Below, piece after piece: positions 1-64,000 of a DNA stretch of 64,000 nucleotides. This DNA comes from Fusobacteriaceae bacterium (GTDB lineage Bacteria > Fusobacteriota > Fusobacteriia > Fusobacteriales > Fusobacteriaceae), in contig JAISTB010000005.1 in assembly GCA_031272775.1 (NCBI GenBank), positions 1 through 64,000 of the forward strand, in the 5' to 3' direction. Below the pieces are notes generated by a model. It saw nothing but the letters and a program-made list of their open reading frames with translations. It was not told the origin of the DNA and searched no databases. Positions within the stretch are counted from its first letter, which is position 1. Each line of letters begins with the position of its first letter. Both the position numbers and the translations under genes were made by a program.

Positions 1-173
1 TTGAGCGTCTTCCAAAGCAACTCAAATGTGTACTCAAAACGCTGAACTAATCCTTCTTGTTGCAAATCATCAAAATCATCTATTTCTTTGTCCTCCAAGG
101 CGGACCGAAGTAATGTAAATGCCTTGACAAAGTGTTTGAACCTTTGCTTCCAACGAATCTCCTGATCTTCCAT
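1..173 (-). CDS. nucleotidyltransferase substrate-binding protein (HI0074-like), partial
   Basis: The first 57 codons are present and the gene runs off the left edge. The N-terminus has the WKQRFKHFVKAF and RFEYTFELLWKTLK segments typical of the HI0074/TIGR01987 family, helical partners of minimal nucleotidyltransferases. The ATG is preceded by GAAGGAGATGG, a good ribosome binding site. In this family the MNT nucleotidyltransferase usually follows immediately, so it is expected just outside the window. The family match is clear; the biological role (toxin-antitoxin-like module) is inferred. Confidence 0.75.
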   Translation of the reverse strand, partial: MEDQEIRWKQRFKHFVKAFTLLRSALEDKEIDDFDDLQQEGLVQRFEYTFELLWKTL

Positions 174-224
174 CTTATTCCATCTCCTTCAATCCGGCTC
201 GCTGATTCCCCCCTCTTTCCCCAT

Positions 225-253
225 AAAATACCACATTTACAAGGATTTGTCAA
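225..253 (-). promoter_or_regulatory. sigma70-type promoter
   Basis: On the minus strand TTGACA and TATTTT are separated by 17 bases, about 50 bases upstream of the HI0074-like gene. The rest of 174-378 shows no gene. Confidence 0.6.
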
Positions 254-378
254 TCATGAAAACAATTTGCCCACATATTCAGCCTGATATAAAAATAGAC
301 AGGCGTCGTCCCGTCCATTTTTGTTTTCATTGTAAATCTCTTCAAATCAAGCAAGTATACCACATGACCTTTTTATCC

Positions 379-774
379 TCAATCAAAATGCCTGTGTAAA
401 TACTCCGTGACTGCGGAAATAACTTCCGCCGCATTGTCGATCTGCCTTTTAGCATCTTCCGCAGACACCTCGAAAAAATCCTGATAATCCGTGTCACTTC
501 TTATCGCAAAGGCTGTTCGGACAAAATCCGATATTTCCGCATCAAAAGTCCTCGTTTTAATATACTCCCGCTGAAAATACGAAATTACCGCCGAGTGTTT
601 TTTAAAGTCTCTTCCGTCAAGGGCCAAGATGGCTCTCAATGCATTGAACATCGCGTAATAAGATCGCGAAGCGCTACTGTTATAACTGTCATGATCATAC
701 AGTAATTTTGCATCCGCCAGAATTTCATTCGCAGAGTTTATTCTATATTTTGCCAATTCTCTATTGCTGTCCAT
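379..774 (-). CDS. HEPN domain protein, partner of MNT nucleotidyltransferase
   Basis: This 131-residue helical protein matches the HEPN family (PF05168/COG1895). It has a SYYAMFNALRAIL core, an R-D-F-K-K-H segment giving an R-x4-H arrangement, and a C-terminal D-Y-x-D-F segment. I start it at the ATG beginning MDSNRELAK, which overlaps the end of the upstream nucleotidyltransferase gene by 14 bases, the usual arrangement of MNT-HEPN pairs. HEPN proteins of such pairs are often RNases neutralised by AMPylation from the MNT partner. Both key motifs are intact, so this pair may be functional. Confidence 0.85.
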   Translation of the reverse strand: MDSNRELAKYRINSANEILADAKLLYDHDSYNSSASRSYYAMFNALRAILALDGRDFKKHSAVISYFQREYIKTRTFDAEISDFVRTAFAIRSDTDYQDFFEVSAEDAKRQIDNAAEVISAVTEYLHRHFD

Positions 775-1111
775 CGTACACGATCCCCTCCGCAAGCACA
801 TTTTGATAGAACGGAATGGAATCTTGCCATTCCGTAAACGTCTTTTTGTCCTGCAAAGTGAACGAGTGAAATACTCCATATTCGAGATCCAAGCCGGTTC
901 CGTAATGGGCGAAATCATAGCGATATTTGGCGAGCTCTTGCCGCTCGACATCCGCAATGATCATGATATCGATATCCGATTCCTCATCGTAGCTTCCTTT
1001 GGCATAAGAACCGAAAAGAATAACCGAATCCAAACGGTTGCCGAAAAGTTCCCGAGCATATCCGTTTACCTTCCCCAGCATTTCCTTTACCTGCTCCTGC
1101 CTCATGCTCAT
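761..1111 (-). CDS. MNT-type nucleotidyltransferase
   Basis: This 116-residue minimal nucleotidyltransferase has the motif GSYAKGSYDEESDIDIMI, the G-S-x(10)-D-x-D signature of the pol-beta superfamily. The start MSMRQEQ is chosen because GAGGTGA lies five or six bases upstream; an ATG eight codons earlier lacks a ribosome binding site. It overlaps the HEPN gene and follows lysS by 46 bases, so it may be read through from the mutL-lysS operon. Likely role: antitoxin or modifier of the HEPN protein by NMP transfer (family knowledge, not shown here). Confidence 0.85.
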   Translation of the reverse strand: MSMRQEQVKEMLGKVNGYARELFGNRLDSVILFGSYAKGSYDEESDIDIMIIADVERQELAKYRYDFAHYGTGLDLEYGVFHSFTLQDKKTFTEWQDSIPFYQNVLAEGIVYDGQQ

Positions 1112-1157
1112 GATCTCACCTCTTGCCTGTTTCATTCAAAATTATTATGCGCGCCCC

Positions 1158-2636
1158 TCAATCCCTCGGCTTCATCAACGGGAACAGAATCACGTCCCGG
1201 ATGGACGCGGATCCCGTCAGGAGCATAACGACCCGGTCCACGCCGATCCCCATGCCGCCCGTGGGCGGAAGCCCGTATTCCAGCGCCTCGACATAGTCGT
1301 CATCAATAACCGGCGTCGCTTCATCATTGCCTCGGACGGCTTCCTCCACCTGGGCCTCAAAGCGGCTCCTCTGGTCAGAGGGGTCCATGAGCTCCGAAAA
1401 GGCGTTGGCGTATTCCCTCGCGTCAATGAAAAGCTCGAATCGTTCTGTAAACCGCGGGTCTTTGTCATTTTTCCGGGCGAGCGGCGAGATCTCCACGGGA
1501 TGGCCGTAGACGAAGGTCGGCTGCACAATTTTTTCCTCGCATTTTTCCTCAAAGAACTGATTGATCACGTGCCCCACGCTGTTCATATGGGGCGCGAGCT
1601 CCACGTGATGGGCTTTGGCCAGGGCTTTGGCCTCCTCAAAGGTCATGGGCTGGAAGAAATCAATGCCGGTTTCTTCCCGAACCAGTTCCACCATATGTTT
1701 TTTCTGGAAATTTTCCAGGATGATCTCTTTGTCGTTGTAAATAATTTTGCTTGTCCCGTTGATTTCCTTGCAAAGCCAGGTCAGAAGGCTCTCGATGAGC
1801 TCCATCATCACCGAGAGGTCCGCGTAGGCCTCGTAGAGCTCCACCATGGTGAATTCGGGATTGTGTCTCGTGTCCATGCCCTCGTTCCGGAAATTTCTAC
1901 CCATTTCATATACTTTTTCAAGGCCGCCCACGATGAGCCGTTTCAGGAACAATTCAGGAGCGATCCGCATGTAGAGGTCCATATTGAGCGTATTGTGGTG
2001 GGTGATAAAGGGTCTCGCGTTGGCGCCGCCCAAGATGCTGTGCATGAGAGGCGTCTCCACTTCCAGATAGCCGCGCTTGTCCAGGAACTCCCGGATACCG
2101 CTGACGATCCTTGTCCTTTTGATAAAGGTCTCCCGGACGTCCTTATTCATGATGAGGTCCACATATCTTTTGCGGTAGCGGATTTCCACATCCTGCAGGC
2201 CGTGGTATTTTTCGGGAAGCGGCCGGATATTTTTGGAGAGCAGCGTAAATTTCAATACCCGCAGCGTGAGTTCCCCCGTGGTCGTCACAAAGAGCGGTCC
2301 TTCGACGCCGATGATATCCCCGACGCTGATCTTTTTCACGATGTCAAAAACCTCATCCCCCAGGGCGTCTTTGCGGATATAAATCTGAATTTTTCCCGAA
2401 AGATCCTCCAAGTCCGCGAAATAGACCTTTCCCTTGCCCCGGAGCGACATGAGCCGCCCGGCGGTCTTGTAGGTCACGCCGTCATCTCCCGCTCCCGCGA
2501 TGAGATCCGCGATCCTGTGCGTCCGTTCATAGCGTCCCCCGAAAGGGTTCACGCCGAGATCCTTGATTTCATTGACCTTTTTCCATTTTTCGGTCATAAT
2601 CGGATCTTTTTCAATGATATCGAAATATTTTTCCAC
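1158..2636 (-). CDS. lysS: lysyl-tRNA synthetase, class II
   Basis: LysRS charges tRNA-Lys in the cytoplasm. The 492-residue protein has an N-terminal OB-fold anticodon-binding domain and the class II catalytic core: motif 2 around GRNFRNEGMDTRHNPEFT and motif 3 around GLPPTGGMGIGVDRVVML, followed by SIRDVILFPLMKPR. Length is normal for bacterial LysS. The start codon is GTG, supported by GAGGAG a few bases upstream. It is the last housekeeping gene of the mutL operon, 29 bases after the TPR lipoprotein. Confidence 0.97.
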   Translation of the reverse strand: MEKYFDIIEKDPIMTEKWKKVNEIKDLGVNPFGGRYERTHRIADLIAGAGDDGVTYKTAGRLMSLRGKGKVYFADLEDLSGKIQIYIRKDALGDEVFDIVKKISVGDIIGVEGPLFVTTTGELTLRVLKFTLLSKNIRPLPEKYHGLQDVEIRYRKRYVDLIMNKDVRETFIKRTRIVSGIREFLDKRGYLEVETPLMHSILGGANARPFITHHNTLNMDLYMRIAPELFLKRLIVGGLEKVYEMGRNFRNEGMDTRHNPEFTMVELYEAYADLSVMMELIESLLTWLCKEINGTSKIIYNDKEIILENFQKKHMVELVREETGIDFFQPMTFEEAKALAKAHHVELAPHMNSVGHVINQFFEEKCEEKIVQPTFVYGHPVEISPLARKNDKDPRFTERFELFIDAREYANAFSELMDPSDQRSRFEAQVEEAVRGNDEATPVIDDDYVEALEYGLPPTGGMGIGVDRVVMLLTGSASIRDVILFPLMKPRD

Positions 2637-2665
2637 TTTTCACTCCTCGATGTTTTTTATTCGTT

Positions 2666-4090
2666 TTAATTCAATGTTGATAATAATGCTGTACTTTTTT
2701 CGCTCCAGGACGAACCCGGGAATTTTTGCCGGATATAGGTCAGGTAATTCCGGCATTCCGAAATATTGCCCAATTTTTGCGACGTGAGTCCCAGATTGTA
2801 ATAGAGCTCGGCCTGCCTTTCGGCGGTCTTTTCAGATAACAGAGCGGATCTGTAATTATTGAGGGCGACCTGGTATTTGCCGGTGTTGTAATTGCATTGC
2901 CCCATGTAATAGTAAATCCGAGCGGTTTCCGTATAATTTTTATTGACGGAAAGGGCTTTCTGGAAAGAATCGAGGGCCGACGCGTAATTTCCGCTCCGGT
3001 AGGCCTGCTCGCCCGCGGTGTAATAGCCCTGGAACGTCTCATAATTTTTGGCGGCCAGCTGCTGCAAGGGTGACGCGCCGCCGGGGGTAAGGGTCCCCGG
3101 AGTCTGCCCCGCCGGCGTTTCCATGGCGCCGCTTACGTATCTTTGCCCGCGGACGGGATCTCCGTTTTTGAGGTACCAGTTGCCCACATAGCTGGCGATT
3201 CTCTCGTCGGGCGTATCCCTGTAGACCTGCTCGAGGAATTCCGCTTCCCGTCTCGTGATGTTGTCCTTGGCCAAAAGGACATTGGCGACTTTCTCGTTGG
3301 TCTCCCTGTCCATGGACGAATATTCCAGCAGCACGCCGTCAATGGCCACATCGGTTACCCCTGTGCCGTAGAGGGCGTCGGCCACCATTTTCCGGTCGGC
3401 GCCGGAAAATGTGCTGTATTTTTTGAGGAAATTGTATTCGCTGCGAACGGTCCTGGCGTCCCGGGAGGCCCCGGCCGCTTCCAGCAGCCGCATAGAATTG
3501 TCTTTGGTGTAGGCGCCGTTGGGGAAAATGATCTTGTAGAGCGCGACGCTGTCTTTGAGGCCCGTATAGTTCCTGTTGTCAAAACAGCGGATCACGATTT
3601 CCCGGAGCTCGCTTTCGGAAAATTCATATCTTGAAGAATTGCTGATCGTAATCCTGCGCTCCGAGGCGCCTTCGGTCACGACGGTCACGAAATTTCCCTC
3701 ATAGATACTCCGGAAAATCAGGTTTGTCGTGACTTTCCGCAAATCATAGGAAGAATTTTTCGGACTGGAAACCATCCGGAAAGTGCTGTCCTCCCGGGCA
3801 AGGGGGATATAGAGGTATTCCCCGATATAACTCGCCGCCGAGACGACGTCGGTCGTGCGGATCGTCGTCCGGCTTTTGTTGTTCTTCATATCGGCCGAAA
3901 GCTCATCCAATATCCGGGTCGGCGTGGATTCCGTCAGAGTGATCCTTTCCCTGGGCAGTTTTTCCGCCGCCACAGGCCTTGAAATCCCCGTATACATGCC
4001 GTAGCCGCCGCCTCGGGACCTGCCGCCTCCTCCCGTACATCCGACAATGAGGAGTGAAACTACCGTTACGCTGAGAAGCTTGATATTCAT
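2666..4090 (-). CDS. TPR-repeat lipoprotein
   Basis: This 474-residue protein starts MNIKLLSVTVV and has a lipobox LIVGC around residue 18, so it is an exported lipoprotein. The ATG is preceded by GGAGG; an in-frame ATG 15 codons upstream has no such signal. The last third contains tetratricopeptide repeats, with motifs such as GNYASALDSFQKAL, ARIYYYMGQCNY and AELYYNLGLTSQKLG. The region after the signal peptide is Gly-rich. Proteins of this design act as scaffolds in the envelope; the specific role is unknown. It sits between an acidic protein and lysS in one operon. Confidence 0.85.
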   Translation of the reverse strand: MNIKLLSVTVVSLLIVGCTGGGGRSRGGGYGMYTGISRPVAAEKLPRERITLTESTPTRILDELSADMKNNKSRTTIRTTDVVSAASYIGEYLYIPLAREDSTFRMVSSPKNSSYDLRKVTTNLIFRSIYEGNFVTVVTEGASERRITISNSSRYEFSESELREIVIRCFDNRNYTGLKDSVALYKIIFPNGAYTKDNSMRLLEAAGASRDARTVRSEYNFLKKYSTFSGADRKMVADALYGTGVTDVAIDGVLLEYSSMDRETNEKVANVLLAKDNITRREAEFLEQVYRDTPDERIASYVGNWYLKNGDPVRGQRYVSGAMETPAGQTPGTLTPGGASPLQQLAAKNYETFQGYYTAGEQAYRSGNYASALDSFQKALSVNKNYTETARIYYYMGQCNYNTGKYQVALNNYRSALLSEKTAERQAELYYNLGLTSQKLGNISECRNYLTYIRQKFPGSSWSEKSTALLSTLN

Positions 4091-4131
4091 CTTTCCTCCA
4101 TTTTTCATTTTTCTATAGTCATGTCCGCAGA

Positions 4132-4467
4132 TCAAAAGTAGTCTTTGTCATCGGCCTCGTACAGGTCGTCGATGATGTCGATGGCCTTGTCGTCTTTGTC
4201 ATAATATTCGTCGTCATCGTAATCGATGAGGTCTTCGTCGGGCTCGTACTCGTCGTGCCAGTAGGTGAGCACTTCCGCCGTTTCTTCCTCATCCTCGACA
4301 AGGCTGATATCGTCTTCATCCTCGTCATATAAAAAAACGTAATAATCCCCCTCGGCTGATTCGGCGATGATATAGTAGTTGTCCTCATAATCCACGCTTT
4401 CCTTTACATAAAATTCCTGTTCGTCATCGTCGATGGTGTAGTAAAAACTATCGCCTTGTGAATACAT
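4132..4467 (-). CDS. highly acidic small protein, DUF1292-like
   Basis: This 111-residue protein is dominated by Asp, Glu and Tyr. Its layout resembles the small acidic DUF1292/YrzB family: an N-terminal FYYTIDDDEQEFYV strand pair and a YYIIAESAEGDYYVF segment, then an acidic tail. The ATG has AAGGAGG upstream. It lies between rlmH and the TPR lipoprotein in the mutL operon. Function is unknown; the family assignment rests on composition and strand pattern and is moderate. Confidence 0.75.
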   Translation of the reverse strand: MYSQGDSFYYTIDDDEQEFYVKESVDYEDNYYIIAESAEGDYYVFLYDEDEDDISLVEDEEETAEVLTYWHDEYEPDEDLIDYDDDEYYDKDDKAIDIIDDLYEADDKDYF

Positions 4468-4520
4468 GTTTCCCTCCTTGACAAAATTACAGCAAAAATA
4501 TACATTATTTGTTTCATATT

Positions 4521-4988
4521 CTATTTGTGGTATTTCCCGTGGTGCAAAATACTGAAGCCCCGATAAAGTTGCTCCAGGAGAATCAGGCGCATCAGCTGGT
4601 GGGGAAAAGTCATCCGTGAAAAACTGAGCGCGTAATCGGCCCGGGCCGCCACTTCCGGCGAAAGACCGTCGGAACCGCCGATCACAAAGACGAGTCGGCC
4701 CTTTCCTTCCGTCGCAAGCGCCTCGAGCTTCCCGGCGAATTCTTCCGAAGAGAGGCTTTCGCCGCCGATGGCCAGAAGAATCGTATAGCCCTTCAGCTTT
4801 GCCAGTTGCCCGAGGACCGCGGCAGATTCTTTTTCCACGGTAAGGGCCTTAGTGTCGGCGCCGCTTTCTTCTTTGATTTCAAGGATCCGGACGTCCGCCC
4901 AGGGCGACAGCCGCTTGAGGTATTCCCGGCAGCCCGCCGTCAGGTAATCTTCTTTGAGTTTTCCCACGCAGAGGAGCGTTATCGTCAC
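4521..4988 (-). CDS. rlmH: 23S rRNA (pseudouridine1915-N3)-methyltransferase RlmH
   Basis: RlmH is a SPOUT methyltransferase that methylates pseudouridine 1915 in helix 69 of 23S rRNA using S-adenosylmethionine. The 155-residue protein has the SAM-binding knot LVFVIGGSDGLSPEV and the C-terminal signature SFSRMTFPHQLMRLILLEQLYR. The terminal HHGKYHK replaces the usual G-x-P-Y-H-K. Length is typical. It begins three bases after mutL ends. Confidence 0.96.
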   Translation of the reverse strand: MTITLLCVGKLKEDYLTAGCREYLKRLSPWADVRILEIKEESGADTKALTVEKESAAVLGQLAKLKGYTILLAIGGESLSSEEFAGKLEALATEGKGRLVFVIGGSDGLSPEVAARADYALSFSRMTFPHQLMRLILLEQLYRGFSILHHGKYHK

Positions 4989-4991
4989 GGC

Positions 4992-6830
4992 TCACTTCCT
5001 TCCAAAGCGCTTTTCGAGGTCGTCTTCGCTAATCCGGATAAAGATGGGCCGCCCGTGGGGGCAGGTATATTTTCCGATTTCATGAAGCCTTCTTATTATA
5101 TCTGTCATTTCTTCATTTGTCAACCGCTCATTTGCTTTGACCGAACCCCGGCAGGCCATGGAAATCAAGATATTTTCCCGGATATCGACGTCTTTGCCGT
5201 CCTTGATATTTTGTAAAATTTCCCGGAACACATCGGCGACGCTGTCCCTGAACTCAAAGGTCGGCACGGCGAGAATCGCGATCTCATTCTCTCCGCGTTC
5301 TTCAAAGTCGAAACCGAAGGCGGAGAAGATCTCCCGATTGTCGGCGATCAGCTGCTTGTCCCGGGGATCGACCGGCAGGGCAAGCGGCGTAAGCAGCAGC
5401 TGTTTTTCTATGGATCTCCCGTAATATTGGGCTTTCAGGCTTTCGTAGCGGATGCGTTCGTTGACGACATGCTGGTCGTAGATCTCGAGATTGCCTCCGC
5501 GCTCGACAAGGATATAGGTCCGCAGCAATTGACCGATCACGCGAAAGGGCGTCCATGACCCGGGAGTCGTTTTTTTCTCCGGCTCGGGCGTCTGTCCGGC
5601 ATGGTTTTCACGGTCTGCTTTTCTCGGCGTGTCAACGGCGCTGCTGTCCGCGAAATAGGACTCCCGGAAAAAATCCGCGGGTCCGGAGGATTCTCCGGTC
5701 TCAAAGCCCGAAGTCGCCGGTTCAAAGACCATCGGCGGGCTTTCCGTCCGGAGCGTGGGCCAGGCGGGACGCTCAGGCGCGGCGGGCTCGCCGGATTCAA
5801 TGATTTCTCCCGGCGCCGCCGACCAGGGATTCGGGGTCATGACGAAAAAGTCTTCGTTCCCGGCGATGGCTTCCCGCACTTCCCGGGCCACATCCCGGAA
5901 GATGTTGCTCTCGTTGGAAAATTTCACGATTTTTTTTGACGGATGGACATTGACGTCCACAAGGGCCGGATCGAGCCTCAGATCGAGGATCACAAAGGGA
6001 TACTGCCCCTTCATGAGCTTCGTGTAATAGCCTTGAAGGACGGCGTCTTCCAATAATTTGGAGCGCACGGGCCTGCCGTTCACAAAAAGAAACATGGCGT
6101 CCCTGCCGCTTTTGTAGAGCTCCCGGTTGCCGAGGCGGCCGAGAGAAAAGGCACGCGAATTTTTGAGGGCGTCGGGCGAGAAAAGTTCGGCAATCGCGTG
6201 ATCCAGGCCCCGTCCCGAGGTTTCGAGCGCCTTTCTGCCGTCCAGGGCAAGGGATATGGCCACGTCGGGATTGGCCAGAGCCTCCCGGATCAGGATGTCT
6301 TTGATGTTGGCGTATTCCGTCGCCGCTTTCCGGAGAAATTTGAGCCGGGCGGGCGTATTGAAAAAAAGCTCGCGAACTTCGATGGTCGTCCCCCGATTCA
6401 TGGCAAACTCGTTGAGGGAAGTAATTTTCCCACCCGATACCGTGATCCGGTGCCCTACGGGGTCTTCCTCCGCCCGGGAAGAAAGCGTCATTTTTGAAAC
6501 CGCGGCCACGGAAGACAGAGCTTCCCCCCTGAACCCGTAACTCGTCAGCCGAAAGAGGTCTTCCTTCGCGGATATCTTGCTGGTCGCGTGACGCTCCACG
6601 GACAGGAGCAGATCATCCCGGACCATGCCCCATCCGTCATCCCGAATCGTCAGGGTTCGCCCGCCCTGACGGATATCCAGTAGAATTTTTTTGCTTCCGG
6701 CGTCAAGGGCGTTTTCCAAAAGTTCCTTGACCATGCCCGCCGGGTTGTCGACGACTTCGCCGGCGGCGATCATATTGGATACCGCTTCGTCCAGAATTCT
6801 GATTATGCCCAAATTTGATCCCTTCTTCAT
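4992..6830 (-). CDS. mutL: DNA mismatch repair protein MutL
   Basis: MutL links MutS mismatch recognition to strand removal. The 612-residue protein has an N-terminal GHKL ATPase (KELLENALDAGSKKI, DDGWGM, TSYGFRGEALSS) and a C-terminal dimerisation domain. The C-terminus carries a D-Q-H-V-x2-E-x4-E endonuclease motif plus ACRGS and CPHGRP, the zinc-site motifs of endonuclease-type MutL, suggesting it nicks DNA itself as in MutH-less bacteria. The usual Ala of DQHA is Val here. It is the first gene of a five-gene operon behind the promoter at 6845-6873. Confidence 0.97.
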   Translation of the reverse strand: MKKGSNLGIIRILDEAVSNMIAAGEVVDNPAGMVKELLENALDAGSKKILLDIRQGGRTLTIRDDGWGMVRDDLLLSVERHATSKISAKEDLFRLTSYGFRGEALSSVAAVSKMTLSSRAEEDPVGHRITVSGGKITSLNEFAMNRGTTIEVRELFFNTPARLKFLRKAATEYANIKDILIREALANPDVAISLALDGRKALETSGRGLDHAIAELFSPDALKNSRAFSLGRLGNRELYKSGRDAMFLFVNGRPVRSKLLEDAVLQGYYTKLMKGQYPFVILDLRLDPALVDVNVHPSKKIVKFSNESNIFRDVAREVREAIAGNEDFFVMTPNPWSAAPGEIIESGEPAAPERPAWPTLRTESPPMVFEPATSGFETGESSGPADFFRESYFADSSAVDTPRKADRENHAGQTPEPEKKTTPGSWTPFRVIGQLLRTYILVERGGNLEIYDQHVVNERIRYESLKAQYYGRSIEKQLLLTPLALPVDPRDKQLIADNREIFSAFGFDFEERGENEIAILAVPTFEFRDSVADVFREILQNIKDGKDVDIRENILISMACRGSVKANERLTNEEMTDIIRRLHEIGKYTCPHGRPIFIRISEDDLEKRFGRK

Positions 6831-6844
6831 TTGTCCTTTTTTAC

Positions 6845-6873
6845 ATTATACGAAGAACAGGCCGGAATTTCAA
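6845..6873 (-). promoter_or_regulatory. strong sigma70-type promoter of the mutL operon
   Basis: TTGAAA and a perfect TATAAT are separated by 17 bases on the minus strand, 15 bases before the mutL ATG. It lies just after the terminator of the small lipoprotein gene. Confidence 0.85.
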
Positions 6874-6894
6874 GGGTTTTTTATATTTTCCCGG

Positions 6895-6930
6895 AAAAAA
6901 ACAAAAAACCCGCGAAATCGCGGGTTTTTC
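6895..6930 (-). terminator. rho-independent terminator
   Basis: A hairpin with arms AAAACCCGCG and CGCGGGTTTT and loop ATTT is followed on the minus strand by a T-rich run. It lies six bases after the stop of the small lipoprotein gene and separates it from mutL. Confidence 0.9.
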
Positions 6931-6935
6931 TTTGC

Positions 6936-7145
6936 TCAGCGGTAACGTCCGCCGCCTCTCCTCGGGGGAGGAGGCGGCTGCCTTCTCGGCGGGGCAGGTC
7001 TGTGATTGTAATTGTTGCTTTCGTTGACGGCGATCAACGCCCCTGTGGTGATGAGGCCGCCTGCGAGAAGCTCGCTGTTTGTACAGCCTGTCATGGTCGA
7101 AAGGGCGCCAGCGATCAATACGGCTATGACAATGAGTTTTTTCAT
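6936..7145 (-). CDS. small lipoprotein with Pro/Arg/Gly-rich tail
   Basis: This 69-residue protein has a signal peptide ending in a lipobox (STMTGC, Cys21), a short hydrophobic Gly/Ala segment and a tail of PPRRQPPPPPRRGGGRYR. GAAGGAGGG precedes the ATG. It has its own terminator immediately downstream, so it is probably a single-gene unit. It is likely anchored in the outer membrane with a basic, extended tail; no specific function is recognised. Confidence 0.8.
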   Translation of the reverse strand: MKKLIVIAVLIAGALSTMTGCTNSELLAGGLITTGALIAVNESNNYNHRPAPPRRQPPPPPRRGGGRYR

Positions 7146-7242
7146 ATGTTTTCCCTCCTTCGGGCATGGGGTTGGTGTTTCGCTTTTATTCAGTTATACA
7201 GGAGTTTTTTGTCTCCATGATGTCGCGGGCGGTCTTTTTTTG

Positions 7243-7806
7243 TTACCCTTCGCCCTTGGCCCGGATCTCCCCGGTCGCGTACTCATATTTGCTCAAAACG
7301 TTGCCGTCTTCGTCAAACTCAAGGATCGTCCCCTCCGGTTGGCCCCCGGCGTAGCAGACTTCTTTTTTCAACTTCCCGCTCTTGTAGTAGCAGCGGAGCT
7401 TGCCCTCGGGTTTGTTGTCCAGCCAGTTGAGCTCCCATTTGACCTCGCCGGTCCGGTAGTAGTTTCGCGAGAGACCGTTGGCCCGGTCGTTTTTGTAGAC
7501 GCACTCCTCCTTGACGGCCCCGTCCTTGTAAAAACTCCGGGAAACGCCTTCTTTTTTCCCTTTTTTATAGATAATCCGCCACTTGATCTCGCCGGTTTTG
7601 AAAAAGCCGGTGACGGGTCCGTCAACCAGGCCTTTTTTATAGGTCGCGATAAATTTTTTGTTCTGTTTTTTGTCGCTGTCCCAGGTGATCCATTCCCCCT
7701 CCCTGAGACCGTCGACGTAATTTCCCGTCGAGAGCAGGAGATCTTTACTGTTGGGAGAGACGCCTTTCAATTCTTCAAAATACCCGTTTTTTTTGCTTTC
7801 GCTCAT
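7243..7806 (-). CDS. YwqK/MORN-repeat protein
   Basis: This 187-residue protein is made of repeated units of the form Y-x-x-G-x-x-x-G-x-W-x-x-Y, for example YVDGLREGEWITWD, YKKGKKEGVSRSFY and YRTGEVKWELNW. These are MORN-like repeats of the YwqK family. The start MSESKKNGY is chosen because AGGTGAG lies upstream; an in-frame upstream extension to 7923 looks non-coding. No signal peptide is seen. YwqK-like proteins are sometimes labelled antitoxin components, but no toxin gene adjoins, so the role is unknown. Confidence 0.8.
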   Translation of the reverse strand: MSESKKNGYFEELKGVSPNSKDLLLSTGNYVDGLREGEWITWDSDKKQNKKFIATYKKGLVDGPVTGFFKTGEIKWRIIYKKGKKEGVSRSFYKDGAVKEECVYKNDRANGLSRNYYRTGEVKWELNWLDNKPEGKLRCYYKSGKLKKEVCYAGGQPEGTILEFDEDGNVLSKYEYATGEIRAKGEG

Positions 7807-7936
7807 TTTGCTCACCTGGTCTTTCCCGCTTTGTACGTGTAAATCAAAAATCCGGTATTGAACTTGGTATCGTTTCGGGAGTCGTTTATGTTTTACGGGC
7901 TGTCTCTGAAAATCGAAACGCATTTTTGTTTGATCA

Positions 7937-7965
7937 ATTATACCACAAATACCAAATAAATTATA
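7937..7965 (-). promoter_or_regulatory. possible promoter of the YwqK-like gene
   Basis: A perfect TATAAT lies on the minus strand (7937-7942) with no good -35 box. A second TATAAT-like hexamer lies just upstream. The leader to the YwqK-like start would be about 120 bases. Confidence 0.4.
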
Positions 7966-8020
7966 CGGAAATTTTTGCTTTTTTCCTCAATTTTTTTCCG
8001 GTTTTTTTGAGGGACCCCGA

Positions 8021-8581
8021 TCAGCGTGAATTGTATTTCTGCATGAGTCTTTCGGTATCCATATCCCGGATAAAGTCTTCGGCCGCCTCCTTCGCAAGCG
8101 TCAGCATTTCGTTGACCGCGTTCTGTTCTTCTTCGGGGAATCTCCCCAGCACATAGTCAATGGTCTCCATGGTCGGGCGTCCGACGCCGCATTTGACCCG
8201 GGCAAAATCCTCACCCACGTGTGCGATAATGGATTTCAGTCCGTTATGGCCCCCCGATCCCCCCTGGATCCGCACGCGGATCCTGCCGACCGGAAGGTCG
8301 AGATCGTCATGGATCACCAGAAGCTCCGTCCTGGGATCGAGTTTGAAAAAGCGGATGACCTCAATCAGAGATTCGCCGCTGTCGTTCATGTACGTCATCG
8401 GTTTCAAAAATAGGATTTTCTCGCCCTTTACCGTGGTTTCCGCCAGCAAACCGCGCATTTTTTCCCGCTCCGTCGTCACGCCAAAGGCGGCGTACAGCCG
8501 GTCAAGTACGCAAAAACCGACGTTATGCCTCGTTTTCGCGTAACGTTCGCCCGGATTGCCCAGACCCGTAATCAGTTTCAT
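8021..8581 (-). CDS. pth: peptidyl-tRNA hydrolase
   Basis: Pth recycles peptidyl-tRNA released from stalled ribosomes. The 186-residue protein begins with GLGNPGERYAKTRHNVGF, containing the catalytic His of the T-R-H-N motif, and has LLVIHDDLDLPVGRIR and GGSGGHNGLKSI further on. Length and motifs are standard. It follows the serine dehydratase by 19 bases and is the last gene of the pheS-pheT operon; no clear terminator follows. Confidence 0.97.
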   Translation of the reverse strand: MKLITGLGNPGERYAKTRHNVGFCVLDRLYAAFGVTTEREKMRGLLAETTVKGEKILFLKPMTYMNDSGESLIEVIRFFKLDPRTELLVIHDDLDLPVGRIRVRIQGGSGGHNGLKSIIAHVGEDFARVKCGVGRPTMETIDYVLGRFPEEEQNAVNEMLTLAKEAAEDFIRDMDTERLMQKYNSR

Positions 8582-8600
8582 GGTTATTCTCCTGTTTCTT

Positions 8601-9809
8601 TCAGCATTCGGCGCTGTAGTGGAATTTCGCGAGGCCCCCGAGGGAGGTCTCCCGGTATTCCTGTTTCATGTCCCGGCCGGTTTCGCCCATGGTCCTGACG
8701 ACTTCGTCAAAGGAGACCATGTGCTTTCCGTCGGTAAAAAGGCAGTACACGGCGGAATCAAAGGCTCTGGCCGCCGCGACGGCGTTTCGCTCGATGCAGG
8801 GGATCTGGACATAACCCCCCACGGGATCGCAGGTCAGGCCCAGATGATGTTCAAGGCCCATTTCCGCCGCATATTCGATCTGATCAAGGGTCCCGCCCAG
8901 CAAAAAACAGGTCATGGCCGCGGCCATGGCGCAGGCTGACCCGACTTCGGCCTGACAGCCTCCTTCGGCGCCGGAAATTGTGGCGTTTTCCTTGATCACA
9001 TTGCCGATGAGTCCGGCGATCGCGAGGCCCTTCAGGATTTCCCGCTCCTTGAGCTCATATTCCTCGGCGAGGGCGTACAACAGCCCCGGGACAATGCCCG
9101 CCGCCCCGCAGGTGGGGGCCGTGACTACGATGCCGCCGCTCCCGTTTTCCTCGGCCACCGCCAGCGTATACGTAAATATTTTCGCCAGAAGCCCCGTCTG
9201 GGACTTCATGGTCCTGACTTTTTTGTAAAAGCTGTTGGCCCGCCGCTTCAATTTGAGGCTGCCGGGCAAAATCCCCGTATGCTCGACGCCCTTTCGTACG
9301 GCCTGACGCATGGCGGCCCAGATGTCTTTGAGGAAGGAAAAGATTTCCTCCCCCTCAAAGGCCGTCACAAATTCCCAATATTCCCTGTTTCCCTCGTCAC
9401 ACCAGTCCCGAATTTCCGAAAAACGCGTGAAGGGGTAGATTTTTTTCACGTCCCGCCGGGGTTCCCCTTCACCGACGATGGTCCCGCCGCCTACGGAAAA
9501 AACGAGCCAGTTGTCCAGTTCCTTGCCCTTTTCATTGAGGGCCGTAAACTTCATGCCGTTGGGATGGAAGGGCGGGACGACCTCAGGCTTGAAGAGAATT
9601 TCGATCTCCGCCGGCAAAAGGGTCTTTTCGATGACGGCGTCTGTCAGATGTCCCTTGCCGGTCAGGGCAAGGGAACCGTAGAGCTCGACCCGAAAATATT
9701 TGCCGTTAGGGTGTTTTTCCCGGAAGGCCCGGGCCGCCCTCTCGGGTCCGATGGTGTGGGAACTGGACGGTCCGTTCCCGATTTTGAACAATTCTCGCAG
9801 CGTATCCAT
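8601..9809 (-). CDS. sdaA: L-serine dehydratase, single-chain iron-sulfur type
   Basis: The enzyme deaminates L-serine to pyruvate and ammonia with a [4Fe-4S] cluster. The 402-residue protein joins the beta-type domain (GPSSSHTIGPERAA near the N-terminus) and the alpha-type domain. Conserved cysteines occur in APTCGAAG, EGGCQAEVGSAC, LTCDPVGG and IPCIERNA. The ATG at 9809 is chosen for its AGGAGG; the same frame stays open upstream into pheT but is not coding there. It lies 28 bases after pheT, suggesting co-transcription. Serine fermentation would fit an anaerobic amino-acid fermenter. Confidence 0.95.
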   Translation of the reverse strand: MDTLRELFKIGNGPSSSHTIGPERAARAFREKHPNGKYFRVELYGSLALTGKGHLTDAVIEKTLLPAEIEILFKPEVVPPFHPNGMKFTALNEKGKELDNWLVFSVGGGTIVGEGEPRRDVKKIYPFTRFSEIRDWCDEGNREYWEFVTAFEGEEIFSFLKDIWAAMRQAVRKGVEHTGILPGSLKLKRRANSFYKKVRTMKSQTGLLAKIFTYTLAVAEENGSGGIVVTAPTCGAAGIVPGLLYALAEEYELKEREILKGLAIAGLIGNVIKENATISGAEGGCQAEVGSACAMAAAMTCFLLGGTLDQIEYAAEMGLEHHLGLTCDPVGGYVQIPCIERNAVAAARAFDSAVYCLFTDGKHMVSFDEVVRTMGETGRDMKQEYRETSLGGLAKFHYSAEC

Positions 9810-9837
9810 TCGCGGCGCCTCCTGATTTCCGTATGTC

Positions 9838-12243
9838 CTATTGTTGTCTGATCTCTCCGCCGTATTTTTTCGCGATGATCTGTAAAATCTTTGTGGTGAT
9901 TCCGTTGATTTCCTTTTCCTCGAGGGTGTCGTCCTTGTTCCGGAAAACGAAGCTGATGGCCACGGACATCTTGTCGGGGGCGATGTTTTCCCCCCGGTAG
10001 ATATCGAAAATATCGACTTTCTCGATGAGGGCCGAGGCCTTTTTGATGTCGGCCAGCATATCGCCGATGACGGTTCCCTTATCGACGACGATCGCCAGGT
10101 CACGGGTCGCTTCGGGGTATTTGACGAGGGGTTCGTAGGTGATCTTGGTGTTTCTGTATTTTCCGATCTTGACGAGATTGAACTCCGCGACGTAGGGCGT
10201 CTCTTTCTTGATCTCGAGGGCTTCCTGCACGTCGGGGTGGATCTGCCCGAATGTGCCGACAACGTCTTTTCCGACTTTGATATCGGCGCTGCGGCCGGGG
10301 TGGAAGGCCTTGTTTTTGCTCCGCTCGATGTAATATTTCTTTTTCATGCCGAGATATTCCAAAAACAGCTCCACATAGCCCTTGAGCTTGTAAAAATCAA
10401 AGGCCGCGGGTTTGGATTCCCAGACGGAACGGTCATGCCGGCCGGCTATGGCAATGCAGGCGTGGAGTTCCTCTTTGGCGAGATCCCCTTCGGCCCTATA
10501 GACCTTGGCGACCTCGAAAAATCGTAAATCCGTAAAATTCCGGTTCAGATTGTCCCTGAGATTGAGAAGCAGGCTGTAGATCAGGGACGTACGCATAACG
10601 GCCATATCGGGACTCAAAGGGGCCAAAAGCGTGATGGTCTTCGCGCCCGGCGTAAAAAGCTCCACGGCTTTTTTCGAGACAAAGGAATAGTTGATGACTT
10701 CCTGAAGCCCGATGGTCTTGAGAATGGCCTTGGCCTCATCGGAAAAAGCGATATCCGGATCCTTGACGCCCGAACGGATGCTTTCCACGGGCATACGGGG
10801 CTCGATGTTCTTGAATCCGTACATGCGGATCACTTCTTCGTAGATATCGGCGGGAATCTCGAGATCCCTGCGGTAGGAAGGCGGAATTACCGTGATCCGC
10901 TCTTGACTTGAATTCTTGATCGCGATGCCGAGACTCGTAATGATCTTGGCGATCGTGTCGTAGCCGATATCCTTTCCGACGAATTTGTTCAGCTTTTTGA
11001 GGTCAATATTGATTTCCGTGGGCTTCAGGCTCTCGGGGGACTTGCCCCATTTGTCGATGAACTCACAGAGGACGTCGCCCCCCGCGATTTCCGCTATCAG
11101 CGCCGCCGCCCGCTCGCTGGCCGCGTCGATATTCTCGATATCCACGGCCCCCCGCTCATAGCGGTACAGGGCGTCTGTGGTCATGCCGAAGCGTTTTCCG
11201 GTAAGTCTTGTGCTTTCGGGCTCAAACCACGCCGCTTCGAGGAGAATGTTTTTCGTCGTGGGCTCGATCTGGCTGCCGAGGCCGCCCATGACGCCCGCCA
11301 GGGCCACGGGTTTCTCCGCGTCGCAGATCAGAAGCTCCCCGTTTTCCATTTTTCTTTCCACTCCGTCCAGCGTCACGAGGATCTCGCCCGGTTTCGCCTT
11401 CCGGACCACAATGGTCTTTTTCCCCAGCATATCCAGATCAAAGGCATGGAGGGGCTGATTGTATTCAAACATGACAAAATTGGTAATGTCTACGATATTG
11501 TTGATGGGTTCGTGGCCCATAGCCCGTATTCTCGCCTTGAGCCATTCGGGGGATTCGGCGATGGTCACGTTCTGGATCACGCGCCCCGTATACCGCTTGC
11601 AGCGCTCGCCGTCCTCGATCCGGATCGTCGCCTCGGAAGACGTCGTCTTCATGGTTTCGTTCAGGATGACCTGGGGATATTTTACCTTGCGCTTGTAGTA
11701 AGCGGCCAATTCCCGGGCGATCCCGATATAAGAGAGACAGTCGGGCCGGTTGGGCGTGATCTCCAGTTCGAAAATCACATCGTCCAAACCCGCGTATTTC
11801 CGGTATTCTTCGCCTACAGGGGCGTCTTCCGGCAGGATGATGACGCCGCTCTTGTCGCGGCCCACGCCCAGTTCCGCCTCGGAACAGACCATACCGCAGG
11901 ATTCCACATCCCTTTTGACGGCTTTCTTGATCTTAAAGTCCCCGGGGAGCACGGCCCCGATTTTGGCGACGACCACCTTGTCGCCCAGCCGGTGGTTCGG
12001 CGCGCCGCAGACGATCTGGACCGGCGCCCCTTCTCCGATATCGATCATCAGCACTGTCAGGTGGTCCGATTTGGGGTGCATTTCATAACTTACGATTTTT
12101 CCGATCACGACGTGATCGAGATGTTCTCCGGGATAATGAACCGCTTCCACTTCCTGGCCGATCATGGTCAGGGTTTCCGTCAGTTCCTCCACGCTTTCCT
12201 TGAGTTCGATGTATTGTTTTAACCAGTTTAACGAGATTAACAT
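9838..12243 (-). CDS. pheT: phenylalanyl-tRNA synthetase beta subunit
   Basis: PheT pairs with PheS to charge tRNA-Phe. The 801-residue protein has the N-terminal EMAP-like tRNA-binding domain (VVIGKIVSYEMHPKSDHL), the B3/B4 editing domain (ELEITPNRPDCLSYIGIARE), the B5 domain, the core, and the C-terminal FDX-ACB domain (YPEATRDLAIVVDK). Length is normal. GGAGGAATTC precedes the ATG. pheS lies 62 bases upstream in the same orientation. Confidence 0.97.
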   Translation of the reverse strand: MLISLNWLKQYIELKESVEELTETLTMIGQEVEAVHYPGEHLDHVVIGKIVSYEMHPKSDHLTVLMIDIGEGAPVQIVCGAPNHRLGDKVVVAKIGAVLPGDFKIKKAVKRDVESCGMVCSEAELGVGRDKSGVIILPEDAPVGEEYRKYAGLDDVIFELEITPNRPDCLSYIGIARELAAYYKRKVKYPQVILNETMKTTSSEATIRIEDGERCKRYTGRVIQNVTIAESPEWLKARIRAMGHEPINNIVDITNFVMFEYNQPLHAFDLDMLGKKTIVVRKAKPGEILVTLDGVERKMENGELLICDAEKPVALAGVMGGLGSQIEPTTKNILLEAAWFEPESTRLTGKRFGMTTDALYRYERGAVDIENIDAASERAAALIAEIAGGDVLCEFIDKWGKSPESLKPTEINIDLKKLNKFVGKDIGYDTIAKIITSLGIAIKNSSQERITVIPPSYRRDLEIPADIYEEVIRMYGFKNIEPRMPVESIRSGVKDPDIAFSDEAKAILKTIGLQEVINYSFVSKKAVELFTPGAKTITLLAPLSPDMAVMRTSLIYSLLLNLRDNLNRNFTDLRFFEVAKVYRAEGDLAKEELHACIAIAGRHDRSVWESKPAAFDFYKLKGYVELFLEYLGMKKKYYIERSKNKAFHPGRSADIKVGKDVVGTFGQIHPDVQEALEIKKETPYVAEFNLVKIGKYRNTKITYEPLVKYPEATRDLAIVVDKGTVIGDMLADIKKASALIEKVDIFDIYRGENIAPDKMSVAISFVFRNKDDTLEEKEINGITTKILQIIAKKYGGEIRQQ

Positions 12244-12305
12244 GAATTCCTCCGCCGCATATTCTCTTTATGCTGTTTTTTTCTTTTCTTTTTTCGGGAT
12301 ATGAT

Positions 12306-13322
12306 CTATTTGAATTGTTTTAGGAAACGCACGTCATTTTCAAAGAAGGCCCGCAGGTCGTCGATGCCGTGTCGCAACATCGTAATGCGCTCCATGCCCA
12401 TGCCAAAGGCGAAACCCGTGTATTTTGACGCGTCGTAACCCACGTATTCGAGCACCTTGGGGTTTGTCATGCCGCAGCCTAAAATCTCGATCCATCCGCT
12501 TCCCTTGCAGACCCGGCAGCCCTTGCCGTGGCAGAGCACGCACTCGATGTCCATCTCGGCGCTGGGTTCCGTGAAGGGGAAGAAATGGGGCCGGAAACGG
12601 ACGTTGGTTGTCCCGAAGACCCGCCCGGCGAAGTGCATCAAAACGCCCTTGAAATCGGCGAACGAGATATTTTCCCCGACGACAAGGCCCTCGATCTGAT
12701 GAAACATCGGCGTATGGGAAATATCGTAGTCGGGCCGGTACACGCGCCCCGGCGAGATCATCCGGAAAGGCGGCGTATGCGAGAGCATATAGCGGACCTC
12801 CACGGGAGACGTGTGGGTCCGGAGCACGACGTCGTCGCTGATGTAAAACGTGTCTCCGGGATCTCTGGACGGATGGTTTTTCTGGATGTTGAGCCCGTCA
12901 AAATTGTTTTTCACGTACTCCACTTCGGGACCGTCGGCCACGTCAAAACCGAGATCCATGAAGATTTCTTTGATAAAATCCGTCGTTTCGGTGATCGGAT
13001 GCAGGGATCCGGTCTCCACGGGTTCTCCGGGAATGGTGACGTCAATGGTCTCCGCGATCAGCTTTTCTTCTTTCAATTTCGCGGAAAGCTCGGCGAATTT
13101 TCCGTCTAGGAGCGTCGTAAAATATTCCTTGGCCTCGTTGAGCGCCTGTCCGGCCGCCGGTTTGTCTTCCGGCGCGAGATTTCGCATCTCTTTGGCGAGT
13201 TCCGTCAGCGCCCCCTTCTTCCCGAGGATCTTGATCTTCAGGTCCTCGAGGTCGTTGAGAGCCGCGGTACCCGCGATCTTTTCCCGGTACAGGGTCTTGA
13301 GCGATTCTATTTTGCCTTTCAA
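12306..13322 (-). CDS. pheS: phenylalanyl-tRNA synthetase alpha subunit
   Basis: The 338-residue catalytic subunit has an N-terminal coiled coil and class II motifs: VLRTHTSPVEVRYM, GRVYRPDYDISHTPMFHQIEG and the C-terminal GFAFGMGMERITMLRHGIDD. A Cys pair region (CVLCHGKGCRVCKGSG) in the middle resembles the metal-binding insert seen in many bacterial PheS. The start is TTG, supported by GGGGAGG six bases upstream. It follows the phosphodiesterase gene by 65 bases. Confidence 0.97.
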   Translation of the reverse strand: MKGKIESLKTLYREKIAGTAALNDLEDLKIKILGKKGALTELAKEMRNLAPEDKPAAGQALNEAKEYFTTLLDGKFAELSAKLKEEKLIAETIDVTIPGEPVETGSLHPITETTDFIKEIFMDLGFDVADGPEVEYVKNNFDGLNIQKNHPSRDPGDTFYISDDVVLRTHTSPVEVRYMLSHTPPFRMISPGRVYRPDYDISHTPMFHQIEGLVVGENISFADFKGVLMHFAGRVFGTTNVRFRPHFFPFTEPSAEMDIECVLCHGKGCRVCKGSGWIEILGCGMTNPKVLEYVGYDASKYTGFAFGMGMERITMLRHGIDDLRAFFENDVRFLKQFK

Positions 13323-13387
13323 TTTGTCCTCCCCAATAAAAAACTTGATTATTTTTATATATTTTTTGTTGCTTTTCTCTTTGTAGG

Positions 13388-13852
13388 CTATGGATCAAGG
13401 GATTTGTGTGAAAATGAGATCCTGTCGCCGTCGATTTCCACAAGGCCATAACGGCCGTCTTCGGCGGCGCCGGGATTGAACAGGCTTAAGCTTTCCCCTT
13501 CTTCAAGATAAGGCCGGTGGGTATGCCCGAAAAAGGCGATTTTGACGCCGATCGCCAGCCCCCTTTCCCGCAGTCTGTCATAGGTCCGCTTGACCTGATA
13601 TTTGTGCCCGTGGGTCAAAAGGACCGGATGACGCCCCAGATACGTAACCAGCTCGTCGGGCCGGCCGTGGGTGAAAAAATCACAGTTGCCGGGGACGACG
13701 CTGCAGGGCGTGTCGGGAAAGAGCTTCGCCAGCTCCTCCCCGTCCCGGAGATGATCGCCGCAGTGGATCATGACGTCGGGCCTTTCCGCTTCCACCATGC
13801 GCGCCAGCGTATTCAGTTTTTTGTGGGAGTCGGAAACGACGAGGATTTTCAT
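13388..13852 (-). CDS. YfcE/MJ0936-type metallophosphoesterase
   Basis: This 154-residue calcineurin-like phosphodiesterase has the complete metal-binding set: DSH near residue 8, GDHLRDG, PGNCD, LTHGHKY and FGHTHRP. Members hydrolyse phosphodiesters with Mn or Ni in the cytoplasm; the natural substrate is not defined by sequence. It starts nine bases after the universal-stress-like gene, so the two are co-transcribed ahead of pheS-pheT. Confidence 0.92.
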   Translation of the reverse strand: MKILVVSDSHKKLNTLARMVEAERPDVMIHCGDHLRDGEELAKLFPDTPCSVVPGNCDFFTHGRPDELVTYLGRHPVLLTHGHKYQVKRTYDRLRERGLAIGVKIAFFGHTHRPYLEEGESLSLFNPGAAEDGRYGLVEIDGDRISFSHKSLDP

Positions 13853-13861
13853 GGCTTTTCC

Positions 13862-14632
13862 CTATCCGATAAATATGGGCGCTTTACATTTTTCGATGAG
13901 CTTGATGCCGTTTTTCCCGATGATTTTCTCAAAGAAATAGCTCCGGCTCAAGTTGCCCATGATCAAAAGATCAAAAAGATCGATCCGTTTCAGGATATTT
14001 TCGTAGCTGTCGCTCTCCAGGGCCTCGTGAACGACGATTTTCCCCTTGCCTTCCAGGTATTGCTTCAGGATATTTTCCTCGAGCTTTTTGTTGATGGAGG
14101 CCGAGGCGAATTTTGTGATCTCCGGAAAAAGCGTCGTAAAATGGTAGCAGCTGCGGTTGATCTTTACGCCGTCGTCGTTGGCGATCAGGACGTTGTCAAG
14201 CTTTTTCAGGGGATTTTCTCCGATGAAGATGATGCACTTGTAATTGCCTTTGAGGATGCTGAGGGTTTTTTCGCTGAAGACTTCGTTTTTCGCCATCAGG
14301 AGCAGATCGCAGGCCTTCATTTTTTCGGTCACGATGTCGACGAAGAGCCCGATATCCACCTCCAGCTCGTTTTTGATCCCCTTTGCCCGCAGGAGCGCCT
14401 GAATATGCTCCACATCGGCCTTTTCGATTTCTTCCCAGCCCTGGAACAGCATGGGCGAACGGCCGCCCAGGATCATGCTGTCCCCGGACGTAGACATGAC
14501 GCGGTTTCGGGAAATGTCCTTGATGTAGAGCGGGACAATCTCAAAATCGCAATTGTTCTGCAAAAACAGCGCGCTTTCGAGGATCTTTTCCCTGTCCAGC
14601 TCATTTCCGAATAACAGCAGCGCTTTACGCAT
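13862..14632 (-). CDS. universal-stress-protein-like protein
   Basis: This 256-residue protein looks like a double alpha/beta UspA-type fold: an N-terminal strand MRKALLLFGNELDREKILESAL, DLLLMAKN in the middle, and a C-terminal DLLIMGNLSRS segment followed by CKAPIFIG, the usual Usp end. The ATG at 14632 has GGAGGG five bases upstream. It is the first gene of the pheS-pheT operon, behind a consensus promoter that overlaps the end of gyrA. The assignment rests on fold pattern and is moderate. Confidence 0.65.
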   Translation of the reverse strand: MRKALLLFGNELDREKILESALFLQNNCDFEIVPLYIKDISRNRVMSTSGDSMILGGRSPMLFQGWEEIEKADVEHIQALLRAKGIKNELEVDIGLFVDIVTEKMKACDLLLMAKNEVFSEKTLSILKGNYKCIIFIGENPLKKLDNVLIANDDGVKINRSCYHFTTLFPEITKFASASINKKLEENILKQYLEGKGKIVVHEALESDSYENILKRIDLFDLLIMGNLSRSYFFEKIIGKNGIKLIEKCKAPIFIG

Positions 14633-14671
14633 GGTAGCCCTCCTTTTTTCCTTTGGTGTTACCGACAGTAT

Positions 14672-14700
14672 ATTGTACACTTTCCGGGGAAATCAGTCAA
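14672..14700 (-). promoter_or_regulatory. sigma70-type promoter inside the gyrA 3' end
   Basis: TTGACT and TACAAT are 17 bases apart on the minus strand. The -35 box overlaps the last codons and stop of gyrA. It should drive the Usp-like, phosphodiesterase, pheS, pheT, serine dehydratase and pth genes. Confidence 0.8.
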
Positions 14701-17287
14701 CTGTTCCCTGGTCATCGTCGTCGCCGAAAGCGGTCTCATCACCGTTTTCGTCGTCTTCATTTTTTTCCGGCTGTTCCGCCTTGAGGGCGGCTTCGGCGTC
14801 AAATATGGACATTTGGGGCGTGTTCTGGGCCTGTTCCTCCTCGTCCTCGTCGTCTTCGGAACGGACGATGGTCACGGATACGAGTTTCTCGTCCTCGGTG
14901 ACGCGCATGATGCGCACGCCCTGGGTCGAGCGGCCGAACAGCGAGATGGTCTCGACGCCGACTCTGATCACGACGCCGTTGGAAGAAATGGCCATGATCT
15001 GCTCTTTGCCGGTTACCGCAAGAACGGTCACGACGTTTCCGGTTTTTTCGCTGCATTTGATGTTGATGACGCCTTTGCCGGATCTGGCTTGCAGCGGATA
15101 TTCATCGATTCTGGTCCTTTTGCCGTAGCCGTGCTCGGTGACGGTCAGAACAAACGTGTTCTCCTCTTTGATCAAAAGCGCCGAGACGACCTCGTCCCCT
15201 TCCCGGATATTGATGCCCCTGACGCCCATGGTGTCGCGACCCGTTGAGCGGACGTTCTCGTCGCACTTGAAGCGGATGGCGTAGCCGAGTTTTGTGGCGA
15301 TCAGGACCTGCTCCCGGGCTTTGTCCTCAATGAGGCCCACATAGATGATGTCGTCGTTTTCCTTGAGCTTGATGGCCTTGAGGCCGCTGCTGTTGATGTT
15401 CCTGAAGTCGGCCAGGGACGTCATCTTGACGAGACCGCCCTTTGTGATAAAGATGATCTCGGCCTTGGGCTCAAAGTCCCGCGTCACAATGACCGAGCGG
15501 ATCTTTTCGTCTTCCCGGAGCTTGATGATATTGGCGATGAGTTTGCCCCGGGCCTGTCTCGAGGATTCGGGGATCTCGTAGACCTTGAGGTTGAAGACCC
15601 TGCCTTGATTCGTAAAGATCATCAGCGTATCCAGGGTTGTGGCCGATTCGATGGACTCGAGATAGTCGTCCTCAACGGTATTCTGGCTCGAAACCCCTTT
15701 GCCGCCTCTTCGCTGGGCCCGGTATTTGCTCAGTTCCATGCGCTTGACGTAACCGCGGTTTGTCAGCGTGATGATGACGCTTTCGTCCTTGATCAGGTCT
15801 TCCTGGGTGATCTCCAGATGTTCGTCCTGAATCACGGTTCTGCGCGGATCGTTGTATTTGTCTTTAAGATAGTTCAACTCGTCCTTCATGATCCCGTAGA
15901 TCTTGTCGTCATGGGAGAGAACGTCTTTGAGGCCCGTGATATAGGCGACCAGCTGCTGGTATTCGTTTTCGATTTTTTCCCGTTCGAGGCCGGTCAGGCG
16001 CTGGAGCCGCATATCGAGGATGGCCTTGGCCTGGGCCTCGGAAAAGGCGAATTCGTTTACGAGGGCCGCCCGCGCCACGTTCACGTCCCGGGCGCCCCGG
16101 ATGATGGCGATGATCCGGTCGATATGATCAAGGGCAATCCGGAATCCGGCCAGAATATGGGCCCTTTTCTCGGCCTTGTCAAGATCGTACTTCGTCCTTC
16201 GCACAATGACGTCAAAGCGGTGCTTGATGTATTCCTCCAGCATTTCCTTCAGCGTCAAAACCCGCGGGATATTGTTCACGAGGGCCAGCATAATGACGCC
16301 GTAAGTGCTCTGGAGTTCCGTGTATTTGTAGAGCTTGTTCAAAATCAGCTCCGGTTCTTCGCCTTTTTTGACCTCGATGACGATCCGGATTCCTTCGCGG
16401 TTCGATTCGTCCCTGAGGTCCGAAACGCCACTGACGCGCTTATCCCGCACGAGATCGGCGATGCGCTCGATGAGCGTCGCCTTGTTCAGCTGGTAGGGAA
16501 TTTCGCTGATGATGATGTTGGATTTCCCGTTTTTGAATTCTTCGATGTCGGCTTTGGCCCGGACCCGTATCTTGCCGCGGCCCGTCGTGTAGGCGTCCAG
16601 GATCCCGCTACGACCGTCGATGATGGCGCCCGTGGGAAAATCGGGCCCCACGATATAGGCGCAGAGGTCTTGCGAGCTCAAGTCGCGGTTGTCGATCAAG
16701 GCCGTTATTCCGTCGACCAATTCCCCCAGATTGTGCGGGGGAATGTTTGTGGCCATGCCCACGGCGATCCCCGTGGTTCCGTTCAAGAGCAGGTTCGGGA
16801 GCTTGGCGGGCAAGACTTCCGGCTCGTCCAGGGAGTCGTCGAAGTTCTTTCGGAAATTGATCGTGTTTTTGTCGATATCTTCCAGCAATTCCTCGCTGAT
16901 TTTGCTCATGCGAGCTTCCGTATACCGCATGGCGGCGGCGGAATCGCCGTCGATGGAGCCGAAATTGCCGTGGCCGTCCACAAGGAGATAGCGGTAGTTG
17001 AAATCCTGCGCCATGCGGACCATGGTGTCATAGACCGCCACGTCGCCGTGGGGATGGTATTTACCGAGGACTTCTCCGACGATTCTCGCGGATTTTTTGA
17101 AGGGTTTGTTGTAGTTCATGCCGAGGTCGTTCATGGCGAAAAGGATCCGCCGGTGAACGGGCTTCAGGCCGTCCCTCACGTCGGGAAGGGCCCTGGCGAC
17201 GATGACGCTCATGGAATAATCCAGGTACGATGTTTTGAGCTCATCTTCGATATATCTGTTTTGAATTCTGTCCGTTAATGTTGACAT
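14693..17287 (-). CDS. gyrA: DNA gyrase subunit A
   Basis: GyrA cuts and rejoins DNA in the gyrase tetramer. The 864-residue protein has the catalytic Tyr region, a GyrA box QRRGGKG that marks it as gyrase rather than topo IV, and a C-terminal beta-pinwheel. The tail is very acidic (DDDDQGTVD), a known modulator of supercoiling in some GyrA proteins. The quinolone-resistance region reads [11 protein letters not shown], with Val at position 83 (E. coli numbering) in place of Ser and Asp87 kept. It is the last gene of the recF-gyrB-gyrA operon. Confidence 0.98.
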
Positions 17288-17330
17288 TCCTTGATTTTCC
17301 TCCGGTTTCTATTGATCAGGCTTCGGATAA

Positions 17331-19358
17331 TTAGATATCCAGATTTTTTACAAACTCCGCGTTTTCTTCGATGAATTCCCGGCGGGGCTCCACTTTGTCC
17401 CCCATCAGTTTGTCAAAAAGCATGTCCGCTTCCCGGGCGCTGTCGATGGATACTTGCAACAGGATCCGGTTTGCAGGGTCCATGGTCGTTTCCCAGAGCT
17501 GTTCGGGATTCATTTCCCCGAGTCCCTTGTACCGTTGCAGCGTATAGCCTTTTTTCTCGGGGGCCTCGGGCTGGGGGGCCTGGGGTTCGGCGAAAATTTC
17601 GTCCTCATCCCCCGCGGCCTCCGCGGGTTCCTCGCGGATTTCCTTCGCGCCGAAGGAACCGGTAATTTCCGCCAGTTCCCGATCGTTGTAGGCGTAGTAG
17701 ATTTTTTTGCCGAAGGTGATCTTGTAGAGCGGCGGCTGAGCAATATAAACGTTTCCATTTTGAATGAGCTCAACCATATGCCGGTAGAAAAAGGTCAGCA
17801 ACAGTGTCCGGATATGGGCCCCGTCCACGTCGGCGTCGGTCATGATGATGATCTTGCCGTAGCGGAGTTTGCCGATATCAAAATTGTCGTCGATATTGGT
17901 CCCGAAGGCGATGATCATGGATTTGATCGTATCGCTCTCAAGGGCCCGGTGGATCCCCGCCTTTTCCACGTTGAGGATTTTCCCCCGGAGCGGCAGGATG
18001 GCCTGGTTGTAGCGGTTTCTGCCCTGTTTGGCCGAGCCCCCCGCGCTGTCTCCCTCGACGATATAGATCTCACATTCGTCGGGATTCTTGGACGCGCAGT
18101 CAGCCAGTTTCCCGGGCAGCGCCCCTATGGACAGGGGACTCGCGCGAAATACGGATTCGCGGGCTTTTTGAGCCGCTTCTCTGGCCTTTTTGGACATCAG
18201 AATCTTTTCGACGACCAATTTTGTCGTATTGGGATTGTCCTCAAGGTAGATCTTGAGGTCCGCGCCCACCACGGAGGAAACAATGCCCGACACCTCGGAA
18301 TTTCCCAGTTTCGTCTTTGTCTGTCCCTCAAACTGGGGCTGGGGCACCCGGACGGAAACCACGGCTACGACCCCCTCACGGATGTCGTTTCCTTGCAATT
18401 TCCCGTCTTTTTCCTTAATATATCCCTGATCCTTCCCCACATCGTTGATGATCCGGGTCAGGGCGGTCCGGAAACCGGCCACATGGGTCCCGCCTTCGTG
18501 GGTATTGATGTTGTTTACAAAGGAATAAATGACCTCGGCCTGATCCATCGTATAGGTCAGCGCCACTTCCACGGCGACTCCGTCCGAGTCCCCGCTCATA
18601 AAGATCGGCTCCTTGACAATGATGTCCTTGTCGGGATCCTTGTCGGAAACGATTTCCTTGATGAAATCGACGATGCCGCCGTCAAAGCTGAAGACGTCTT
18701 TTTTGTTGGGCTCTTTACGCAAATCGAGCAGCGTTATCTTGAGACCTTTGTTGAGGTAAGCCAGTTCTTTGAGCCGCTGTTTCAGGATCGTGTAGTCGAA
18801 GACCAGCGTCTCGAAGATCACGGCGTCGGGCTTGAAGCGGACCGTGGTCCCGTGCTTTTCCGATACGCCGATTTCCTTTACGTCCTCTTCGGGGGCGCCG
18901 CGATTGTATTTCTGGTACCAGATCCGTCCGTCCCGTTCGACCAGGACCTCCACCCAGAGCGAGAGGGCATTGACGACGGATATACCCACGCCGTGCAGTC
19001 CGCCTGAGACTTTATAGTTGTTGTTTTCAAATTTGCCGCCGGCGTGCAGGACGGTCATAACGATTTCAAGGGCCGATTTACCATACTTCGGATGAATATG
19101 CACCGGTATGCCCCGGCCGTTGTCGATAACTTCGATGATGTTGTCGGGCAGGATTTTGACGAGAATCTCGTCGCAGTAGCCCGCCAGGGCCTCGTCCACG
19201 GAATTGTCCACAATCTCCCAGACCAGGTGGTGGAGTCCCCTTTCCGATGTGGTCCCGATATACATACCGGGGCGCTTCCGGACAGCTTCCAGTCCTTCGA
19301 GGACCGTGATGCTCTCGGCGTCATAGTTCTGTCCGTTGATCATTGCTTCATTACTCAT
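17331..19358 (-). CDS. gyrB: DNA gyrase subunit B
   Basis: The 675-residue ATPase subunit of gyrase has a GHKL domain ([40 protein letters not shown]) and a Toprim domain ([26 protein letters not shown]). An acidic Pro-rich insert lies near residue 590 ([17 protein letters not shown]). The end [17 protein letters not shown] is the normal GyrB terminus. It is preceded by GGGAGG and lies 43 bases before gyrA. Confidence 0.98.
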
Positions 19359-19429
19359 TGATTCCTCCCATTCGTTTTGTTGAAACTCTATATCAAGGGC
19401 GTTCTTTTTTCAGGAATACGCCCAAAAGT

Positions 19430-19729
19430 TTACGCGCGCAGTTGAAATTTCAGCCGGTTTACGGCAATCTCTCCGCTCTTGTCCAGTTCGCCGAAGAGCG
19501 TTTTGATTTTTTCGAGATAGTCCGGCCCGTTCATCGTCATAAAATGGAGTATGGTGGGGTTGTCCACGAGGACGTGGAGCGTATCCCCCCTGAGGGTCGA
19601 GACCCGGGAATATTCCGCCAGTTCGCCGGCGACGCTTGCCCAATGGGCCCGGATATAGCCGGCCTGCATTTTTTTATCCCGTCTGAGCCAGGCGAGGAGC
19701 AGATCTCCCACAGGCGTGATTTCATCCAT
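19430..19729 (-). CDS. DUF721 protein (DciA-like)
   Basis: This 99-residue protein carries a DUF721 domain: VAGELAEYSRVSTLRGDTLHVLV is the characteristic K-homology-like core. DUF721 proteins next to recF and gyrB are widespread; DciA members load or assist the replicative helicase. The start overlaps recF by eight bases, indicating translational coupling. Whether this short form works as DciA is not known. Confidence 0.82.
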   Translation of the reverse strand: MDEITPVGDLLLAWLRRDKKMQAGYIRAHWASVAGELAEYSRVSTLRGDTLHVLVDNPTILHFMTMNGPDYLEKIKTLFGELDKSGEIAVNRLKFQLRA

Positions 19730-20807
19730 TGTCGATCTCCCCTTTTTCCACGATCCAGGCGGCGCAGGGAATGTCCAGTTTTTCCGTGGCGCTCATGAAG
19801 ATCTGGATATTTCGTTTTTCCAAATAACGCAAAAGGCTGTAAAGCCTCGTTTCGTCAAAGTAAGAGGTGATGTCGTCGATGAGGAGAACCGGCACTTCTT
19901 TTTTGTTCCGGAGGATCATATCCATCTCGGCCATTTTGAGGGAAAACAGAATGGACTTTTTTTCCCCCTGGGAGGCCGTCGTCTTCGCTTCTTGCCCGTT
20001 CAGATAAAAGAGGAAATCGTCTTTCTGGGGGCCCGTCAGGGAAAATCCGAGGAGGGTCTCCTTTTGGCGCAATTTCCCGATTTCTTCCCGAAGGGCCTGT
20101 TCGATCTCGGGCAGGGTTTTTTTCCGGATATTGCCGAGGGCGCAGGCATAGACGAGTTCCAGTTCCTTTGTCTCATCGAAGAGCTTGCGGTAATTGAGGC
20201 TCAAGACCGACGAGAGGATCCGCACGTAGTCCACGCGCGTTTTCATAATGGCCGCGCCGGCTTTGACAAATTCGTCCTCGTAAACGGAAAACTCGTCGTT
20301 TTTCCAGATTTTTTCCTTGAGGTATTTGTTCCGGATTTTCAGCAAATTTTGAAATTTTCCTGCGGTCCGGAAGAAATCCGGATCAAATTGGGCGATTTCC
20401 CCGTCAAAGAATTCCCGCCGCACATTGGGCATGCCGTTGATGATCGCGACGTCTTCGGGGATGTAGGCCACGACGTTGAATTTCCCGTAAAAATCCTCGT
20501 AGGGAATCCGTTTCCCGTTCCAGACAAACTCCTTTTTCCCTTCAAGGAGCTTGACGATCAGCTTCTTTTCGCTGACGGAATCCACATAGGCCGCGTGGGC
20601 CCCGCATTTTGTCCGGCCGAATTTTACAAGCTCCCGCTGATTCTTCGTCCGGAAGCTCTTGCCGGTACTCAAAAAATAGATGAGCTCAAGGAGATTGGTC
20701 TTGCCCTGCCCGTTTTTGCCGTAGAGCAGGTTGATCCGGGGGGAAAAGGCAAGGGAGGCGTCCGCGAGGTTTCTGAAATTGACGTAGTTCACTTCCGAAA
20801 TATACAA
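19722..20807 (-). CDS. recF: DNA replication/repair protein RecF
   Basis: RecF binds gapped DNA and helps RecOR load RecA. The 361-residue SMC-like ATPase has Walker A YGKNGQGKTNLLE, a signature TTASQGEKKSILFSLK and Walker B VPVLLIDDITSYFDE. The start is TTG, with AAGGAGCGG upstream. It sits 18 bases after the S4 protein and overlaps DUF721, the conserved order near gyrB. Confidence 0.96.
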   Translation of the reverse strand: MYISEVNYVNFRNLADASLAFSPRINLLYGKNGQGKTNLLELIYFLSTGKSFRTKNQRELVKFGRTKCGAHAAYVDSVSEKKLIVKLLEGKKEFVWNGKRIPYEDFYGKFNVVAYIPEDVAIINGMPNVRREFFDGEIAQFDPDFFRTAGKFQNLLKIRNKYLKEKIWKNDEFSVYEDEFVKAGAAIMKTRVDYVRILSSVLSLNYRKLFDETKELELVYACALGNIRKKTLPEIEQALREEIGKLRQKETLLGFSLTGPQKDDFLFYLNGQEAKTTASQGEKKSILFSLKMAEMDMILRNKKEVPVLLIDDITSYFDETRLYSLLRYLEKRNIQIFMSATEKLDIPCAAWIVEKGEIDNG

Positions 20808-20825
20808 ATGTCCGCTCCTTGAGGC

Positions 20826-21035
20826 TCATTTGACGACCCGGATCGTTTCTCCGGCCGTCTCCGCCCGATCGCCGGCGTAGAGTTTCCTCCCCCGGCGCAA
20901 TTCGGGCTCGCCGTTTACGGTCACAAGGCCTTCGAGGATCATGCCTTTGGCCTCTCCTCCGCTTCCCGCGATGTCGGCCAGTTTCAGGAGCTGGTCCAGT
21001 TTGATGAATTCCGTCTTGAGCCGGATGGTTTTCAT
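20826..21035 (-). CDS. S4-domain RNA-binding protein (YaaA-type)
   Basis: The 69-residue protein is a lone S4 domain: FIKLDQLLKLADIAGSGGEAKGMI followed by the VNGEPELRRGRKLYAGD signature. YaaA-type S4 proteins regularly precede recF. It probably binds structured RNA; no further domain is present. It follows thrS by 40 bases. Confidence 0.88.
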   Translation of the reverse strand: MKTIRLKTEFIKLDQLLKLADIAGSGGEAKGMILEGLVTVNGEPELRRGRKLYAGDRAETAGETIRVVK

Positions 21036-21075
21036 GGCTGTAGTCCTTTCTTGCGTTACTTTACTTTCCGCGCGT

Positions 21076-22968
21076 TTAATATTTGACTCTGGCGTCCTTC
21101 ACGATCTGATCGAGGAAGGCGTCAAGGGCCATGGCGGTCTGCTCGTTGGAGCCGTATTTGCGGATGTTGACTTCATTTTTGGCCACTTCATTTTTCCCGA
21201 TTACGAGCTGCACGGGGACCTTGTACTTCCCGTTGGCTTCCCGGATCTTGTACCCGATGGTCTCGACCCTGTCGTCGACCTCCGCCCGGATGTTCCGCTC
21301 CAGAAGCTCCTCATGGATTTTTTTGGCGTAAGGAATGCAGTCGTCGTTGATCGTGAGGATCTTGACCTGGACCGGGGCCAGCCACAGCGGGAAAGCGCCG
21401 GCGTAGTGTTCGATGAGGATGCCCACGAAACGTTCGATGGAACCGAACAGGGCCCGGTGGATCATAATCGGGCGTTTTTTCGATCCGTCTTCGGCGATAT
21501 AGGCCAAATCAAAGCGCTCGGGCAGGTTCATGTCCAGCTGGATCGTGCCGCACTGCCAGATCCGGCCCATGGAATCCCGCAGCTTGAAATCGAGCTTGGG
21601 TCCGTAAAAAGCGCCGTCTCCGGGGTTCAGCTTGTAGGCGAATCCGGCCTTTTCGCAGGCGAGGGCCAGAGCTTTTTCCGCGATGTCCCAGGTGGCAATC
21701 TCGCCGATATATTTTTCTTCGGGCCGCGTCGAGAGCTCTATGGTAAAATCGAGGTTGAACACGTCATAGACTTTTTTGTAGAGCAGAATGACGCCGCAGA
21801 TTTCATCGGTGATCTGATCCTCCCGCATAAAGATGTGGGCGTCGTCCTGGGTAAATGTCCGCACCCGGAAGAGTCCGCTCAAAGCCCCGCTGGCCTCATG
21901 TCGGTGCACGAGACCGAGTTCGCCCGTCCGGATCGGGAGATCCCGGTACGAATGTATACTATTTTTATAGATTAACATGCCGCCGGGGCAATTCATGGGC
22001 TTTATGGCAAATTCCGTGTCGTCGATTTCCGAGGTGTACATGTTTTCCCGGTAGTTGAACCAGTGTCCCGAGATCTCCCAAAGCTGCCGGTTCAGCATGA
22101 TGGGCGTCTGGACGAATTCGTAGCCCGCTTTCCGGTGGACTTCCAGCCAGAAGCTCTGCAGGGCGTTGCGGAGCGCCATGCCCTTTTCGAGCCAGAAAGG
22201 AAAGCCCGGCCCGTACTCGCTGATCATAAAAAGATCAAGTTCTTTGCCCAGTTTCCGGTGGTCTCTCTTTTCCGCCTCTTCCATCATCTTGAGGAAGCCG
22301 TCGAGCTTTTCCTGGGAGGAAAAGGCGTAGCCATAAATCCGTTGCAGCATTTTGTTTTTGGAATCCCCGCGCCAGTAGGCGCCGGCCACCGAACGCAGCT
22401 TGAAGGCCTTGAGGGCCCCCGTGGACGGCACGTGGGGACCGCGGCACAAGTCGATGAATTCCCCTTCCTGATAAAAGGAAAGCACGTCTCCCTGCGCGAT
22501 TTCTTTGATAATCTCCACTTTATAGGGTTCGTCGGCCTTTTCAAAGAAGGCGACGGCCTCGTCCCGCGTCATTTCCAGGCGCTGGATCTTGATATTTTCT
22601 TTGACGAGCTTTTTCATTTCCGCCTCGATCAGAGGCAGATCCTCTTCGGTAAATTCCCGGGGCGGGTCGAAATCATAGTAAAAGCCGTTTTCGATGGCGG
22701 GCCCGATGGCAACCTTTGTCCCCGGAAAGAGCCGGATGACCGCCTGGGCCATCAGATGAGCCGTGGAATGGCGGATGATCTCCTCGCCTTTCTCGCTGTC
22801 CCGGGCAATAAAGGAAATCCCGGCCGCTTTTGTATCTTCGGTAAGGGTCGCGCCCATGTCGAAATACCGGTCCCCGATTTTGGCGGCGACCGCTTGCTTC
22901 GCGACGCCGTCGCCCATTTCCTTGGCGACCGCGAACAGGTTCAGCCCTTTTTCAAACGTTTCTTTCAT
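21076..22968 (-). CDS. thrS: threonyl-tRNA synthetase
   Basis: ThrRS charges tRNA-Thr. It has an N-terminal TGS domain, the editing domain (RHSTAHLMAQAV and CRGPHVPSTG), class II motifs (RHEASGALSGLFRVRTFTQD, MIHRALFGSIERFVGIL) and a C-terminal anticodon-binding domain. I start at MKETFEKG because GAGGAGG lies about 11 bases upstream and the TGS domain begins there; an in-frame ATG at 22995 has no ribosome binding site. Length is 630 residues. It lies just after lptD in the same operon. Confidence 0.95.
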   Translation of the reverse strand: MKETFEKGLNLFAVAKEMGDGVAKQAVAAKIGDRYFDMGATLTEDTKAAGISFIARDSEKGEEIIRHSTAHLMAQAVIRLFPGTKVAIGPAIENGFYYDFDPPREFTEEDLPLIEAEMKKLVKENIKIQRLEMTRDEAVAFFEKADEPYKVEIIKEIAQGDVLSFYQEGEFIDLCRGPHVPSTGALKAFKLRSVAGAYWRGDSKNKMLQRIYGYAFSSQEKLDGFLKMMEEAEKRDHRKLGKELDLFMISEYGPGFPFWLEKGMALRNALQSFWLEVHRKAGYEFVQTPIMLNRQLWEISGHWFNYRENMYTSEIDDTEFAIKPMNCPGGMLIYKNSIHSYRDLPIRTGELGLVHRHEASGALSGLFRVRTFTQDDAHIFMREDQITDEICGVILLYKKVYDVFNLDFTIELSTRPEEKYIGEIATWDIAEKALALACEKAGFAYKLNPGDGAFYGPKLDFKLRDSMGRIWQCGTIQLDMNLPERFDLAYIAEDGSKKRPIMIHRALFGSIERFVGILIEHYAGAFPLWLAPVQVKILTINDDCIPYAKKIHEELLERNIRAEVDDRVETIGYKIREANGKYKVPVQLVIGKNEVAKNEVNIRKYGSNEQTAMALDAFLDQIVKDARVKY

Positions 22969-23011
22969 CTTTCTGTTATCCTCCTCAGTTTTCATTTATA
23001 AGAATTTCACT

Positions 23012-26000
23012 TCAATCGTCCAGCACATGCTCGGGCTTGATCCCGTCAAAGAGCGTGGCCTTGGGGGAAACTTTGCCCTTTGCCCCTTTGTCGGCCCCGA
23101 TGCCCAGAATGGGATTGCCGGGGAACGTCAGGAGCTTGAATTGCAGAGCCACCTTCCACTCGTAATCTTTGGCCGCCGAATTATAGCCGGTCTCATAGGC
23201 CACGGACCACTGATAATAGCCGAATTCCTTGCCGATCTCTACGCCCAGCCCCTCGAGGGCGCCTTTTTTTCTGTGCTTGTTGAGGACCTGGCTGCGGGTC
23301 TCGTAAATATGCCCGTAGGTCTTGATTTCCCAGCCCCGGCTGGGTTTACCGATCTTGGCGTGGAGGGAAATCTTGTGCTCTTTGTCGAGCTTGACCCAGT
23401 CGGTCCCGGACCAGCCGTTATTGATGGTCATCGACCAGCCGACCCCGATCCGGTTGCGGGAATAAACCAGTCCGCCGTTGATTTCCTGCAGCGAACGCAG
23501 ATAGTCTCCGGTACGCCGGTAGCGGGCCTCGTTGATTTCTCCGCGGATCCATACCCGGAAATTTCGCCGGAAATTCCCGGTTGAAAACAGCTCGTCGCGG
23601 ATCCGGTCGATATTGAAACTGTGGATATTCCGCGTATTCTGGCGATTCCGGAGGATTTCTCGTACCCGGTCCAGTTCTTCGGGCGTGAGACTTTCTCCTT
23701 CCTTATTATACTCCTTTTTCCCGTAATTTTCCAGATCTTCGTTGAAAAGTCTGTTGTCCCTGTATTCGTAGGCCAGATAGAGCACGTTGATGTTCCTCGC
23801 GTTGTAGCGCTGCCGGCCCAGGACGAGTTTTTTTCCGGCGTCCTCCTTGTGCCGGTACGTCGAATAGGATGCCGTATAGCGGTGTTCAATGTCGCCGGTA
23901 TCCACATACTGCACGAGATACGTGCGGTTGTCGGCGTCGATTTCCCGCATCCCCGTGCTCAGATTGTCCCGGATGTCGGAACCCACGCCGTAGCGCAGCG
24001 CGAGCGTATCGTCATTTTTGAAGCGGTAGCGCCAGCCATAGCTGTCGAGGACGACTTTTTCCCGGCTGTCGTCGGCGTTTTTCATGTGTTCAACGGCCGA
24101 GCGGATCGTGTCCCTCGTGTAGTTCAGGCTGTGCCGGCCGTAATTTACCGTGACGCCTATATTTTCATAGCCGAGGTTGTTGAAATTTTTATCGTCAAGG
24201 CGCTCGTCGGTATAGTACCGGTTTTTTTTGTACCAGGCCGAAGCCTTGGTTTCGTTGTCGAGAAGAAAATCCAGCCTGTGCCCGAGGATTTCGTTTTTGA
24301 CCAGGCCGGGCATACCCGCGTCCCAGGCCTTTTTGTAGTCGACCGTATAGCGGGTTTCGGTGTTGCCCAATTCAAGATTGAGACTGTCCGTGACCTCGAT
24401 TGCGTTTTCCTTGCCGTAGAGCCGGATTTCCTTGGCCGTGGCCTTTCGCCCGCTGTCCCGGGCCGCGGGTCCCGTTTTCAGGGAACCTTCGTCATAGGCA
24501 TATCGGGTTCCGGTCAAAAGGATCTTGTTCGTCAGGGAAAAATCCACGCTCCGCCCGGGGTCGTTGGTATTGTCCATAAGCGTCAATGAGTGGTTAGCCT
24601 TGATGATGCCCCGCAGTGACGCGTCCTCCCCCGTCGTCGGGGTATCGGTCCAGGGATTGTGGCCCTCTTTATAGACGTCATAGCGCAAATCCGCCGATAT
24701 GGCGGCTTCTCCGAATTTCCCGAGGGAAATCTCCTCTTTTTCCGCGAGGATTTCATAAAAATCCGATTTATTGACGTATTTTCGGGACGAGCCGTCATAG
24801 AGCCCTTCCCGGGAGAGGAATTCCTCTTCCGTCCGGCCCGCCGTCACCCGGATTCGGTGATCTTCCGTGGAGATATCGGCCCAGGCCGAGACTTCGCGGA
24901 AATTTTGCTCCAGGAGCGTTTCAAAACGATTGTATTCCATGTCTCTGGGGTTGTTGGCGATGAGCCCGGTCCGGAGGGCGTCTGTTCCCCTGTCGAGGAT
25001 CCGCCGGTATTCGCGCATATCCGCCCCCAATTTCAGCGTATAGTCCCGGGGGAGTTGATATTCGCCGAGGGAAATCCGCAGATCCTTGCTGTCATAACGC
25101 ACGTATTCCCGCACGGTCGTCGGGTTGTAGGAATAGCGGAAACGCGTTCCCAGCAGGGACGACACGGTCACGAGGGAATCGAGGTTCGGATCCCGCTCAA
25201 AATTCTGCAGAGGGCGGAACTTGTCGCCGTTTTTCTCGTCGTAACTGAAACCGACCCGGCGTTTTTTGTCAAAGGCCTCGAAGCCGAAGTTTTCCGCTCT
25301 GGATTTGTCGTCGGAAGCTGTCGATCCGGGATCCATATCGTAGAGATACTGGTAGTAGCCGCCGATCCGGTAGTCGTCGTTGTCCTTGATCAGGGAAAAA
25401 TGCGAGTAGAGGTCGTTGTCGGTGACGCTGCCGTAGTTGATTTCGTCGATGATGTCGTAGACCATGAGGCTGTAGCTTCTCTTGTCGTCGGTCAGCTTCA
25501 GGATCCCCTTGAAGGAAATATCCTCCCGGGGGCCCATGCCGTGTAAGTCCGCGTCCAGCGAATAAAAGCCGATATTGCCGTCAAAGGCCGGCCGCGCGGT
25601 GGGGATGGCGTCGGCGGGATTGTCAAACCAGTTGCGGCTCTCATAGGTATTGATGAGCTCGTCAAGCTTTGGGATCATGCTGCGGGTCCCGTACCAGGAA
25701 TTAAAGGAAAATCGGCCGTAGCGGTCATTGTACTCGTGGCTGACGTTCCAGCGATAACGCTTGCGCTTCTGCTCGTATTCCATGGGATTGCCCGCGCGCA
25801 TGCCCTCCGTGGCTTTGCTGTAGACGAGATAGTCGTCAAGATTGACCTTCGTGGTCCCGAAGCGTTTCGTCGTGAACCAGTTTTCCCAGCGCCCGATCAA
25901 AAATCCCATCTTGTCGGCGAATTTGGGCGCGAAGCCGCCCCGGTAGCGGCTGTCCTTTTTCCCATACAGCACGCCCCAGCTGAGCTGCCAGCCGTAATAG

Positions 26001-26713
26001 TCGTCGCTGGTCCATGTCGGGAAGAGCGGCACTTCCGAGCCTGCCCGGATATTTTGCCGGAACCAGGGGAAGCGGAAGGGGAAATAATCTTTTTTCCCTA
26101 TGAAAAAATCGCTGTTCCGGAGCGTCACTTGCTTGTCGACTTCGACCACGATACGGTCCGACAGAAAATGATAGCCCCCCTCCCGGATGTCGCTTGTGGC
26201 GACGACGGCTGAATCCGTGGTGATCCGGCCCTTTTCGAGGGTAACGACGCCGTTTTTGTATATGATCCGGTCGCCGCCGAAATAAATCCGCGTGTTGGGC
26301 GGCTCGGCCAGCGTGATTTTCGAAACGTCCAGATAGCCGAAGGCCCGGTCAAAGACCCCTTCGTCGCCGGAAACGCTGATTTCCCCTCCTTCCGCCTCGA
26401 TCTTGATCTTGACGATCCCGGGATCGATTTCGGCGATAAAATCGCCTTCGGCGTAGACGGTTTTCTGATCGGCGGCGCGTCTGACCGTAAAGGCCTTGAT
26501 CTTCATCTGCTCGTAGTTGAGGTTCACCCCTTCGGGGGAATGGACGGTGTCTTCGGAAAAATCGACGTCAAGAGACTCCGACACGCCAAAAACATCCTCG
26601 CTCTTGGGGGATTTGGTCGCGCCTGCATCCGGGAGCGCGAACTTATTGCCCGCGTTGAGGGCGCCGGCGCACAAAATAAAGAAAATCATGGCGCAAATCC
26701 GTCTTTTCTTCAT
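23012..26713 (-). CDS. lptD: LPS-assembly outer membrane protein LptD-like
   Basis: This 1233-residue protein starts with a signal peptide (MKKRRICAMIFFILCAGALNAG). An N-terminal OstA/LptA-like region follows, with VYAEGDFIAEI, GGEISVSGDEGVFDR and RIYFGGDRIIYKNG. A long set of alternating aromatic/polar strands typical of an outer membrane beta-barrel follows, including LPLFPTW-type VPLFPTWTSDDYYGWQLSWG. In LptD the barrel inserts LPS into the outer leaflet. It is longer than E. coli LptD. Its position with lpxK elsewhere in the window supports an LPS-bearing outer membrane. Confidence 0.87.
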   Translation of the reverse strand: MKKRRICAMIFFILCAGALNAGNKFALPDAGATKSPKSEDVFGVSESLDVDFSEDTVHSPEGVNLNYEQMKIKAFTVRRAADQKTVYAEGDFIAEIDPGIVKIKIEAEGGEISVSGDEGVFDRAFGYLDVSKITLAEPPNTRIYFGGDRIIYKNGVVTLEKGRITTDSAVVATSDIREGGYHFLSDRIVVEVDKQVTLRNSDFFIGKKDYFPFRFPWFRQNIRAGSEVPLFPTWTSDDYYGWQLSWGVLYGKKDSRYRGGFAPKFADKMGFLIGRWENWFTTKRFGTTKVNLDDYLVYSKATEGMRAGNPMEYEQKRKRYRWNVSHEYNDRYGRFSFNSWYGTRSMIPKLDELINTYESRNWFDNPADAIPTARPAFDGNIGFYSLDADLHGMGPREDISFKGILKLTDDKRSYSLMVYDIIDEINYGSVTDNDLYSHFSLIKDNDDYRIGGYYQYLYDMDPGSTASDDKSRAENFGFEAFDKKRRVGFSYDEKNGDKFRPLQNFERDPNLDSLVTVSSLLGTRFRYSYNPTTVREYVRYDSKDLRISLGEYQLPRDYTLKLGADMREYRRILDRGTDALRTGLIANNPRDMEYNRFETLLEQNFREVSAWADISTEDHRIRVTAGRTEEEFLSREGLYDGSSRKYVNKSDFYEILAEKEEISLGKFGEAAISADLRYDVYKEGHNPWTDTPTTGEDASLRGIIKANHSLTLMDNTNDPGRSVDFSLTNKILLTGTRYAYDEGSLKTGPAARDSGRKATAKEIRLYGKENAIEVTDSLNLELGNTETRYTVDYKKAWDAGMPGLVKNEILGHRLDFLLDNETKASAWYKKNRYYTDERLDDKNFNNLGYENIGVTVNYGRHSLNYTRDTIRSAVEHMKNADDSREKVVLDSYGWRYRFKNDDTLALRYGVGSDIRDNLSTGMREIDADNRTYLVQYVDTGDIEHRYTASYSTYRHKEDAGKKLVLGRQRYNARNINVLYLAYEYRDNRLFNEDLENYGKKEYNKEGESLTPEELDRVREILRNRQNTRNIHSFNIDRIRDELFSTGNFRRNFRVWIRGEINEARYRRTGDYLRSLQEINGGLVYSRNRIGVGWSMTINNGWSGTDWVKLDKEHKISLHAKIGKPSRGWEIKTYGHIYETRSQVLNKHRKKGALEGLGVEIGKEFGYYQWSVAYETGYNSAAKDYEWKVALQFKLLTFPGNPILGIGADKGAKGKVSPKATLFDGIKPEHVLDD

Positions 26714-26741
26714 GGTCCGTCCTTGCGTTTATCTTCTGGCT

Positions 26742-27251
26742 TTACGCCTTTTTGATGAGTTTATAGAGGTTCAGGGCGAATATGGTCTTGAAGTCCGCCG
26801 TGGCTTTTTCGATTTCCCCCAGGTCCGCCCAATGGTCCTCAAGGATCTCCCCTTCGTCGAGACGAAGGCGCTCGGGCTTGCCGGCGGCTTTTTTCAATTG
26901 CGCGATATAGACGAAGAGCCTCTCGGTGCTGCACCCGGGCGAAAGAATCAGGGATTTTTCCGGCGTGTAGAGCAGCGTATAATCCCCGGGCCCGTAGCCC
27001 GTTTCCTCCCGCAATTCCCTGTGGAGCGTCGTCAGCGGATCTTCGCCCGCTTCCATGATGCCCGCGGGCACTTCAAGGAGCTCTCCCCGGTAGCCGGGCC
27101 GGTACTGTTTCACCAAGAGGGCCTTTTCCCCGGCCGCATCCAGAAACAGCGCCGCGATGGCGTTCGGTTTGTCAAGATACTCCAATGTAAACCCGCTCGC
27201 GGGGTGGGGCTCCGTCGCGATTTTCAAAAATTTCAGTTCTTCCGTTTTCAT
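26742..27251 (-). CDS. NUDIX hydrolase, ADP-ribose pyrophosphatase-like
   Basis: This 169-residue protein has a complete Nudix box G-x5-E-x7-R-E-L-x-E-E-x-G-Y within GIMEAGEDPLTTLHRELREE. The VKQYRPGYRGELLEVPAG segment is typical of ADP-ribose or nucleoside-diphosphate-sugar pyrophosphatases. Its ATG overlaps the stop of the DUF1576 gene (ATGA), so translation is coupled. The substrate cannot be fixed from sequence alone. Confidence 0.9.
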   Translation of the reverse strand: MKTEELKFLKIATEPHPASGFTLEYLDKPNAIAALFLDAAGEKALLVKQYRPGYRGELLEVPAGIMEAGEDPLTTLHRELREETGYGPGDYTLLYTPEKSLILSPGCSTERLFVYIAQLKKAAGKPERLRLDEGEILEDHWADLGEIEKATADFKTIFALNLYKLIKKA

Positions 27252-28609
27252 TCCTCCCGTGTTTCCTCCTCTTCGTTTTCTTTTTCTTCCTCCCTGCGCC
27301 GGATCAGGAGCAGCACTTCATGGAGCTCCTTTTGCTTTTGCAGGTAGGCGTTTCTGCTTTTTTCCCTGTGGCTGGCGACAACTTCCATGACCGGATGCAA
27401 AACCCCCGCGACGATCCCCGCCGCAAAGCCGTTGTTGTAGAGATTGAGCCCTCCGTGGACGACGCCGATACTCTGCACGACCGCGATGTGGAGCCAGCCC
27501 GCGACGATTCCCCAGTGGGCTCCGTAGACGCCCGGAATGGGGGCCAGGGCCGTGGCGAAGAGCGCCGAAAGGATGATCGTAAACGTCGACGTGTCGGTTC
27601 CGTATTTGCCCAGCGAAACCCCGATCAGGATCGGTATCGTATTGAAAATGGATTCTCCGTAGGCCGAGAAGCCCACCAGCGTAAAGATCGCCGCGAGGAA
27701 GGGCCCGTTCAGGGTCATGCCCCAGATGTAGACAAAGGCCAGGCCGATAAAACCCATGACGCCCATGTTGATCAGCGTCGCGCCGAAGCCGTATTTGACC
27801 ACAAAATCGGCCTTGTATCCGCTGTCTTTGAGCAGGGCCGGATAGCCCCGGAACGAGTTCCCGTTCAGGTAAAAACCGATGAGGATCAGGGAAAAGAACA
27901 AAAACATGCAGATGATCCGCAGCGACAGGTCATATTGCGTGGAAATGAGGCTCCGCGGCGTCACGTTGAATTTGTACAGCTTCAGGATCGAAGTCGTCAC
28001 CGCTCCGATGATTCCCCCCACAAAGCCCAGATTGTAGAGATTGAAGCCTCTGTGGAACTCAAAGAGTTTTTTTGAGAGAGGCGTCACGATAAATCCCAAT
28101 ATAATCCCCAAAAGCAGCGCGTTGATATAGGAGGTCTCATGCCCGTCCACCCGGAAGGCCACTTCGCTCACAAAGGGGGCCAGGGCCGTGGAAAAGGAGA
28201 TGGCCGGGAAAACTTCCTTGAATTCCGTATGGTCGTAATAGCCGTACAGGATGCCGCCCAGGTAAAAGGGCAGGATGTTGAAGATATTCTTCCCGAAAAA
28301 GGAGAAGCCGTAGACCGTAAAAAACGAGGCGAGATGGATGCCCGAGATCTTAACCCTCAAAAGCTTGACGAGGGCAAAATTAAACGCGAAGATCAGCGTG
28401 GCGTTCAAAAAGGTGGCCCCCACCCCGCCGATCAGGAAATAGTCCGTAATGAGAATGGCCTGGGATGTGGCGATGGTTTTGAGCCCCTCAAGGATGTTTT
28501 CGTCGTTGACCATGACATCAAGCCAAGCGAAAAGGAAAAGCAGCAGGCTCGCCAAGACGATCGTCAAAACGGCTGCCCTTCTCTTTCTTTCTTCTGTAAG
28601 TTCCAGCAT
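27248..28609 (-). CDS. DUF1576 integral membrane protein
   Basis: This 453-residue membrane protein has about ten hydrophobic segments arranged as two similar halves. The repeated motif HGGLNLYNNGFAAGIVAG / HRGFNLYNLGFVGGIIGA matches the DUF1576 family of clostridia and fusobacteria. A charged tail (RRREEEKENEEE) ends the protein. The internal repeat suggests a transporter- or channel-like two-fold fold; substrate unknown. It is the first gene of the operon running to gyrA. Confidence 0.85.
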   Translation of the reverse strand: MLELTEERKRRAAVLTIVLASLLLFLFAWLDVMVNDENILEGLKTIATSQAILITDYFLIGGVGATFLNATLIFAFNFALVKLLRVKISGIHLASFFTVYGFSFFGKNIFNILPFYLGGILYGYYDHTEFKEVFPAISFSTALAPFVSEVAFRVDGHETSYINALLLGIILGFIVTPLSKKLFEFHRGFNLYNLGFVGGIIGAVTTSILKLYKFNVTPRSLISTQYDLSLRIICMFLFFSLILIGFYLNGNSFRGYPALLKDSGYKADFVVKYGFGATLINMGVMGFIGLAFVYIWGMTLNGPFLAAIFTLVGFSAYGESIFNTIPILIGVSLGKYGTDTSTFTIILSALFATALAPIPGVYGAHWGIVAGWLHIAVVQSIGVVHGGLNLYNNGFAAGIVAGVLHPVMEVVASHREKSRNAYLQKQKELHEVLLLIRRREEEKENEEEETREE

Positions 28610-28675
28610 AATTCCTCCGGATGCAAGTCCTTCCGACCGTGTTTGAGTTTCCGGATCGAAAAAACGGTATACAAC

Positions 28676-28704
28676 ATGATATTATGTTTTTCGAAAAAAG
28701 TCAA
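28676..28704 (-). promoter_or_regulatory. sigma70-type promoter of the DUF1576-to-gyrA operon
   Basis: TTGACT and TATCAT lie 17 bases apart on the minus strand, about 65 bases before the DUF1576 start. No other promoter or terminator is obvious before gyrA. Confidence 0.75.
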
Positions 28705-28745
28705 GTTCGGATGTTTGATTTTCGCCCCCTTTTCTGAAATATCAT

Positions 28746-28774
28746 TTGACAAATGGGAAAAACTGTGATAATAT
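28746..28774 (+). promoter_or_regulatory. tRNA promoter
   Basis: Perfect TTGACA, 17-base spacer and TAATAT, 11 bases before the first tRNA-Ser. It is divergent from the DUF1576 promoter. Confidence 0.85.
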
Positions 28775-28785
28775 GTAGCTTGCAT

Positions 28786-28869
28786 GGAAGGCTATCCTAA
28801 TTGGTAAGGAACCGGTCTTGAAAATCGGCGTCGTAAGACTTCAGAGTTCGAGCCTCTGGCCTTCCGCCA
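28786..28869 (+). tRNA. tRNA-Ser (UGA)
   Basis: Acceptor arms GGAAGGC/GCCTTCC, D arm TCC..GGA, anticodon loop CTTGAAA giving UGA, a long variable arm (GTC GTAA GAC) typical of type II tRNAs, and T arm CAGAG/CTCTG. The discriminator base is G and CCA is encoded. Confidence 0.95.
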
Positions 28870-28876
28870 TACGTCC

Positions 28877-28966
28877 GGTGAGATGCCCGAGAGGCCGAAG
28901 GGAGCAGTTTGCTAAACTGTCGTACGGGAAACCGTACCGTGGGTTCGAATCCCACTCTCACCGCCA
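28877..28966 (+). tRNA. tRNA-Ser (GCU)
   Basis: Acceptor arms GGTGAGA/TCTCACC, anticodon loop TTGCTAA giving GCU, a long variable arm (GTACGG GAAA CCGTAC), G discriminator and encoded CCA. It lies seven bases after tRNA-Ser(UGA) in the same transcript. Confidence 0.95.
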
Positions 28967-28975
28967 GCAGAAAAT

Positions 28976-29022
28976 AACGAACGTTCACTTCCGGCGTCGC
29001 GCCTCGTAAACGTTCGTTTTTG
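28976..29022 (+). terminator. terminator of the tRNA operon
   Basis: Inverted arms AACGAACGTT and AACGTTCGTT are separated by about 23 bases and followed by a T run. Confidence 0.75.
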
Positions 29023-29073
29023 GTTTATATCGCTCTATTTTGGGGCAACCGCCCCGTACAAAAACCGCTCCTC

Positions 29074-29682
29074 TTAGTCGGTTTTGCCATGATTTCCGCG
29101 TCCGTCGGAGCAACCGCCGCAATGCTTTTTGCCCTGCGGGCCGCGGCCGCCCTTGCCGCCTTTGCCGCGCTCCCCGAAGCCCCTGCCGCGCTGCGCCATG
29201 AAGGCTTCCATGGTTTCCCGGCGTTTCTCAAAATCCTCATCGGGGAATCGCTCCTCGCAAGCTTTGATGATGCGCCCGAGGGTTTCCGAAAAGGCCGCCA
29301 GCTCCGCATCGCTCACCCCGTCAAGGACGCTTTCCGTCCCGGACGCTCTCTCATTGACGTTCCCCGCTGCTTTGGCGCCTTCTTCCGTCAGCTTGATGAT
29401 GGAGACGCGTTTGTCCTCCGGAGAGGACTCACGGGTGATATAGCCGCTCTTCTCGAGTTTTTCCAGCAGTTGCGCCGTGGATTGCTTCGTAAGACCCAGC
29501 AACCAGGTGAGGTCGCGTTGGCTGATTTCCGGTTTGATTTTTAATATTGCGAGGACCCGTCCCTGCCCCATATGCGGGTCGCGGGTATTCTCGTCGCGCC
29601 CGGAGCCGCGGAAAGACGCGCGGCGCATCAGCATTTGCAGTTGTCTGAGTTGTTCTGCTACCGTTGTTTTGATTTCGCTCAT
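29074..29682 (-). CDS. MarR-family transcriptional regulator
   Basis: This 202-residue protein has a winged-helix MarR domain: ISQRDLTWLLGLTKQSTAQL then LEKSGYITRESSPEDKR. The ATG follows AAGGAGG at a good distance; the frame stays open further upstream but lacks a signal there. The tail is unusual: Gly/Lys/Arg-rich, ending KKHCGGCSDGRGNHGKTD with a C-x2-C and histidines that could bind metal or sense redox. Three GTCA-N6-TGAC sites in its promoter suggest autoregulation. No target gene adjoins except the divergent infC operon. Confidence 0.88.
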   Translation of the reverse strand: MSEIKTTVAEQLRQLQMLMRRASFRGSGRDENTRDPHMGQGRVLAILKIKPEISQRDLTWLLGLTKQSTAQLLEKLEKSGYITRESSPEDKRVSIIKLTEEGAKAAGNVNERASGTESVLDGVSDAELAAFSETLGRIIKACEERFPDEDFEKRRETMEAFMAQRGRGFGERGKGGKGGRGPQGKKHCGGCSDGRGNHGKTD

Positions 29683-29725
29683 TGTGTTTTCCTCCTTGAA
29701 GTGATCTTTATTTTGTTCATAATTT

Positions 29726-29799
29726 GTCCAATACCTGACCGTCATGTACTTGACTGATTGTAGTATAGCACGGCTTTGATTTTTTGTCAAGCACCTGAC
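29726..29799 (-). promoter_or_regulatory. three operator-like repeats GTCA-N6-TGAC
   Basis: Fourteen-base palindromic sites occur at 29726-29739 (one mismatch, GTCC), 29741-29754 and 29786-29799. One covers the -35 box of the MarR promoter and two lie just downstream of the start, a layout typical of self-repression. Confidence 0.75.
29762..29790 (-). promoter_or_regulatory. sigma70-type promoter of the marR-like gene
   Basis: Perfect TTGACA, 17-base spacer and TATACT on the minus strand, with operator-like repeats on both sides. Confidence 0.85.
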
Positions 29800-29898
29800 T
29801 AAATATTTTTCAATATCTTTTCCAAGCTGCAAAAAGTTGCAAAATCTGCTATTATATAGGCGCAATAAGTTGCAATCCCCCTTCCAAAAACATATTTC

Positions 29899-29927
29899 TT
29901 GACTTTTTCCGCGTTTGCTGATATAAT
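29899..29927 (+). promoter_or_regulatory. promoter of infC-rpmI-rplT
   Basis: TTGACT, 17-base spacer and perfect TATAAT. The leader to the infC start is about 185 bases. Confidence 0.85.
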
Positions 29928-29933
29928 ACTTAA

Positions 29934-30119
29934 GCTGGCCAGGTTGTCAGCATGAAACAAATGAATATCATTTCAAGAAGAAACGCCTGTTTCTCACCTT
30001 ATGGACCCGTAGGCGGTCACATCGGGTTATGATGTACAAAATTCGATTGCATAATTATGCAGTTTTGTATTGAGCAGGGTTTCCGTACCCTGTTTTTCTT
30101 TATCATGGAGGTGTGTATT
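29934..30119 (+). ncRNA. structured leader of infC-rpmI-rplT (L20-leader-like)
   Basis: The leader contains a stem TACAAAA (30035-30041) / TTTTGTA (30063-30069) enclosing the palindrome TGCATAATTATGCA, then an intrinsic-terminator hairpin just before infC. In Firmicutes, L20 represses this operon by attenuation through such a leader. I infer the same here from position and structure only. Confidence 0.6.
30074..30101 (+). terminator. attenuator-like hairpin in the infC leader
   Basis: Arms CAGGGT and ACCCTG with a six-base loop are followed by TTTTTCTTT, ending about six bases before the infC ribosome binding site. Confidence 0.75.
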
Positions 30120-30626
30120 ATTTCTGAAAAGGTTAGAATCAACGACAAAATCAGAGGGAGGGAGTTCCGGATTATTTCTTCCACCGGAGAACAGCTGGGG
30201 ATCATGGATCTTGCGGCCGCGATGAATCTCGCGTCCGAGCAGGGCTATGACCTCGTCGAAATCGCTCCCAACGCCAATCCGCCCGTTTGCAAAATCATGG
30301 ATTTCGGAAAATTCAAGTATGAGCAGACCCGGAAAGCCAAAGAGGCGCGGAAAAATCAAAAACAGGTCGTTGTGAAAGAAGTGAAGGTCACGGCGAGAAT
30401 CGATGACCACGACCTCGATACGAAAACCGCGATGATAGAGAAATTCCTGTCGAAAGAGCACAAAGTCAAGGTGACGCTGATGCTGTACGGGCGCGAGCGC
30501 ATGCACGCCGCCCGGGGCGAGCAGACCCTCAACGAAATTGCGGAAAAATTTCAGGAAATCGCTGAAGTTGACAAAAAATACAACGAAAAGCAGAAATATC
30601 TCATGCTTTCACCGAAAAAAGCCTGA
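30120..30626 (+). CDS. infC: translation initiation factor IF-3, AUU start
   Basis: IF-3 binds the 30S subunit and controls start-codon selection. The 168-residue protein has the usual N-terminal domain (KVRINDKIRGREFRIISSTG) and C-terminal domain (DHDLDTKTAMIEKFL). I place the start at ATT 30120, six bases after GGAGGTG; an adjacent ATT at 30117 is the alternative, and the ATG at 30105 overlaps the ribosome binding site. An AUU start is a known autoregulatory feature of infC. It heads the infC-rpmI-rplT operon. Confidence 0.93.
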   Translation: MSEKVRINDKIRGREFRIISSTGEQLGIMDLAAAMNLASEQGYDLVEIAPNANPPVCKIMDFGKFKYEQTRKAKEARKNQKQVVVKEVKVTARIDDHDLDTKTAMIEKFLSKEHKVKVTLMLYGRERMHAARGEQTLNEIAEKFQEIAEVDKKYNEKQKYLMLSPKKA

Positions 30627-30659
30627 GCAAATCATTCTTAGTGGAGGAGGTAACACCAA

Positions 30660-30866
30660 ATGCCAAAAATGAAGACCCACAGAGGGGCCAAGAAGAGAAT
30701 CAAAGTGACGGGAACCGGGAAATACGTGATCAAACATTCCGGCAAAACCCACATCCTGACGAAAAAAGACCGGAAGCGGAAGAACACGCTGCGAAAAGAC
30801 TATGTGGTCGGGGAAACATTGAAAGAGCATATGAAGGGACTTTTGCCCTACGGAGAAGGAAGATAA
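30660..30866 (+). CDS. rpmI: 50S ribosomal protein L35
   Basis: The 68-residue basic protein begins MPKMKTHRGAKKRIKVTGTG and carries the L35 signature K-T-H-I-L-T-K-K. GGAGGAGG lies upstream. It follows infC by 33 bases in the conserved infC-rpmI-rplT order. Confidence 0.97.
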   Translation: MPKMKTHRGAKKRIKVTGTGKYVIKHSGKTHILTKKDRKRKNTLRKDYVVGETLKEHMKGLLPYGEGR

Positions 30867-30886
30867 ATCTATAGGAGGTTTTGATC

Positions 30887-31237
30887 ATGAGAGTAAAAAC
30901 AGGAATTGTCAGAAAAAGAAAGCATAAAAAAGTCCTTGACGCGGCCAAAGGATTCCGCGGAGCGTCGGGGGACGTCATAAAGCAGGCAAAACAGGCGACA
31001 ATGCGGGCCATGGCCTATTCCACCCGGGACCACAAAGTCACGAAGCGGAAAATGCGCCAGCTGTGGATCATCCGGATCAACTCCGCGGCGCGGATCAACG
31101 GGATTTCTTATTCCACATTCATCAACGGCCTGAAAAAAGCGGGCATCATTCTCGACAGAAAAGTCCTGGCCGATATCGCCCTCAACAACGCGGCCGAGTT
31201 CGCGAAACTGGTCGATAACGCCAAAGCGGCGCTGTAA
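30887..31237 (+). CDS. rplT: 50S ribosomal protein L20
   Basis: The 116-residue protein has the L20 signature (RVKTGIVRKRKHKKVLDAAKG, KQLWI-type RQLWIIRINSAAR). The start MRVKTG is chosen over an ATG six bases earlier because AGGAGG lies eight bases upstream. L20 organises 23S rRNA early in assembly and is the likely repressor of its own operon via the leader. It marks the left boundary of the accessory island. Confidence 0.97.
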   Translation: MRVKTGIVRKRKHKKVLDAAKGFRGASGDVIKQAKQATMRAMAYSTRDHKVTKRKMRQLWIIRINSAARINGISYSTFINGLKKAGIILDRKVLADIALNNAAEFAKLVDNAKAAL

Positions 31238-31296
31238 GGTTGCAAATTCAAACATAAGACGCTTCTCTTTGCCCCGGCATCGGGTACGTTGATACA

Positions 31297-31488
31297 ATGG
31301 CGGAAATAGCTGAAAATAAGCCATTGCGCTTACATAAACTTCTAGGAGACAGGCAGAATACATTCGCTGTGGTTCCGGGCAGTAAGACCAGGTTTCGACT
31401 GATATTGGAGCCGATGAAGGAAAACGGGCGCGTTTTCGAAGATTTTTCAGATTTGCCGTTGGTTTATAAAAAAGAAAGCTATCGTTAA
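31297..31488 (+). pseudogene. truncated RelE/HigB-type toxin
   Basis: A 63-residue frame contains RLHKLLGDRQNTFAVV and RFRLILEP, which match the central G-D-R-x-G-x-F...R-I-x-F-E-P strand pair of HigB/RelE-family toxins. The N-terminal helices of the family are missing, no ribosome binding site precedes the ATG, and no antitoxin follows. It is probably a remnant; an intact short protein cannot be excluded. Confidence 0.5.
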
Positions 31489-31492
31489 AGTA

Positions 31493-31522
31493 CCCGGGCG
31501 GGGGCTTCCGCTCGGGTTTTTT
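31493..31522 (+). terminator. rho-independent terminator
   Basis: A nine-pair stem CCCGGGCGG/CCGCTCGGG with a six-base loop is followed by six T. It could end the rplT operon transcript as well as the toxin remnant. Confidence 0.85.
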
Positions 31523-31535
31523 AATTTTAAAAAAT

Positions 31536-31579
31536 GTCGCTTTTAAAGCGACCACTTCCCGATAAAAATGTGCTAAGAT
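31536..31579 (+). promoter_or_regulatory. palindrome-bearing promoter, type B copy 1
   Basis: Palindrome GTCGCTTTTAAAGCGAC is followed after 21 bases by an extended -10 (TGC TAAGAT). Copy 2 at 33585 keeps the same spacing. It lies upstream of the VWA gene. Confidence 0.6.
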
Positions 31580-31653
31580 GAAAGTACCCGAAACGCGAGG
31601 GAAGTTTTTCCCCGGCGGGACATTCGGCCATTCGATATGACGGGAGGTAAAAA

Positions 31654-32316
31654 ATGAAAGAAAATTTGACGGAACTTGTGGCAATTTTGGACAGAAGCGG
31701 CTCCATGCAGGGCCTGACGGCGGAAACCATCGCGGGCTACAACAAGTTTCTCGCGGAACAGAAAGAACTCCCCGGAGAGGCAAACCTGACGACGATCCTC
31801 TTTGACGACCGCTACGAGGTTCTTCACGAAGGCGTTCCTCTGCGGGAAATCCGCTTCATCACAGAAAGAGAATACTATACAAGGGGGTCGACCGCGCTCC
31901 TGGACGCGCTGGGCAAGACCATCAACGCCGTTGGGGCAAAATTGGCCCAGACGCAGGAAGAAGAGCGCCCGGGAAAGGTTTTGTTTCTCGTAATCACCGA
32001 CGGCTATGAAAACGCCAGCCGAGAGTTTACGGCGGAGCAGATCCGGCAGATGGTGGAACATCAGCGGGAAAAATACAAGTGGGAATTCCTATTTCTCGGC
32101 GCGAATATTGACGCCTTCGCGACGGCCTCTTCCATGGGGATCGCGCATGCCTACAACTATACGGCCGATAAAATACGGACCGGTATTATCTATAGCGCGC
32201 TGTCCTGCGCGACCAGGAGTTTTCGAAAATGTGCGAATCTCTATGAGGACGAGACCTTCGACGCATTGATGAAAGAGGCTTATGTGGGGCCGAAAGACAA
32301 GAAACAGAAGAAATAA
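31654..32316 (+). CDS. von Willebrand factor A (VWA) domain protein
   Basis: This 220-residue protein is a single VWA domain with a MIDAS motif D-R-S-G-S-M at residues 13-18, a conserved Thr region (YYTRGSTALLDAL) and VLFLVITDGYENAS. No signal peptide or membrane segment is seen, so it is cytosolic and likely binds a partner through Mg. GGGAGG precedes the ATG. It has no neighbouring AAA ATPase, the usual partner. It begins 75 bases after the type B promoter. Confidence 0.88.
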   Translation: MKENLTELVAILDRSGSMQGLTAETIAGYNKFLAEQKELPGEANLTTILFDDRYEVLHEGVPLREIRFITEREYYTRGSTALLDALGKTINAVGAKLAQTQEEERPGKVLFLVITDGYENASREFTAEQIRQMVEHQREKYKWEFLFLGANIDAFATASSMGIAHAYNYTADKIRTGIIYSALSCATRSFRKCANLYEDETFDALMKEAYVGPKDKKQKK

Positions 32317-32343
32317 AGGGGAAGGGGGCTGTAAAATACCTGA

Positions 32344-32372
32344 TTGACAAAAAACCAAGAATGTGGTAAAGT
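32344..32372 (+). promoter_or_regulatory. promoter of the AbrB-type antitoxin
   Basis: Perfect TTGACA, 17-base spacer and TAAAGT, about 38 bases before the antitoxin ATG. Confidence 0.75.
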
Positions 32373-32409
32373 AAAAATATCAAAATACCAAAATTTCAAG
32401 GAGCAGACA

Positions 32410-32757
32410 ATGACTACAGCCCAGACAACCCAACTGAATAAAACAATATCAATTTCTTCAAAAAACCAGATCACAATTCCCAGGCAAATCATGGAGTATT
32501 TAGGCTTTGAAAAAGAAGCTCGAATCAAGGTTGTTGGAAATTCTCTTTTGGTAACCCCGGTCAGAGAAGAGAGCAGCGAATTTTCCGAATATATTTTAGC
32601 GGATCTGATCAAAGAGGGATATTCCGGGGATGAATTACTTGAAGCCTTCAAAAATAGGCAAAGAGCGATAAAACCGGCGATTCAGGATATGATTGAACAA
32701 GTCTTGAAAGGAAAACTTTATACGCATGAAGAAGTGTTCGGAGTGAAGACGAAATGA
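32410..32757 (+). CDS. AbrB/SpoVT-type antitoxin
   Basis: This 115-residue protein has an N-terminal swapped-hairpin AbrB domain (ISISSKNQITIPRQIMEYLGF ... IKVVGNSLLV) and a helical C-terminus that would wrap a toxin. AAGGAG lies six bases before the ATG. It overlaps by ATGA a 40-codon toxin remnant, so the pair looks like a type II module whose toxin has been truncated, leaving an orphan antitoxin. Confidence 0.83.
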   Translation: MTTAQTTQLNKTISISSKNQITIPRQIMEYLGFEKEARIKVVGNSLLVTPVREESSEFSEYILADLIKEGYSGDELLEAFKNRQRAIKPAIQDMIEQVLKGKLYTHEEVFGVKTK

Positions 32758-32876
32758 CTTCACTCCTTTATTCGCCGGCAGCTGCGCGATATTTCAAAAA
32801 AATGAAAGACGCGCAGTTGAAGGCCAAATTCGAAAAAACAATACTCATGATTCAAGAGGATTATACTGTAACTTGA
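32754..32876 (+). pseudogene. truncated RelE/ParE-type toxin
   Basis: Starting at the ATG that overlaps the antitoxin stop, 40 codons read MTSLLYSPAAARYFKKMKDA and then KAKFEKTILMIQED before a stop. This is the N-terminal helical hairpin of RelE/ParE toxins; the catalytic strands are absent. I see no continuation in other frames downstream. Confidence 0.65.
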
Positions 32877-32911
32877 TGAGCCGGTATCAGACCCTACAAG
32901 AAAAAATAATT

Positions 32912-32939
32912 TTGTAAACCGCCTTTTGTATGATATCAT
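32912..32939 (+). promoter_or_regulatory. possible promoter of the MNT gene
   Basis: TTGTAA and an extended -10 TGA TATCAT are 16 bases apart, about 40 bases before the MNT start. Confidence 0.45.
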
Positions 32940-32980
32940 CAAGAAAACAACAAGATATGATAAAAGGTTTGGGGATCCGT

Positions 32981-33304
32981 ATGAACACGAAATTAGATGC
33001 AGATTTAAAAATTATCATAAATGAAATTCAGGCCATATTGCCTGGCGCGCGCATCATCTTGTTTGGCTCTTATGCGTCTGGCAGGGAAGGCCGGGACAGC
33101 GACTTGGATCTCTGCGTCGTTGCGGACCATTTTTCCGGTCGTAGGCTTGATATGATGCACGCGATTCGAAAAGCCGTCGCTGGAAAAATCAAATATTCCC
33201 TGGATATTCTTTTGTACCGAAACAGCGAATTTCAAGAATACGCAAAATCAAGGCCGCGACTTGAATATACAATTGCAAACGAGGGGGTAGTTGTGAATGC
33301 CTGA
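32981..33304 (+). CDS. MNT-type nucleotidyltransferase
   Basis: This 107-residue minimal nucleotidyltransferase carries GSYASGREGRDSDLDLCVV, the intact G-S-x(10)-D-x-D motif, plus a later LDILLY strand with the third Asp. The start at MNTKLDADL is chosen for alignment with the family; an ATG at 32948 is possible and no ribosome binding site clearly decides. The downstream HEPN partner is broken, so this is probably an orphan. Confidence 0.8.
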   Translation: MNTKLDADLKIIINEIQAILPGARIILFGSYASGREGRDSDLDLCVVADHFSGRRLDMMHAIRKAVAGKIKYSLDILLYRNSEFQEYAKSRPRLEYTIANEGVVVNA

Positions 33305-33435
33305 TCGAGAGCTTGTTTTGGCATGGTTGAACTGGTAGAAAGGGATATGAAAAATGCCTTGCAGCATGCAAAGGAGATATTGATGCTGTTATTCCAATAC
33401 TTCAAAATAAGGGCATCACGCTCGAAAGCTGATGA
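33297..33435 (+). pseudogene. decayed HEPN partner of the MNT gene
   Basis: An ATG overlapping the end of the MNT gene begins MPDRELVLAWLNW and then stops. The neighbouring frame continues with LVERDMKNALQHAKEIL, and the third frame ends with GDIDAVIPILQNKGITLES. The N-terminus matches HEPN proteins, so this looks like a gene broken by at least one frameshift. Confidence 0.55.
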
Positions 33436-33436
33436 A

Positions 33437-33465
33437 AAAATCTGCGCCGGATAGGCGCAGATTTT
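33437..33465 (+). terminator. hairpin AAAATCTGCGCC/GGCGCAGATTTT
   Basis: A 12-pair perfect stem with a five-base loop. Its core stem recurs at 47138-47166. It has flanking A and T runs, so it could terminate in either direction. Confidence 0.7.
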
Positions 33466-33532
33466 AACTTTAAAGACTGCTTCTCGTTACAATGCAAGCC
33501 AAACTTATACGGTTATTTTCAGCCCCCTCTCC

Positions 33533-33550
33533 GAAGGGGGCAGCGAAGCC
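33533..33550. repeat. intergenic inverted repeat CCCCCT/AGGGGG
   Basis: A short G/C hairpin lies in the gene-free stretch 33466-33944, followed by a GC-rich patch to 33572. The rest of this stretch holds promoter-like modules at 33585 and 33727 and a small hairpin near 33811-33824. Confidence 0.5.
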
Positions 33551-33584
33551 GCCGGGGGTTGCGCCGCCCTCCTCACAAAAAAAT

Positions 33585-33628
33585 GTCGCTTCCAAAGCGA
33601 CCATTTCCCAATCGAAATATGTTATGAT
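33585..33628 (+). promoter_or_regulatory. palindrome-bearing promoter, type B copy 2
   Basis: GTCGCTTCCAAAGCGAC is followed after exactly 21 bases by an extended -10 (TGT TATGAT). No gene lies between it and the type A module at 33727. Confidence 0.55.
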
Positions 33629-33726
33629 ATCACTATAGGCCCTGATCGCTATCCATCATAAATTATACGAAAATTGTATCAGCAGGAAAACGGGGTAAAA
33701 AATTCTCAAAAAAATATTTTTCAGAA

Positions 33727-33759
33727 AGACAAAATCTGTCGTTCCCTCTGTGCTATACT
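33727..33759 (+). promoter_or_regulatory. palindrome-bearing promoter, type A copy 1
   Basis: AGACAAAATCTGTCG, 12 bases, then TGC TATACT (extended -10), preceded by an A/T-rich run. It matches copies at 40364 and 41659 and probably drives the small protein gene at 33945. Confidence 0.7.
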
Positions 33760-33944
33760 ATTCCTGACAAGCAAGCGTGACGTAGTCAACGTTCAGATTC
33801 AACCATGGGTTGCGGGATCGTAAGATCCCCCAGCCCCCTTTACATCCATCATGGATCATGCGGAAATACTCTTGTGTCAAAGGCATCGGAATATATCTCA
33901 ATTGTCCGTGGTGGATTTTTTATGGTCCAAAAAGGAGGTAAAAC

Positions 33945-34190
33945 ATGCCTGTTCCCAAGTATGGGTATTCGGTAAAAAGCGATTGGGTGAGAAAAATCAT
34001 TTCTGTCGCGGTAAAGATGACGGATTTTCTCGGCGGGCGTCTCGATGTGTTTGCGGATGTGTCTGCGATTCCTCAGTCGATCAAGGTCAAGGGGGAGGAT
34101 TGGCCGCTTCAGAAGCGAAATTTCTACGGTCGCTCGACGGCGCCGGAAACCAATAGTTGCGTGATGTATGAGGCGTTTTACGGGAAATGA
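33945..34190 (+). CDS. small protein of unknown function
   Basis: This 81-residue frame has a very strong ribosome binding site (AAAAAGGAGGTAAAAC before the ATG) and lies 186 bases after the type A promoter. It has no signal peptide or membrane segment and contains Lys-Val-rich strands (KIISVAVKMTDFLGGRLDVF). I do not recognise it. The shared promoter suggests it belongs with the cassettes at 40516 and 41735. Confidence 0.55.
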   Translation: MPVPKYGYSVKSDWVRKIISVAVKMTDFLGGRLDVFADVSAIPQSIKVKGEDWPLQKRNFYGRSTAPETNSCVMYEAFYGK

Positions 34191-34595
34191 GGTTGTCGGA
34201 GCGCCCGGGGGCGGGGGACTGCGGGGGAGTCGGCCGGGAAATTGCGGAGTGGGCTGGAGGGCTGTTTGTGGCCTGTAGGTTTTTGCATATTTCCGATATG
34301 CGGGAAAAAGGCGGAATTTTGGGGGTAAATGAAAAGGGGGTTGTGGGTGGCGTGTGGTCTGCAATTGTGACAAGGGTAAAGATGAAGGGCGGAGTTTTGG
34401 GGGGTTGAGGGGGTGAAATTTATCAGGTATAATTGTGAGCTGTCACATAGATGAAAAGCCGGTAAATTAGCTCGCTGTGTAAATTTTCTATGTGCCAAAA
34501 TCATCAAAAAAGACACAAAAAATAATTTACTCTCCGAAATTGGCTTTTTTGTGGATTATCCATAAAAAAACCCGTAACTTGCGGGATTTAAGGCC
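34191..34595. other. gene-free stretch with G-rich plus strand
   Basis: From 34197 to about 34410 the plus strand is strongly G-rich with many runs of four to six G; frames there have no ribosome binding site and odd composition. From 34420 to 34595 it becomes AT-rich. I see no gene. Confidence 0.6.
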
Positions 34596-34624
34596 TTGAC
34601 AATCGGCGCCGAGTAGGCTATAAT
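34596..34624 (+). promoter_or_regulatory. perfect consensus promoter upstream of the GTPase operon
   Basis: TTGACA, 17-base spacer and TATAAT, an exact consensus. The next gene starts 368 bases downstream, so the transcript has a long leader or encodes a non-coding RNA. Confidence 0.8.
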
Positions 34625-34991
34625 AGAAGCAATTGAACGCACAATTATACCTGATAACTGACAGCCTTCACATTTCTGACAAAATGCCGATTTGACGCGC
34701 CCTTTTGACGAATAAAGCTCCAAATTTCGTATTGCACTGGCTGAATTACGCACACAATTGTAAAAAGTACAAAAATATAAATCCACCAACGTTTTACGGG
34801 AATACGACCCTCAAAATAGAGGCATTTGCCTTGATCGTGGTTGGCATGACCTACAAGATCTTTGCTGAAATTTGATCACGCCAGAGAACAGGATCCCAAG
34901 GCAGCATTTTCAAGAAGATTTACCGGTTTTTCGATACTGAGAGGCCTCCCAAACGAGAGCGGACATTACAAAAGATCAAAGCGAGGAGAAA
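34625..34991 (+). other. long leader or coding remnant before the Cys-rich gene
   Basis: No convincing gene is seen. Two short frames, around 34820-34876 (AFALIVVGMTYKIFAE) and 34912-34993 (YRFFDTERPPKRERTLQK), look like pieces of a degraded coding sequence, possibly a mobile-element protein; I cannot name it. Confidence 0.4.
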
Positions 34992-35219
34992 ATGACTAAG
35001 AAATGCAGGGATTGCCATCACTACAGCGGAATGAAATGTGATCTGGGGCGCACTCTACGCACCAGAAGCCCATCCTCAACATGCGCCTTTGCGGATCCCA
35101 CAAAAAAATGGTGCTGTAATTGCCGCTTTTACCAAAACGAAGTCTGTAACCTTCGCACGCCTCGCAGAACAAGCGTAACCTCTACTTGCCCGAATTTCAC
35201 GAAACATATCATGGTATGA
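34992..35219 (+). CDS. Cys-rich protein with duplicated zinc-ribbon-like motif
   Basis: This 75-residue protein is two copies of one motif, C-x2-C-x2-Y-x4-C-x-L-x4-R-T-x3-S-x-T-C-x2-F, each with four cysteines that could hold one zinc. GAGGAG lies five bases before the ATG. It sits 66 bases ahead of the first GTPase gene, in the same direction, and may be the first gene of that operon. Function unknown; RNA, DNA or protein binding is plausible for such ribbons. Confidence 0.7.
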   Translation: MTKKCRDCHHYSGMKCDLGRTLRTRSPSSTCAFADPTKKWCCNCRFYQNEVCNLRTPRRTSVTSTCPNFTKHIMV

Positions 35220-35285
35220 GGAAGACAAAGTAGCTCTGAAGTCCATTAGAGGAACAACTTTTATCATATAAAACAAGGAGGATTC

Positions 35286-36389
35286 ATGAAAGAGTATTCT
35301 GTAGAAGAAGTTCAGAAACGGATTAGCGAAATTCAACGGGAGAATAAAATTCCGGGTATTTTGATTTGTGGCCAGACTGGAGCCGGAAAATCTTCCGTAG
35401 TAAACTATATTTTCGATGAGTCTGTTTCAACAGCAGGTGTAGGAACCCCGTGTACCAAAGGTATCAAATTATATCAGAACAACACAGTAAACATCTATGA
35501 CAGCGAAGGCTATGAAATAGGGAGCGAAAAACAAGCACATTATGAAAAATTGATTTTCGATGATTTTTTACTTCAAAAAAAAGGATACACTGAAGATTCT
35601 ATAAACATCATCTGGTACACGATTTCTGCCGCTGGAAAGCGATTTACAGATCTTGATATAAGCTTAATTAAAAAAATCTCTCAAGAAGGATTTCCGATAT
35701 GCGTATTACTCGCCAAAATAGATGAATTGGATGACAAGAGTTTATTGGAACTTGAAAATGAATTAAAGAAAGCTTTGCCTGTTTTTCCTATTTTTAAAAC
35801 GAGTATCTTGGCAAAAAACGACGAAGCGGTGGCGAAATATTGTGACTGGGAAAAAATCATTACATGGACGTACGAAAAATTGCCCGAAAACCTGAAATTT
35901 AGATATGTATCCGCATTGCAAGAATGTCTTGAATTAAAACGAAATACAGCCGATAACTACATAAATCTGGCTTCTCTCGCTGCTGCGGGGATTGCAGCGT
36001 CGCCGATTCCATTCAGTGATGCGGCGCTTCTGGTTCCTCTCCAGACAGGATTACTCATGGAAATTTGCTCTTTGTATGGAATCAAAATCAGTAATTCAGG
36101 CATATTTTCCTTTGTTTTGGATATAGGAGTCAGCCAATTGGGAAAATCTATAGCGGGAAATCTTATTAAGCTTATCCCTGGCATAGGTACTGCAATCGGT
36201 ACAATGATCAATGTAACCGTCGCATCTACAATCACAAAGGCTGTCGGAACTGCACTTTCTGAGGCTATTTATATTCAGTGTAAAAAATCGACTGAAGGAA
36301 AAGCTCCTGTAATCGACATTGAAGCGATCATCTCTTCCGGTGAATTTATAAAAAAGGTCATAGAAATGTATAAATCTACAAAGGTATAG
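35286..36389 (+). CDS. P-loop GTPase with C-terminal DUF697-like membrane domain
   Basis: The 367-residue protein has an N-terminal GTPase domain with G1 GQTGAGKSS (residues 29-37), G3-like D-S-E-G and G4-like A-K-I-D. Its C-terminal half (about 220-345) is hydrophobic and Gly/Ala-rich (ASLAAAGIAASPIPFSDAAL, KLIPGIGTAIGTMI), matching the DUF697/YcjF-type domain. ACAAGGAGG precedes the ATG. Codon use is AT-rich compared with the housekeeping genes. It is the first of four related GTPases spaced 8-22 bases apart or with one gene between; membrane association is likely. Confidence 0.85.
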   Translation: MKEYSVEEVQKRISEIQRENKIPGILICGQTGAGKSSVVNYIFDESVSTAGVGTPCTKGIKLYQNNTVNIYDSEGYEIGSEKQAHYEKLIFDDFLLQKKGYTEDSINIIWYTISAAGKRFTDLDISLIKKISQEGFPICVLLAKIDELDDKSLLELENELKKALPVFPIFKTSILAKNDEAVAKYCDWEKIITWTYEKLPENLKFRYVSALQECLELKRNTADNYINLASLAAAGIAASPIPFSDAALLVPLQTGLLMEICSLYGIKISNSGIFSFVLDIGVSQLGKSIAGNLIKLIPGIGTAIGTMINVTVASTITKAVGTALSEAIYIQCKKSTEGKAPVIDIEAIISSGEFIKKVIEMYKSTKV

Positions 36390-36397
36390 GTGTTGTC

Positions 36398-37450
36398 GTG
36401 AACTGTGAAAACCATAACAACATTATGATTTTAGGACAGACCGGAACCGGAAAAAGTTCCTTGATTAACTATCTTGCTGGAAAAGAGGTAGTCAAAACGG
36501 GAATAGGGAGACCTGTGACACGTAAAGGTCAATGGGATAAAGTAGCCTTTGCCTCACCAAACAACCCGGAAAAAGAAATTACCATAATTGACAGTTGGGG
36601 CCTTGAAGCCAATAAAGCTGAAGAATGGAAAAAGGAAATATTGGGTAAACTCAGTGAATCTATCTCTTATGAAGAGATGATCCTTGGGACCATTTATTGC
36701 ATATCTTATTCGAATGCAAGAATACAGGAATTTGAACTGGATTTGATTAAAGTAATGCTGGATACCGGATACAAAATCATTATTGCTTTTACAAACTCAG
36801 ATGATAGCGCCTATCAAGAAAAGAAAATCAAATATAGAGAAATTTTTAACACTCATTTTTCAACCTATACCGGGCAATATTCTATGATCGACGTATGCGC
36901 CTTTTCAGTTCCAAAAATTGGTCAACCAAAACCGAAAGGAACTTTCGGCCGAGAAGAACTCCTTAATGTTTTGGAGTCAGATGCACGAAGCAATTTTATA
37001 AAAGTTTATAGATCACATCTAAATTCGTGGAAAGAAGAAAGCCAAAATACGTTGAAAATATGGTATACACAGAGTTTTAAAAAAGCCCATGAATTTGAGG
37101 GTCGATTTCATGATACAAATACTACGATCGCAAAAAAGATAAATGATGAGATCAACATAGCGTTCAAAAAAAGCTGTGATAAAATTTCTACCAAATTTGT
37201 TAATTATATGCGAGACGCCCAAGGCTATTACGACATGTTCTCAGGGACTTTTTCAAAGACCAAACTTACTGGATTACGGAAGTTCAAAGACGTTACGTTT
37301 TCAGCTACAATAGTGGGAGAACTATTTAACAAATATGTTGTCAAAGAAGATCTCAAAAAGGGATTGAAAGACGCCATCTGCAGAACTAAGAATGAGGCAA
37401 CAGAAAAAATTAACCTAAGTTACTCTGAGGCACTCAAAATAATTGCTTAA
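36398..37450 (+). CDS. P-loop GTPase with helical C-terminal domain
   Basis: The 350-residue protein has G1 GQTGTGKSS (13-21), G3-like D-S-W-G and a G4 position reading N-S-D-D rather than N-K-x-D, so guanine specificity may be altered. Residues from about 210 onward are helical and charged with no membrane segment. It starts eight bases after the DUF697 GTPase. It is a divergent paralogue of its neighbours and probably works with them; exact role unknown. Confidence 0.8.
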   Translation: MNCENHNNIMILGQTGTGKSSLINYLAGKEVVKTGIGRPVTRKGQWDKVAFASPNNPEKEITIIDSWGLEANKAEEWKKEILGKLSESISYEEMILGTIYCISYSNARIQEFELDLIKVMLDTGYKIIIAFTNSDDSAYQEKKIKYREIFNTHFSTYTGQYSMIDVCAFSVPKIGQPKPKGTFGREELLNVLESDARSNFIKVYRSHLNSWKEESQNTLKIWYTQSFKKAHEFEGRFHDTNTTIAKKINDEINIAFKKSCDKISTKFVNYMRDAQGYYDMFSGTFSKTKLTGLRKFKDVTFSATIVGELFNKYVVKEDLKKGLKDAICRTKNEATEKINLSYSEALKIIA

Positions 37451-37463
37451 AAAGGTGATTTTC

Positions 37464-38261
37464 ATGACGCAGACGCAAAATCTCTTATTTTTGAATAATA
37501 TAAGCGATGAAACAAAAATAAACATTTTTCTATGTGGACAGACAGGGGCGGGTAAATCTTCTATTGTGAATTATATCTTGAAGGAGAATCTCGCGAAAAA
37601 CAGCGATACCAACGTTACAACAAAAGGGATAAAATCCTATCATAAAGGCGACCTGGGAGAATTGTGGGATAGCGACGGGTATGAAATCAATAATCAGGAG
37701 CACTATAAAAGCCTTCTGCATGATTACTTTAAGTTGAGAACACAAAACAACTATGATGAAGTTCTATTGACATGGTTCGTGGTAAACGGAGCCACAAAAC
37801 GCTTTACTTCTTACGATCAACAATTGGTAGAACTTATTTCCAAAAAGGCAGGCCACATTGCGATAGTAGTAAACAAGATCGATGAACTGAGTAGTAGCCA
37901 GTTAAGTCAATTTAAAGATTCCATAAAAAAGCAAAATCCAGAAGGAAATATTTTTCTTGTCAGCACAAAAGCCGTTGAAAACTCAGAACTCATAACATTT
38001 TGCGAATGGGATGCTTTGTTCGATTGGACTTACAAAATTGGAAATTCAGGTAATACTGTAATTCGCTTACTGCAACAGCGAGCGGAAAGCGGAGATACGG
38101 AAGCTCAAAAGGAATTAAGTATTCTGTTTGAAAGCAAAAATGCGTTCCTGCTGGCAATCAAGTACATAAAATTAGCGGCAAATGCCGGCGATAAAGCAGC
38201 ATGGGTGAAAATGAAGGAACTGGCAATCAAACATGCAATTTCAAATCAAACCAAAAGCTGA
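37464..38261 (+). CDS. P-loop GTPase with Sel1-like C-terminal repeats
   Basis: The 265-residue protein has G1 GQTGAGKSS (25-33), G3 D-S-D-G and G4 N-K-I-D, all intact. It is clearly paralogous to the first GTPase: both share VNYI, TKGIK, D-S-x-G-Y-E-I and a K-R-F-T segment. The last 55 residues (LLQQRAESGDTEAQKELS, AIKYIKLAANAGDKAAW) form Sel1/TPR-like repeats, a protein-binding add-on. I start at the ATG after AAAGGTGAT; an in-frame TTG seven codons earlier overlaps the previous gene. Confidence 0.82.
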   Translation: MTQTQNLLFLNNISDETKINIFLCGQTGAGKSSIVNYILKENLAKNSDTNVTTKGIKSYHKGDLGELWDSDGYEINNQEHYKSLLHDYFKLRTQNNYDEVLLTWFVVNGATKRFTSYDQQLVELISKKAGHIAIVVNKIDELSSSQLSQFKDSIKKQNPEGNIFLVSTKAVENSELITFCEWDALFDWTYKIGNSGNTVIRLLQQRAESGDTEAQKELSILFESKNAFLLAIKYIKLAANAGDKAAWVKMKELAIKHAISNQTKS

Positions 38262-38275
38262 TAAAGGAGGAACAA

Positions 38276-38941
38276 ATGGGGAGCTATCGATTTGATCATG
38301 ATCTTGAATTTTTCAGAACATGTTCGCATGAAGAACTTGAAGAGCTGGAAACCATTCTGATCTGGGGGACGAAGAAGAATAAAGATCAGAACAAGCGGAA
38401 TATTTCAGAGCAAATTACACGCGAACCTTTGTGGAAGGAATTCCATGAAACGGACAGAACGAAATATTGGTCATTGCTGGCAAGAGAATTACAGGAATAT
38501 GGGGGCAATACAATTATCAACACAGGCAGAGGTGGCGGCGTATACTATAGAGAAATTCTGGAAGATGTAATGAAAAAAGTAAAAACACCTTTTGACGGGT
38601 CACTTAGCACCTCTGTTAATGAACAGAATTTGTTATCCAAGGTCTTTGCAGATTCTATGTGTAATTTTTCCAAAGAACAACAAGAACGAATCATTAGAGA
38701 GTTGGATAAAAATGGCTTTCCATCAAATCTGGCTGAAATAGGAACTGGGATAGTAGAAATGCTAAAATTGGGAGGCATGGGAACAGTGATCAGTTACTTT
38801 ACGGGACCTATTGGATGGTTATATGCGGGGGAGTGGATAATATTTGGACCCGCATACCGGATAACTAAACCTGCCGTGATTCGAGTCAGTATATTGAGAA
38901 TAATCAAAAGCGCTGAACTGAACAATGAAGCAAATTGCTAA
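38276..38941 (+). CDS. YaaW/UPF0174 (DUF3944) family protein
   Basis: This 221-residue protein matches the YaaW family in its core: YWSLLARELQEYGGNTIINT, GRGGGVYYREILEDVMKKVK and NEQNLLSKVFADSM. The C-terminal part has a hydrophobic Gly-rich segment (GGMGTVISYFTGPIGWLYAG) that may insert in or lie on the membrane. AAAGGAGG precedes the ATG. YaaW has no established biochemical function, and here it is embedded among four GTPases, which suggests it is their substrate, effector or scaffold. Confidence 0.82.
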   Translation: MGSYRFDHDLEFFRTCSHEELEELETILIWGTKKNKDQNKRNISEQITREPLWKEFHETDRTKYWSLLARELQEYGGNTIINTGRGGGVYYREILEDVMKKVKTPFDGSLSTSVNEQNLLSKVFADSMCNFSKEQQERIIRELDKNGFPSNLAEIGTGIVEMLKLGGMGTVISYFTGPIGWLYAGEWIIFGPAYRITKPAVIRVSILRIIKSAELNNEANC

Positions 38942-38963
38942 AAAATTATTATAGGTGGTACCC

Positions 38964-40316
38964 ATGCGTGAATTCATAGCCAAATTGAATTTAAAAACTA
39001 TCTTGCAAATATTGATTCTTCCAGCTATTTCTTATGTCCTGCATATAGCCTATCGCAAAAACAAGTTTATCAGAACACGATTGAGAGGATTGGGATCTTG
39101 GATCGGAAAATTGCTTGACATAATCTTAGACCGCCCTCCTAAACCGAAACCCGAATCTATAAACGAGACGCCATCCATTCAAGACAATGGCAAAAATATC
39201 GAAACCAAATGCCCTGAATTTACCGAGCAATACCAAGCGCAGAGGCAAAAACTGAAATCTCCGACCATTTTCGTTTGTGGCTATAGCCGCAGCGGGAAGA
39301 AATCTCTCATAGATGCCGTTTTCTCCAGAGTCGTTCAAGCCGAAGTAGACGATGCAGACAGCGAACTGACGCAGGACTATGTTGGATATCTGAAAAATGA
39401 TCTCGTCATTTGGAAATCTCAAAATTGGAAACCAGAGCGCACAGATGACGCGTTCGAAGCGCGGATAAAAGACTTTTTCCAAGAAAAGCGGACAGATGAA
39501 GGGTCTTTGATCTGGTTTACTATCCCAAGTGATGCTGACAGTTTGAAATACGAAAAGACCTTTCTGAAGAACATTTTCAATCCGGCAAAAGACATCGTAG
39601 TTATTACAAAATGTGATCTTAAAGATAAGAAAAAAGCGATAAAAATATTACGAAAAGAAATCATGACTTGTAACGTTCCCAAAGATCGGATTATTGAGAC
39701 CAATGAACAACCCGAAGGTTATGATAAGCTTGCATCACTTACTCTCGCATCTCTTGCTGAACCCTATAAAGATGTCTTTGCAGACGAACAGACAAGACGA
39801 ACTGTCAAAATTGAAATGATCAAAAGCAAACGAAAAGCGGTGGATGCAGATGCAATAATTAAAAATGCCATAGATAGCGCTTCCGCCAATATAAAAAGTT
39901 CAATTTCTATTTCAAACATCAACAACTTTTTCCCGATACAGTTCGGCATGATCGGCAAGCTGGCAGCATTGTTTGGTTTGGATGATGAAATGCAGAGAAG
40001 AGTGAAATCTCGAATCTTGCCTGACATCTCCAGGGTAGACTCTCTTTTGCACGATTTGATTCCGAAATATGAAGGAAAGGTCAATGCCAAAACGGCTAAG
40101 CAATTGACAAAAGCGATCGGCCTGTACGCTAAAGAGAGCTTTCAGGCGGCAGTCATTGGGAAAATTGAAGGAAAAACAGATAAAGAAATCATAGAATTTG
40201 ACAAAGCTCTTTTTAAAAAATGTTACACGAAAGCTCAACAAGGGCTGTTGGACAAGCTCAAAGCACATGTATGGAAGCGAAGAGCATCCACAGAGAAAAG
40301 TTCTGCTTCTAAATGA
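38964..40316 (+). CDS. membrane-anchored degenerate GTPase
   Basis: The 450-residue protein begins with one hydrophobic segment (ILQILILPAISYVLHIAY, about 16-33), then a linker and a GTPase-like domain. Its P-loop reads GYSRSGKKS, with Lys in place of the Mg-binding Ser/Thr, and G4 is T-K-C-D; no clear G3 is seen. The long helical C-terminus (about 270-450) has no match I recognise. It follows YaaW by 22 bases with AGGTGG before the ATG. A catalytically weak, membrane-tethered member of the GTPase set is the best reading. Confidence 0.75.
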   Translation: MREFIAKLNLKTILQILILPAISYVLHIAYRKNKFIRTRLRGLGSWIGKLLDIILDRPPKPKPESINETPSIQDNGKNIETKCPEFTEQYQAQRQKLKSPTIFVCGYSRSGKKSLIDAVFSRVVQAEVDDADSELTQDYVGYLKNDLVIWKSQNWKPERTDDAFEARIKDFFQEKRTDEGSLIWFTIPSDADSLKYEKTFLKNIFNPAKDIVVITKCDLKDKKKAIKILRKEIMTCNVPKDRIIETNEQPEGYDKLASLTLASLAEPYKDVFADEQTRRTVKIEMIKSKRKAVDADAIIKNAIDSASANIKSSISISNINNFFPIQFGMIGKLAALFGLDDEMQRRVKSRILPDISRVDSLLHDLIPKYEGKVNAKTAKQLTKAIGLYAKESFQAAVIGKIEGKTDKEIIEFDKALFKKCYTKAQQGLLDKLKAHVWKRRASTEKSSASK

Positions 40317-40363
40317 CGCTGAAAAGAAAACTCCCCGCAAAAAACAAAAAAAAATTTACACAA

Positions 40364-40396
40364 CGACAAAATCTGTCGCCCGTCATGTTGTATACT
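40364..40396 (+). promoter_or_regulatory. palindrome-bearing promoter, type A copy 2
   Basis: CGACAAAATCTGTCG, 12 bases, then TATACT, with an A-rich tract upstream. It precedes the gene at 40516. Confidence 0.72.
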
Positions 40397-40515
40397 ATAC
40401 TCACAAGGCGGGCGACTCCTCTGAACAAAAGCGAAACAAGAGGAATCGAGGGCTGAGCCGAAAATAAGGCCCAAAGCCTAAATTCCGCCTTGAAAACGCT
40501 TGATTGGAGGAAAAA

Positions 40516-40974
40516 ATGATGGTTACAAATTTGAAGGAAATGTACGCGCCCCGATGGCAGGAAAAAGTCCTGCAAAACCTTGACAAGGGCGACCTTGAAA
40601 GCTATGCCAAAGCCCTGCTTGAGGCAAGGGAGATCTTCACGGAAGCCGTGAAAAATTCAGAAATCGAAACTACTCTCTTTGCCGAGATCTTTACGATGGA
40701 TGAAAACAGCCTGGACGAAGCGAACAAAGTAGCGGACGCCTGCGAAAGAACGCTGACGCAAGGCCTCAAGCCTCGCTGGCTGACGCTCAAACGCGTCGAC
40801 GAAGCCTTCCAGACTTATGAGCTGGCCCTCAAGATCCTCAACGCGATCAGGAGATTCGAGGAAAAAGATTATTGGATCGTTGTCGACAGGCAGCTTGAGC
40901 TTTATCAGTGGAAAAAAATGACCGCCCCTTCTCTAAAAAACCTTGGCACTGGAGGTAGCAATGAAAAACCCTGA
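40516..40974 (+). CDS. unknown helical protein
   Basis: This 152-residue protein is rich in Glu, Lys, Ala and Leu and predicted mostly helical (DLESYAKALLEAREIFTEAV, EAFQTYELALKILNAI). No signal peptide, membrane segment or known motif is seen. TTGGAGG precedes ATG 40516. It overlaps the next gene by 14 bases, and both follow the type A promoter, so they are coupled. GC content looks closer to the housekeeping genes than to the GTPase operon. Confidence 0.7.
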   Translation: MMVTNLKEMYAPRWQEKVLQNLDKGDLESYAKALLEAREIFTEAVKNSEIETTLFAEIFTMDENSLDEANKVADACERTLTQGLKPRWLTLKRVDEAFQTYELALKILNAIRRFEEKDYWIVVDRQLELYQWKKMTAPSLKNLGTGGSNEKP

Positions 40975-41521
40975 TTTGAAAAAAGAAAACGGAACCGAAC
41001 CGCAGGAAAACACAAAAAAAGTTCTCCCGATACTCGACCGGGCGGAACTGGACCGAAGACTGGAAAAAATGTCCCGGAGCCTCATCTATCGGGCAAAACA
41101 AGCAGTTAAAAGAAAACTGTTGAACCGGGGAAAATCCTTTGATAAAGTGCGCCCAGAGATTTTCATTTCTTGCTATTTGGTCGCTCCGCCGTATAGAAAG
41201 GTTTCTACAATAAATGACATCGTAAACAAAATCAAAGCTCTGGGGTATGACGCCATGTTGGATAAGCAGAAGGGCTTGACCGAAGACGACAGAGGCCGCT
41301 TTGTTCCCAGCAGCCTGGTTTTCAAATTTAAGGCCAAGGGAGCAGAAGAATATCATGTGGCCGCGTCAGACGACCGGAAAGATTACGAGGACGCGCTGAG
41401 TTTTCTCGAAGGAAAGAAAACCGGTGATATCGAGCGGATCAAGCGGATGCTGGGGCTGGAGGAAGCGCCTTCGGGCGATACAGCAGACGGCATGGACGAG
41501 AAGAAACAGGATAAAGAATAA
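40961..41521 (+). CDS. unknown charged protein
   Basis: This 186-residue protein has lysine- and glutamate-rich ends and a central segment with beta strands (EIFISCYLVAPP, SSLVFKFKAKGAEEYHVAA). No recognised domain. GGAGG lies five bases before the ATG inside the end of the preceding gene. It is the second gene of the type A copy 2 unit. Confidence 0.7.
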   Translation: MKNPDLKKENGTEPQENTKKVLPILDRAELDRRLEKMSRSLIYRAKQAVKRKLLNRGKSFDKVRPEIFISCYLVAPPYRKVSTINDIVNKIKALGYDAMLDKQKGLTEDDRGRFVPSSLVFKFKAKGAEEYHVAASDDRKDYEDALSFLEGKKTGDIERIKRMLGLEEAPSGDTADGMDEKKQDKE

Positions 41522-41545
41522 GCGAACAGATCGCAGGGAGGCAAA

Positions 41546-41629
41546 ATGCTGGGGATTGAGATCCCGCAAACGATCAAGGACAAAATCCTCGAGAGAGACA
41601 GGGACGCGGATCGACAAAAATCGAAATAA
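41546..41629 (+). CDS. possible 27-residue peptide
   Basis: A short frame starting MLGIEIPQTIKDKIL has AGGGAGG five bases upstream and follows the 186-residue gene by 24 bases. Composition is charged and helical. Only the ribosome binding site and position support it. Confidence 0.35.
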   Translation: MLGIEIPQTIKDKILERDRDADRQKSK

Positions 41630-41658
41630 AAAGACCGTGAAAAAAATATTTTTTATAA

Positions 41659-41691
41659 CGACAAAATCTGTCGTTGCTCATGTGCTATACT
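41659..41691 (+). promoter_or_regulatory. palindrome-bearing promoter, type A copy 3
   Basis: CGACAAAATCTGTCG, 12 bases, then TGC TATACT (extended -10), preceded by AAAAAAATATTTTTT. It leads directly into the tiny membrane peptide and beta-helix genes. Confidence 0.75.
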
Positions 41692-41734
41692 GAGTTTGAA
41701 GAGAAAAAAACCAATCAGTCAGGAGGTAAACCCT

Positions 41735-41815
41735 ATGCAAGCGATCGGCGTAAGAATTCTGATTTTCGCTGTCATCGTTATTAACGGGATAATCTGGCTT
41801 TGTTCGTCCGATTAG
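41735..41815 (+). CDS. 26-residue membrane peptide
   Basis: The frame encodes a single hydrophobic helix, VRILIFAVIVINGIIWL, ending CSSD. AGGAGGTAAACCCT precedes the ATG, 43 bases after the type A promoter. Its C-terminal part and the DNA beyond it recur at 44987-45085, at the end of a 49-residue peptide gene. Size and hydrophobicity resemble type I toxins or small membrane regulators, but no antisense RNA is evident. Confidence 0.6.
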   Translation: MQAIGVRILIFAVIVINGIIWLCSSD

Positions 41816-41839
41816 CTCGGCGGGGTAAGAATAGGCATT
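41741..41839 (+). repeat. 99-base direct repeat, copy 1
   Basis: Compared with 44987-45085 I count 8 differences in 99 positions. It covers the peptide 3' end and the sequence beyond the stop. The two copies bracket the beta-helix genes and the 390-residue gene. Confidence 0.85.
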
Positions 41840-41867
41840 GCATTCATAATAAGGGGAGGTTGATTTT

Positions 41868-42791
41868 TTGAAAAAATATGAACTCACTGCGCAAAAGAGA
41901 GTAAAAAGAGACGACGGATTCCGCCACACGCTTTACCGAATCCGTGCCTTGCGTGACTTCGAAGATGTGCTCGAAGGACAACCGGGCGGCTGGGTGGAAT
42001 CAGAGAAAAACCTTTCCCAAGAGGGGAATTGCTGGATTTATGACAACGCCGCAGTTTACGGCAGGGCAGTTGTTTCCGGAGACGCAAAGATCAGAAATTT
42101 TGCCCGGATTAGCGGAAACGCCGAAATTTGTGACGAAGCTTCCGTCCGTCATTACGCTAAGGTGGATGGGGAAGCGATCGTCAGAGGCGGCGCGTCGATT
42201 GAGGATTTTGCCTGTGTAAAAGACGGCGCCGTCGTAGACGACCTGGCAAAAATATCTCAAAACGCATGCGTCATGAATCACGCACAGGTATCGGGCGAGG
42301 CTGAGGTTTACGGAAATGCCCGGATTACCGATGACGCCAAAGTCGGCGAAGGAGCAAAGGTCTACGGAAATGCGCTTATCGGAAAAATGTCTCTACTTTT
42401 CGGTGAGTCCGAAGTTTATGACAACGCCCGGGTAATCGGGGATATCTTTGGGGTTTCTGACAATGCGAGAGTCTACGGAAACGCGCTTGTCAACGGAGAA
42501 ACCGGATACGCCAGCGATACGTCATTTATTTGCGATAACGCCTTATATGCTTCCTGCGGAAGTTTGACAGAAAATGCAAGCGTTTCAGAAAACGCGCATG
42601 TATATGATTTTGCCAGCCTCAATGACAATGCCTCCGTAGAGGGAAACGCAACCTTGAGAGATAACGCCGAGATTTGCGGCGACGCCATTGCCTGCGGCAA
42701 CGCCATTGTCAAAGAAAACGGCAGAGTTGAAGGCGACGGCCTTGTTTCAGACGATGACGTAGTCGACGGGGAAAAGGTCATCACGGAATAA
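41868..42791 (+). CDS. left-handed beta-helix repeat protein, paralogue 1
   Basis: The 307-residue protein has an N-terminal cap (MKKYELTAQK, LYRIRALRDFEDVLEGQPGG, WVESEKNLSQEGNCWIYDNA). About 40 hexapeptide-like turns follow, of the form N-A-x-V-x-G/D, the pattern of left-handed parallel beta-helices. The start is TTG with GGGGAGG eight bases upstream, supported by alignment with paralogue 2. It has no signal peptide or enzyme motif. Such helices in gut bacteria are often linked to phage or surface structures; here the role is unknown. Confidence 0.8.
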   Translation: MKKYELTAQKRVKRDDGFRHTLYRIRALRDFEDVLEGQPGGWVESEKNLSQEGNCWIYDNAAVYGRAVVSGDAKIRNFARISGNAEICDEASVRHYAKVDGEAIVRGGASIEDFACVKDGAVVDDLAKISQNACVMNHAQVSGEAEVYGNARITDDAKVGEGAKVYGNALIGKMSLLFGESEVYDNARVIGDIFGVSDNARVYGNALVNGETGYASDTSFICDNALYASCGSLTENASVSENAHVYDFASLNDNASVEGNATLRDNAEICGDAIACGNAIVKENGRVEGDGLVSDDDVVDGEKVITE

Positions 42792-42823
42792 GCCTGATCT
42801 TGTAAAAATCTAAAGGAGGACTC

Positions 42824-43690
42824 ATGAAAAAATACGAATTGACAGCAGAAAAGAAAATCTGGATCGAAGACGAAGAAGAACGCAAAATCCTTTATCGTAT
42901 CCGAGCCCTTAGAAATTTTGATGATGTTCTGAAAGGAGAACGCGGTGGTTGGGTCGAGTCGGATTCCAACCTCTCTCAAGAAGGAAGTTGTTGGATATAT
43001 GATGATGCGGTTGTTATCGGGAACGCATCCGTATCGGAAGACGCAAAAATTTACGCTTTTGCCGTGATAGGAGGAAACGCCCGGATTTCAGGGAACGCTT
43101 GGATTAGCGACAACGCTTGTGTGGGGGATGACGTGACCGTATGTGAATATGCCGGTCTTTCAGACCAAGCCAAAGCGCTTGATTCGGCTGTCATCAAAGG
43201 AGAAGCCACGATCTTAGGAAACGCTGTTATCATCGGTCACGCGGAGATTTCCGGAGGCGCCCGGGTAAAGGGAAATTCAAGAATCAATGAAAACGCGAAG
43301 ATTTACGACGACGCAGAAGTAGAAGGAAACGCCATGGTCACTGGAGAAGCCCAGGTTTACGGCAATGCCCTGGTCTGCGATAATGCACTTGTAGGAAAGA
43401 ACGCCAAGATCTATGAAAATGCCCGCATTACCGGAAACGTCATGATACTGGGACAAGCGGAAGTATATGGCAAAGCCCGGATAGCGGATAACGCGAAAAT
43501 TTACGAGTCGGCCAGAATATTTGATGAAGCCTCTATCGGAGGAAACGCGAGGATTTTTGACAGCGCGAAAGTATATGACAGCGCCGGAGTGACAGATAAC
43601 GCAACCGTAAGCGGAGATGCGGAAATTTACGGAGATGCCGTTATCGGAGGCAATAGCGTGATTACAGAGGGCGAAAAGATATTCGAGTAA
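42824..43690 (+). CDS. left-handed beta-helix repeat protein, paralogue 2
   Basis: This 288-residue paralogue has the same cap (MKKYELTAEKKIWIEDEEER, RGGWVESDSNLSQEGSCWIY) and hexapeptide turns through to the C-terminus (ISGNAWISDNACVGDDV, DSAKVYDSAGVTDNATV). AAAGGAGG precedes the ATG. It follows paralogue 1 by 32 bases. The caps are far more alike than the helical parts, as expected after tandem duplication with turn-number drift. Confidence 0.8.
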   Translation: MKKYELTAEKKIWIEDEEERKILYRIRALRNFDDVLKGERGGWVESDSNLSQEGSCWIYDDAVVIGNASVSEDAKIYAFAVIGGNARISGNAWISDNACVGDDVTVCEYAGLSDQAKALDSAVIKGEATILGNAVIIGHAEISGGARVKGNSRINENAKIYDDAEVEGNAMVTGEAQVYGNALVCDNALVGKNAKIYENARITGNVMILGQAEVYGKARIADNAKIYESARIFDEASIGGNARIFDSAKVYDSAGVTDNATVSGDAEIYGDAVIGGNSVITEGEKIFE

Positions 43691-43723
43691 TCGTGAAATA
43701 CCATTCGGACAGGAGGCGGCAAA

Positions 43724-44896
43724 ATGAAAAAAACCTCAGGCACAACCAAAAAAAAGAAAGAAACGGCAGAAAAACTCGCGGCCATCAAGAGTCCTTTTTT
43801 GAGGTCCATCCTTGAAAAGGCCCCCATGGCCTTGGGCAACTATGATTTCATTTTGAATATCCTGAGCAGTTTCACCGGAGAGAACGAACCCCCGTATCTG
43901 GATCTCCTGATGGAGGAAGCCGCTATTTGGGGCATCATGGATAAAGAATATGCCGATGGCGAAAAATATATTTTTGTGGATTGCCATCCCTTTGAGATCT
44001 GTGCAGAAACCACAAGAAAAATCGCTGCGGAAATCCTTCCGATCACTTACGACCTCGAGAACAAATATGCGGAAAGATGGCAGAAGGCCATGAGGAAATG
44101 CAACCCGGAAATTCCCCTGAGCTGCCGGATCGCCCTGTCGGATGCGGGTGCGTTTTTCGAGGAGACTGTCGTGGAAGTCATCAAAGAAGCGGCTCACAGA
44201 ATGTATGCCCCGAAACGGCTGTTTGGAGACCTTGTCGGCAGGATAACAGGTATTGATTTCGTAACCCCCGTATGGAGAGGGGTAGCAGGATTGGCTTTAA
44301 GTACGGCTGAGGGATTTCGTGATATATTGGGAACGCTTCCCGGGATTTCCAATCTTCACGCCCTCTTTGAGGCTTGGGTTCTTCGGGAAATGTGCGAACA
44401 AGGTGAGGAAGCGCCAACAGTAGAAGAAGCGCTTGGGGCAATGAGAGAAATCTGTCTTGCCCTCCGGGATCTGGGAGCAATTGATCAGGTGACCCTGGAT
44501 TCTTTTATGGAAATGACGAATTTGGATGCGCTCTTTAAGGGAAAACTGAAAGAGAAAATCAAAAAAAACCGCACAATGGATTTGGGAAAAAAATACGCTG
44601 AAAGATGGAAAAGCAAAATTCCGTGCGTATTGGATCCTGAAAATTCCAAAACCTTCCGTCTCGTCTTGCTACGCGCGGAGCAAATTTTGCAGCTTGCCTT
44701 GAAAGATCTACGGATTGACGACGAAAGGCTCCGGCAGGCGGAAAAAAGCGCCTTGATTTCCAATTTGACCGAGCTTGCTGAGGCGAGAGATCTTCAAGCT
44801 CGACTTATGGGCAAAGAAGTCGCTGCGGATTATGCGGAAGTGAAGACAGCCGTCGGAGAATACGAGACGGCCCTGCTGGCGTTGAACGCGTTATAA
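43724..44896 (+). CDS. unknown 390-residue protein
   Basis: A Lys-rich N-terminus (MKKTSGTTKKKKETAEK) leads into a mainly helical protein with no signal peptide. Segments such as KYAERWQKAMRKCNPEIPLS and KKYAERWKSKIPCVLDPENS are similar, hinting at an internal duplication with about 190 residues between copies. GGAGGCGG precedes the ATG. It is co-directional with the beta-helix genes. I do not recognise its family. Confidence 0.72.
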   Translation: MKKTSGTTKKKKETAEKLAAIKSPFLRSILEKAPMALGNYDFILNILSSFTGENEPPYLDLLMEEAAIWGIMDKEYADGEKYIFVDCHPFEICAETTRKIAAEILPITYDLENKYAERWQKAMRKCNPEIPLSCRIALSDAGAFFEETVVEVIKEAAHRMYAPKRLFGDLVGRITGIDFVTPVWRGVAGLALSTAEGFRDILGTLPGISNLHALFEAWVLREMCEQGEEAPTVEEALGAMREICLALRDLGAIDQVTLDSFMEMTNLDALFKGKLKEKIKKNRTMDLGKKYAERWKSKIPCVLDPENSKTFRLVLLRAEQILQLALKDLRIDDERLRQAEKSALISNLTELAEARDLQARLMGKEVAADYAEVKTAVGEYETALLALNAL

Positions 44897-44911
44897 GGGA
44901 GGAGGGTAAAT

Positions 44912-45061
44912 ATGCAAAACGGTTTTGAAAGATTTCTTGAATTCACTGCATCCGGGATTGTTAAAGTAATTATTGAGATCTTTAAAGCGATCGGCGCAAG
45001 AATTCTGATTTCCGCTGTTATCTTTATTATCGGGATAATCTGGCTTTGTTCGTCCGATTAG
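44912..45061 (+). CDS. 49-residue membrane peptide, twin of 41735
   Basis: The frame starts MQNGFERFLEFTASGIVKV and ends in a hydrophobic helix ILISAVIFIIGIIWLCSSD, almost the same end as the 26-residue peptide. GGGAGGAGGG lies before the ATG, 15 bases after the 390-residue gene. The longer amphipathic N-terminus distinguishes it. Probably an inner-membrane peptide; function unknown. Confidence 0.65.
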   Translation: MQNGFERFLEFTASGIVKVIIEIFKAIGARILISAVIFIIGIIWLCSSD

Positions 45062-45085
45062 CTCGGCAGGATAAGAATCGGCATT
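44987..45085 (+). repeat. 99-base direct repeat, copy 2
   Basis: Second copy of the repeat at 41741-41839, again spanning a peptide 3' end and the following spacer. Confidence 0.85.
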
Positions 45086-45113
45086 ATCAATATTATATCA
45101 GGGAGGTGTACAA

Positions 45114-45410
45114 ATGAATATTTATAATGACTGGTATGTACTTTCGCTTGTAGTCGTTGGTGTGATTATCGCGGCCTGGATCAAGAACCGCGAATTAATT
45201 ATAAGACTTTACAAATCGTTTAAAGATTACAGACTACAAATGAAAAAAGACAGAGAAAAGTACGAAGAACATGAAAGAAAAATGACAGAAGAGTACGGTC
45301 CAAGGGAGTGGGCCAGAATTAAAGAACAAAGACGGAATATTTTTTACACAGACTGGTATACCGAATACGAAGACCGATACAAAAAAAGATACAAAAAAAG
45401 AAGGTCTTAA
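45114..45410 (+). CDS. small single-pass membrane protein
   Basis: This 98-residue protein has one membrane helix near the N-terminus (LSLVVVGVIIAAWI) and a long, charged, coiled-coil-like cytosolic tail rich in Lys, Arg and Glu. GGGAGGTG precedes the ATG. It follows the 49-residue peptide by 52 bases. A perfect palindrome overlaps its stop codon. Function unknown. Confidence 0.7.
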   Translation: MNIYNDWYVLSLVVVGVIIAAWIKNRELIIRLYKSFKDYRLQMKKDREKYEEHERKMTEEYGPREWARIKEQRRNIFYTDWYTEYEDRYKKRYKKRRS

Positions 45411-45422
45411 TTTAAGACCTTC
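45400..45422 (+). terminator. palindrome at the end of the membrane-protein gene
   Basis: GAAGGTCTTAA and TTAAGACCTTC form an 11-pair stem around a single base, overlapping the stop codon. No T run follows, so it may be a weak terminator or an RNA processing site. Confidence 0.5.
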
Positions 45423-45440
45423 TTCAGGGAGCGCGGAAAT

Positions 45441-45509
45441 ATGAGCGAAAATGGACTAACGGCAGCCCAAGAAACCCTAAATGTGATACTTGACTTATCG
45501 TTGCCGTAG
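45441..45509 (+). CDS. possible 22-residue peptide upstream of the radical-SAM gene
   Basis: A short frame reading MSENGLTAAQETLNVILDLS and ending LP lies 34 bases before the radical-SAM gene. AGGGAG lies upstream at a loose distance. It has no Cys. It could be a leader or modified peptide; support is weak. Confidence 0.25.
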   Translation: MSENGLTAAQETLNVILDLSLP

Positions 45510-45543
45510 GATTTTTATACTGGAATTATAAAGGCGGAAAAAA

Positions 45544-46581
45544 ATGAAAAACCTTGATCCCCACATCCCCACATCCGCGATTCTCGAACTGACCTACCGC
45601 TGCAATCACCGGTGCAAATTCTGCTTCTGCCCCTGGGACGCGCCCGAAACAGCCCGCTATCCCTACGAAAAGGGGCAAGAGCTGACGCTCGCCCAATGGA
45701 AGGAAGTCCTCGATATCCTGAAAGCCCAAGGCGTGCGCGCCCTGTCATTATCGGGCGGAGAACCCCTACTGCGGGAAGACCTGCCGGATCTGCTTGACGC
45801 CATCCGGAAAGACGGAACCCTCAACCGGGATTCCAAGATTGTCGTGATCTCAAACGGCAAAGCCATGAGCGAAGACTGGCTGAAGCGCTTCAAAAAATAT
45901 GACGTCCATCTCACGCTGTCTCTTCCAGGGATTGCGGCTTTTGAGGAACTTACCGGAACCGATAACGCGGGCGGCGTCCTCCACTGGCTCAGCCGCGCCC
46001 ATGAAGAGGGCCTCACGACCACCTGCAACATTCCCGTTACGAAAAAAAATCTCCATGAGCTTTATGAAACCATAGGAAACGCCCTTCTGGCCGGGGCCGA
46101 CATGGTCCTCGTCAATCGCTTCCTGGTCGGCGGTCGCGGCGTCGCCAACCGTACGGAACTGGAACTTTCAAACAAAGAAATCAACGAAATGCTCGATATC
46201 GCCGAAGAGGTTTTGGGAAAAGGAAAGCGAAGAGGCTACACCGGGACGGAAATCCCCCGCTGCGTCATTACAAAAGGGGTGGAACACTATAAAAGCATCG
46301 GAATCGGAACCTTGTGCGGGGCCGCGAAGACTTTTCTCGCGGTCGATCCGGCGGGCAATCTCCGGGTCTGCAACCACTCGCCTTTTGTGGTCGGGCATGT
46401 CTTCGACAAAGATTTCATCACCGACGGCGCATATTGGGACAGATTTCTCAAAAGCGACTACAAGCCGGATTTTTGCAGAGGCTGCAAAGATATTGAACGC
46501 TGCGATTGCGGGTGCAGAGAGGCCTGCCACATCGTGGACGGAGATTTGGGGGCCTGCGACAATCTCCTCCCGCTCCGGTGA
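45544..46581 (+). CDS. radical SAM/SPASM-domain enzyme
   Basis: The 345-residue protein has the radical-SAM cluster motif C-x3-C-x2-C in LTYRCNHRCKFCFCPW, SGGEPLL for SAM binding, and a C-terminal Cys-rich region (FCRGCKDIERCDCGCREACH) typical of SPASM auxiliary clusters. SPASM enzymes often modify peptides or proteins; the substrate here is not known. AAAGGCGG precedes the ATG. Codon use looks GC-rich, unlike the GTPase operon, and it stands alone between small genes and decayed toxin-antitoxin pieces. Confidence 0.85.
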   Translation: MKNLDPHIPTSAILELTYRCNHRCKFCFCPWDAPETARYPYEKGQELTLAQWKEVLDILKAQGVRALSLSGGEPLLREDLPDLLDAIRKDGTLNRDSKIVVISNGKAMSEDWLKRFKKYDVHLTLSLPGIAAFEELTGTDNAGGVLHWLSRAHEEGLTTTCNIPVTKKNLHELYETIGNALLAGADMVLVNRFLVGGRGVANRTELELSNKEINEMLDIAEEVLGKGKRRGYTGTEIPRCVITKGVEHYKSIGIGTLCGAAKTFLAVDPAGNLRVCNHSPFVVGHVFDKDFITDGAYWDRFLKSDYKPDFCRGCKDIERCDCGCREACHIVDGDLGACDNLLPLR

Positions 46582-46608
46582 GTCATAGGTCGTGGGACCG
46601 CGCCATGA

Positions 46609-46715
46609 TCATTCCCGGATTCCCTTGAAATTGCCCTTCAACGCATGATCGTTCCAATTCTCAGGAAGAGGAGTAGAGATTTGTGGAAGGAAAGATGCTG
46701 TAGACGTAATTCGAT
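46609..46715 (-). pseudogene. YafQ/RelE-type toxin remnant
   Basis: One minus-strand frame reads TPLPENWNDHALKGNFKGIR then stops, matching the D-H-x-L-x-G-N-x-K-G-x-R-E stretch of YafQ/RelE toxins. The N-terminal and the final catalytic strands are missing. It lies next to the broken RelB-type antitoxin, the usual order. Confidence 0.55.
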
Positions 46716-47032
46716 TCACTCATCCAAATCCTCCATGTCCAGAGCATTTCTTAATTCAGCGGCGGTTTTATAGGTTTTGGCGCCATTAGCGACCGCTTCA
46801 TGGGCTTCTTTTACGTCCTGTTCCAAATTTGGCAACCAAGCATAGGGGAAGGAGGATCCGCAACCAATTCAAAGGGAATGCGCCGGGTTATTCGTACCTG
46901 ATACAGAGCGAGGTTGATGTAATCACTGATTGTCATTCCCATTGCGTTCAGGATTTCTTCAGCTTCTTTTCGGACATCGGGATTCACCCTTGCATGAATG
47001 TTCGCTGTTTTTGAATTTTTCGATGCGATCAT
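46716..47032 (-). pseudogene. frameshifted RelB/DinJ-type antitoxin
   Basis: From ATG 47032 (GAGGAG upstream) the frame reads a RelB/DinJ ribbon-helix-helix domain (ANIHARVNPDVRKEAEEIL, GMTISDYINLALYQVR, IPFELV), then goes out of frame near 46830. A shifted frame resumes with LEQDVKEAHEAVANGAKTYK and ends LDMEDLDE at 46716, a normal RelB-like tail. The distance from start to that stop is not a multiple of three, which fits one indel. Confidence 0.65.
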
Positions 47033-47137
47033 AGAAATCACTCCTCGTATTAAGGTTTTAATAAAAGTATGCACGAAATGGGTCGCAATGTCAACACAAA
47101 TTTAAGATTCATTGCCGTGAATATGGCTCTGTAACCA

Positions 47138-47166
47138 AAAATCTGCGCTGCATTTGCGCAGATTTT
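47138..47166 (+). terminator. hairpin AAAATCTGCGC/GCGCAGATTTT
   Basis: An 11-pair stem with a seven-base loop and flanking A/T runs. Its core is the same as the hairpin at 33437-33465. Confidence 0.7.
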
Positions 47167-47193
47167 TTCAAAAAGACGAAAATTCCTCAGAAT

Positions 47194-47232
47194 CTCCCCT
47201 TCGCAAGGGGAGACGTCGGCCGCCGGGCCGAC
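47194..47232. repeat. paired GC-rich inverted repeats
   Basis: Two adjacent hairpins, CTCCCCTT/AAGGGGAG (47194-47212) and GTCGGCC/GGCCGAC (47215-47232), lie in a gene-free stretch 47167-47329. They resemble dispersed intergenic palindromes and partly recall the element at 33533. Confidence 0.6.
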
Positions 47233-47329
47233 AGAGAGGTCGAGGCAAGCGGGGCGAGCAACTTCCAGGCGTAGCAGCCACAGCCGAGACTGAATATTCG
47301 CCCAGCGTAACTAGCCAAAGATATTCTTC

Positions 47330-47358
47330 TTGACATTGTGCGCATATCGTGCTAAAAT
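47330..47358 (+). promoter_or_regulatory. promoter of the RelB/PIN module
   Basis: Perfect TTGACA, 17-base spacer and TAAAAT, about 35 bases before the antitoxin ATG. Confidence 0.8.
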
Positions 47359-47392
47359 AAGGCGAGAATAAACCAAAGCGCGAGGTGATCAG

Positions 47393-47671
47393 ATGATGTC
47401 AACAAATATCAATATCAGAACGGATAAAGAATTAAAATCGCAAGCTCAAGCCCTTTTTGCCGATTTGGGATTGGATATTTCAACGGCGGTCAATATTTTT
47501 TTAAGACAGGCTGTCTATAAACAGGGAATTCCTTTTGAAATCTCAAAATCTGCTGATAATTTGAAAAACAAAAAACTCCCTTTTTCTACGCTAAAAGGTG
47601 TTCTGGCCGGAAAAGTTACGATGGCAGACGATTTTGACGCTCCGATGGAAGAATTTACGGAGTACATGTGA
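47393..47671 (+). CDS. RelB/DinJ-family antitoxin
   Basis: This 92-residue protein has the ribbon-helix-helix domain NINIRTDKELKSQAQALFAD, GLDISTAVNIFLRQAV and GIPFEI, the RelB/DinJ signature. Its C-terminus is acidic (ADDFDAPMEEF). GAGGTGAT precedes the ATG. Its stop overlaps the start of a PIN-domain toxin gene (TGATG). Pairing of a RelB/DinJ-type antitoxin with a PIN toxin rather than RelE is a partner-swapped arrangement seen in type II systems. Confidence 0.87.
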   Translation: MMSTNINIRTDKELKSQAQALFADLGLDISTAVNIFLRQAVYKQGIPFEISKSADNLKNKKLPFSTLKGVLAGKVTMADDFDAPMEEFTEYM

Positions 47672-48054
47672 TGCGTTACCTGCTTGATACACATGCGTTA
47701 ATTTGGTATATGGAAAACTCCGATAAACTTCCATCTCAAGTTAGAGAGATTATTGAGCAAACCGGAGATAGTATTTGTATTTCAGTAATTTCTCTCTGGG
47801 AAATTGCAATTAAAGTTTACAACGGAAAGCTGAACTTAAAAATCTCTTTTGATGAATTACTTGATATCGTTGAAGCAAGAAAATTTAATCTATATCAAAT
47901 TACAAACCGATATCTGAAAAGCCTTTCGGCGTTGCCATTTTTTCATAAAGATCCATTTGATAGGCTTTTAATTGCAACAGCAATCGCTGAAAAAATGACT
48001 TTGGTCACTGCTGACACAAATATTCATCAGTACAACTTAAATTGGATTTGGTGA
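47671..48054 (+). CDS. PIN-domain toxin (VapC-like)
   Basis: The 127-residue protein has the PIN acidic residues: LLDTHALIWYM (Asp6), SLWEIAIK, HKDPFDRLLIATA and TADTN. These coordinate Mg for RNA cleavage. The sequence most resembles the Sll0205-like PIN group. The ATG overlaps the antitoxin stop by one base; a GTG one codon earlier is possible. All catalytic positions are present, so it is likely active, in contrast to the other toxin genes of this island. Confidence 0.88.
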   Translation: MRYLLDTHALIWYMENSDKLPSQVREIIEQTGDSICISVISLWEIAIKVYNGKLNLKISFDELLDIVEARKFNLYQITNRYLKSLSALPFFHKDPFDRLLIATAIAEKMTLVTADTNIHQYNLNWIW

Positions 48055-48108
48055 TATCAGCCGATCCTTTGTTCATTAGTGCAAATCCACAATATATTGT
48101 TATATACC

Positions 48109-48237
48109 ATGCGCAAAAGGAGTATAGCTGAAAAATTAGGCGTGACGAGGCAGACCGTAATTTATAAGCTGCTGTATTTTGCGGTATTCTACAGGACCGC
48201 TGATACGGCCAACAGGAGCTATTCGGATGAAGTATGA
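48109..48237 (+). pseudogene. HTH antitoxin-like remnant
   Basis: Forty-two codons begin MRKRSIAEKLGVTRQTVIYK, a helix-turn-helix, then lose similarity and overlap the next toxin-like fragment. No clear promoter or ribosome binding site. Confidence 0.35.
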
Positions 48238-48282
48238 GGTATTGCCGGAATTTGAACGAGAGTTTAAGAGGCGCCGTGATCA
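48227..48282 (+). pseudogene. RelE-type toxin N-terminal remnant
   Basis: A frame starting MKYEVLPEFEREFKRRRDHS, preceded by AGGAG, resembles the start of RelE-family toxins but is cut at the 3' end of the convergent lipase-like gene. The frame continues antisense to that gene without toxin character. Confidence 0.45.
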
Positions 48283-49524
48283 TTCCCGTTGGGGAGGAAT
48301 CGGCGTTATGAGGCGCTTGAAAATATTTTTGTGCTCCTCGTGGATATACACATCGAAAAAATCGAGACTCTTGTAGGGGCTGACGAGTTTTTGGATCGCC
48401 TCCTGCCAGATTTTGCGGTAAAAGGCGTAATCGCCCGCTTCGAGTTCCGACGCCGCGAGATCCCGGTAGATAAATTCGACCTCCCGTTTCCGGAGTTCCG
48501 TCAGGATCAGCTCCTTGATCCGCGGGAAATTTTCCGGCGTCAGTTCGCTCAGGGAAAAATACGCGACCAAAAGCTCCCGGGCCGCGTTTTTTTGATGGAG
48601 GAGCTTTCGGAGGGCGCTTGCGACAAAAGACGGGTCAAGACGTTTGAGGATTCTCCCCGCGTATTTGCCGCGCCACGGAATAAATGGCATAAAGGAGTCT
48701 TCCCGGTGCAGCCGCGAAAAGCGGATGTCTAAGATCCGGAAGCCTTCCGCCAGCGAGCGTCTGCGAAACACATCCTTTTTCAGTCCCAGATCGACGAGAT
48801 AGCGGCTTCCGATATGATTGAAGGCCGAAAAGGTCAGATCCTTTGAGTTTCCGTAGTTCCGGATATTTTCTTCGTAATCGCTCTTGTCCGGAAAATCCTT
48901 CAGGTATTTTCCCAGGACAGCCGGACGCTGCCGCTTGATGCCGACGGCGTTGAACGTATGGCAAAGGGGCGTCCGTCCGTAGAGCCGGTCGGCGTTGATC
49001 GCCGCGAACTGCACGATTCCCCCGCCCAGCGAATGTCCGCAGAGCGCGATGGCTTGGGGATCCAGATGAAATTCCTCCACGAGCCGCCGGAAGACCTCCA
49101 CGCCCTCCAGCAACTGCCGGGAAATGGCCCCTATGCTGATGGCCACGTCGGCCACCACAAAGTCTTTGTAGACTTCCTCGAGGGAAGAACTCTCGCTCCC
49201 CCGGTACGCCAGCGCGTATTCGTCCCCCTTCCGGAAAACGACCGCGTAAAAGCCGCTGTTCTTGATGATATTGCGGCGGGCGCTGCGGTTGTCGACGTAA
49301 AAGACCGACCATTCCCGTAAAACTTCCGAAAAGGTCTCGAGAAAAATCTCTCTGTAGGCGGCGTCGCTGATCACGAATACGTTGCAGCTGAGTCGGTTTT
49401 TTTTGTCCGCGCGGAAAAGCTCCGCCAGATTTTTTCCGTAGTCCTCAGGCGCGAAGTCACAATAGGCCAGGATGCTCAATAGCAGGAATTCCCCTTCGGT
49501 AATCACAATCTCACGCTTCCTCAT
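48280..49524 (-). CDS. class 3 lipase-like / DUF2974-type alpha/beta hydrolase
   Basis: The 414-residue protein has YALAYRGSESSSLEEVYKDF and the nucleophile elbow GHSLGGGIVQFAA, both typical of Mbeg1-like/class 3 lipases. A later HTFNAVGI stretch is also typical. No signal peptide is present, so it is probably intracellular. The C-terminal third is charged and helical with no match I recognise. Its 3' end abuts the truncated toxin fragment, marking the right edge of the decayed region. Confidence 0.8.
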   Translation of the reverse strand: MRKREIVITEGEFLLLSILAYCDFAPEDYGKNLAELFRADKKNRLSCNVFVISDAAYREIFLETFSEVLREWSVFYVDNRSARRNIIKNSGFYAVVFRKGDEYALAYRGSESSSLEEVYKDFVVADVAISIGAISRQLLEGVEVFRRLVEEFHLDPQAIALCGHSLGGGIVQFAAINADRLYGRTPLCHTFNAVGIKRQRPAVLGKYLKDFPDKSDYEENIRNYGNSKDLTFSAFNHIGSRYLVDLGLKKDVFRRRSLAEGFRILDIRFSRLHREDSFMPFIPWRGKYAGRILKRLDPSFVASALRKLLHQKNAARELLVAYFSLSELTPENFPRIKELILTELRKREVEFIYRDLAASELEAGDYAFYRKIWQEAIQKLVSPYKSLDFFDVYIHEEHKNIFKRLITPIPPQRE

Positions 49525-49525
49525 G

Positions 49526-49552
49526 AAAAAGCAGACCTGAGGATTCAGGTCT
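49526..49552 (-). terminator. terminator of the XRE/H1-like gene
   Basis: Arms AGACCTGA and TCAGGTCT with a four-base loop, followed on the minus strand by a T-rich run that reaches the start of the lipase-like gene. Confidence 0.85.
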
Positions 49553-49569
49553 ACCTTGGTCTTATCATT

Positions 49570-50739
49570 TTACTCCGCTTTCTTGCCGCGTCTTCCTTTG
49601 GGTTTCGGGGTTTCCGCCGGGGGCGTATCCGCGCCTTCCGCCGCCGTTTCAAGGACGATTTCCGCCGCAGCGGGGATTTCCGTTACGGAAATTTCCGCTA
49701 CCGGGAGATCCGCCACGGGAACCGCGTCGACGAGGATTTCTTCCGTCGTGACGATTTCAACGGGCACGGCTTCCGCCGCCTTTACTCTTCTGCCGCCGCG
49801 CTTTTTCGGCGCCGCCGTTTCGGCTTTGGGGGCTTCGGCAACTTTGGGTTTTCTGCCGGGCCGTTTCTTTACGGGCGCAACCGGCGTTACGGCTTCATTG
49901 GCCACGACTTCGGGCAGGGCCGCGCTTTTCCGTTTCCGGGTTTTTACGACCTTCGCTTCCGCCGGGGCTTTGACTGCTTTAACCGCTTTGACGGCTTTTG
50001 CGGCCTTGACCGCCTTTGCCGCTTTGACAGGTTTTTCCGCTTTGACGGCCTTCACGGCTTTGGCCTTTTTGACGGTTTTCGTCTCTTTTACGGGCTTTTC
50101 CGCCTTCACTGCCTTCGTTACTTTAACCGCTTTTTCTGCCTTGGCTGCTTTGACCGCTTTGGTCGCTGGCGCCGCTTTTACGGCTTTGGCCGCCTTCACG
50201 GCTTTCGCTGCTTTTACGGGCTTTGCGGGTTTTGCTGCTTTTGCGGGCTTCGCGGCTTTGGCCGCTTTCGTTACTTTAACCGCTTTTTCAGCCCTGGGGG
50301 CTTTTTGAGCGGGCCGCAGGTCTTTTGCTTCCGCGTAAAAGTTCAGCAGGATGTCCTCAAGGACGTCTTTCTTCCTGCTCCGGGGCGGCAGCGACACCCG
50401 TAAAAACACATGGGCGATTCGCTTGAAATCCGCAAACTCCACCTTTTGCGCCCTGCTCAGTTTGATTTTCGCTTTTTTCGGTTCGGCCGCCTTCGCGGCC
50501 TTCACTGCCTTTCCGCCCTTGCCGCCTGTCTCCTCAAGGAGCTTCGCCACAGGCAAATCAAAGACCTTCGCGAATTCCTCCAGTTTGTCCAGGGACATGC
50601 CGTTGCGTCCCGCTTCGATTCCGGCTATGCTGTTTCCCACTCCGCTGTATTTTACTTTTTTCGCCAGTTCTTTTTGTGTGATCCCCTTTTCCTGTCTGTA
50701 CTTTTTTACGTTTTCACCTAAGATTTTTCTGATTTTCAA
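49570..50739 (-). CDS. XRE-type HTH protein with histone H1-like and AT-hook tail
   Basis: The 389-residue protein starts with an XRE helix-turn-helix (NVKKYRQEKGITQKELAKKV ... IAGIEAGRNGMSLDKLEEFA). A middle domain follows (VEFADFKRIAHVFLRVSLPP), then about 150 residues of AKAVKAAK/AEKPVK repeats like histone H1 or HU tails. AT-hook-like clusters (KKRPGRKPK, KKRGGRRVK) come next, then an acidic segment and a basic end (KGRRGKK). The start is TTG with GGAGG five bases upstream. Likely a nucleoid-associated regulator. Confidence 0.85.
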   Translation of the reverse strand: MKIRKILGENVKKYRQEKGITQKELAKKVKYSGVGNSIAGIEAGRNGMSLDKLEEFAKVFDLPVAKLLEETGGKGGKAVKAAKAAEPKKAKIKLSRAQKVEFADFKRIAHVFLRVSLPPRSRKKDVLEDILLNFYAEAKDLRPAQKAPRAEKAVKVTKAAKAAKPAKAAKPAKPVKAAKAVKAAKAVKAAPATKAVKAAKAEKAVKVTKAVKAEKPVKETKTVKKAKAVKAVKAEKPVKAAKAVKAAKAVKAVKAVKAPAEAKVVKTRKRKSAALPEVVANEAVTPVAPVKKRPGRKPKVAEAPKAETAAPKKRGGRRVKAAEAVPVEIVTTEEILVDAVPVADLPVAEISVTEIPAAAEIVLETAAEGADTPPAETPKPKGRRGKKAE

Positions 50740-50862
50740 TGGAACCTCCAAATATAGATTTAATGGTATATTGAAAAGATATTTGCCCCATGGTGAATGA
50801 ATCATACGCAGGTGTTTATTTAAGCTTGTAATATTTTCAATCGCATGGCTTTAAATTACCCA

Positions 50863-50891
50863 TATAATAGCACAAATCTTCCGCTTTGTCT
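50863..50891 (-). promoter_or_regulatory. promoter of the XRE/H1-like gene
   Basis: TAGACA and TATTAT with an extended TG lie 17 bases apart on the minus strand, about 120 bases before the start. Confidence 0.6.
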
Positions 50892-50924
50892 ACAACAGAA
50901 ATAAGTTTTCAATATATTCTTTGA

Positions 50925-52913
50925 TCAATATGTTTTTTTGTAGCGTTCCTTGATAATTCCTTTTTTGTACGCGTTGAGAAGCTTTTTCAGATCGTTGACC
51001 TGCCGCTGGAGTTCCCTTCCGATATCGGTATCCCGTACTCGGGTACGGTTCTTGACGTCTTCGACGATCCGGGACGAAGACAGGATGTCTTTGCCTTCGA
51101 CGATGGCCTTTTCTCTCGATTCAAAGGGCTCGTGGGACACCAGTTTCAAGCCCCAGGAATTGGAAATCAGCGTATAGCCCGCGATGCCGGTTTCCTTCTG
51201 GTAGGCCTTGGAAAATCCGCCGTCGATGATGAAAAGTTTTCCGCCGGCCTTGATGGGCACCTCGCCCTTTTTCACCTTCACCGGCACATGGCCGTTGATG
51301 ATGTGGGAGATCGTGGGATTGAGGCCGAATTCCTCAAGAATCATATCGCAGATGTCTTCCTTGTCGTAAAGGCTGTAATATGGATTTTTCATCTCCGTAT
51401 GGGTCGCCTTGTCGTCGATGAAATAGCGCTCAAAGGTCTTCATGGCGTGCTTTCCGAAAAGCGGCGAGTACGGTCCGCACCAGAGATACCAGATAAAATC
51501 AATATACTTTTGATTCCGCGCGGGATTTTCCCTGGACAGATAGGCCGTGCGAACGATCTTGTCCAGTTCGTCCAGATATTTTTTTCCCTTGATTTTTTTC
51601 CCGAAGACGTCCACGTCCTGGAAGGTCCCGTATTCCCTGAGCGGGATGCAGCCATGATACAGGAGATTGTTGTTGTAGCATAAATACATGCTCCCCTTCG
51701 TGATCAGGAACTCCACGTGGCGCTGCAATTTTTCCGAGCGCAGGAAAAATTTCTGGAGCTTCGTCATGATTTCCTCTTCGCGCTCCGTGAGGCGCAGCGG
51801 ATCTTCGGGATCCACGGTGGGGAAATTTTTGTCGTTCAGGGGATAGTCGACGCCGTCCACGTTGAGCGTCCAATCCTTGTAATTGAGCCGGGACAGGCAG
51901 TCCCTGTCATCCATCTGCCACTCGGGATACTGCCCGATCAGTTGCCCCTCAAGTTTGAACTGGATCACGGATATAGCCTTGTGAATACGCGCCATGAACT
52001 TGCTTTTTTCGCCCTCTTTGGGCATGAACCGGACGCAGGGGTCGTTGCCGTAGGTATCCATGGCAAAGGTCGCCAAAGGCAGCAGATTGATGCCGTAGGC
52101 CTCATCGAGGATGTCGTTGTTGGAATAGCGCGCGCAGATCCGGACCACATTGGCGATGCAGGCCCGGTTGCCGATGGCGGCCCCCATCCAGAGCATATCG
52201 TGATTGCCCCACTGGATGTCCGCGTCGTGGTAGCGCTCCAGGAGATCCATGATCAAATGGGGGAGCGGTCCCCGGTCATAGATGTCGCCTACGATATGGA
52301 GCTTGTCGATAATCAGATGCTGGATCAGCCGAGAAATAGCCACGACAAAGGAACGGGCCCGACCGATGGAGATGATCGTATCGATAATGCTCTCCACGTA
52401 TTCGCGCCGGTTGACGAGGTCTTTGCGCTCATAGATCAGCTCCTGCAAAATGTACTGGAAATCGGGCGGCATGGCCTTTTTGACCTTGGAGCTCGTGTAC
52501 TTGGACGAGACGACGCTGCAAACCTCGATGAGCCGGTGCATGACGCTTTTGTACCACATGTCGATGTTCCGGCCGCCCTGACTCAGCAGATCGATTTTTT
52601 CCCGGGGATAATAAATCACCGTGGCGAGCTCGGTTTTTTCGAAGTCGCCGATGGTATCGCCGAAAATGTCCTTGATTTTTTCCTTGACGGCGCCCGATCC
52701 GTTGCGGATCACATGGTCAAAGGCCTCGAATTCCCCGTGGATATCCGTGAGAAAATGTTCCGTTCCCTTGGGCAGATTGAGGATCGCCTGCAAGTTGATG
52801 ATTTCCGTCGTGGTCTCCCCGATGTTCTTGAACCGGGCCGCGAGCAAGCGCAAGTATTTGAGCTCGCTGTCCGATTGGGCCTGTGTTCTTTCGTTCATGA
52901 TTGTTTCAGCCAC
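50925..52913 (-). CDS. fbp: fructose-1,6-bisphosphatase, class III
   Basis: The 662-residue protein matches class III FBPase: FLTDIHGEFEAFDHVIRNGS, VGDIYDRGPLPHLIMDLL and WGNHDMLWMGAA carry the metallophosphatase metal ligands, and INGHVPVKVKKGE lies near the C-terminus. It dephosphorylates fructose-1,6-bisphosphate in gluconeogenesis. The start is GTG with AGGTG upstream; an ATG five codons later is possible. It lies next to ppdK, another gluconeogenic/anaplerotic enzyme. Confidence 0.96.
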   Translation of the reverse strand: MAETIMNERTQAQSDSELKYLRLLAARFKNIGETTTEIINLQAILNLPKGTEHFLTDIHGEFEAFDHVIRNGSGAVKEKIKDIFGDTIGDFEKTELATVIYYPREKIDLLSQGGRNIDMWYKSVMHRLIEVCSVVSSKYTSSKVKKAMPPDFQYILQELIYERKDLVNRREYVESIIDTIISIGRARSFVVAISRLIQHLIIDKLHIVGDIYDRGPLPHLIMDLLERYHDADIQWGNHDMLWMGAAIGNRACIANVVRICARYSNNDILDEAYGINLLPLATFAMDTYGNDPCVRFMPKEGEKSKFMARIHKAISVIQFKLEGQLIGQYPEWQMDDRDCLSRLNYKDWTLNVDGVDYPLNDKNFPTVDPEDPLRLTEREEEIMTKLQKFFLRSEKLQRHVEFLITKGSMYLCYNNNLLYHGCIPLREYGTFQDVDVFGKKIKGKKYLDELDKIVRTAYLSRENPARNQKYIDFIWYLWCGPYSPLFGKHAMKTFERYFIDDKATHTEMKNPYYSLYDKEDICDMILEEFGLNPTISHIINGHVPVKVKKGEVPIKAGGKLFIIDGGFSKAYQKETGIAGYTLISNSWGLKLVSHEPFESREKAIVEGKDILSSSRIVEDVKNRTRVRDTDIGRELQRQVNDLKKLLNAYKKGIIKERYKKTY

Positions 52914-52950
52914 ATGATCACCTGCTTTTTAGGTTTTTTGCTTATGGGAA

Positions 52951-52978
52951 AATACGGGCGTGGAATCCACGCCCGCAT
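52951..52978 (-). terminator. terminator of ppdK
   Basis: Arms CGGGCGTGG and CCACGCCCG with a three-base loop, followed on the minus strand by TATTTT. Confidence 0.85.
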
Positions 52979-52994
52979 ACCGGTATACGCTGTG

Positions 52995-55616
52995 TTATTT
53001 GTTGAATTTCAACGCCGCCTGAGCCGCCGCCAGTCTCGCGATGGGCACGCGGAAGGGGGAGCAGGACACGTAGTCAAGGCCCGCTTTGTGGAAAAATTCC
53101 ACGGAGCTGGGATCGCCGCCGTGCTCGCCGCAAACGCCGATCTTGAGGTTGGGTCTTGTGGCCCTGCCGCCTTTCACGGCGCCTTCGATCAGTCTGCCGA
53201 CGCCCACCTGGTCCACCCGGGCAAAGGGATCCGATTCGTAGATCTTGGCCTTGTAATAGGCGTCGAGGAACTTCCCCGCGTCGTCCCGGGAGAAGCCGAA
53301 GGTATACTGGGTCAGGTCGTTTGTCCCGAAGGAGAAGAATTCGGCTTCTTCGGCGATCTGGTCGCCGAGGATGGCCGCCCGAGGCGTTTCAATCATGGTG
53401 CCGATCATATAGGTAATGTCGGACTTCTTGTCCTTCTTGACCTGCTCGGCCACTTCGATAACGGTGTCTTTGATATATTTGAGTTCTTTTTTGTCGGTAA
53501 TGAGCGGAATCATGATTTCGGGCACGATGTTGTAGCCCTTTTCGTTTTTGACCTCAATGGCCGCTTCCATGACTGCTTTCGTCTGCATTACGGTGATTTC
53601 GGGATAGGTCACCGAAAGCCGGCAGCCCCGGTGTCCCATCATGGGATTGAATTCGTGGAGTTCCACGCATTTTTCCTTGACCTGTTCGGTCGTGAGGCCC
53701 ATGTCTTTGGCCAGCGCCGCGATTTCCTCGTCCAGCTGCGGCAGGAATTCATGCAGCGGGGGATCGAGATAGCGGACGGTCATGGGTCTGTCGCCGAGGG
53801 CTTCGTACATGGCTTTGAAGTCGGCCTTCTGGAAGGGCAGCAGCTCGTTGAGGGCTTTCTCCCGGGCTTCCTTGGTATCGGAAAGGATCATCTGGCGCAT
53901 CTTGTGGATCCGCTTTTCGTCGAAGAACATGTGCTCGGTCCGGCAGAGGCCGATCCCTTCGGCGCCTAATTTCACGGCGTTTATGGTATCCCGGGGCGTG
54001 TCGGCGTTTGTCCGGATCTTGAGCGTCCGGAATTTGTCGGCCCATTCCATGATCCGGCCGAAATTGCCGCCTATGGCCGCGTCTACGGTCTTGACGTCGC
54101 CGAGGTAAATTTTGCCCGTGGATCCGTCGAGGGAAATGTAATCCCCTTCTTTGACTTTGGCGCCGCCCAGTTCAAAGTATTTTTCCTCTTCTTTGATCTT
54201 GATGTCGCCGCAACCGGCCACACAGGCGGTGCCCATGCCCCGGGCCACAACGGCCGCGTGGGACGTCATGCCGCCCCGGGCCGTCAGGATGCCCTGCGCG
54301 GCGTTCATGCCTTCGATATCTTCGGGAGAGGTCTCCAGTCTCACCAAAACGACCCGCTCCCCTTTTCCGCCGACCCGTTTGGCGTCTTCGGCGGTGAAGT
54401 AGACTTTACCGGCCGCCGCTCCCGGAGAGGCCGGAAGGGCAGAGCCGATTTCCTTCGCTTTCTTCAACTCCGCCTGGTCAAAGGTCGGATGGAGCAGCTG
54501 ATCGAGGGATCTGGCCTCGATTCTCGTGACCGCTTCCTCAATCGTGATTTTCCCCTCGTCGACAAGGTCGCAGGCGATCTGAAGCGCGGCGTGGGCCGTG
54601 CGCTTGCCGTTTCTCGTCTGGAGGAAGTAGAGTTTTCCTTCCTGGATCGTAAATTCCATGTCCTGCATGTCGCGGTAATGCTCTTCGAGCGTATTGGCGA
54701 TCCGCATAAATTCCTTGTAGCACTCGGGCAGGTCTTCCTGCAGCTTTGTGATGGGCTGGGGGGTCCGGATACCGGCCACGACGTCTTCGCCCTGGGCGTT
54801 GATCAGATATTCGCCGTAGATTTTCTTTTCGCCGGTCGAGGGATTCCGCGTAAAGGCCACGCCCGTTCCGGACGTGTTGCCCATATTGCCGAATACCATG
54901 GTCTGGACGTTGACGGCGGTGCCCCAGTCGCCGGGGATGTCGTTCATCCGGCGGTACACGACGGCCCGCGGGTTGTCCCAGGAAGAAAATACCGCGCGCA
55001 CGGCGGCCATCAACTGCTCAACGGGATCCTGGGGGAAGTCGGAGCCGATTTTTTCCTTGTACAGCACCTTGTATCTGGCGATCAGTTCTTTCAGGTCGTC
55101 GGCCGTGAGGTCCGTGTCGTATTTGGCGCCTTTGGCTTCTTTGACTTCGTCGATGATGCCCTCGAACAATTTCTTTTCCACGCCCATGACGACGTCGGAG
55201 AACATCTGGATAAAGCGCCGGTAGGAGTCATAGGCGAATCTCGGGTTGCCGGTCTTTTTCGCGAAGCCTTCCACCGATTTGTCGTTGAGTCCCAGATTGA
55301 GGATCGTATCCATCATGCCGGGCATGGAAACCCGGGCGCCCGAGCGGACGGAAACGAGCAGCGGATCGTCCATGTCGCCGAATTTTTTCCCGTTGACGGC
55401 TTCCAAGTCCTTCAAGTAAGAAAAAATCTGATTCTTGATGTCGTCGGATATTTTGAGCCCGTCGGTGTAGTAGTCCGTACAGGCCTCTGTGGTCACGGTG
55501 AATCCCGGGGGAATGGGCAGGCCCAGATTGGTCATCTCGGCAAGATTCGCCCCTTTGCCGCCCAGCAGATTTTTCATTCCCGCGTTGCCTTCTTTAAATG
55601 CGTACACTCTTTTCAT
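52995..55616 (-). CDS. ppdK: pyruvate, phosphate dikinase
   Basis: PPDK interconverts pyruvate, ATP and Pi with PEP, AMP and PPi. The 873-residue protein has the nucleotide-binding domain (LLGGKGANLAEMTNLGLPIP), the catalytic His in GGMTSHAAVVARGMG and the TIM-barrel PEP/pyruvate domain ending with GVCGEHGGDP. The ATG at 55616 is chosen for its AAGGA and because the frame upstream is non-coding leader. With fbp next door it fits PEP formation and PPi-linked energy metabolism of an anaerobe. Confidence 0.97.
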   Translation of the reverse strand: MKRVYAFKEGNAGMKNLLGGKGANLAEMTNLGLPIPPGFTVTTEACTDYYTDGLKISDDIKNQIFSYLKDLEAVNGKKFGDMDDPLLVSVRSGARVSMPGMMDTILNLGLNDKSVEGFAKKTGNPRFAYDSYRRFIQMFSDVVMGVEKKLFEGIIDEVKEAKGAKYDTDLTADDLKELIARYKVLYKEKIGSDFPQDPVEQLMAAVRAVFSSWDNPRAVVYRRMNDIPGDWGTAVNVQTMVFGNMGNTSGTGVAFTRNPSTGEKKIYGEYLINAQGEDVVAGIRTPQPITKLQEDLPECYKEFMRIANTLEEHYRDMQDMEFTIQEGKLYFLQTRNGKRTAHAALQIACDLVDEGKITIEEAVTRIEARSLDQLLHPTFDQAELKKAKEIGSALPASPGAAAGKVYFTAEDAKRVGGKGERVVLVRLETSPEDIEGMNAAQGILTARGGMTSHAAVVARGMGTACVAGCGDIKIKEEEKYFELGGAKVKEGDYISLDGSTGKIYLGDVKTVDAAIGGNFGRIMEWADKFRTLKIRTNADTPRDTINAVKLGAEGIGLCRTEHMFFDEKRIHKMRQMILSDTKEAREKALNELLPFQKADFKAMYEALGDRPMTVRYLDPPLHEFLPQLDEEIAALAKDMGLTTEQVKEKCVELHEFNPMMGHRGCRLSVTYPEITVMQTKAVMEAAIEVKNEKGYNIVPEIMIPLITDKKELKYIKDTVIEVAEQVKKDKKSDITYMIGTMIETPRAAILGDQIAEEAEFFSFGTNDLTQYTFGFSRDDAGKFLDAYYKAKIYESDPFARVDQVGVGRLIEGAVKGGRATRPNLKIGVCGEHGGDPSSVEFFHKAGLDYVSCSPFRVPIARLAAAQAALKFNK

Positions 55617-55752
55617 GTTTTTCCTTAAAACCTCCTGATCTTTATCGTTCTGAAATGTTGTAAACTTGTCATACTTTGCCCTTGCAGCCGTCGGCCCCGC
55701 CGCGCTCCGGCCCCCTGTATACAAAGGAACGAAGACGGAGTGGGGCTTCTAT

Positions 55753-55781
55753 ATTATAATACAAATTCCGGATAAAAGCAA
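55753..55781 (-). promoter_or_regulatory. promoter of ppdK
   Basis: TTGCTT, 17-base spacer and perfect TATAAT on the minus strand. The leader to ppdK is about 130 bases and contains a GC-rich stretch. Confidence 0.75.
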
Positions 55782-55793
55782 TTGTCAGTTTTT

Positions 55794-56360
55794 TTATTTA
55801 TAAAGGCCATATTGCCCGATATAGGCCGCAACTTCCGGAGAAACCATTTGCCCGATATCCCTGCCTTCACGGATCGCCGCCCGCACTTCAGTGGACGAAA
55901 GGGGAAAATCCGGACTGTCGGCCTGAAGGATGTTTTCGTGGCGCAAGAGGCCCCTGTACCCCGCCCGCTTGAGGACAATGACGCGGCTCAAAGCCAGAAT
56001 CCCGCGGTAATTTTTCCATTGGTCGAAATACGCGAGGGAATCCTCCCCGATGATCTCATAGTATTGATGCGCCTCCCCGCAGAGTTTGCGGAAGTTGCGC
56101 AGGGTGTCATACGTATAGGCCGGTTCGGGGTCCCGGACCTCCATATCGGAAACGATCACGTCAGGCATGCCGGCAAAGGCCAGGCGGCACATGGCGAGCC
56201 GGTCTTCGGCGGAAGCGGCGCCCTCCGCCCGGTGGGAAGGCACGCCTACGGGGACGACGAAGAGCTTTTGCAGCGCGTAACGGGGCATAACCCAGGAGAC
56301 CACGGCCTCGTGCCCCAGATGGACCGGATCAAAGAGCCCGCCGTAAATCCCGATATTCAT
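55794..56360 (-). CDS. nadD: nicotinate-nucleotide adenylyltransferase
   Basis: NadD adenylates nicotinate mononucleotide in NAD synthesis. The 188-residue protein has GIYGGLFDPVHLGHEAVV with the H-x-G-H motif, KLFVVPVGVPSHR and the C-terminal LSSTEVRAAIREGRDI. GGAGGAG lies six bases before ATG 56360. The ATG overlaps the stop of the preceding unknown gene (ATGA), so translation is coupled. Confidence 0.95.
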   Translation of the reverse strand: MNIGIYGGLFDPVHLGHEAVVSWVMPRYALQKLFVVPVGVPSHRAEGAASAEDRLAMCRLAFAGMPDVIVSDMEVRDPEPAYTYDTLRNFRKLCGEAHQYYEIIGEDSLAYFDQWKNYRGILALSRVIVLKRAGYRGLLRHENILQADSPDFPLSSTEVRAAIREGRDIGQMVSPEVAAYIGQYGLYK

Positions 56361-57265
56361 GGGCTCTCCTCCCACAGTTTTGTGATTTTCTCGAAAAGGG
56401 GCGCGACAAAGGGATTTTCATCTTCTTTATTTCCGATACTACGACAAATATTGTCGTACTCAAAGTTTGCGATCCGGAGAAAAGCCGCTTCATCGGGCAC
56501 GTAGCGTTTTACCAAAAGAAGATACGCCGCCAAGGCCAGCCTGCCCCGGGGAGGGAGGTCCCCGTCGCCCGCGGTCTTTTCCCAAAGCTCTCGCGGGGAA
56601 AATCTCCCGTCGGTCAGCTCACCGGGATCGTAAAAATCATCCCGGTATTTGACGGGATAGCTCAGCGAGAGATGAAAGAGGGCGTCGTCAAAGTCTCCTT
56701 TGCGGTCAAAGTCCGCGGGAAAATTGATCATCGCCACTACCCAGAGGGCCTTGAGACTCTTGATCCGGCCCGTCAGGGCAAATCTCGCCAGCGTTTCAAA
56801 AAACAGCGCCTTATCCCGTAAATACAGCTCTTTCCCGAAGCGTCTCGCGTAGACGAGATCGCCCCGGGCCATGGTCTTGCAGAAGCGGTCGTGAACGATC
56901 CCGCCGTCCAGCCCCGATAGCCGGTCAATCTTGGAGATCGCGGCTTTTTCCGCGGGATCGGCCTCCGCAAAGAGCGCGGCCGTCAAAAGTTTTTCCTCAT
57001 CCAATAACGAAAAAACAGGGAAGGCGTAATGAAACGCTTTCCTTGTGACGGCGCCCTTGGGATCCCAGGAAAACCAGCTGCGTCTGTCGAGATAAGCGGC
57101 AAATTCACGCAACAGGGCTGTCTTCCCGCCTTCCCGCAGCATTTTCCCGACGGCCGCTTCATCCCGGTTCCCGATGATCGCCTGGAGGCGTTTGTCGCGC
57201 CCGGCCGCAAGGGCCGCCCGTTCCCGGAAAGCGGGCTCTTTCAAGATTTTTTTTCTATTCTTCAT
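56357..57265 (-). CDS. unknown 302-residue protein
   Basis: A soluble, mostly helical protein rich in Arg, Leu, Phe and Ala (REFAAYLDRRSWFSWDPKGA, FFETLARFALTGRIKSLKAL). It has no signal peptide, membrane segment or motif I recognise. It starts four bases after lpxK and overlaps nadD, so it belongs to the smc-lpxK-nadD operon. Helical-repeat architecture is a guess. Confidence 0.8.
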   Translation of the reverse strand: MKNRKKILKEPAFRERAALAAGRDKRLQAIIGNRDEAAVGKMLREGGKTALLREFAAYLDRRSWFSWDPKGAVTRKAFHYAFPVFSLLDEEKLLTAALFAEADPAEKAAISKIDRLSGLDGGIVHDRFCKTMARGDLVYARRFGKELYLRDKALFFETLARFALTGRIKSLKALWVVAMINFPADFDRKGDFDDALFHLSLSYPVKYRDDFYDPGELTDGRFSPRELWEKTAGDGDLPPRGRLALAAYLLLVKRYVPDEAAFLRIANFEYDNICRSIGNKEDENPFVAPLFEKITKLWEESP

Positions 57266-57269
57266 GGCT

Positions 57270-58274
57270 TTACGCTCCGACCGGTTTCAAGGAATTATCC
57301 TCAATCATGGTAAATTCGATCTTGAGGACGAGGAGATTTTCAATCTGTATGCCCTCGGGCATCTTGACGAGGTCCTTTTCCGTCGTCAGGATGAAGGCCG
57401 CCCGTATGCTTTCGGCCCGTTTCTGGATCATGTTGAGGTCCCGGGGTTTCAGATTGTGATGATCGAGAAAGTCGATTCGTTCAATATAGGATGGATTCAG
57501 GGAAATCACGGTTTTCTCGAAATTGAGGGGATTGGCCAGTCCCGAAAACAACAGGATCCGCTTGTCTTTGATCCAGAACAGGGGCTTCGGGTTTCCGTAG
57601 ACGTCGCACAAGGCGACGACGCCGTGCTTGGCGAGGGATACGGCCTTGTTTTCCCGGAATTTCAGGAAGCGCCTGACCGTCTCCACTTCCTTTTCGCTGG
57701 CGAGATCCGATTTGGTGATAATAAATTCGCTGGCCCGGGGCATGGCTTTTCGAAAATTCTCCCGGAGCCGTCCCTTGGGCAGCAGTTCCCGGTAGCCGAA
57801 AGGGTTCGTGGCGTCCACCAAGACGATGTCCCGGTCCCGTTTGAGCTTTCTGTGCTGAAAGCCGTCGTCAAGGATAATCGTATCGACGCCGAAATGCTTT
57901 TTCGCGAAGAGACAACCCCGGTAGCGGTTTGCGCTGACTATAACCGGCACATTGAGGTTGAGGGCGTGCATATAGGGTTCGTCGCCGCTTTCGAGGGCCG
58001 TGGAAAAGATCATGACGCCGTCGCTGACCAGGAGCGGCTCCCGTTTCCGTTTGCCCCGGTAGCCCCGGGAAATGACGGCGACGCTGCGCCCCATTTTGCG
58101 CAGGCGCTTCGTATAATACTGGACGGCGGGCGTCTTTCCGGTCCCGCCCACGGTGATGTTCCCGATGCAGATGATCTCGACGCCGGCGACGCTCCGGACC
58201 GGCAGGAGCCCTACGTCATACAAAAAATTCCGGCAGGTGGTGATCAAATAATACACATAAGATAAAAACTTCAT
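57270..58274 (-). CDS. lpxK: tetraacyldisaccharide 4'-kinase
   Basis: LpxK adds the 4'-phosphate to lipid A precursor at the inner membrane. The 334-residue protein has an N-terminal hydrophobic helix (MKFLSYVYYLITTCRNFLYD), the P-loop GNITVGGTGKTPAV and ISRGYRG, all family signatures. GAGGAAC precedes the ATG. It lies 31 bases after smc. It is direct evidence for lipid A synthesis in this organism. Confidence 0.95.
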   Translation of the reverse strand: MKFLSYVYYLITTCRNFLYDVGLLPVRSVAGVEIICIGNITVGGTGKTPAVQYYTKRLRKMGRSVAVISRGYRGKRKREPLLVSDGVMIFSTALESGDEPYMHALNLNVPVIVSANRYRGCLFAKKHFGVDTIILDDGFQHRKLKRDRDIVLVDATNPFGYRELLPKGRLRENFRKAMPRASEFIITKSDLASEKEVETVRRFLKFRENKAVSLAKHGVVALCDVYGNPKPLFWIKDKRILLFSGLANPLNFEKTVISLNPSYIERIDFLDHHNLKPRDLNMIQKRAESIRAAFILTTEKDLVKMPEGIQIENLLVLKIEFTMIEDNSLKPVGA

Positions 58275-58305
58275 GAAGTTCCTCTTTTTCTTTCTTTGGG
58301 CGGCC

Positions 58306-61300
58306 CTATTTCTTCTTCATGGCCGCCTGGGCCTCTTTGGCCGACACGGCGGTTCCCTTGTTTTCCCTGAGGAATTCGTTGAGTCGCTCCCGCAGATTGA
58401 CGCCGGGGATTTCCGTCACGCCGATCTCCTTGTTCATGGTCACGCCGATGATGCCGTCCGATTGGGTCATGGTCGTCTTGTTGTGGGTGATCAGGATGAA
58501 CTGGGATTTTTCGGTAAATTCCTTGAGCTTCTTCAAAAGTTTCATCGTATTCGTCTCGTCGAGGGCCGATTCGATCTCGTCGAGGAAGGCGAAGGGACTG
58601 GGTTTGTACATGAAGATCGCGATCACAAAGGCAATGGCGACCATGGATTTTTCGCCGCCCGAGAGCAGAGACAGGGGCAGGCGTTTTTTGTTTTTGTATT
58701 TGACCGAAATGTCGATGCCGCACTCGTCAAAATTGTCGGCATCAATGACGTCGAGCTTTCCGTCCGAATTGTTGAGGGTCTCGGCGCACATCACGGAGAA
58801 ATTGGCGTTGATCGCGTCATAGGCCTGATAGAACAACTCCCGGATATTCCCCTCGATTTCGCTCTTCATTTCCTGAACTTTTGCCTTTCCGTTGACCATA
58901 TCGTCTTTCTGGCGTTTGAGCTCGGCCACGGTCTTTTGCAGTTCTTCAAATTCATCAATGGCGAGCACATTAACGTCGCCTAAGCTTCTGAGTCTGCCGT
59001 CCAGGCGCTTGAATTCCTCTCTGGAGGCCGTCAGCTCCCCGTCGGGGATTTCTTTCGGCGTAACCTGCTCCAGCGGTTTCAGTTCCTCTTCCAGCGTCAG
59101 CAGGTCCTGACTGTATTTTTCGATGTTTTTTTCGGCAAAGGCGATTTCGTTTTCCCGCTTGCCAAACTCTTCCTGCTCGGAGAGCCGTTTGTCGTTGATT
59201 TTTTCCCGCTCTTCGTCCAGTTTTTTGTCGGCCGCCCGGAGATCTCCGGCGCCGCCGGTCCGCTCGTCGTACTGCGCCTCAAGGTCTTTGATATCGCCGA
59301 CCAGTTTTTCGATGGCCTCTTTGAATTCGACGATCAGCGCTTCGTTTCGCTCAATGTCCTTCCGGTCGTTTTCGATTTCCGTCTCAAAGGTGAGGATCTC
59401 GTTTTGGATGTCCGCTTCAGTTTTCAAGGCCAGTTCGATCCGATTTTTGAGATTCATATAGCGAATCCGAACCGTTTCGTTTTCTTTTTCCTTTTCCCCG
59501 ATCTTCGCGTTGATTTTCGTCAGGGCCTTGTCGTCTTCGACAAGCTCCGCCTGCAGGGTCGCCTTGAGGTCCTGAAGTTTTTCCCATTCGTCGCGGGTTT
59601 CGCCGATCCGGCGTTCATACTCGGCGATGGTTTTTTCCGAAAGCTCGATTTCGGCCTTGATCACGTTGCCGTTCCGTTCCAGGGCGTCTACGGCCGCGCC
59701 GGCGGTCACCAGGTCTTCCCGGATTTCATTCAGATTGTCCTCGAGGTCTTTGATGGCCTTCCCCAGCGCTTCGCCGCTATTCTCGATTTCTTCGATATCC
59801 CGACCCAGTTGCGCGTATTCTCTTCTGTCCTTTTCGATGACGATCTTGAGCGCCTCGGTTTTTTCGGTCAATTCGCCGATCTCACGCCTTCTCGACAGCA
59901 GGACATTGGCGCCGCCTTTTTTGGAAACGCCGCCGGTAATTCTTCCCCGGGCGCTCAAAAGCTCGCCGGAAAGCGTCACGACGCTTCCGCCGAAGAGTCC
60001 CTTTTTCACGATGACAAGGCCCGTGTCCATGTTTTCGACCACGAGCATGTTGCCCAGGACAAATTCCGCGGCCTTTTCGTATTTTTTGTCCACGGCGACG
60101 AGGTCCGCGGCGATGCCGATGACTCCCGTAAGGCTCGATTGGAAGGTTTTTTTGCCGCCGGTTTTGATCGTATCGAGGGGAAGGAACGAGGCCCGTCCGG
60201 CTTTCCGGAGCTTCAGCATCTCGATACATTCCTTGGCCGCGTCGCCGGTCTCGACGATGATGTCCTGCAGGTTGCCGCCTGCGCCCGCCGTGACCGCCCG
60301 CTCATAGCGCTCGGGGATGTCCACGAGGGAGGCGAAGGTCCCGGCGATGCCTTTGATCTCGCTGCCCAACACTTCTTTTACCGCTTCGCTGTAGCCTTCG
60401 TTTTGCTCTTCCGCCGTGATCAGGGTACTGAGCCGCTGGCTGTCCGTGTTGTACTGCATCGTATCCTGTTCGATTTTCCGGCCCAGCGCCGAATGTTTTC
60501 TGCTCTTTTCATCGGATTCCGTCGAGAGCAGGGTTTCCTGTTCCTTCTTTTCGTCAAGGAGTTTTTCCTTGACGGAGATTTCGGCTTCCTTGCCGATCTT
60601 TTCGCTTCTGGCCTTGGTGATGTCCTTTTCCCACTGGACCAGTTCCTTTTTCCGGGCGGCGACGGCGTTTTTTTCGTTCGTTATCCGGCTGCCCTGTTCC
60701 TGCGCCTCGATATCCCGCCGGTGCTGATCCATTTCATAGTTCTGGATTTTCGTATTCTTGGCGTCATATACGCTCTGGAGCTCGTTCTTTTCCTTTCTCA
60801 AGGCCTCGAGTTCCGCGTCTTTTTTTGTGTTTTCGCTTTCGGCGGCGGCCACTTCCTTTTCGTCGGCCAGCCGTCCGGCTTCTGTATCGGCCAGCTGTTG
60901 CTTTTTTTCGGCGACGCGGTCTCCGGTATATTCGATTCTCCGTTTGAGCTGATCAATGGCGCTTCCGCAACCGTTGATTTTCTCGCCGTTGACGTCCCGT
61001 TCGCTCTTCTTTTGCGAAATGGCGTCGCTCAGATCCTTGTTTTGGGCGTCGAGCTCCTCCATGCGCCGGTCGATTTCTTCTTTTTCGGCCTTGATGGCTT
61101 CCTGTCTCGCCACCAGAGCGGCGATGGACGCTTCAAGGAGCTTTTTTTCGTCTTCGGCCTTGATTTTTTTCAGTTTTTCCGCTTCAAGCTGCCCGGTCCG
61201 GAGCGTCTGCTCCGTCAGGTAAATGCCTTTGGCGAGCTGATTCCGGGCGTCCCGGATCTCCACAAATTTCACGGCCTCTTTGGCCTGCTTTTCCGTTTTA

Positions 61301-61917
61301 TCCCGGTTGGCCTGCTTTTCATTCAAAATGAGATCAAGATCCTCGAGGCTCCGGTCAAAGCTCTCGAGTTTTTTCTCGGTGTCCTGTTTATTGCTGATGA
61401 GCTTTTTCGTGCCCGCCGCTTCTTCGATAATGCTCTTGATTTCTTTGGGTTGGGAATTGATGATGCGCTCGACCTTGCCCTGCCCGATTACGGAATAGGC
61501 GGATTTGCCGATCCCCGTATCGAGGAACATGTTGTTGATGTCCTTGAGCCGGACCCGCCTGTCGTTGATGAAATATTCATTCTCCAGAGCGCCTTTTTTG
61601 TGGCTCAGCTTGCGGGTGACCTTGATGTCGTCGCTGTCGTAGTCAAAGTAACGGTCGAGATTGTCGAGGGTCAGGGAAACTTCGGCGTAATTTACATTTT
61701 TGATCTCTTTTCCGCCGGAAAAGATGACGTCCGAGCTTTCTTTCGCCCGAATCGTCTTGTAAGACTGTTCCCCCAGGACCCAGAGAACCGCGTCGAGGAT
61801 ATTGGATTTGCCGCTGCCATTGGGGCCTATGATGGAGGTGATCCCCTTGTCAAATTCAATATATTTCCGTTCTCCGAAAGATTTGAACCCATAGATTTCT
61901 ATGGCCTTTAGATACAT
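58306..61917 (-). CDS. smc: chromosome segregation protein SMC
   Basis: The 1203-residue protein has Walker A GPNGSGKSNILDA at the N-terminus, long coiled coils, a Gly-rich hinge around residues 520-660 (KGIAGTFASLVDIPERYERA, GRITGGVSKKGG), the signature LSGGEKSMVAIAF and Walker B FAFLDEIESALDETN. SMC with ScpAB condenses and segregates the chromosome. I start at MYLKAIEIYGFKSFG (AGGGTGATG upstream); the frame extends 26 codons further without support. It heads the smc-lpxK-unknown-nadD operon. Confidence 0.97.
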   Translation of the reverse strand: MYLKAIEIYGFKSFGERKYIEFDKGITSIIGPNGSGKSNILDAVLWVLGEQSYKTIRAKESSDVIFSGGKEIKNVNYAEVSLTLDNLDRYFDYDSDDIKVTRKLSHKKGALENEYFINDRRVRLKDINNMFLDTGIGKSAYSVIGQGKVERIINSQPKEIKSIIEEAAGTKKLISNKQDTEKKLESFDRSLEDLDLILNEKQANRDKTEKQAKEAVKFVEIRDARNQLAKGIYLTEQTLRTGQLEAEKLKKIKAEDEKKLLEASIAALVARQEAIKAEKEEIDRRMEELDAQNKDLSDAISQKKSERDVNGEKINGCGSAIDQLKRRIEYTGDRVAEKKQQLADTEAGRLADEKEVAAAESENTKKDAELEALRKEKNELQSVYDAKNTKIQNYEMDQHRRDIEAQEQGSRITNEKNAVAARKKELVQWEKDITKARSEKIGKEAEISVKEKLLDEKKEQETLLSTESDEKSRKHSALGRKIEQDTMQYNTDSQRLSTLITAEEQNEGYSEAVKEVLGSEIKGIAGTFASLVDIPERYERAVTAGAGGNLQDIIVETGDAAKECIEMLKLRKAGRASFLPLDTIKTGGKKTFQSSLTGVIGIAADLVAVDKKYEKAAEFVLGNMLVVENMDTGLVIVKKGLFGGSVVTLSGELLSARGRITGGVSKKGGANVLLSRRREIGELTEKTEALKIVIEKDRREYAQLGRDIEEIENSGEALGKAIKDLEDNLNEIREDLVTAGAAVDALERNGNVIKAEIELSEKTIAEYERRIGETRDEWEKLQDLKATLQAELVEDDKALTKINAKIGEKEKENETVRIRYMNLKNRIELALKTEADIQNEILTFETEIENDRKDIERNEALIVEFKEAIEKLVGDIKDLEAQYDERTGGAGDLRAADKKLDEEREKINDKRLSEQEEFGKRENEIAFAEKNIEKYSQDLLTLEEELKPLEQVTPKEIPDGELTASREEFKRLDGRLRSLGDVNVLAIDEFEELQKTVAELKRQKDDMVNGKAKVQEMKSEIEGNIRELFYQAYDAINANFSVMCAETLNNSDGKLDVIDADNFDECGIDISVKYKNKKRLPLSLLSGGEKSMVAIAFVIAIFMYKPSPFAFLDEIESALDETNTMKLLKKLKEFTEKSQFILITHNKTTMTQSDGIIGVTMNKEIGVTEIPGVNLRERLNEFLRENKGTAVSAKEAQAAMKKK

Positions 61918-62015
61918 GACATCACCCTGCGAATGAGTATAGATACGCAACAAAACCGAGGAGCGCCGGTTCGTCCGGCTCCCGTCGGAAATCATCAGTT
62001 GTTTCAGGCAAGTAC

Positions 62016-62044
62016 ATTATACTATTTTTTTGCGGTTTTTGAAA
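62016..62044 (-). promoter_or_regulatory. likely promoter of smc
   Basis: Perfect TATAAT with a weak -35 (TTTCAA) 17 bases away on the minus strand, about 100 bases before smc. Confidence 0.55.
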
Positions 62045-62080
62045 GCGTTATTTAATTTTTCCGCCATATTTTTTTTATCT

Positions 62081-62109
62081 TTGACCTTTTCGGAAAAATG
62101 ATGTATCAT
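62081..62109 (+). promoter_or_regulatory. promoter of the DinG-like helicase gene
   Basis: TTGACC, 17-base spacer and TATCAT, about 80 bases before the ATG and divergent from the smc promoter. Confidence 0.7.
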
Positions 62110-62187
62110 AGGATAGGGAAACCCGTCGACGGGAAATATTTTTGTTGTAAAAAAACCGCGGGGAGCGGAAAAAGGACCGGAAAGCAG

Positions 62188-64000
62188 ATGAAAGCTGAAG
62201 AAAGAATTCACCCCGAAGCCTGTGAATTGATGAAAAACGCCATAGCCGAAGCGGGCGGCAACGAAGTGTTCTTCCGCGGGATCCCCGACGACCGGGGGAT
62301 CGTCATGAAGGCCCAGGTGCTCGCCCGGGGCAATCGGGGATCCGTCCCCGCCATTTTGAAGATCATGCGGAAGGGCGAGGTCATCCTCCACAACCATCCC
62401 TCGGGTTATCTCTACCCTTCGGACGCCGATACGGAAATCGCCTCGGTCTACGCCAACGCCATGGCCGGCGCCGCCTATATCATCAATAACGACGTCACGG
62501 AGCTCTATGTGATCACGGAACTTCTGACCGACAAGAATGTCCCCATCGATATCGGACATTTTTTTGCGGAAGACGGGATTCTCCTCAGGACCTTCCCCGA
62601 TTTTGAATACCGCAAAGAGCAGCTGGAAATGGCGCTTCACATCGAAGAGGGGCTGAACAGTGAGACGAAAATTATCGTCGAGGCGGGGACCGGCACCGGA
62701 AAGACCCTCGCTTATCTGATCCCGGTCATCAAATGGGCCAAGCTCAACAAAAAACGGGCCGTCATCAGCACGAACACCATCAATCTCCAGGAACAGCTCC
62801 TCAACAAGGACATTCCGATCGTCAAGAAGATCATCGGGGAGGACTTCAAATACCTCCTCGTCAAGGGCCGGGGCAATTATCTCTGCAACCGGAAATACAG
62901 CAAGGCCGCCGTGGGGGAAAATATAGACGTCTCCGATTTCAGCCACGAGCAGAGCGTCCAGATCAAAGAGATCCTCAAATGGGGCGCTTCGACCCTGACC
63001 GGAGACCGTTCGGAGCTGGCCTTTGAGGTGGACGGGACGATCTGGGAGCATTTTTCCAGTGAAACCGACGTCTGCGCCGGGAACAAATGCCGCTTCCGGG
63101 ATGAATGTTTCTTTATGCGCTCGCGGAATGAAAAGCGGCAGGCCGACATTCTGATCACGAACCACCACATGTTTTTTTCCGATCTGGCGATCCGCAAGGA
63201 AACAGGCTTTCAGACGGATTTCGCGATCATTCCCGACTACGGGCTGGCGGTCTTTGACGAGGCCCACAACGTCGAAAAGGTAGCCCGGGATTATTTTTCC
63301 CTGGAAATTTCCAAATACGGCTTTACCAAAGTCATGAACTATATTTACGCCTTCGAGGGCAAGCGGAAAAAGCAGGGCATGCTGGAAAATCTCTATCACT
63401 ATCTGCGTACCTCGGCAACTGAAGATAAGGACGAGCTGCTCAAAGACCTCGACGACGTCAGGAAGGCCCACAGGACGCTTCTTACCGCCGGAAGGGAGTA
63501 TTTCAACTACATCATCGACAGCTTCTCCAAGGGTCAGGAAGGGACCTTCACGTTCCGGATCAAAAAAGAAGAGATCGGCATGAACCGTTTTCTCGAGCGG
63601 ATGGCCTTTTACCGAGAGGAATTTTCCAAAGAATATCTCGCCTACAGCAAAAAAGTCATGCGCCTCGTGACGCCCCTGGAGGACGATCCCGATCCCGAGG
63701 GGACGGTTTTGGACTTTGTCAAGTACCTGAAACGGCTCGACGCCTTTTTCAATACGCTCAAATTCGTCAACGCCTTCGAGGACGAAAACTATATCTACTG
63801 GATTGAGGTCAACAGCAAGAAAAGCAACGCGAAGCTTTTGGCCACGCCGCTCAAAATCGACCAGGAACTCAAACAGCACCTGTATCTCCATCTGCGGCAG
63901 ATTATCTTTACGTCTGCGACCATCGCCATCGGCAGGAGCTTCGCCTATTTCAAGGGCTCTCTGGGCCTAAGCGATGAGCAGACCATCGACAAGGCCATCG
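62188..64000 (+). CDS. JAMM/RadC-like domain fused to DinG/XPD-type helicase, partial
   Basis: 604 codons are present and the gene runs off the right edge. Residues 1-120 carry H68-x-H70-x7-S78-x2-D81 in VILHNHPSGYLYPSDAD, the JAMM metalloprotease/RadC signature, with candidate Glu26. The helicase begins with Walker A EAGTGTGKT (165-173), VISTNTINLQEQLL, an iron-sulfur Cys set (LCNRKY and DVCAGNKCRFRDECFF), ITNHHMFFSD and a DEAH box (VFDEAHNVEK). DinG-family helicases are 5'-3' and resolve R-loops and damaged forks. No strong ribosome binding site is seen; an AAAGGACCGG is the best candidate. Confidence 0.9.
   Translation, partial: MKAEERIHPEACELMKNAIAEAGGNEVFFRGIPDDRGIVMKAQVLARGNRGSVPAILKIMRKGEVILHNHPSGYLYPSDADTEIASVYANAMAGAAYIINNDVTELYVITELLTDKNVPIDIGHFFAEDGILLRTFPDFEYRKEQLEMALHIEEGLNSETKIIVEAGTGTGKTLAYLIPVIKWAKLNKKRAVISTNTINLQEQLLNKDIPIVKKIIGEDFKYLLVKGRGNYLCNRKYSKAAVGENIDVSDFSHEQSVQIKEILKWGASTLTGDRSELAFEVDGTIWEHFSSETDVCAGNKCRFRDECFFMRSRNEKRQADILITNHHMFFSDLAIRKETGFQTDFAIIPDYGLAVFDEAHNVEKVARDYFSLEISKYGFTKVMNYIYAFEGKRKKQGMLENLYHYLRTSATEDKDELLKDLDDVRKAHRTLLTAGREYFNYIIDSFSKGQEGTFTFRIKKEEIGMNRFLERMAFYREEFSKEYLAYSKKVMRLVTPLEDDPDPEGTVLDFVKYLKRLDAFFNTLKFVNAFEDENYIYWIEVNSKKSNAKLLATPLKIDQELKQHLYLHLRQIIFTSATIAIGRSFAYFKGSLGLSDEQTIDKAI

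Follow-up and report, generated by a model that had tools for sequence, protein, structure and literature searches.

A JukA-family protein joined to four membrane-type GTPases in one operon points to a possible anti-phage effector of a new kind

Our analysis of a 64,000-nt stretch of DNA from a Fusobacteriaceae bacterium (the window) revealed an operon of six intact open reading frames, all on the forward strand at 34992–40316, in which a relative of JukA is joined to four membrane-type GTPases, which suggests an anti-phage effector of a new type. The Juk system, for which JukA is established as the sensor, has diverse effectors; among them is JukB, which forms a pore in the vesicle of early infection (PMC13282480). 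With chances that we put at somewhat better than even, the locus is an anti-phage module resembling Juk that was acquired horizontally and in which JukA would direct membrane-remodelling GTPases and not JukB.

The six genes encode, in this order, a Cys-ribbon protein, the GTPases A, B and C, a YaaW protein, and GTPase D. An earlier note, made from the sequence alone, had described an operon of four P-loop GTPases, YaaW and a duplicated Cys-ribbon protein at this place, and this description proved correct, including the location of YaaW between the third and fourth GTPase. The tight same-strand block also stands, with measured spacings of 8–16 bp (A-B 8, B-C 16, C-YaaW 14, and YaaW-D 13 bp; the Cys-ribbon gene lies 66 bp ahead of A) in place of the 8–22 bases given before. 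No terminator-like sites were found between the operon genes, and ribosome-binding sites precede at least A, C, YaaW, and D. The best match to the sigma-70 consensus in the region, TTGACA-N17-TATAAT at 34596..34624 on the forward strand (12/12 positions, 17-nt spacer), is a candidate promoter of the operon.

The GTPase and YaaW genes have a GC content of 0.36–0.40 and a GC3 of 0.34–0.41, compared to a GC content of 0.51 for the window and a GC3 of 0.63–0.69 for housekeeping genes. The base composition of the operon is foreign, which supports horizontal acquisition. The surroundings, previously described as decayed toxin-antitoxin genes, include, upstream, a MazE/AbrB-like antitoxin and a nucleotidyltransferase that each stand alone, in line with that description, but the RelB-PIN pair at 47393–48054 looks intact.

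The YaaW/DUF3944 protein (38276..38941, forward strand, 221 aa) belongs to the JukA family: it matches PADLOC JukA profiles at 6.4e-38, 2.4e-36, and 1.8e-13, and NCBIfam PRK10236 over the whole protein at 5e-26. Both libraries agree with the YaaW assignment of the earlier note, which had regarded this family as one of unsettled function, whereas it is the family of the sensor of the Juk anti-jumbo-phage system. This membership is the key to the locus. The window copy retains most of the strongly conserved JukA columns (36 of 53) and has a DUF3944 (PF13099) score of 22.6 bits against a cut-off of 24 (52.5 bits in homologue L027). A PF03981 search of the window's own genome gave no match, while E. 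coli does match, and the window YaaW is too divergent or shortened for this model. In a comparison of 61 sequences (the window copy and 60 homologues), the window JukA lacks ∼30 residues, a conserved hydrophobic segment with a GRGL motif that the 60 homologues have (L100 is without a few of its residues), and the protein may therefore be altered or impaired. Its AlphaFold2 model is confident (pLDDT 85, pTM 0.84), and comparison of this predicted fold with the PDB returned nothing below E 2. Silencing of jukA abolishes protection (PMC12571901), and Shewanella and Campylobacter coli are reported to have fusions of YaaW and GTPase genes (PMC2268670). WYL regulators accompany the sister JukA loci, and the operon of genome G005 runs WYL-JukA-A-B-TM protein.

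Each of the four GTPases has its own architecture. GTPase A (35286..36389, forward strand, 367 aa; Pfam Septin 6e-8) combines a P-loop G domain with a DUF697/EcsC membrane-type helical domain, and the DUF697-like domain proposed earlier for one of the GTPases is borne out by a PF05128 score of 30.0 bits above the cut-off of 27.7 (31.7 bits for the C-terminal half alone; AlphaFold2 model pLDDT 74). GTPase B (36398..37450, forward strand, 350 aa, GTG start; MMR_HSR1 1e-8) has a G3 of the DSWGLEAN subtype and a charged helical C-terminal domain, and groups in the G-domain tree with B of genome G005 and an Acinetobacter plasmid B (support 98/92). GTPase C (37467..38261, forward strand, 264 aa; MMR_HSR1 4e-10) carries an A-type G domain and a short unrelated C-terminus; it is a duplicate of the A G-domain and the sister of A in the same tree (support 100/96). 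Sel1-like repeats, which had been proposed for the C-terminus of C, are not supported, as Pfam gave no match at E up to 10. GTPase D (38964..40316, forward strand) has an N-terminal membrane anchor, a degenerate G domain, and a DUF697-like C-terminal half. Its reading frame opens at GTG 38955, and ATG 38964 lies shortly 3′ of AGGTGG; the anchor, also foreseen in the earlier note, is a single hydrophobic segment at residues 15–33 with a mean hydropathy of 1.74.

All four proteins are related. A is homologous to B in the G domain (E 1e-10), shares 38% identity with C in the G domain and 22% with D over 336 aa (E 8e-10), and C and D are homologous in the G domain (E 1e-6). The length of the A-D homology indicates that D, too, has the DUF697-like domain of A, though in degenerate form. 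The sequences resolve into two subfamilies (A and B) and their derivatives (C and D), with D a degenerate full-length paralogue of A. G1 and G3 are kept in A, B, and C. The motif readings of the earlier note were accurate, namely GQTGxGKSS in A, B, and C, N-S-D-D at G4 of one protein (TNSDD in B), and a G-K-K-S P-loop with no clear G3 in the anchored protein; D reads GYSRSGKKS and has no G3 aspartate, its G3 position being KSQN where the other GTPases have DSxG.

The locus resembles Juk (JukAB) in its JukA-family protein, compact operon, and patchy distribution, and differs in that four GTPases stand in place of JukB and its JukA is ∼30 residues shorter. A JukB profile found no match among the operon proteins and none in the genome, where the search was silent in its controls too, and we rejected a canonical JukAB system. 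With LeoABC the operon shares the arrangement of multiple GTPases of the dynamin superfamily, but Leo profiles recognize the window GTPases at E 3e-4 to 7e-2 and within the G domain alone, scores on which we rejected LeoABC membership, and Pfam detected no dynamin helical domain (DLP_helical) in them. Immunity-related GTPases (IRGs), which are inducible by interferon, likewise combine a G domain with a membrane-type helical domain and are, among all PDB entries, the best fold matches of A: the top 17 Foldseek matches of its model are IRGs (Irga6, Irgb6, Irgb10; E 2e-8 to 6e-7). TM values of 0.34–0.41 and an rmsd of 12–15 Å over the full length mean that only the G domain of A is securely IRG-like. 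In contrast to IRGs, the window GTPases are bacterial, lie in an operon with a sensor, and remain below the Pfam IIGP (PF05049) cut-off of 24 (A 13.3, C 20.0 bits). IRGs vesiculate pathogen vacuoles (PMC4774019).

The earlier note would have given up its proposal if YaaW and such GTPases did not occur together elsewhere; four further loci have both. The A+B pair lies beside JukA in another genus of the same family (L013). In unrelated bacteria, LeoBC and LeoA directly follow JukA (L043, a Bacilli MAG, and L061, from Fibrobacter), and an IIGP-type GTPase (42.3 bits, cut-off 24) adjoins JukA in Parapusillimonas (L044). On the JukA tree, JukA-GTPase adjacency requires at least 2 changes, and 4 by parsimony. 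MMR_HSR1/Dynamin_N domains occur in 5 of 48 JukA-adjacent genes versus at most 2 of 116 distal genes (Fisher p about 0.02), an enrichment carried by 5 genes in 3 loci. A GTPase neighbor is present in 3 of 82 independent YaaW/JukA loci, the other 79 having no adjacent GTPase of the detected types, so that GTPases represent one of several effector types at these loci. JukB genes adjoin JukA in the comparison set (L081, same profile, 3e-117), marking the neighbor position as the effector position, and GTPases fill this position independently. Full-length B was found in only 2 of 389 sampled genomes, both of one family and both with B in a JukA operon.

A and B also travel by themselves. The A+B pair is found on Acinetobacter and Klebsiella plasmids, and P2-like prophages, as well as IncFIB plasmids that also carry phage-type genes, have A relatives as cargo. 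The pair on Acinetobacter pXBB1-4 belongs to the same subfamilies (34.5% identity to the window protein for A, 38.6% for B), and its genes overlap by 8 bp, as in L013, but it has no JukA and its B lacks the helical C-terminus. Most JukA loci have no GTPases, and JukA is absent from some loci with A or A+B, so the link is modular rather than obligatory.

The Cys-ribbon protein (34992..35219, forward strand, 75 aa) is a two-fold repeat of CxxC...C units. In the sister species G051, a homologue with 44% identity immediately precedes JukA, and two of five genus copies are by JukA; as the other copies sit away from it, one of them by a reverse transcriptase, the link to the system is uncertain and a role as a dedicated component is doubtful. 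We also considered the G051 contigs C62 (JukA and Cys-ribbon genes) and C36 (a GTPase array) as one operon, and rejected this because the contig ends do not overlap.

The analysis supports the earlier proposal of a membrane-associated, horizontally acquired GTPase operon of the defence type, while its stress-response option found no evidence in its favor. For the locus as a Juk-like module, whose JukA membership and GTPase linkage are computational results, we infer the following course of phage defence. The JukA-family protein would recognize an early phage product or a phage-induced membrane structure and recruit GTPases of the septin/IRG/dynamin superfamily in place of the pore-former JukB. 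A may insert in or bend the membrane via its DUF697 domain, with B as its partner GTPase and C as an A-derived regulatory or co-polymerizing subunit, whereas D, as a membrane-tethered pseudo-GTPase, could supply the anchor that the window JukA may need because its own conserved hydrophobic segment is absent. Driven by GTP, A, B, and C would then assemble on the membrane so marked and reshape or break open the phage compartment or the site of injection. We know of no phage of the window's host. A bolder version, which we hold to be unlikely, would make the locus a bacterial counterpart of IRG immunity, in which JukA marks a phage-made compartment and loads IRG-like DUF697 GTPases (A, B, and C with tethered D) that break it open in the way mammalian IRGs do with the Toxoplasma vacuole; the LeoA/LeoBC and IIGP-type neighbors would be further versions of such a GTPase branch of Juk.

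The modularity of the link raises the alternative that the GTPases alone are the defence, as a two-GTPase DUF697 system akin to the bacterial dynamins that protect membranes while a cell is infected, and that YaaW is an independent passenger, as solo JukA can be. It fits that plasmids, phage-type plasmids, and P2-like prophages carry A or A+B but no YaaW, that 79 JukA loci lack an adjacent GTPase of the detected types, that JukA can protect by itself (PMC13282480), and that the dynamin DynA delays lysis without any sensor (PMC8844932). However, YaaW is embedded between C and D with gaps of 13–14 bp, our sample has full-length B in JukA operons only, and JukA-GTPase adjacency arose repeatedly, so that we regard this explanation as possible but not likely.

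DUF697/EcsC and dynamin-like GTPases serve membrane maintenance generally, and E. coli retains a chromosomal yaaW, both of which would suit an envelope-maintenance or membrane-stress operon unrelated to phages, with YaaW as a general membrane adaptor. The patchy distribution of JukA (4 of 98 species of the phylum), the foreign base composition, the relatives on prophages and plasmids, and the JukA identity itself make this improbable. Even less probable is a once-active JukA-GTPase system now decaying, as the 30 residues missing from a conserved part of JukA, in this one of the 61 sequences only, and the degenerate P-loop and G3 of D might indicate if an essential segment and GTP binding had been lost: all six frames are open, ribosome-binding sites are in place before at least four genes, G1 and G3 persist in A, B, and C, the JukA fold is predicted with confidence, and tethered pseudo-GTPases are known in such complexes.

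JukA senses giant-phage infection vesicles, and the four GTPases distantly resemble those that mammals turn against pathogen-containing vacuoles. Pores, phospholipases, and transcription regulators have been described as Juk effectors, and the review that we consulted names no GTPase. A GTPase branch of Juk, if true, would extend membrane-directed anti-phage systems beyond Pseudomonas, open the function of DUF697 GTPases, which are found across prophages and plasmids, to direct testing, and connect immunity against vesicles in bacteria with the dynamin/IRG/GBP logic of cell-autonomous immunity in animals.

The YaaW protein encoded between the third and fourth GTPase genes matches the PADLOC JukA models (6.4e-38 and 2.4e-36) as well as NCBIfam PRK10236 (5e-26) and, judged by its sequence, is a member of the JukA family. 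In the anti-jumbo-phage system Juk, JukA acts as the sensor and tetrameric pores of the usual effector JukB form on the early-infection phage vesicle, although JukA can on occasion protect by itself (PMC13282480); silencing of jukA leaves P. aeruginosa PA14 open to phage phiKZ (PMC12571901). In an alignment with 60 homologues, the window protein retains 36 of 53 strongly conserved columns and lacks a hydrophobic block of about 30 residues with a conserved GRGL (columns 218–248), which none of the homologues misses to the same extent. The AlphaFold2 model of the shortened protein is all-helical and confident (pLDDT 85, pTM 0.84), suggesting that the fold may survive the loss; a comparison of this model with the PDB returned no resembling entry. 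Only 4 of 98 sampled species of the phylum carry JukA, the pattern expected from a mobile system.

All genes of the operon lie intact on the forward strand: the 75-aa double Cys-ribbon protein (34992–35219), the GTPases A (35286–36389), B (36398–37450) and C (37467–38261), YaaW (38276–38941), and the GTPase D (38955–40316), for which the ATG at 38964 is the better start. The GTPase/YaaW block has intergenic gaps of 8, 16, 14 and 13 bp, with good ribosome-binding sites ahead of the ATG of A, C, YaaW and D. A perfect sequence match to the sigma-70 consensus is located upstream of the operon genes (34596–34624), and no terminator-like site was found between them. The low GC content (0.36–0.40) and GC3 (0.34–0.41) of the GTPase and YaaW genes, compared to 0.51 for the window and a GC3 of 0.63–0.69 for housekeeping genes, point to acquisition from an AT-rich donor.

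Further downstream in the window (41868–44896), two YdcK-type beta-solenoid (hexapeptide-like) proteins are encoded in tandem, ahead of a 390-aa protein that fits no clear family. An intact-looking pair of RelB-type antitoxin and PIN-domain toxin with a GC content of 0.34–0.37 lies at 47393–48054. Elsewhere in the same genome, a second double Cys-ribbon gene (L183, contig C37, 8685–8909) closely follows a gene for a reverse transcriptase (7499–8545; RVT_1 1.6e-18). Host GC is 0.51–0.55 versus 0.26–0.33 in stretches of the relatives G005, G022 and G051 (window, L011–L013, L121), and such a spread is unusual within one family.

A combines a septin/EngA/IRG-type G domain with a DUF697/EcsC helical half carrying two hydrophobic stretches. 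Its family profile matches PDB sequences of septins (2e-14) and Irgb6 (6e-10), and the 17 best PDB matches of its model (pLDDT 74) are IRG immunity GTPases (E 2e-8 to 6e-7, about 400 aligned columns), yet with a TM of only 0.34–0.41 and an rmsd of 12–15 Å. The likeness to IRGs is secure for the G domain and, on the model, only suggestive for the whole architecture. C shares the G domain of A (38% identity) and is its sister in the G-domain tree (support 100/96), indicating an in-lineage duplicate. D can be aligned to A over 336 residues (22% identity, E 8e-10). It retains the DUF697-like half and, with its G3 aspartate gone and an anchor at the N-terminus, is most readily interpreted as a tethered pseudo-GTPase. 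B represents a separate subfamily with the G3 marker DSxGLEAN...W, and groups (98/92) with B proteins from G005, a member of another genus in the family, and from an Acinetobacter plasmid.

In G005 (L013), neighbouring genes of the JukA operon overlap or are separated by no more than 8 bp, in the order WYL regulator, JukA, A-type GTPase, B-type GTPase and a small protein with a membrane segment at its C-terminus. Its JukA is 28–29% identical to that of the window, indicating that the JukA–GTPase association is old or arose repeatedly. Among 389 genomes searched with a B profile, full-length B was found only in G005 and the genome of the window, each time within the JukA operon (Fisher 8e-5 at the genome level, uncorrected for kinship). 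Our survey covered 82 JukA loci from many phyla, with 48 adjacent genes scanned. MMR_HSR1/Dynamin_N matched five of these, compared to at most 2 of 116 distal genes at the same loci; the difference (Fisher p ~0.02) is modest, since the five genes stem from only three loci. In a Bacilli MAG (L043, 3163–7465; PADLOC 1.6e-89, 7e-139) and in Fibrobacter (L061, 8007–12294), LeoBC- and LeoA-type dynamins come immediately after JukA as a possible JukA–dynamin system, and in Parapusillimonas granuli (L044, 1456–3227) an IIGP-type GTPase (42.3 bits versus a Pfam cut-off of 24) lies 11 bp upstream of JukA. DUF697 matched two further adjacent proteins, one of them alone beside JukA (L027). Other neighbours among the scanned genes were JukB (four), M48 peptidases (five) and HTH regulators (five), and this variety indicates that JukA partners are modular. 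Four changes are required to explain the GTPase association on the JukA tree, at least two of them forced by well-supported branches. Fusions of yaaW to a GTPase domain were reported earlier from Shewanella and Campylobacter coli (PMC2268670). In Campylobacter jejuni (L048, 7995–11372), JukA is followed by a PDC-M40B protein (4e-53), which may represent a further JukA–effector pair.

Two plasmids, Acinetobacter johnsonii pXBB1-4 and Klebsiella michiganensis pE_NDM, carry A and B together without JukA; the 8-bp overlap of the two genes matches that in G005. In P2-like prophages, relatives of A occur as lone cargo genes flanked by phage genes, and others sit on Klebsiella IncFIB plasmids that likewise bear phage-type genes. 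This spread fits anti-phage or superinfection-exclusion genes, although the evidence is circumstantial. A-type DUF697 cargo lies at 5956–7068 (L152) and 5992–7098 (L144); the P2-like prophage copies adjoin baseplate genes, the others being on IncFIB plasmids. In the sister species G051 of the same genus, contig C36 begins with four to five DUF697-like GTPases arranged in tandem (L121, 225–8219); its JukA and Cys-ribbon locus ends at the edge of another contig, C62, and the ends of the two contigs do not overlap. In the Leptotrichia-like genomes G072 and G077, small GTPases (L122, 10097–12124; L123, 4529–5647; L124, 9625–11619) share their loci with Csx1-CARF-like and Cas1/Cas2 genes and cluster with the JukA-linked Parapusillimonas GTPase (100/98, G-domain tree).

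The analysis establishes gene content, homology, linkage and foreign composition. The window locus is a JukA-centred operon with GTPase partners, a JukA-family member rather than a JukAB system. The main doubts about this sequence-based assignment concern the missing JukA segment and the small number of independent JukA–GTPase loci. Most likely, JukA would mark infection and the GTPases would take the place of JukB, acting on the membrane. We infer that sensing and recruitment would be followed by co-assembly of A, B and C, anchoring by D and rupture of the membrane; at a guess, the shortening of JukA and the anchor of D may compensate for one another. Leo dynamins have the membrane as target (PMC4159319), and Irga6 vesiculates the Toxoplasma vacuole (PMC4774019). 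A common membrane target unites the protein types that take turns next to JukA: JukB with its pores (PMC13282480), Leo dynamins, DUF697 proteins and IRG-like GTPases.

Follow-up and report, generated by a model that had tools for sequence, protein, structure and literature searches.

The last gene in the window, the whole 64,000-nucleotide stretch of contig JAISTB010000005.1 from a Fusobacteriaceae bacterium, joins a JAMM domain to a DinG-type helicase, and this raises the question of what a metal-hydrolase fold contributes at the front of such a helicase. The reading frame of this gene (JAMM-DinG) starts with ATG at 62188 on the forward strand and stays open to the window end at 64000. The fusion reported in a preliminary description is confirmed, with the minor correction that the window edge cuts the gene; on the parent contig the frame ends at 64650, 650 bases beyond the edge, with a product of 820 amino acids. 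The protein is very probably the Fusobacteriaceae ortholog of RadC-like DinG, combining an XPD-family Fe-S helicase with a catalytically intact JAMM metal-hydrolase domain in cis. Its features are as follows.

62081..62109, + strand: sigma-70-like promoter match TTGACC-17-TATCAT upstream of the JAMM-DinG gene (consensus match only)
62188..64000, on to contig position 64650, + strand: JAMM-DinG gene, 820 aa (ORF, full translation, genome search)
62188..62523, + strand: N-terminal RadC-clade JAMM domain, residues 1-112 (PF04002 24.9 bits, AlphaFold2, Foldseek)
62263..62265, + strand: E26, the JAMM glutamate (E in 161/169 distinct domains)
62389..62430, + strand: metal-site motif H68-x-H70-P-x6-S78-x2-D81 (53/58 domain-bearing Fusobacteriota rows)
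62524..62592, + strand: linker from JAMM domain to helicase, residues 113-135 (alignment, full-length model)
62683..62706, + strand: Walker A EAGTGTGK, helicase motif I (translation, alignment)
62884..63108, + strand: Fe-S cysteines C233, C296, C301 and C307 (at least 95% conserved, 68 aligned rows)
63256..63267, + strand: DEAH box, residues 357-360 (translation, alignment; at least 95% conserved in relatives)

Gene architecture and family assignment

The JAMM motif is complete, as first described, with H68-N-H70-P-S-G-x4-S78-x2-D81 matching exactly and E26 completing the set of five JAMM residues. Walker A (EAGTGTGKT, residues 165-173) lies 84 residues past D81, in agreement with the earlier estimate of about 85, and the XPD-type helicase with Fe-S cysteines proved real, its four cysteines and DEAH box being highly conserved in relatives. 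Against the PF04002 (RadC) model, the 604-aa piece scored 20.6 bits, under the 22.1 cut-off, and the JAMM domain alone scored 24.9 bits, over it; all 58 related domains scanned match the same model (58/58, E <= 0.01). AlphaFold2 modelled the N-terminal domain with a pLDDT of 91 and the full-length protein with a pLDDT of 91 and a pTM of 0.87. RadC 2qlc was the top PDB match of the N-terminal model in Foldseek, followed by CSN5, Rpn11 and BRCC36, and was also retrieved by a profile search (E 5.9e-9). A chance motif is ruled out by the 58 RadC-matching homologous domains, the RadC fold, and the presence of homologues, mostly over the whole length, in 94 of the 100 closest genomes. Pfam gave no helix-hairpin-helix (HhH) match in the JAMM-DinG protein.

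The family models that best fit the helicase part are YoaA and DinG. In E. coli, the DinG paralog YoaA acts together with HolC. It is the best NCBIfam model for the helicase part (604-aa window piece), at 316 bits, far under its 680-bit cut-off. HolC was found in 0 of 100 related genomes, with E. coli and Caulobacter controls positive, and a HolC-partnered YoaA is ruled out on this ground. Among solved structures, E. coli DinG (6fwr) is the closest to the helicase part both by sequence (E 4e-98) and by fold. A DnaQ-type exonuclease gave no Pfam match in the window protein up to E 1.

Sigma-70-like promoter matches number two in the region against 0.7 expected. Base composition varies strongly within the genus: dinG GC3 is 0.73 in the window member, 0.69 in G001 and 0.24 in G002, the AT-rich state being that of most other relatives sampled. 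Within the window, GC content drops to 0.41 in the block 32001-40000, against about 0.51-0.55 across most of its length.

Distribution of the fusion and conservation of its metal site

The domain order, suspected at the outset to be lineage-wide, is near-universal in Fusobacteriaceae and extends to several phyla. The fusion was found in Fusobacteriota, Spirochaetota (Treponema and others), Desulfobacterota/Desulfuromonadales (including Geobacter), Gemmatimonadota, KSB1 and others, with further named loci in Dadabacteria, Planctomycetota, Sumerlaeota and Halanaerobiales. A draw of 118 genomes from the phylum to which a Geoalkalibacter belongs gave the full-length fused protein in no more than 12, and many of the remaining ones carry an unfused DinG. 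A 99% branch separates the JAMM domains of the fusions from 23 free RadC rows, which is consistent with one fusion origin, in a tree of few columns with a mainly Bacteroidota RadC sample and with one broken copy (L051) left out.

RadC-family matches occur in 97 of 100 relatives, mostly as free RadC at E < 1e-35, and the fusion as a substitute for missing RadC is ruled out, since ordinary RadC coexists with it in nearly all relatives. In the window's own genome, the contig that holds the window (contig 5) also encodes a free RadC, at 118996-119349. Genus g12 (L056, L057) has an ordinary radC some 2-3 kb upstream of JAMM-dinG, with both genes on one strand.

Taking all loci together, the five metal-site residues (E, H, H, S, D) are kept in 161 of 169 distinct domains, contrary to the possibility, raised in the preliminary description, that the His/Asp residues might not be conserved in homologues. 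The site is intact in 53/58 domain-bearing rows of Fusobacteriales and in 49/49 domain-bearing spirochaete genomes read; both sets were collected with whole-protein queries that did not demand the motif and are therefore free of motif bias. For loci L072-L130 the conservation is in part a product of the search, since they were found by a pattern scan (HNHPSGxLxP and GNE[VI]FF) that itself contained HNHPSG and so favoured intact sites. Of the two roles suggested in the preliminary description, hydrolysis of peptide or isopeptide bonds and DNA binding by the RadC fold, a purely passive form of the second does not account for such strict retention of E, HxH, S and D. Most likely, the JAMM domain works as an active metal hydrolase alongside the helicase.

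Decay and loss of the JAMM domain

The eight exceptions comprise one domain cut by a contig end (L126) and seven decayed domains from three lineages, namely genus g9 (Fusobacteriaceae), a g17 subgroup, and one genome of the Desulfobacterota draw (L233). All seven decayed copies (L035, L036, L037, L045, L046, L070 and L233) carry Arg or Lys in place of H68. Beyond these, the helicase occurs without the JAMM domain in g6 and g19/g22/g23/g25 of Fusobacteriales and in the Treponema-like rows L196-L200. The Fusobacteriales locus reads dinG-pgpH-ybeY, and the JAMM domain was lost from that same locus: the gene stands directly before pgpH in g6, g9, g17 and g19, like intact genes, while in g22, g23 and g25 the stretch examined contains no pgpH. 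An assembly fault as the source of the domain loss is ruled out for g6, in which two single-contig genomes hold the JAMM-less gene in the dinG-pgpH context. Two copies, L045 (G074) and L051 (G058), have a disrupted JAMM-DinG frame, through assembly error or as a pseudogene.

Mapped onto the helicase tree by a quick method, the three states (intact, decayed, absent) require at least 10 changes; for the intact state, 7 changes are forced by starred branches. The decayed g9 and the deleted g6 are sister groups with 100% support, which suggests that the metal site may have decayed prior to domain loss. Loss of the metal ligands in seven copies, together with loss of the whole domain in several lineages, indicates that the activity is dispensable. 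These patterns make the JAMM domain an optional module that is strongly selected for wherever it is present.

The same lineages bear on a rather doubtful alternative, in which the JAMM domain is mainly a structural or binding module whose metal site serves folding rather than catalysis. Genus g9 and the g17 subgroup keep the domain despite having lost E, H and H, with S78 and D81 mostly kept, as a structural role would allow; however, strict retention of the five residues nearly everywhere else runs against it, and the g9/g6 clade shows site loss beside whole-domain loss, as expected if catalysis mattered.

Neighbouring genes at 57 loci from many phyla include none that is common across phyla; recurring neighbours were confined to single phyla (Gemmatimonadota, Spirochaetota), which rules out a conserved operon partner.

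Candidate activities and comparison with known systems

As an active hydrolase joined to a helicase, the protein would serve genome maintenance, translocating on single-stranded DNA as DinG does, while the JAMM domain, with one zinc, would hydrolyse something that the motor presents; here we infer zinc binding, catalysis and coupling to unwinding alike. The N-terminal nuclease of ExoDinG/EndoDinG suggests, by analogy, nucleic acid as a tentative first guess for the substrate; a protein roadblock or crosslink is an unlikely second guess, and the remaining probability falls to a non-hydrolytic role.

The JAMM domain could thus be a nuclease that degrades the helicase-unwound strand, a possible reading in which it acts like the N-terminal domains of ExoDinG/EndoDinG, and it does occupy the position of nuclease domains in other DinG proteins. 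The proposal that the RadC clade is a nuclease, based on its fusions to HhH and DinG/RAD3 helicases, is credited in a 2017 paper to earlier work of its authors (PMC5512222) and is repeated in a paper of 2012 (PMC3482391); however, no demonstrated nuclease activity for any RadC was found in the literature, the DALI comparison in section 3.8 of a 2025 review gave no nuclease similarity (PMC11981726), and the best Foldseek matches obtained here include RadC and JAMM peptidases. The latter matches speak for a metallopeptidase that clears proteins, or proteins crosslinked through isopeptide bonds or to DNA, from the DNA ahead of the helicase, which we regard as unlikely. The closest solved folds after RadC are the JAMM peptidases CSN5, Rpn11 and BRCC36, archaeal JAMM1 and Rpn11 are among the DALI relatives given in the same section of the review (PMC11981726), and E, HxH, S and D are the residues of a JAMM peptidase site. 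However, RadC-clade domains reportedly have no groove for a ubiquitin tail (PMC5512222, PMC3482391), and the 57 loci hold no cross-phylum neighbour that could be a ubiquitin-like partner. A search for E2 gave 0 matches in 41 relatives, and 0 in the control genomes as well. Overall, the RadC-clade literature and the domain position favour a nuclease, the literature doing so over a ubiquitin-type peptidase, and the structural neighbours favour a peptidase. A more specific proposal, which we consider quite improbable, is that an active JAMM protease clears the path of the XPD-type helicase of protein roadblocks or DNA-protein crosslinks and was repeatedly lost where such damage is otherwise handled; if true, the protein would be a bacterial one-chain counterpart of the pairing of a JAMM enzyme with a FANCJ/XPD-like helicase. 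Should the domain prove to be a nuclease or a crosslink protease, the RadC clade, over whose function there is still dispute, would gain its first activity.

The fusion architecture is already published, and the window protein is a known type rather than a discovery. The RadC-DinG/RAD3-like helicase fusion is credited in PMC5512222 to its authors' earlier work, and section 3.8 of PMC11981726 defines a "RadC-like DinG" subgroup exemplified by Desulfuromonas soudanensis, models its zinc site, gives JAMM proteases as structural relatives and notes that HolC is absent from the genomes concerned. The preliminary description had allowed that such fusions might already be well described; this holds for their description in both papers but not for laboratory work, as the same section of the review states that no research has been done on the subgroup, and our literature search found no biochemical test of any fusion member. 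The analysis adds new detail, namely the phylum range of the fusion, the site conservation counts, and the decayed and deleted lineages, the last being absent from the account of RadC-like DinG in that section (PMC11981726). Most useful among these additions is the natural series of intact sites, decayed sites and deleted domains, which in Fusobacteriales lies for the most part at a single syntenic locus and provides ready comparisons for the JAMM contribution to a DinG helicase in a family that is widespread and, by the reviewers' account in that section, unstudied (PMC11981726).

Collectively, the window protein shows the features of RadC-like DinG: an N-terminal RadC-clade JAMM domain with E, H, H and D, the MD1/MD2 motor with Walker A, DEAH and the four-Cys (CCCC) Fe-S motif, and HolC absence. 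It differs in coming from Fusobacteriaceae, with no structural difference among the features tested. Compared with YoaA, it adds the JAMM domain, and HolC is absent in 100 of 100 relatives. Like ExoDinG/EndoDinG, it places a catalytic-type domain in front of the DinG motor, but this domain is a JAMM rather than an exonuclease or endonuclease. With standalone RadC (PF04002) it shares the JAMM clade and the motif HNHPSG..PS..D, whereas it is fused to a helicase, shows no N-terminal HhH part and lies across the 99% branch from free RadC.
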